Shown: in pieces, positions 1 through 10,929 of the stretch
How positions within the stretch are numbered: position 1 is the stretch's first letter
Layout of the letters: each line of letters opens with the position of its first letter
DNA from: a bacterium
GTDB lineage: Bacteria > UBP15 > UBA6099 > DSWB01
NCBI GenBank assembly: GCA_020061125.1
Contig: JAGUYV010000383.1
Coordinates: 1-10,929 of the forward strand
DNA: 10,929 nucleotides
Reading direction: 5' to 3'
The notes under the pieces: generated by a model
Seen by the model: the letters and a program-made list of their open reading frames with translations, nothing else
Told to the model about the DNA's origin: nothing
Databases searched by the model: none
Made by a program: the position numbers and the translations under genes

Positions 1-888
1 CCCGACGGCGCAAGCACGGAAAAACCCGTGCTGTTCATCACCTCGGACCCGCCCGGCGCGAGCGTGAGCATTGACGGGGAGAAAATCGAACAGCCGACGC
101 CGGTCCGCGTGTCCGTGGATCAGGCACAAGAAGCGGTCATCGAATTTTCCCTGCCCGGATACCTGACCAAGAGAACCACCGCCACCGTCAAACAGGACGG
201 CGAAACTCAAATCAGCGCAACGCTCCAGCCCGTGCCGGATCTTCTGGGCGGGTTCGAGGTCCGGTGCGCGCCCGCTTGCGACGACCTGCTGATTGACGGC
301 GCGCCCGCAGAGGGCGTCAAGCGCCCGTTCCGCACCGCGCGCGTCAACGCCTCGGCCGGGCAGCATACGCTCGAAGCCGTCAACGGCGTGAACACGCGCT
401 CACGAACCGCGTCCGTTGAGGAGAACAAACTCACCACAGTGGAATTCGTTTTCGGGGAACAATCCGCGGCCCCGGCTATGCCGGCAATCGCGCAGCCCGC
501 GCCGCAGGCATCATCACCCGGCGCGCCCCGCCAATCCCGCACGCCAGCCGCGCAGCCTGCGCCAAAGGCCAGAGTCGAAGTGGTGACCCCATCGGCTTCG
601 GCCAGCGGTCCGGTTTCCAAAACCGGCCCCACCGCCAGAAACACCGCGGACAGCCCCGCATTCGTGACCGTGGAAGCCACATCCGCGCAGGGCGCGGTGC
701 CCGGCTGCCGCGTCATGTTCTTCCAGGGCGGCCGTCTGGCCGCCACCGGCTCGTCCGGATCGCCCATCAAGCTCGAACCGGGATCCTACCAGCTCAAGGT
801 CTCTCGCGACGGATTCGCCCCGTACGAAACGCAGAAATACATCGCTTCGGGATCGCAATCCCTCACCGTATTCATTTCGGGCAAATAG
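1..888 (+). CDS. PEGA-repeat protein, 5' end outside the window
   Basis: The frame is open from the first base and stops at 886-888, giving 295 visible codons. A GTG at 28 is a possible start, but the frame continues upstream and the first repeat begins right there, so the gene is probably truncated by the window edge. Visible codons 10-76 form a typical PEGA repeat: SDPPGASVSIDG near its start and a LPGY turn later. Codons 83-150 form a second, divergent repeat (DDLLIDG, with two nearby cysteines). A Pro/Ala/Ser-rich linker covers about 156-220, and a third PEGA-like unit fills 221-295 (LEPGSYQLKVSRDGF). PEGA domains are small beta folds, usually extracytoplasmic, on surface-layer-like proteins and on the outer part of some Ser/Thr kinases. 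The next gene starts 13 bases later, so the two are probably cotranscribed. The N-terminus, and so any kinase or anchor, is not visible. Confidence 0.8.
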   Translation, partial: PDGASTEKPVLFITSDPPGASVSIDGEKIEQPTPVRVSVDQAQEAVIEFSLPGYLTKRTTATVKQDGETQISATLQPVPDLLGGFEVRCAPACDDLLIDGAPAEGVKRPFRTARVNASAGQHTLEAVNGVNTRSRTASVEENKLTTVEFVFGEQSAAPAMPAIAQPAPQASSPGAPRQSRTPAAQPAPKARVEVVTPSASASGPVSKTGPTARNTADSPAFVTVEATSAQGAVPGCRVMFFQGGRLAATGSSGSPIKLEPGSYQLKVSRDGFAPYETQKYIASGSQSLTVFISGK

Positions 889-892
889 GAGG
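887..892 (+). promoter_or_regulatory. Strong Shine-Dalgarno for a TTG start
   Basis: AGGAGG matches the full anti-Shine-Dalgarno core and lies 9 bases before TTG at 902. It overlaps the TAG stop of the upstream PEGA gene (886-888). No ATG or GTG lies at a suitable distance in the frame; the first in-frame ATG is at codon 90, deep inside the conserved domain. This site therefore decides the start and suggests translational coupling between the two genes. Confidence 0.75.
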
Positions 893-901
893 CACAATCG
901 T

Positions 902-2632
902 TTGGCCCGCGAAATCGTAGCACACAAATCGTACCAGACCATCGTGGGAAGCGCGCCCGCGAACGGCGCCGAGCCGGAAGGCGTGTACATCCTCGACACC
1001 AACGACACCGCCAACTTCTTCGGCCTGTTTGTAATTTACAACGGAGACCGCACCCGCGCGCAGTTCGCGGTCGAGCATCTGCGGCGGCGCTTCTCCGCGT
1101 ACTGCGATGTGTTCCAGAACCGGGACATCGCAAAACCCAGAGTGTTTTTTCAGGAACTTCTCACGGACATGCTGCGCGAGATGCAGAAAAACGGCATGGA
1201 GCCTGCGGACGGCGATTCCATGGCCGCAGTGCTGCTCAAAGAAGGCCGCGCCATTATCGGACGCCTGCGCAACTGCCCTATCTTTTATCTGCGCGACCAC
1301 AAGTACCGCAATGTGTTCCCGTCGGCGGGATCGGGTTCGGGCAAGCTCGAAGTCACTTCCGTGACCGTGTCCAACAACGACATGATTCTGCTCTGCTCGC
1401 AGGACATGGTGCGCCGCATCACCAAACAGGAATTGCGCAGCCTGATCCTGTCCAAGTCCGACCCGGACGAAGCGTGCGCGCGCATCACTGAACTGGCGAA
1501 CCGGTACGAGGAAGTCAAAGCCCCGCGCATCGTGCTCATGGGCTTGAAGCGCAACCGTGAAGAAAGCAAAGCGCTGTTGAACACGCGCAATATCGGGCTG
1601 CTGGCGGGCATCGCCCTGCTGATCCTGGGGCTGGTGTTCTGGCGCGAGATCAGCGGGTTCGTGCAGCACAGCCTCAAGTCTCGCATCGTGAGCAAAATAC
1701 AAAACATGTCCGAATCCCTGGGCGGCGGCGGCGACAAGCGGAGCGGAGCGGACAGCCCCATGTACGAATTCGAGACGCTGTTCGACGGCCTGGCCGTGCC
1801 CTACGACATCGCCGTGAGCCGCGACGAAGTCTACTTCGTGGTGGATGACAAGGAGTCCCAGATTATCCGCTTCGATCCCTCCGACAAAAAGATGACCCTG
1901 GTGGGCAACGGACTCGACCTTCAATTCCCCACGGGCATCGAAATCATCGGAAATAATCTGTACATCACGGATTTCAAATCCACCGCCAACCAGGTGCTGA
2001 TCATCAAAGCGGACGGAACCGTCGGCAAAACCATCAAGGCCGTGGACAAACCCGGCGTCGGCTCGCTGCGCAACCCCAAGGCCATCGCCGCGGATGCGGA
2101 TTCCAACATCTGGGTGGCGGACCGCACCAACAACCGCATTCTGAAATTCAACATGCACGGGGACTACATCGGGAAAGTGCAGTGCAGCGCGGCGTTTTCA
2201 TCGCCCAACGGTCTTGCCGCAGGGCCGGAGGGCCGCGTGTTCGCAACATTCAAGGACACCAACAATGTGGCGGTTATCGAAAAGAACGGCGCGCTCAAGG
2301 AGTTCAAGATCCACAGCGGCGAAGGCGCGAACGCCAGGCCGGTGACTTTTGACCAGCCCTCGGGCATCGCCGTGGACCGCAAGGGGTTCGTGTATGTCGC
2401 GGACCGGCAGAACAACCGCATTGTGGTGTCCGATCCGCGCGGCCGCGTGGACGCTATTCTGGACAAAAGCAGGAACAGAGATTTCGCCACCTACATGCCC
2501 TTTGGTTTGAAACTCGGCCCAAAAGGAAAATATCTATATATAGTCGGGAGCGCGGCGCTGTCCTATGACAGCACCTGCCAGTTCGAGGCCGACAAGTGCC
2601 GGGGCAAGATCTGGCGCATGCGCATTGAATGA
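902..2632 (+). CDS. Degenerate PP2C-like domain, TM helix and NHL beta-propeller
   Basis: This 576-residue protein starts at TTG. Residues 10-215 follow the PP2C (PPM) phosphatase order. FFGLF (39-43) stands where active enzymes have FFGVFDGHGG. GDSMAAVLL (104-112) matches the GSTA strand. GRLRNCPIFYL (120-130) replaces the GDSRAYL motif, MILLCSQDM (161-169) replaces LLLCSDGL, and KAPRIVLMG (206-214) replaces DNITVVVV. The metal-binding aspartates are thus missing at every recognisable site, so catalysis is unlikely. A basic stretch (KRNREESK) precedes one membrane helix at about 230-247, placing the PP2C domain in the cytoplasm. After a Gly-rich linker, residues 292-575 hold six NHL repeats, clearest as NPKAIAADADSNIWVADR and QPSGIAVDRKGFVYVADR. 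Cysteines 559 and 566 could form a disulfide in the periplasm. The inferred role is a non-enzymatic transmembrane sensor or scaffold. The NHL and TM calls are firm; the PP2C call rests on motif order. Confidence 0.78.
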   Translation: MAREIVAHKSYQTIVGSAPANGAEPEGVYILDTNDTANFFGLFVIYNGDRTRAQFAVEHLRRRFSAYCDVFQNRDIAKPRVFFQELLTDMLREMQKNGMEPADGDSMAAVLLKEGRAIIGRLRNCPIFYLRDHKYRNVFPSAGSGSGKLEVTSVTVSNNDMILLCSQDMVRRITKQELRSLILSKSDPDEACARITELANRYEEVKAPRIVLMGLKRNREESKALLNTRNIGLLAGIALLILGLVFWREISGFVQHSLKSRIVSKIQNMSESLGGGGDKRSGADSPMYEFETLFDGLAVPYDIAVSRDEVYFVVDDKESQIIRFDPSDKKMTLVGNGLDLQFPTGIEIIGNNLYITDFKSTANQVLIIKADGTVGKTIKAVDKPGVGSLRNPKAIAADADSNIWVADRTNNRILKFNMHGDYIGKVQCSAAFSSPNGLAAGPEGRVFATFKDTNNVAVIEKNGALKEFKIHSGEGANARPVTFDQPSGIAVDRKGFVYVADRQNNRIVVSDPRGRVDAILDKSRNRDFATYMPFGLKLGPKGKYLYIVGSAALSYDSTCQFEADKCRGKIWRMRIE

Positions 2633-2709
2633 CCGCGGGCGGCGCGCGCGCCGTCCCTTGAACCCGCCCGCCGCCACGCGGGCCGCATCAGAAGCAAAAG
2701 GAGAACCGG

Positions 2710-3333
2710 ATGTTACGCAACGCCAAAATCATAAGCGCACGAATCTTTGTGCCCGCGCTGGCCGCTTTGTGCATGTTCCTCGCGCCGCGCGCCTTCGCGC
2801 AGACCGCTTACGGAAACATGCAATCGCCGCAGGCCGCGGCCCCGGCCGCATCTTCCGAAGAATATGCGCGCATCGAAATGGCCTACACACAGGTCGTGAA
2901 ATACTACAACAAAAAACTGCCGGACAACGAAGCGCTGCGCATCGCGCGCTGCATCCTTTATTACTCGAATTACTACAAGCTGGACCCGCGCCTCGTGGTG
3001 GCGGTGATCGTGCAGGAATCGCGCTTCAACCCGTCGGCCGTGTCCCATGCGGGGGCGCAGGGTCTGGGGCAGCTCATGCCCGGCACCGCGCGCTATCTGG
3101 GCGTGTCCAATTCTTTCGATGTGCAGCAGAACATTTACGGCACCGTGCGCTATCTGCGCGAGCAGTACGACCGGTTCCAGAGCAACCCGAATGTGCTTGA
3201 TTACATGCTGGCCGCATACAACGCGGGGCCGGAGGCCGTGGCCAAATACAAAGGCGTGCCGCCCTACAAGGAAACGCGCAACTATGTGGTGCAGGTGAAA
3301 AAGCTCTACAAGTATTTCATGTACGGTTCATGA
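2710..3333 (+). CDS. Secreted lytic transglycosylase, SLT domain
   Basis: This 207-residue protein is predicted to cleave the MurNAc-GlcNAc bond of peptidoglycan in the periplasm, leaving 1,6-anhydro-MurNAc ends. Residues 1-30 form a Sec signal peptide: basic MLRNAK, a hydrophobic core, and cleavage after AFA at 30. C21 does not sit in a lipobox, so it is probably soluble. The Slt/MltC/MltE-type (GH23) domain covers about 90-207. It has the catalytic glutamate E103 in QESRFNP, the GAQGLGQLMPGTA motif, and AAYNAGP at 168-174. These motifs are intact, so activity is expected. AAGGAG at 2698-2703 lies 6 bases before the ATG. The gene starts 77 bases after the NHL gene and ends 18 bases before the HD-GYP gene. 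At this short length it resembles small cell-wall remodelling or machine-assembly transglycosylases rather than the large Slt70. The specific subfamily is not resolved. Confidence 0.92.
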   Translation: MLRNAKIISARIFVPALAALCMFLAPRAFAQTAYGNMQSPQAAAPAASSEEYARIEMAYTQVVKYYNKKLPDNEALRIARCILYYSNYYKLDPRLVVAVIVQESRFNPSAVSHAGAQGLGQLMPGTARYLGVSNSFDVQQNIYGTVRYLREQYDRFQSNPNVLDYMLAAYNAGPEAVAKYKGVPPYKETRNYVVQVKKLYKYFMYGS

Positions 3334-3351
3334 CGGGAGTAGCAGCATCGC

Positions 3352-5679
3352 ATGGATTTTGAACGCACCGAAGACGAACCCAGGCGCTACAGCTCGCGCG
3401 GCTTGAGGCTCAAGCTGCTGCTGTCCTTCAGCCTGCTCATCGTGGTAACCACGGCCATCATGTTCTGGCTCACCTATGACAGCACCAGCCGCCTGGCCGC
3501 GGACAAGGTGCGCCATCGCGTGGCCCTGCTCACCAATGTGTTCGCCATGCAGGTGAACCAGGAAATCGCGAGCGTAAAAGCCGGCGTGGAACTGCTGGCC
3601 GACGACAAGATGGCCATGGATCTGCATGCGAACAGTTCCTTGCCCAGGGACTATGCGTATGATTTCCTGCACAACATGGCTTTAGAAAATGCATATTTTC
3701 TGATCTACGACGCCAAAGGCCGCCTGATGTGCATCAACGCGGACCACGGCGCGCAATCCGCAAAAATCGAACGCATCGCACAGACTCTGGAAAAGATCCG
3801 GATCAGCAAGCGCAGCCGCACCTTCGTGTTCCGCGCGGCGCCACGGCGCGAGAACATCAACAAGCTGTACATCGCCACGCGGATTTTCGCAGATGACGGC
3901 GCCCTGCGCGGTTTTATCGTTCTCGAAAAGAAACTGGCCACGGCCCAATTCGGCAGCATCGTCCGGGACATGGACATCGGCGGCAACGGCATGGATGCCT
4001 ACCTTGTGGACGCCTCCGGCGTGATCCTGTCGCACCCGGACCCGAAACTGATTGGCGCCAATGTGTTCGGGCCGGGCATGCCCCTGGAATCCATGCGCGG
4101 GAAAAGCGCAGCCAAATCCCTGGCAATGCTGCCAGAAGAATTTGATTTCAAAATCGGGCGCGAGAAATTCCTGGGCGCGTCCATGCCCGTGAACACGGAG
4201 CTTGGCTGGAAGATTGTGCTCATTCAACCATACGACGAGATTGCCGCGGCCGTGGCGCGCATCGGGCAGAGGATCCTGTTCGTAGGCGCACTGGCGCTGG
4301 TCACGGCGTTCGGCCTGGCCCTGTACCGCGCGCACCGCGTGCTCATGCCCATCGGCGAGCTGCTGAACGCGGTGGACGAAATCAGCCGCGGCGAATACTC
4401 CAAGCGCGTCAAGGTGCGCCGCCGCGACGAAATCGGCTCCCTGGCCCTAGCCTTCAACCGCATGTCCGGCACCCTCGAAGAAAAAATCAACGCCCTGCAG
4501 GAAAGCCAGGCCCAGCTCCGAGAGGCGTTCCACCAGCTTCAAATTGACGCGCGCAAGCGCGAGGAAACCAATCAGCAACTGCGCCGAAAGGTCAGCGAAC
4601 TCACAAGCATCAGCGAAATCACCCAGGCCGTAAGCGCCAGCCTGGACCTGCAGACCGTGCTAGACACCATCGTGCGCACCATCAACGATGTGATGGGCTT
4701 CCGCTACTGCTCGATCAAACTGCTCGATGTCAAAAGCGGCACCCTGCTGGTGCGCGTGGCGTCCGGCCTGGGCGACGAATATGTGAACCGCCCGCCCACG
4801 GCCGTGGGCAAAGGCATCAGCGGCCGCGCGGTCCAGGAGCGCGCGCCCGTGATTATCGAAAGCATAGACACCGACGACAGCGTGGAACAGGCGCATGTGA
4901 TCCGCTCCATCGGCATCCGATCCATGGTCAGCTTCCCTCTCATTACCAAAAACTCGGTCATGGGCGTGCTGAACATCTATTCCGAGGAAGAACACACCTT
5001 CACCGAAGATGAAATGCGCATGCTGGCCATCCTGGCCATCCAGGCCGCGTCCGCCATCGAGAACGCCCGCCTGTTCGACGACCTGCGCGAGAGCTACCTC
5101 AACACCATCCAGGCGCTCTCCATGACCATTGACGCCAAGGACGCCTACACCCACGGCCACTCCAAGCGCGTGAGCGACATCTCGGTGCTTGTCGGCAATG
5201 AACTCAAAATGGACAACGGGCAGCTCGAACTGCTCAAATATGCGAGCGACCTTCACGACATCGGCAAGATCGGCATCCCCGAGCACATCATATCCAAGGA
5301 AGGCAAGCTCTCCGTTGACGAATACGAAATCGTGAAAACCCATCCGCTCGTGGGCGAAACCATCGTGGAGCCGGTGCCGTTCCTCAATGAAATCAAGGAT
5401 GTGATCCGCCACCACCACGAACGATACGACGGGTTCGGGTATCCCGACGGGCTGAAGGGCGACGACATCCCGCTCATGTCTCGCATCATCCTCATCGCCG
5501 ACGCTTACGACGCCATGACTTCCGACCGGCCGTACCGCCGCGCGCTGTCTCATGAAGCCGCGCTCAAGGAAATCGAAAAGCACTCGGGCACGCAGTTCGA
5601 CCCCGAGGTGGCCGCGGCGTTCATGCGCGTGTTCGGCAACAGGGATAAAGCGCAGGAAGTCATCAAACAAATGGTCTGA
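3352..5679 (+). CDS. dCache-HAMP-GAF-HD-GYP receptor, predicted c-di-GMP phosphodiesterase
   Basis: The 775 residues read as a one-piece membrane receptor. TM1 is at about 20-42. A 265-residue periplasmic region follows, with the Cache-type strand DAYLVDASGVILSHPD from 215. TM2 is at about 308-328, a HAMP linker at 328-383, a coiled coil to about 418, and a GAF domain at about 417-577. The C-terminal HD-GYP domain shows HGHSKRV (601-607), the metal-binding pair H635-D636 with K639 (LHDIGKIG), H664, H688-H689, GYP (696-698) and D717 (LIADAYDAM), followed by SDRPYRR. All signature residues are present, so it should hydrolyse cyclic di-GMP to pGpG or GMP in the cytoplasm. The signal is probably a small molecule bound by the dCache domain, and the GAF may bind a second ligand; neither ligand can be read from sequence. 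GGGAG at 3335-3339 lies 12 bases before the ATG. The gene follows the transglycosylase by 18 bases. Confidence 0.93.
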   Translation: MDFERTEDEPRRYSSRGLRLKLLLSFSLLIVVTTAIMFWLTYDSTSRLAADKVRHRVALLTNVFAMQVNQEIASVKAGVELLADDKMAMDLHANSSLPRDYAYDFLHNMALENAYFLIYDAKGRLMCINADHGAQSAKIERIAQTLEKIRISKRSRTFVFRAAPRRENINKLYIATRIFADDGALRGFIVLEKKLATAQFGSIVRDMDIGGNGMDAYLVDASGVILSHPDPKLIGANVFGPGMPLESMRGKSAAKSLAMLPEEFDFKIGREKFLGASMPVNTELGWKIVLIQPYDEIAAAVARIGQRILFVGALALVTAFGLALYRAHRVLMPIGELLNAVDEISRGEYSKRVKVRRRDEIGSLALAFNRMSGTLEEKINALQESQAQLREAFHQLQIDARKREETNQQLRRKVSELTSISEITQAVSASLDLQTVLDTIVRTINDVMGFRYCSIKLLDVKSGTLLVRVASGLGDEYVNRPPTAVGKGISGRAVQERAPVIIESIDTDDSVEQAHVIRSIGIRSMVSFPLITKNSVMGVLNIYSEEEHTFTEDEMRMLAILAIQAASAIENARLFDDLRESYLNTIQALSMTIDAKDAYTHGHSKRVSDISVLVGNELKMDNGQLELLKYASDLHDIGKIGIPEHIISKEGKLSVDEYEIVKTHPLVGETIVEPVPFLNEIKDVIRHHHERYDGFGYPDGLKGDDIPLMSRIILIADAYDAMTSDRPYRRALSHEAALKEIEKHSGTQFDPEVAAAFMRVFGNRDKAQEVIKQMV
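3684..3701. repeat. AT-rich inverted repeat inside the HD-GYP gene
   Basis: AGAAAAT (3684-3690) and ATTTTCT (3695-3701) are perfect inverted arms of 7 bases around GCAT. The surrounding gene is GC-rich, and the segment includes the rare TTA leucine codon at 3682-3684. The repeat encodes part of the periplasmic sensor domain. It could be chance, a weak hairpin in the mRNA or a protein-binding site; nothing favours a functional reading. Confidence 0.3.
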
Positions 5680-5714
5680 CCCGCAGAGGTCATGCCGCAT
5701 GGGGGCGTGACGCC

Positions 5715-6053
5715 ATGGACGATGGCAAACTGGGCCTCAACGCGCTCAACAATCTGCAGCGCGCAAAAGACATCAAGCGCGTTCACGACGCGGCGCGCAA
5801 GAACAAAAAGGAAAAACGGGAAACCGACGACGGGCGCGCGTTCACGGATTTCCTCGAGGAGAACGAAAAAGTCGTGGAGGGTTTCAACGACTTCGTTCCC
5901 GAGGAGCCGATGATTCAGGCGCCGTCCGGGAAAATGCTGGAACTTCTGGGTTCGGCCGCGGGGCCGCCTCTGGTTATCGAACCCCTGGAGGAAGCTCCGC
6001 CCGCGCAGGACAAGGACGGCGAAAAACCCGCAAAGGACAAGGGCGGAGAGTGA
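5715..6053 (+). CDS. Small charged hypothetical protein
   Basis: I do not recognise this 112-residue protein. Third codon positions are mostly G or C, as in its neighbours, which supports it as the true frame here over a second open frame at 5692-5913. No other start lies upstream in frame; GGGGG at 5701-5705 is a weak ribosome site 9 bases before the ATG. Residues 1-40 are rich in Lys/Arg and probably helical (RAKDIKRVHDAARKNKKEKR). Residues 42-65 are acidic with aromatic residues (FTDFLEENEKVVEGFNDF). The C-terminal third is Pro/Glu/Lys-rich and probably disordered. There is no signal peptide or membrane helix, so it is probably cytoplasmic. It starts 35 bases after the HD-GYP gene and its stop lies next to the acylphosphatase start, so the three are likely cotranscribed. 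A partner or adaptor role for the HD-GYP protein is only a guess from position. Confidence 0.65.
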   Translation: MDDGKLGLNALNNLQRAKDIKRVHDAARKNKKEKRETDDGRAFTDFLEENEKVVEGFNDFVPEEPMIQAPSGKMLELLGSAAGPPLVIEPLEEAPPAQDKDGEKPAKDKGGE

Positions 6054-6061
6054 CGCAAGCC

Positions 6062-6334
6062 ATGGCGGGCTTTCAAGCCATTGTGTCGGGCCGCGTGCAG
6101 GGCGTGGGATTCCGCTGGTTCGTGCAGCGCGCGGCCGAGCGCCTCGGAGTGCGCGGCACGGTGCGCAACCTGCCGGACGGCGCTGTGGAAGTCAACGCCG
6201 AAGCGAACCCCGCGGCGCTCGATGCGCTCATCGCCGAACTCAAAACCGGCCCCGGCATGTCACGCGTGGACTCCGTGGACTTAGTCTGGAGAAAAACAAA
6301 CCAGGGTTACAGGGACTTTCGAATCACCCGCTGA
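6062..6334 (+). CDS. acyP: Acylphosphatase
   Basis: The enzyme (EC 3.6.1.7) hydrolyses acyl phosphates, such as 1,3-bisphosphoglycerate, acetyl phosphate or carbamoyl phosphate, to carboxylate and phosphate in the cytoplasm. From ATG at 6062 the protein has 90 residues, the usual length for the family. It carries the full signature VSGRVQGVGFRWF (8-20), with catalytic R18, and GTVRNLPDG (32-40), with catalytic N36. The C-terminus YRDFRITR is also typical. A GTG at 6050 in the same frame would add four residues (MTQA) and overlap the stop of the previous gene by GTGA. I prefer ATG because GGAG at 6045-6048 is too close to that GTG, though it lies 13 bases from the ATG, which is long. Either start implies coupling to the small gene upstream. 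Its substrate and any link to signalling are unknown. Confidence 0.95.
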   Translation: MAGFQAIVSGRVQGVGFRWFVQRAAERLGVRGTVRNLPDGAVEVNAEANPAALDALIAELKTGPGMSRVDSVDLVWRKTNQGYRDFRITR

Positions 6335-6347
6335 CCCTGCAAAGCAT

Positions 6348-6367
6348 GGGCGCTCGTTGCCGCGCCC
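6348..6367 (+). other. Short GC hairpin next to a ribosome site
   Basis: GGGCGC (6348-6353) pairs with GCGCCC (6362-6367) around an 8-base loop, TCGTTGCC. The stem ends one base before AAGGGA (6369-6374), the probable Shine-Dalgarno of the gene at 6383. There is no T-run, so it is not a convincing terminator. It might tune translation or transcript stability, or be chance in GC-rich DNA. Confidence 0.3.
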
Positions 6368-6382
6368 GAAGGGATCTCCCGC

Positions 6383-7054
6383 ATGAAAAAGTACACCGAC
6401 TGGCAGAAGTATGTAAAAGAACAAACCGAGAAACTGAACCGGATGCGCCCCGCCGAAGAAGCGCCGCGCACGAATGTTCCCGAGATTGACGGCGACCGGT
6501 TCACGATCCGCAAAAAAGAAACTCTGCCCTCGACGCCGCCCGAGACCCGCGACAGCAGCGCACGCCCAGGCGCACGACCCCTGCCTTCAGACACGCGCAA
6601 GCCCTTTTCCCAGGCGGTCCCGCAGCAATCCGCGGACGAATCCGGCGAACCCGCAACTCCCATCACCTCTCCTTTCGTGTCCGTGCAGGACATATGGAAA
6701 TCCGCGGAAAAGACAACGCGGAAAAAACCCGCCGAGCACAGACAAGACAGCGCGGACCCCGGCTTCAAGGCGCGCGCCGCGCGCGTTCCCGAAGTCACGC
6801 GGGCCAAAAAGCCGGACCCTGTTCCAGACCCCCGCGCCCAGGCCGCACGCGAGGAATCCCGCGATGAAATCCTCGAACGGCTTATGAACCCGACCATCAC
6901 GCTCGAAGAAGCCGCGAAAATCATGGGCGTGTGCAAGGCCACGGTGCGCCGCTACACGGCCATGGGCATCCTGCCCCATTACCGCACGCCCGGCAACCAG
7001 CGCCGTTTCAAGCTTAACGACATCATTTCGTTCCTGGAAAACCAGCGCCGCTGA
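6383..7054 (+). CDS. Disordered protein with C-terminal BldC/MerR-like helix-turn-helix
   Basis: The 223-residue protein starts with ATG, 8 bases after AAGGGA (6369-6374). Residues 1-30 look helical and charged (MKKYTDWQKYVKEQTEKL). Residues 30-160 are Pro/Arg/Lys/Glu-rich and low in hydrophobics, so probably disordered, except for a short island SVQDIWKSAEK. The C-terminal 53 residues form a winged helix-turn-helix of the MerR/BldC/excisionase type: ITLEEAAKIMGVCKATVRRY (172-191), the wing GILPHYRTPGNQRRF (195-209), then NDIISFLENQ. This domain binds DNA in its relatives, usually as a dimer or along repeated sites. There is no effector-binding domain as in classical MerR regulators. It sits just upstream of the ligase gene and might control it or the operon. 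An excisionase is less likely because no integrase or attachment site is nearby. Confidence 0.85.
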   Translation: MKKYTDWQKYVKEQTEKLNRMRPAEEAPRTNVPEIDGDRFTIRKKETLPSTPPETRDSSARPGARPLPSDTRKPFSQAVPQQSADESGEPATPITSPFVSVQDIWKSAEKTTRKKPAEHRQDSADPGFKARAARVPEVTRAKKPDPVPDPRAQAAREESRDEILERLMNPTITLEEAAKIMGVCKATVRRYTAMGILPHYRTPGNQRRFKLNDIISFLENQRR

Positions 7055-7092
7055 ACCCGGGGCAAGAACCCGCGCCGCGCCGCTTTGCAACT

Positions 7093-7123
7093 TTGACATT
7101 CAGCAACTCAACTTTTCTCTGAT
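7093..7123 (+). promoter_or_regulatory. Candidate sigma-70-type promoter of the ligase gene
   Basis: TTGACA at 7093-7098 is a perfect -35 hexamer. TCTGAT at 7118-7123 matches four of six -10 positions at a spacing of 19 bases, two longer than ideal. The 7091-7128 segment is clearly more AT-rich than its surroundings and lies in the largest gap between genes here, 43 bases before the ATG at 7166. The weak -10 and long spacing keep confidence low; it could need an activator. Confidence 0.38.
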
Positions 7124-7128
7124 CAATC

Positions 7129-7149
7129 CGGCCCCCAGAATGGGCGCCG
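7129..7149 (+). other. Leader hairpin before the ligase gene
   Basis: CGGC (7129-7132) pairs with GCCG (7146-7149), and CCC (7134-7136) with GGG (7142-7144), separated by one C-C mismatch and closed by the loop AGAAT. It lies just after the candidate -10 box and 16 bases before the ATG. If transcription begins near 7130 it would form the 5' end of the mRNA. No T-run follows, so a terminator is unlikely. Confidence 0.3.
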
Positions 7150-7165
7150 CTCCTGGACGGATTTC

Positions 7166-10100
7166 ATGAACACTGCGCGCATCCAACGACCGGCATCCAC
7201 AGCCGAAACCATCGTGGAGATCTTTCTCCTGCCCCTGCTTCTTGCCGTTCCTTACGCCGTGCTGCTCCAGCTTTTCCGGGGCGTGAACAGCGAGCCGAAC
7301 TGGGTCTGGCTCTGGATCACCGTGGTTGCCGTGACCGCCGCAACCGTGGCGGCCTTCCATTTCCTGCGTCTCGAACTGGCGCGCCTGCCCCTGCCCTGGT
7401 TCGGCTCCGTGTATCTGGCCCAGACCGTTTTCTTCGTTTGCTTCTTCATCATCTTCAGTTCCCAGGAATCCTTCCGCCTGCCCCAGCAGACCCTGCTGCA
7501 GATCACAGTGTCCGCGTGCGCGCTGCTGTTCGCGATTCAAACGGCGTGGTCCGGCCGCGCTTACTGGCGCAAGACGCATCTGAACCTTCCCATTGCCCTG
7601 TCGCTGGCTTTCGCCCTGGTGTCCTTTGCGTTCTCTCCCAGCTTCTGGGTGAGCATGAAAGATTACATTGAGCTGGTATGCATCGCGATCCTGTTCTGGC
7701 TCATCGTCAACTCGTGGGACGCGCGCCGCCATTTCAGCCTCACCGCGGCTCTGGCCGTGCTCATCGGCTCTCTCATGGCGCTCATCGGCGTGGCCCAGCA
7801 CTTCAACGCCAACGAACTCTATGGCCTGGGCCGCAACCTGGACCCGTTCTCCACTCTGGGGAACAAGAACTATGTAGCCGAACTCCTGGCCATGGTCACG
7901 CCCCTGGCCCTGGCCATGACCATTGCGGTACGCAGGCTGCTGCACAGGGTTCTTCTGTGGATCGGCATCGAGTTCATGCTCATCGTGGTGATTGTGGCCG
8001 AGACCCGCGGCTCGTGGCTCGGTCTCATCATGGGCCTGCTCGTATTGCTGTTCTACGGGCTGGACAATTTCGGCCCGCGCATGCGCCGCGCCCTGGCGTT
8101 CACCATCGCCGCGTTCCTGGCCAACGCCCTGATCATCATGTATCTGTCCCAGAACCAGTTCGTGTTAGGCCCCGGCCCCATCGCATACAAAGAGCGCTTC
8201 CTGTCCATGGTGCGGGTGCTGGACTCTGCGTTGGCGTCGCGGCCGCAACTGTGGTACGGCGTGCTCGGGGCCATCCTCGCCGCGGTTGCGATATCGCAAT
8301 TCATGCTGCGCACGGCGCGCGCGCGCATCGCCGCCGCGATTTTCATTATCGCCGCCGCGGGCGTGACCCTGGCCTTCGAGCGCACCATCAAAACCCCGGA
8401 GCCGGCCCCGGTTCAGGCGCAGGCGGAGTCCTCGTACCAGAAGCCCCTGGACGACTCCATCGCCTCCCGCCGCTTCATCTACGGCGGCTCCATGCAGATG
8501 GTGCTCGAATATCCGCTGGGCGCGGGCATCGGCATCTTCAAGGTCCGCTATCTGCCCATGCTCAAGGACTATCTGCGCGACAACGGCATTGAGGAAATCC
8601 CGGGCTTCTTCAAGGATGTCAACGCCAAGGAAGCACACAATGAATATCTGCACACGCTCGCAGAGCAGGGGCCGATCGGTCTGTTCCTTGTGCTGTTTTT
8701 CATCATGCGGCTGATTCAGTATTTTTATCGCGTGTATTATCAGAGCCGCGACGCGTCCGTGCGCATGATCGTGCTGGGTGCGTTTTCCGGCCTCGCCGCC
8801 GTCGGCACCTCGGCCATGCTCGGGTTTCCGTTCCGCATCGTGCCCACGGCTGTGGTGTGCTGTCTGCTGCTGTCCCTGATGGTGTTCGCCGAAGCGCGCA
8901 ACCGCGCAAGGGACGACGGCAAGGATACGGAAAACCCGGACAGCGCCCCGGAGATCTGGCGCGCGTTTTCCCTCTCGCCCGTGCCACGCGCCGTCGTGCC
9001 CGCCGCGGCGCTCGTGTTCGCCGTGTTCACTTCCTTCTATTCATACAGTTGGCAAAACGCAAACATTCTCATGAAGAAGGGGGACGCGGCTCTGCGCGCC
9101 GCCGAGGGCCGCCAAAATCCTGAAGAAGTGAAACAGCTCACCGAACAGGCCCGGGAGATTCTCGAAAAAGCCTTGAGCTACGATCCGGCCAACGGCGAGA
9201 CCCTCATGAAACTCGGCATGTTCTACCAGAGCATGGCGCAGCGCGAGCCGGAAGCCTCGAAACAGCGCGAACAACTCTTCGACAAGGCCATTTCGCATCT
9301 CACGGAATCCCTCAAATACTTCGAGCTGCCCCAGTCGCGCCTCAACCTCGGCGCCGCGTACTTCCACAAGGGCATGCTCTATTTCTCCCGCGCGCGCACC
9401 CCCGAACATCAGCACCGCTCCGAGCAGCTTTTCAAACTCGGTTACGAGTATTTCGCCAAAGCCGAAAAGGAATTCGAAAGCACGCTGCGCATCTATCCCA
9501 ACTACTCGCTGCCGCACTTCAACCTCGCGCTGATTCAATACGAATACGCGCAGCGCATGACCGAGCGGGAACAGCAGAAACGCCAGGAAGCGTTCCTGCT
9601 GCGCCGCGAGGCCCAGGCCCAGCCGCCCGCACAGGCGGAACAGGCGCTCAAACGAGCCGAAGAACTCGAACGAGACGCCGCCGCTCTGCACAAGCAGGCC
9701 ATGGACCTTTATGATGTGGCCGTGCAACGCTTCAAAAAAACCCTGGAGATCGAACCCACCCTGGTCGTGGCCAGCTTCAAGCTCGGCATTTCCTACGAGC
9801 GCATGGACCGCCCTGATCTGGCGCGCGAACAATACGAGTCCACCATTCGCCTCACGGCCCAGTCGCCCACGGACAACGCCACCCTGGCCGACTCCTACTA
9901 CAACCTGGGCATCATCTACTCCGCGGACGCCATGGAATACGCCTCGCAGGCCGGCGCCGTGGGCCTGTCCCGCGAGCAGCAGCAGGCCGTGTTCGCCTCC
10001 CACGATCTGTTCGTGGAAAAATCCCGCGCCATGTTCAAGCGCGCCATTGACCATAACTACGCGCACATCAAGGCGCACAACAACCTCGCCAACATCCTGT

Positions 10101-10929
10101 ACCAGAAGGGCGAGGAGGACCAGGCCCTGTACCACTATGAGCAGGCGCTTTCCATTGATCCGAATTATCCCGAGGCCAAGCTGAACCTGGTGCTCATCAT
10201 GCTCTCGCAGGCGCAGCGCTCGCGCGACATGTTCAAGTTCCAGGAGTCCCAGCGCTACGCCGAGGAAATGCTGGCCATGAACCCGCAGGGTTCGCAGCTT
10301 CTCAAGGTGCTGCGCATCCTGGGCGTGTGCCACCGCAACCTTGGCAACCTGCAGCAGGCCAACAACTACCTCACGCAGCTCGTGACACAGTTCCGCGGAA
10401 GGCCCGAGATGAACATGCCCGACTACTCCATGGGCGTGCTGAACCTGGCCGAAACCCGCGCGGACCTGGGCGACGCCGCATCGGCCATGGACCTGGCCCG
10501 GCAGGCCGTGGCCAACCCGGTCACGCCCATAAACCAGCTCCGCGCCTTGAGCCGCCTGGCCTCGTGGGAATCAAAATCCGGGCAGGGCGCATCGGCCATG
10601 GCGCACTTCAAGCAGGCCATGGGGTTCATGGACACCTATTACAACGATCCGGAATTCGCGGACGCCGCCATGCAGTATGTGGACGCGCTCCTGCGCCAGG
10701 GCGCCCAGGACCAGGCCATCCGCTTTGTCGAGAACTACTACAAGTCAAAGCCCATCACCAACGACCGCATCAAGAGCGCGCTCACCTTCACCCTTGGCCG
10801 GATGTACGCGGGCGCGGGCCGCATGGACGCCGCGGCGCAATCCTTCCAGTCCATCATCAACAACGGCTGGTTCCAGGCCGAACAGGCGCGGCAGGAACTC
10901 GCCAGAGTGCGCGGTATGGCCGCGCGGCA
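7166..10929 (+). CDS. O-antigen ligase/polymerase (Wzy_C) fused to TPR repeats, 3' end outside
   Basis: From ATG at 7166 the frame stays open to the last base: 1254 codons plus two bases, no stop. An in-frame TGA at 7094 leaves this as the first ATG. About 630 residues form many membrane helices with the O-antigen ligase/polymerase signature: STLGNKNYVAELLA (229-242), ETRGSWLGL (279-287), YPLGAGIGIF (449-458) and AHNEYLHTLAEQGPIGL (490-506), where H491 lies in the presumed periplasmic loop. Family members (WaaL, Wzy, PglL-like) join or transfer lipid-linked glycans at the outer face of the inner membrane. After the last helix (about 612-630), residues 635-1254 are TPR-like helical repeats, for example YEQALSIDPNYPEAKLNLVL, broken by a Gln/Glu/Ala-rich helical stretch near 9560-9700. 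Counting helices, with basic RNRARDDGK on the inside, puts the TPRs in the periplasm. Whether it ligates lipid A-core, polymerises glycan or glycosylates protein cannot be told. Confidence 0.9.
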   Translation, partial: MNTARIQRPASTAETIVEIFLLPLLLAVPYAVLLQLFRGVNSEPNWVWLWITVVAVTAATVAAFHFLRLELARLPLPWFGSVYLAQTVFFVCFFIIFSSQESFRLPQQTLLQITVSACALLFAIQTAWSGRAYWRKTHLNLPIALSLAFALVSFAFSPSFWVSMKDYIELVCIAILFWLIVNSWDARRHFSLTAALAVLIGSLMALIGVAQHFNANELYGLGRNLDPFSTLGNKNYVAELLAMVTPLALAMTIAVRRLLHRVLLWIGIEFMLIVVIVAETRGSWLGLIMGLLVLLFYGLDNFGPRMRRALAFTIAAFLANALIIMYLSQNQFVLGPGPIAYKERFLSMVRVLDSALASRPQLWYGVLGAILAAVAISQFMLRTARARIAAAIFIIAAAGVTLAFERTIKTPEPAPVQAQAESSYQKPLDDSIASRRFIYGGSMQMVLEYPLGAGIGIFKVRYLPMLKDYLRDNGIEEIPGFFKDVNAKEAHNEYLHTLAEQGPIGLFLVLFFIMRLIQYFYRVYYQSRDASVRMIVLGAFSGLAAVGTSAMLGFPFRIVPTAVVCCLLLSLMVFAEARNRARDDGKDTENPDSAPEIWRAFSLSPVPRAVVPAAALVFAVFTSFYSYSWQNANILMKKGDAALRAAEGRQNPEEVKQLTEQAREILEKALSYDPANGETLMKLGMFYQSMAQREPEASKQREQLFDKAISHLTESLKYFELPQSRLNLGAAYFHKGMLYFSRARTPEHQHRSEQLFKLGYEYFAKAEKEFESTLRIYPNYSLPHFNLALIQYEYAQRMTEREQQKRQEAFLLRREAQAQPPAQAEQALKRAEELERDAAALHKQAMDLYDVAVQRFKKTLEIEPTLVVASFKLGISYERMDRPDLAREQYESTIRLTAQSPTDNATLADSYYNLGIIYSADAMEYASQAGAVGLSREQQQAVFASHDLFVEKSRAMFKRAIDHNYAHIKAHNNLANILYQKGEEDQALYHYEQALSIDPNYPEAKLNLVLIMLSQAQRSRDMFKFQESQRYAEEMLAMNPQGSQLLKVLRILGVCHRNLGNLQQANNYLTQLVTQFRGRPEMNMPDYSMGVLNLAETRADLGDAASAMDLARQAVANPVTPINQLRALSRLASWESKSGQGASAMAHFKQAMGFMDTYYNDPEFADAAMQYVDALLRQGAQDQAIRFVENYYKSKPITNDRIKSALTFTLGRMYAGAGRMDAAAQSFQSIINNGWFQAEQARQELARVRGMAAR
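10477..10601 (+). repeat. Direct repeat within adjacent TPR units
   Basis: The 14-mer CGCATCGGCCATGG occurs at 10477-10490 and again at 10588-10601, 111 bases (37 codons) apart and in the same frame. Both copies encode the ASAM turn of neighbouring TPR-like units. The spacing is close to one TPR length (34 residues), so this is best read as the trace of internal repeat duplication. Confidence 0.55.

Follow-up and report, generated by a model that had tools for sequence, protein, structure and literature searches.

In Mycobacterium tuberculosis, the phosphatase PstP consists of a PP2C domain, a membrane helix (TM) and an extracytoplasmic domain; it is an active enzyme and lacks an NHL propeller. 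M. tuberculosis PknD joins an intracellular kinase through one membrane helix to an extracellular six-bladed NHL propeller (PMC1262709; 1rwi). The PP2C-fold binders that we found in the literature are the animal proteins TAB1 and PHLPP2 and the gammaproteobacterial RssB. TAB1 is a pseudophosphatase in which D60 is replaced by Asn and D239 by Glu (PMC8622459), and PHLPP2 illustrates that metal (zinc) binding can survive in a PP2C pseudophosphatase. In RssB, the Escherichia coli adaptor for sigma-S, an N-terminal receiver precedes a PP2C-type effector domain whose main role is regulated binding (PMC5468089), so a non-catalytic PP2C domain is not unprecedented in bacteria. No bacterial transmembrane PP2C pseudophosphatase is described in the open-access literature that we searched, and neither that literature nor the domain libraries hold a family in which a dead PP2C domain is joined to an NHL sensor via a membrane helix, consistent with the original prediction that no named family has this arrangement.

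The protein analyzed here appears to combine these known elements, the PP2C fold, the pseudophosphatase and the NHL receptor, in a new way. It shares the PP2C fold with PstP and, with PknD, the succession of a signaling domain, one membrane helix and a six-bladed NHL propeller, whose extracellular placement is assigned by analogy; where PknD has its kinase, however, there is an apparently dead PP2C domain, and Pfam finds no Ser/Thr kinase domain in the protein. Like TAB1 and PHLPP2, it has a PP2C fold with replaced metal ligands (Asp to Asn and Asp to Glu in TAB1, Asp to Asn and Asp to Gln/Glu here), but the animal proteins are not NHL membrane receptors and carry other partner domains; the likeness is one of fold and site and does not imply orthology. 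RssB offers the bacterial parallel of a PP2C-fold domain with a main role in binding rather than dephosphorylation, a role that we only propose here. RssB lacks an NHL propeller, whereas the present protein has a membrane helix and NHL blades and, according to Pfam, no receiver domain.

The gene lies in a contig of 10,929 bases, the whole of which is called the window below (Table 1); its genome (G000) is incomplete. Its open reading frame starts with TTG and comes directly after the gene of the PEGA protein, which stops at 886–888. The AGGAGG that ends 9 nt before the TTG overlaps this stop codon, which makes translational coupling of the two genes probable. We found no second copy of the gene in G000.

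Table 1. Features of the window.
Feature	Position	Strand	Evidence or remark
C-terminal part (PEGA) of a PP2C-TM-PEGA receptor, PP2C half cut off at contig start	1..888	+	Pfam PEGA
Shine-Dalgarno AGGAGG serving the TTG start	887..892	+	overlaps stop codon of upstream gene
Pseudo-PP2C – membrane helix – six-bladed NHL propeller protein	902..2632	+	576 aa
PP2C-fold domain, canonical metal-site aspartates replaced, flap segment shortened	938..1546	+	residues 13-215; AlphaFold2, Foldseek, VIA-align, motif alignment
Single membrane helix	1583..1639	+	residues about 228-246; hydropathy
Six NHL blades, predicted extracytoplasmic	1787..2629	+	residues about 296-576; Pfam NHL 1.4e-18
Lytic transglycosylase (SLT)	2710..3333	+	Pfam; next gene in all six genomes
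Cache-HAMP-GAF-HD-GYP sensor	3352..5679	+	Pfam; conserved operon member
112 aa operon protein without Pfam match, about 40% identical across genera	5715..6053	+	conserved order
Acylphosphatase	6050..6334	+	Pfam; conserved operon member
MerR-like helix-turn-helix protein	6383..7054	+	Pfam; conserved operon member
O-antigen-ligase-like membrane protein with many C-terminal TPRs, very long	7166..10927	+	runs off contig; after operon in all relatives

The AlphaFold2 model, built from six sequences (mean pLDDT 67), shows a PP2C fold for residues 13–215. Foldseek matched this model to tPphA with an E-value of 4.4e-12, and a second look with VIA-align gave a Z-score of 20.9 over 186 residues at 2.5 Å; PstP matched with Z 20.2. 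Links to PP2Cs by sequence alone are weak (NCBIfam Stp1, 1.5e-4; tPphA chain, 0.002), and no Pfam PP2C family scores above its gathering cut-off for the 576-aa protein. Membership of the PP2C fold is thus settled by the predicted structure and is well supported, in line with the original assignment of the N-terminus, and the quality of the Foldseek and VIA-align matches rules out a chance resemblance. RssB structures are absent among the fold matches listed, which is no evidence either way.

Positions of the metal-binding motifs were taken from an alignment with canonical PP2Cs of unrelated genomes and of the relative G001. The aspartate of the NxD motif corresponds to V28 in the window protein, that of DG to N47 (Ser in G001, Asn in G003), that of GDSR to N124 and that of SDG to Q167, within CSQD (Glu in G001 and G003), and the final DN corresponds to K206-A207 (Gln-Thr in G001). 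Every canonical metal-site aspartate is therefore replaced, as had been claimed. In G003 the final motif reads Val-Asp, with a single Asp one column over, which makes this position ambiguous in that relative. The stretch corresponding to GDSR, the third metal motif, reads RNCP in the window (residues 123–126) and NECP or NACP in the aligned relatives, none of which matches the motif, and the flap segment that separates GDSR from SDG is much shortened. All 6/6 family members, from three genera, have other residues in place of the DG aspartate and of the SDG aspartate, and the canonical sites are lost in all five orthologues as well, indicating that the loss is no accident of the window copy. 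Together, the motifs strongly suggest that the domain is catalytically inactive.

Next to the old active site, C125-P126, E203-E204 and P208-R209 are invariant across the phylum, as are D32 and N34 nearby. Invariance of D32, N34, C125, C192, E203, and E204 within the family would fit an enzyme that still depends on metal, in this case another metal held in a rebuilt site, and retains some hydrolase activity, and PHLPP2 provides a precedent for zinc binding by a PP2C pseudophosphatase via a Cys and Asps. We regard such an enzyme as improbable: the bridging DG Asp, the SDG Asp and, in the window, the last Asp are all changed, PHLPP2 itself is without detectable activity, and the model is too coarse, at its mean pLDDT, to reveal a new site.

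The five orthologues are full-length, 34–36% identical to the window protein over their entire length, and together with it span three genera of the candidate phylum UBP15; the pseudo-PP2C domain alone is 30–33% identical across the phylum. Our sample of the phylum comprises seven genomes, six of which carry the gene. The seventh (G005) is 80% complete and also lacks a clear match to the MerR-like operon gene, so that true loss and missing data are indistinguishable. A search for related loci with the single sequence found none, and the family profile (A2) recovered five loci, which are the same five relatives. Profile A2, built on the dead domain, matches 13 of 386 genomes, of which six are the family itself; outside the phylum it yields weak PP2C matches only.

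Codon variation among four congeneric genomes reveals how strictly the domain is kept. Its variable codons comprise 24 synonymous and 0 nonsynonymous ones, versus 44 and 12 in the NHL part and 43 and 17 in the PP2C domain of the partner encoded upstream (see below). Fisher's test gives p = 0.014 against the NHL part and p = 0.002 against the partner's PP2C, values that are only indicative given the small counts and the common ancestry of the four sequences. Within the genus, no other part of the protein is under tighter constraint than the pseudo-PP2C, and purifying selection on this domain is strong. Family-wide loss of catalytic residues in a domain kept under selection makes its classification as a PP2C-fold pseudophosphatase well supported. 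A decaying PP2C remnant, for which the weak sequence match to PP2C families might speak, would be expected neither to persist phylum-wide at this identity nor to show such codon counts, and we consider this reading refuted. Decay of a single copy, which the original prediction had named as an outcome that would undo it, is likewise ruled out by the five orthologues with the same losses together with the codon counts.

Hydropathy indicates a hydrophobic helix at about residues 228–246, which lies within a continuous helix (residues 220–271) in the AlphaFold2 model. Six NHL blades can be read directly from the sequence (about residues 296–576), and the Pfam NHL family matches with 66.3 bits against a cut-off of 20 (1.4e-18); solved relatives matching this part include TRIM71, Thin, and the sensor of M. 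tuberculosis PknD (1rwi). The proposed single membrane helix and six-repeat propeller are both borne out by these data. The charges flanking the helix are balanced or reversed and do not settle its orientation. In the partner, the ratio of basic to acidic residues is 5:1 or 4:1 before the helix and 1:1 or 2:2 after it, which favors a location of its PP2C domain inside the cell. By analogy with PknD and the partner, we infer that the NHL propeller lies outside and the pseudo-PP2C in the cytoplasm.

The original prediction pictured a one-protein transmembrane relay next to a PEGA protein. PEGA domains are indeed encoded upstream, but comparison with the five relatives identifies the upstream product as no more than the truncated end of another PP2C-TM receptor. 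In 5/5 relatives, the gene directly upstream encodes a protein of 607–628 aa with a PP2C domain, a membrane helix and PEGA, and the window fragment is 25–29% identical to the C-terminal (PEGA) halves of these full-length proteins (loci L041–L045). The presence upstream of a receptor that retains part of its metal site speaks for an arrangement of two proteins instead of the single-protein relay. The PP2C domain of this receptor keeps DG (VADG/IADG) and SDG, and its first and last motifs are acidic (NAE and SED, respectively); GDSR is missing, with GGGA in its place. The partner profile matches solved Staphylococcus Stp1 phosphatases (2.3e-11) and PP2Cs in 94/386 genomes, versus 13/386 for the dead domain, placing the partner closer to working enzymes. 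Its own activity is not certain, and the loss of GDSR calls for caution, but judged by its motifs the partner looks the more active of the two. An alignment of one PP2C domain with the other extends from SDG across the membrane helix (hhalign E 1.7e-4, probability 49%), a weak match that hints at paralogy. AlphaFold2 modeled the partner's PP2C poorly (pLDDT 50), and this model was left out of the analysis. The PP2C half of the partner was not found in the incomplete assembly of the window's genome; the PP2C hits that lie at contig ends (C366 and C268) were rejected as candidates, being canonical intact fragments (DGMGG, GDSR, CTDG, PDN).

That a dead but constrained domain stands beside a similarly built and livelier sister suggests a pair with one catalytic and one non-catalytic member. 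In our preferred reading, for and against which we see the case as evenly balanced, the pseudo-PP2C protein is a receptor subunit that does no catalysis itself but binds the PP2C-TM-PEGA protein, its tandem partner, and modulates it. With the pseudo-PP2C on the cytoplasmic side, one membrane helix and the NHL propeller outside, the two receptors would associate through both their helices and their PP2C domains. A ligand or the envelope state, sensed by the NHL (and PEGA) domains, would change the contact between the receptors, with the long helix passing the NHL signal to the partner's PP2C domain, and the altered contact could then change the partner's activity or its access to substrates. 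Precedent comes from RsbU/SpoIIE-type proteins, in which sensors control PPM domains through helices and dimerization, RsbU being switched on by dimerization through helices (PMC12143880), as we propose for the pair. Unlike the RsbU/SpoIIE-type proteins, which are active enzymes, the pair includes one member that has no metal site, and the sensors of the pair probably lie outside the cytoplasm. A stricter version, which we put forward tentatively and consider rather doubtful, is an obligate pair in which an active PP2C-PEGA and a dead PP2C-NHL subunit form a heterodimeric transmembrane phosphatase with the dead subunit as its allosteric switch.

The receptor pair heads a gene order that is common to the window and all five relatives: PP2C-TM-PEGA, pseudo-PP2C-TM-NHL, lytic transglycosylase, Cache-HAMP-GAF-HD-GYP, the small protein, acylphosphatase and MerR-like protein, with the O-antigen-ligase-like TPR protein further on. 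Conserved gene order alone is no proof of a complex. The invariable position of the lytic transglycosylase gene next to the pair could suit a pseudo-PP2C that merely anchors an NHL protein working outside, for example by scaffolding that enzyme; both PEGA and NHL domains typically serve in binding. The constraint on the pseudo-PP2C, which exceeds that on the rest of the protein within the genus, is more than a passive anchor requires, which makes this reading very unlikely.

After the MerR-like gene, one or two STAS-like genes follow in G001, G002, and G006; Pfam confirms STAS in G001 (two genes) and G002. STAS genes of the relatives lie, for instance, at L041:1772-2482 and L043:14309-14617. 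RsbW-like ATPases are encoded in 7/7 genomes of the phylum and, with the STAS genes, hint at a partner-switching pathway.

The main rival to pairing is independent binding: the pseudo-PP2C may act alone, gripping a phosphoprotein, a kinase or a STAS regulator and releasing it when the NHL propeller binds its ligand. RssB and TAB1 act by binding, and further points in its favor are a PASTA kinase in the genome, the RsbW-like ATPases in all seven genomes and the STAS genes after the operon in relatives. Yet in every relative examined the immediate neighbor is a PP2C receptor that shares this architecture and is partly intact, and there is no STAS gene after the MerR-like gene in the window; we hold independent binding to be possible but unlikely. 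If the preferred reading, a non-catalytic subunit tuning its tandem partner, is correct, the pair would offer a simple system for studying the control of a live phosphatase by a dead one, and the way in which envelope signals reach bacterial Ser/Thr phosphorylation via the phosphatase side instead of a kinase receptor.

Several further loci were noted. The PASTA-type Ser/Thr kinase of the window's genome (L077:256-2277) is a possible counterpart of the PP2C receptors, and large proteins with NHL-like repeats are encoded elsewhere in the same genome (L002, L003, and L004). Outside the phylum, profiles A2 and A5 led to another apparently dead PP2C family (L058, L059, L112, L113, and L115, in G252, G379, G116, G022, and G308), whose members are long and combine two kinase-like domains with a PP2C-like domain and C-terminal TPRs; Pfam confirms the kinase and TPR assignments for L058. 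In the PP2C-like domain of this group, the Asp of DGxGG is replaced, the motif reading SGIG, QGVG or VGHG.
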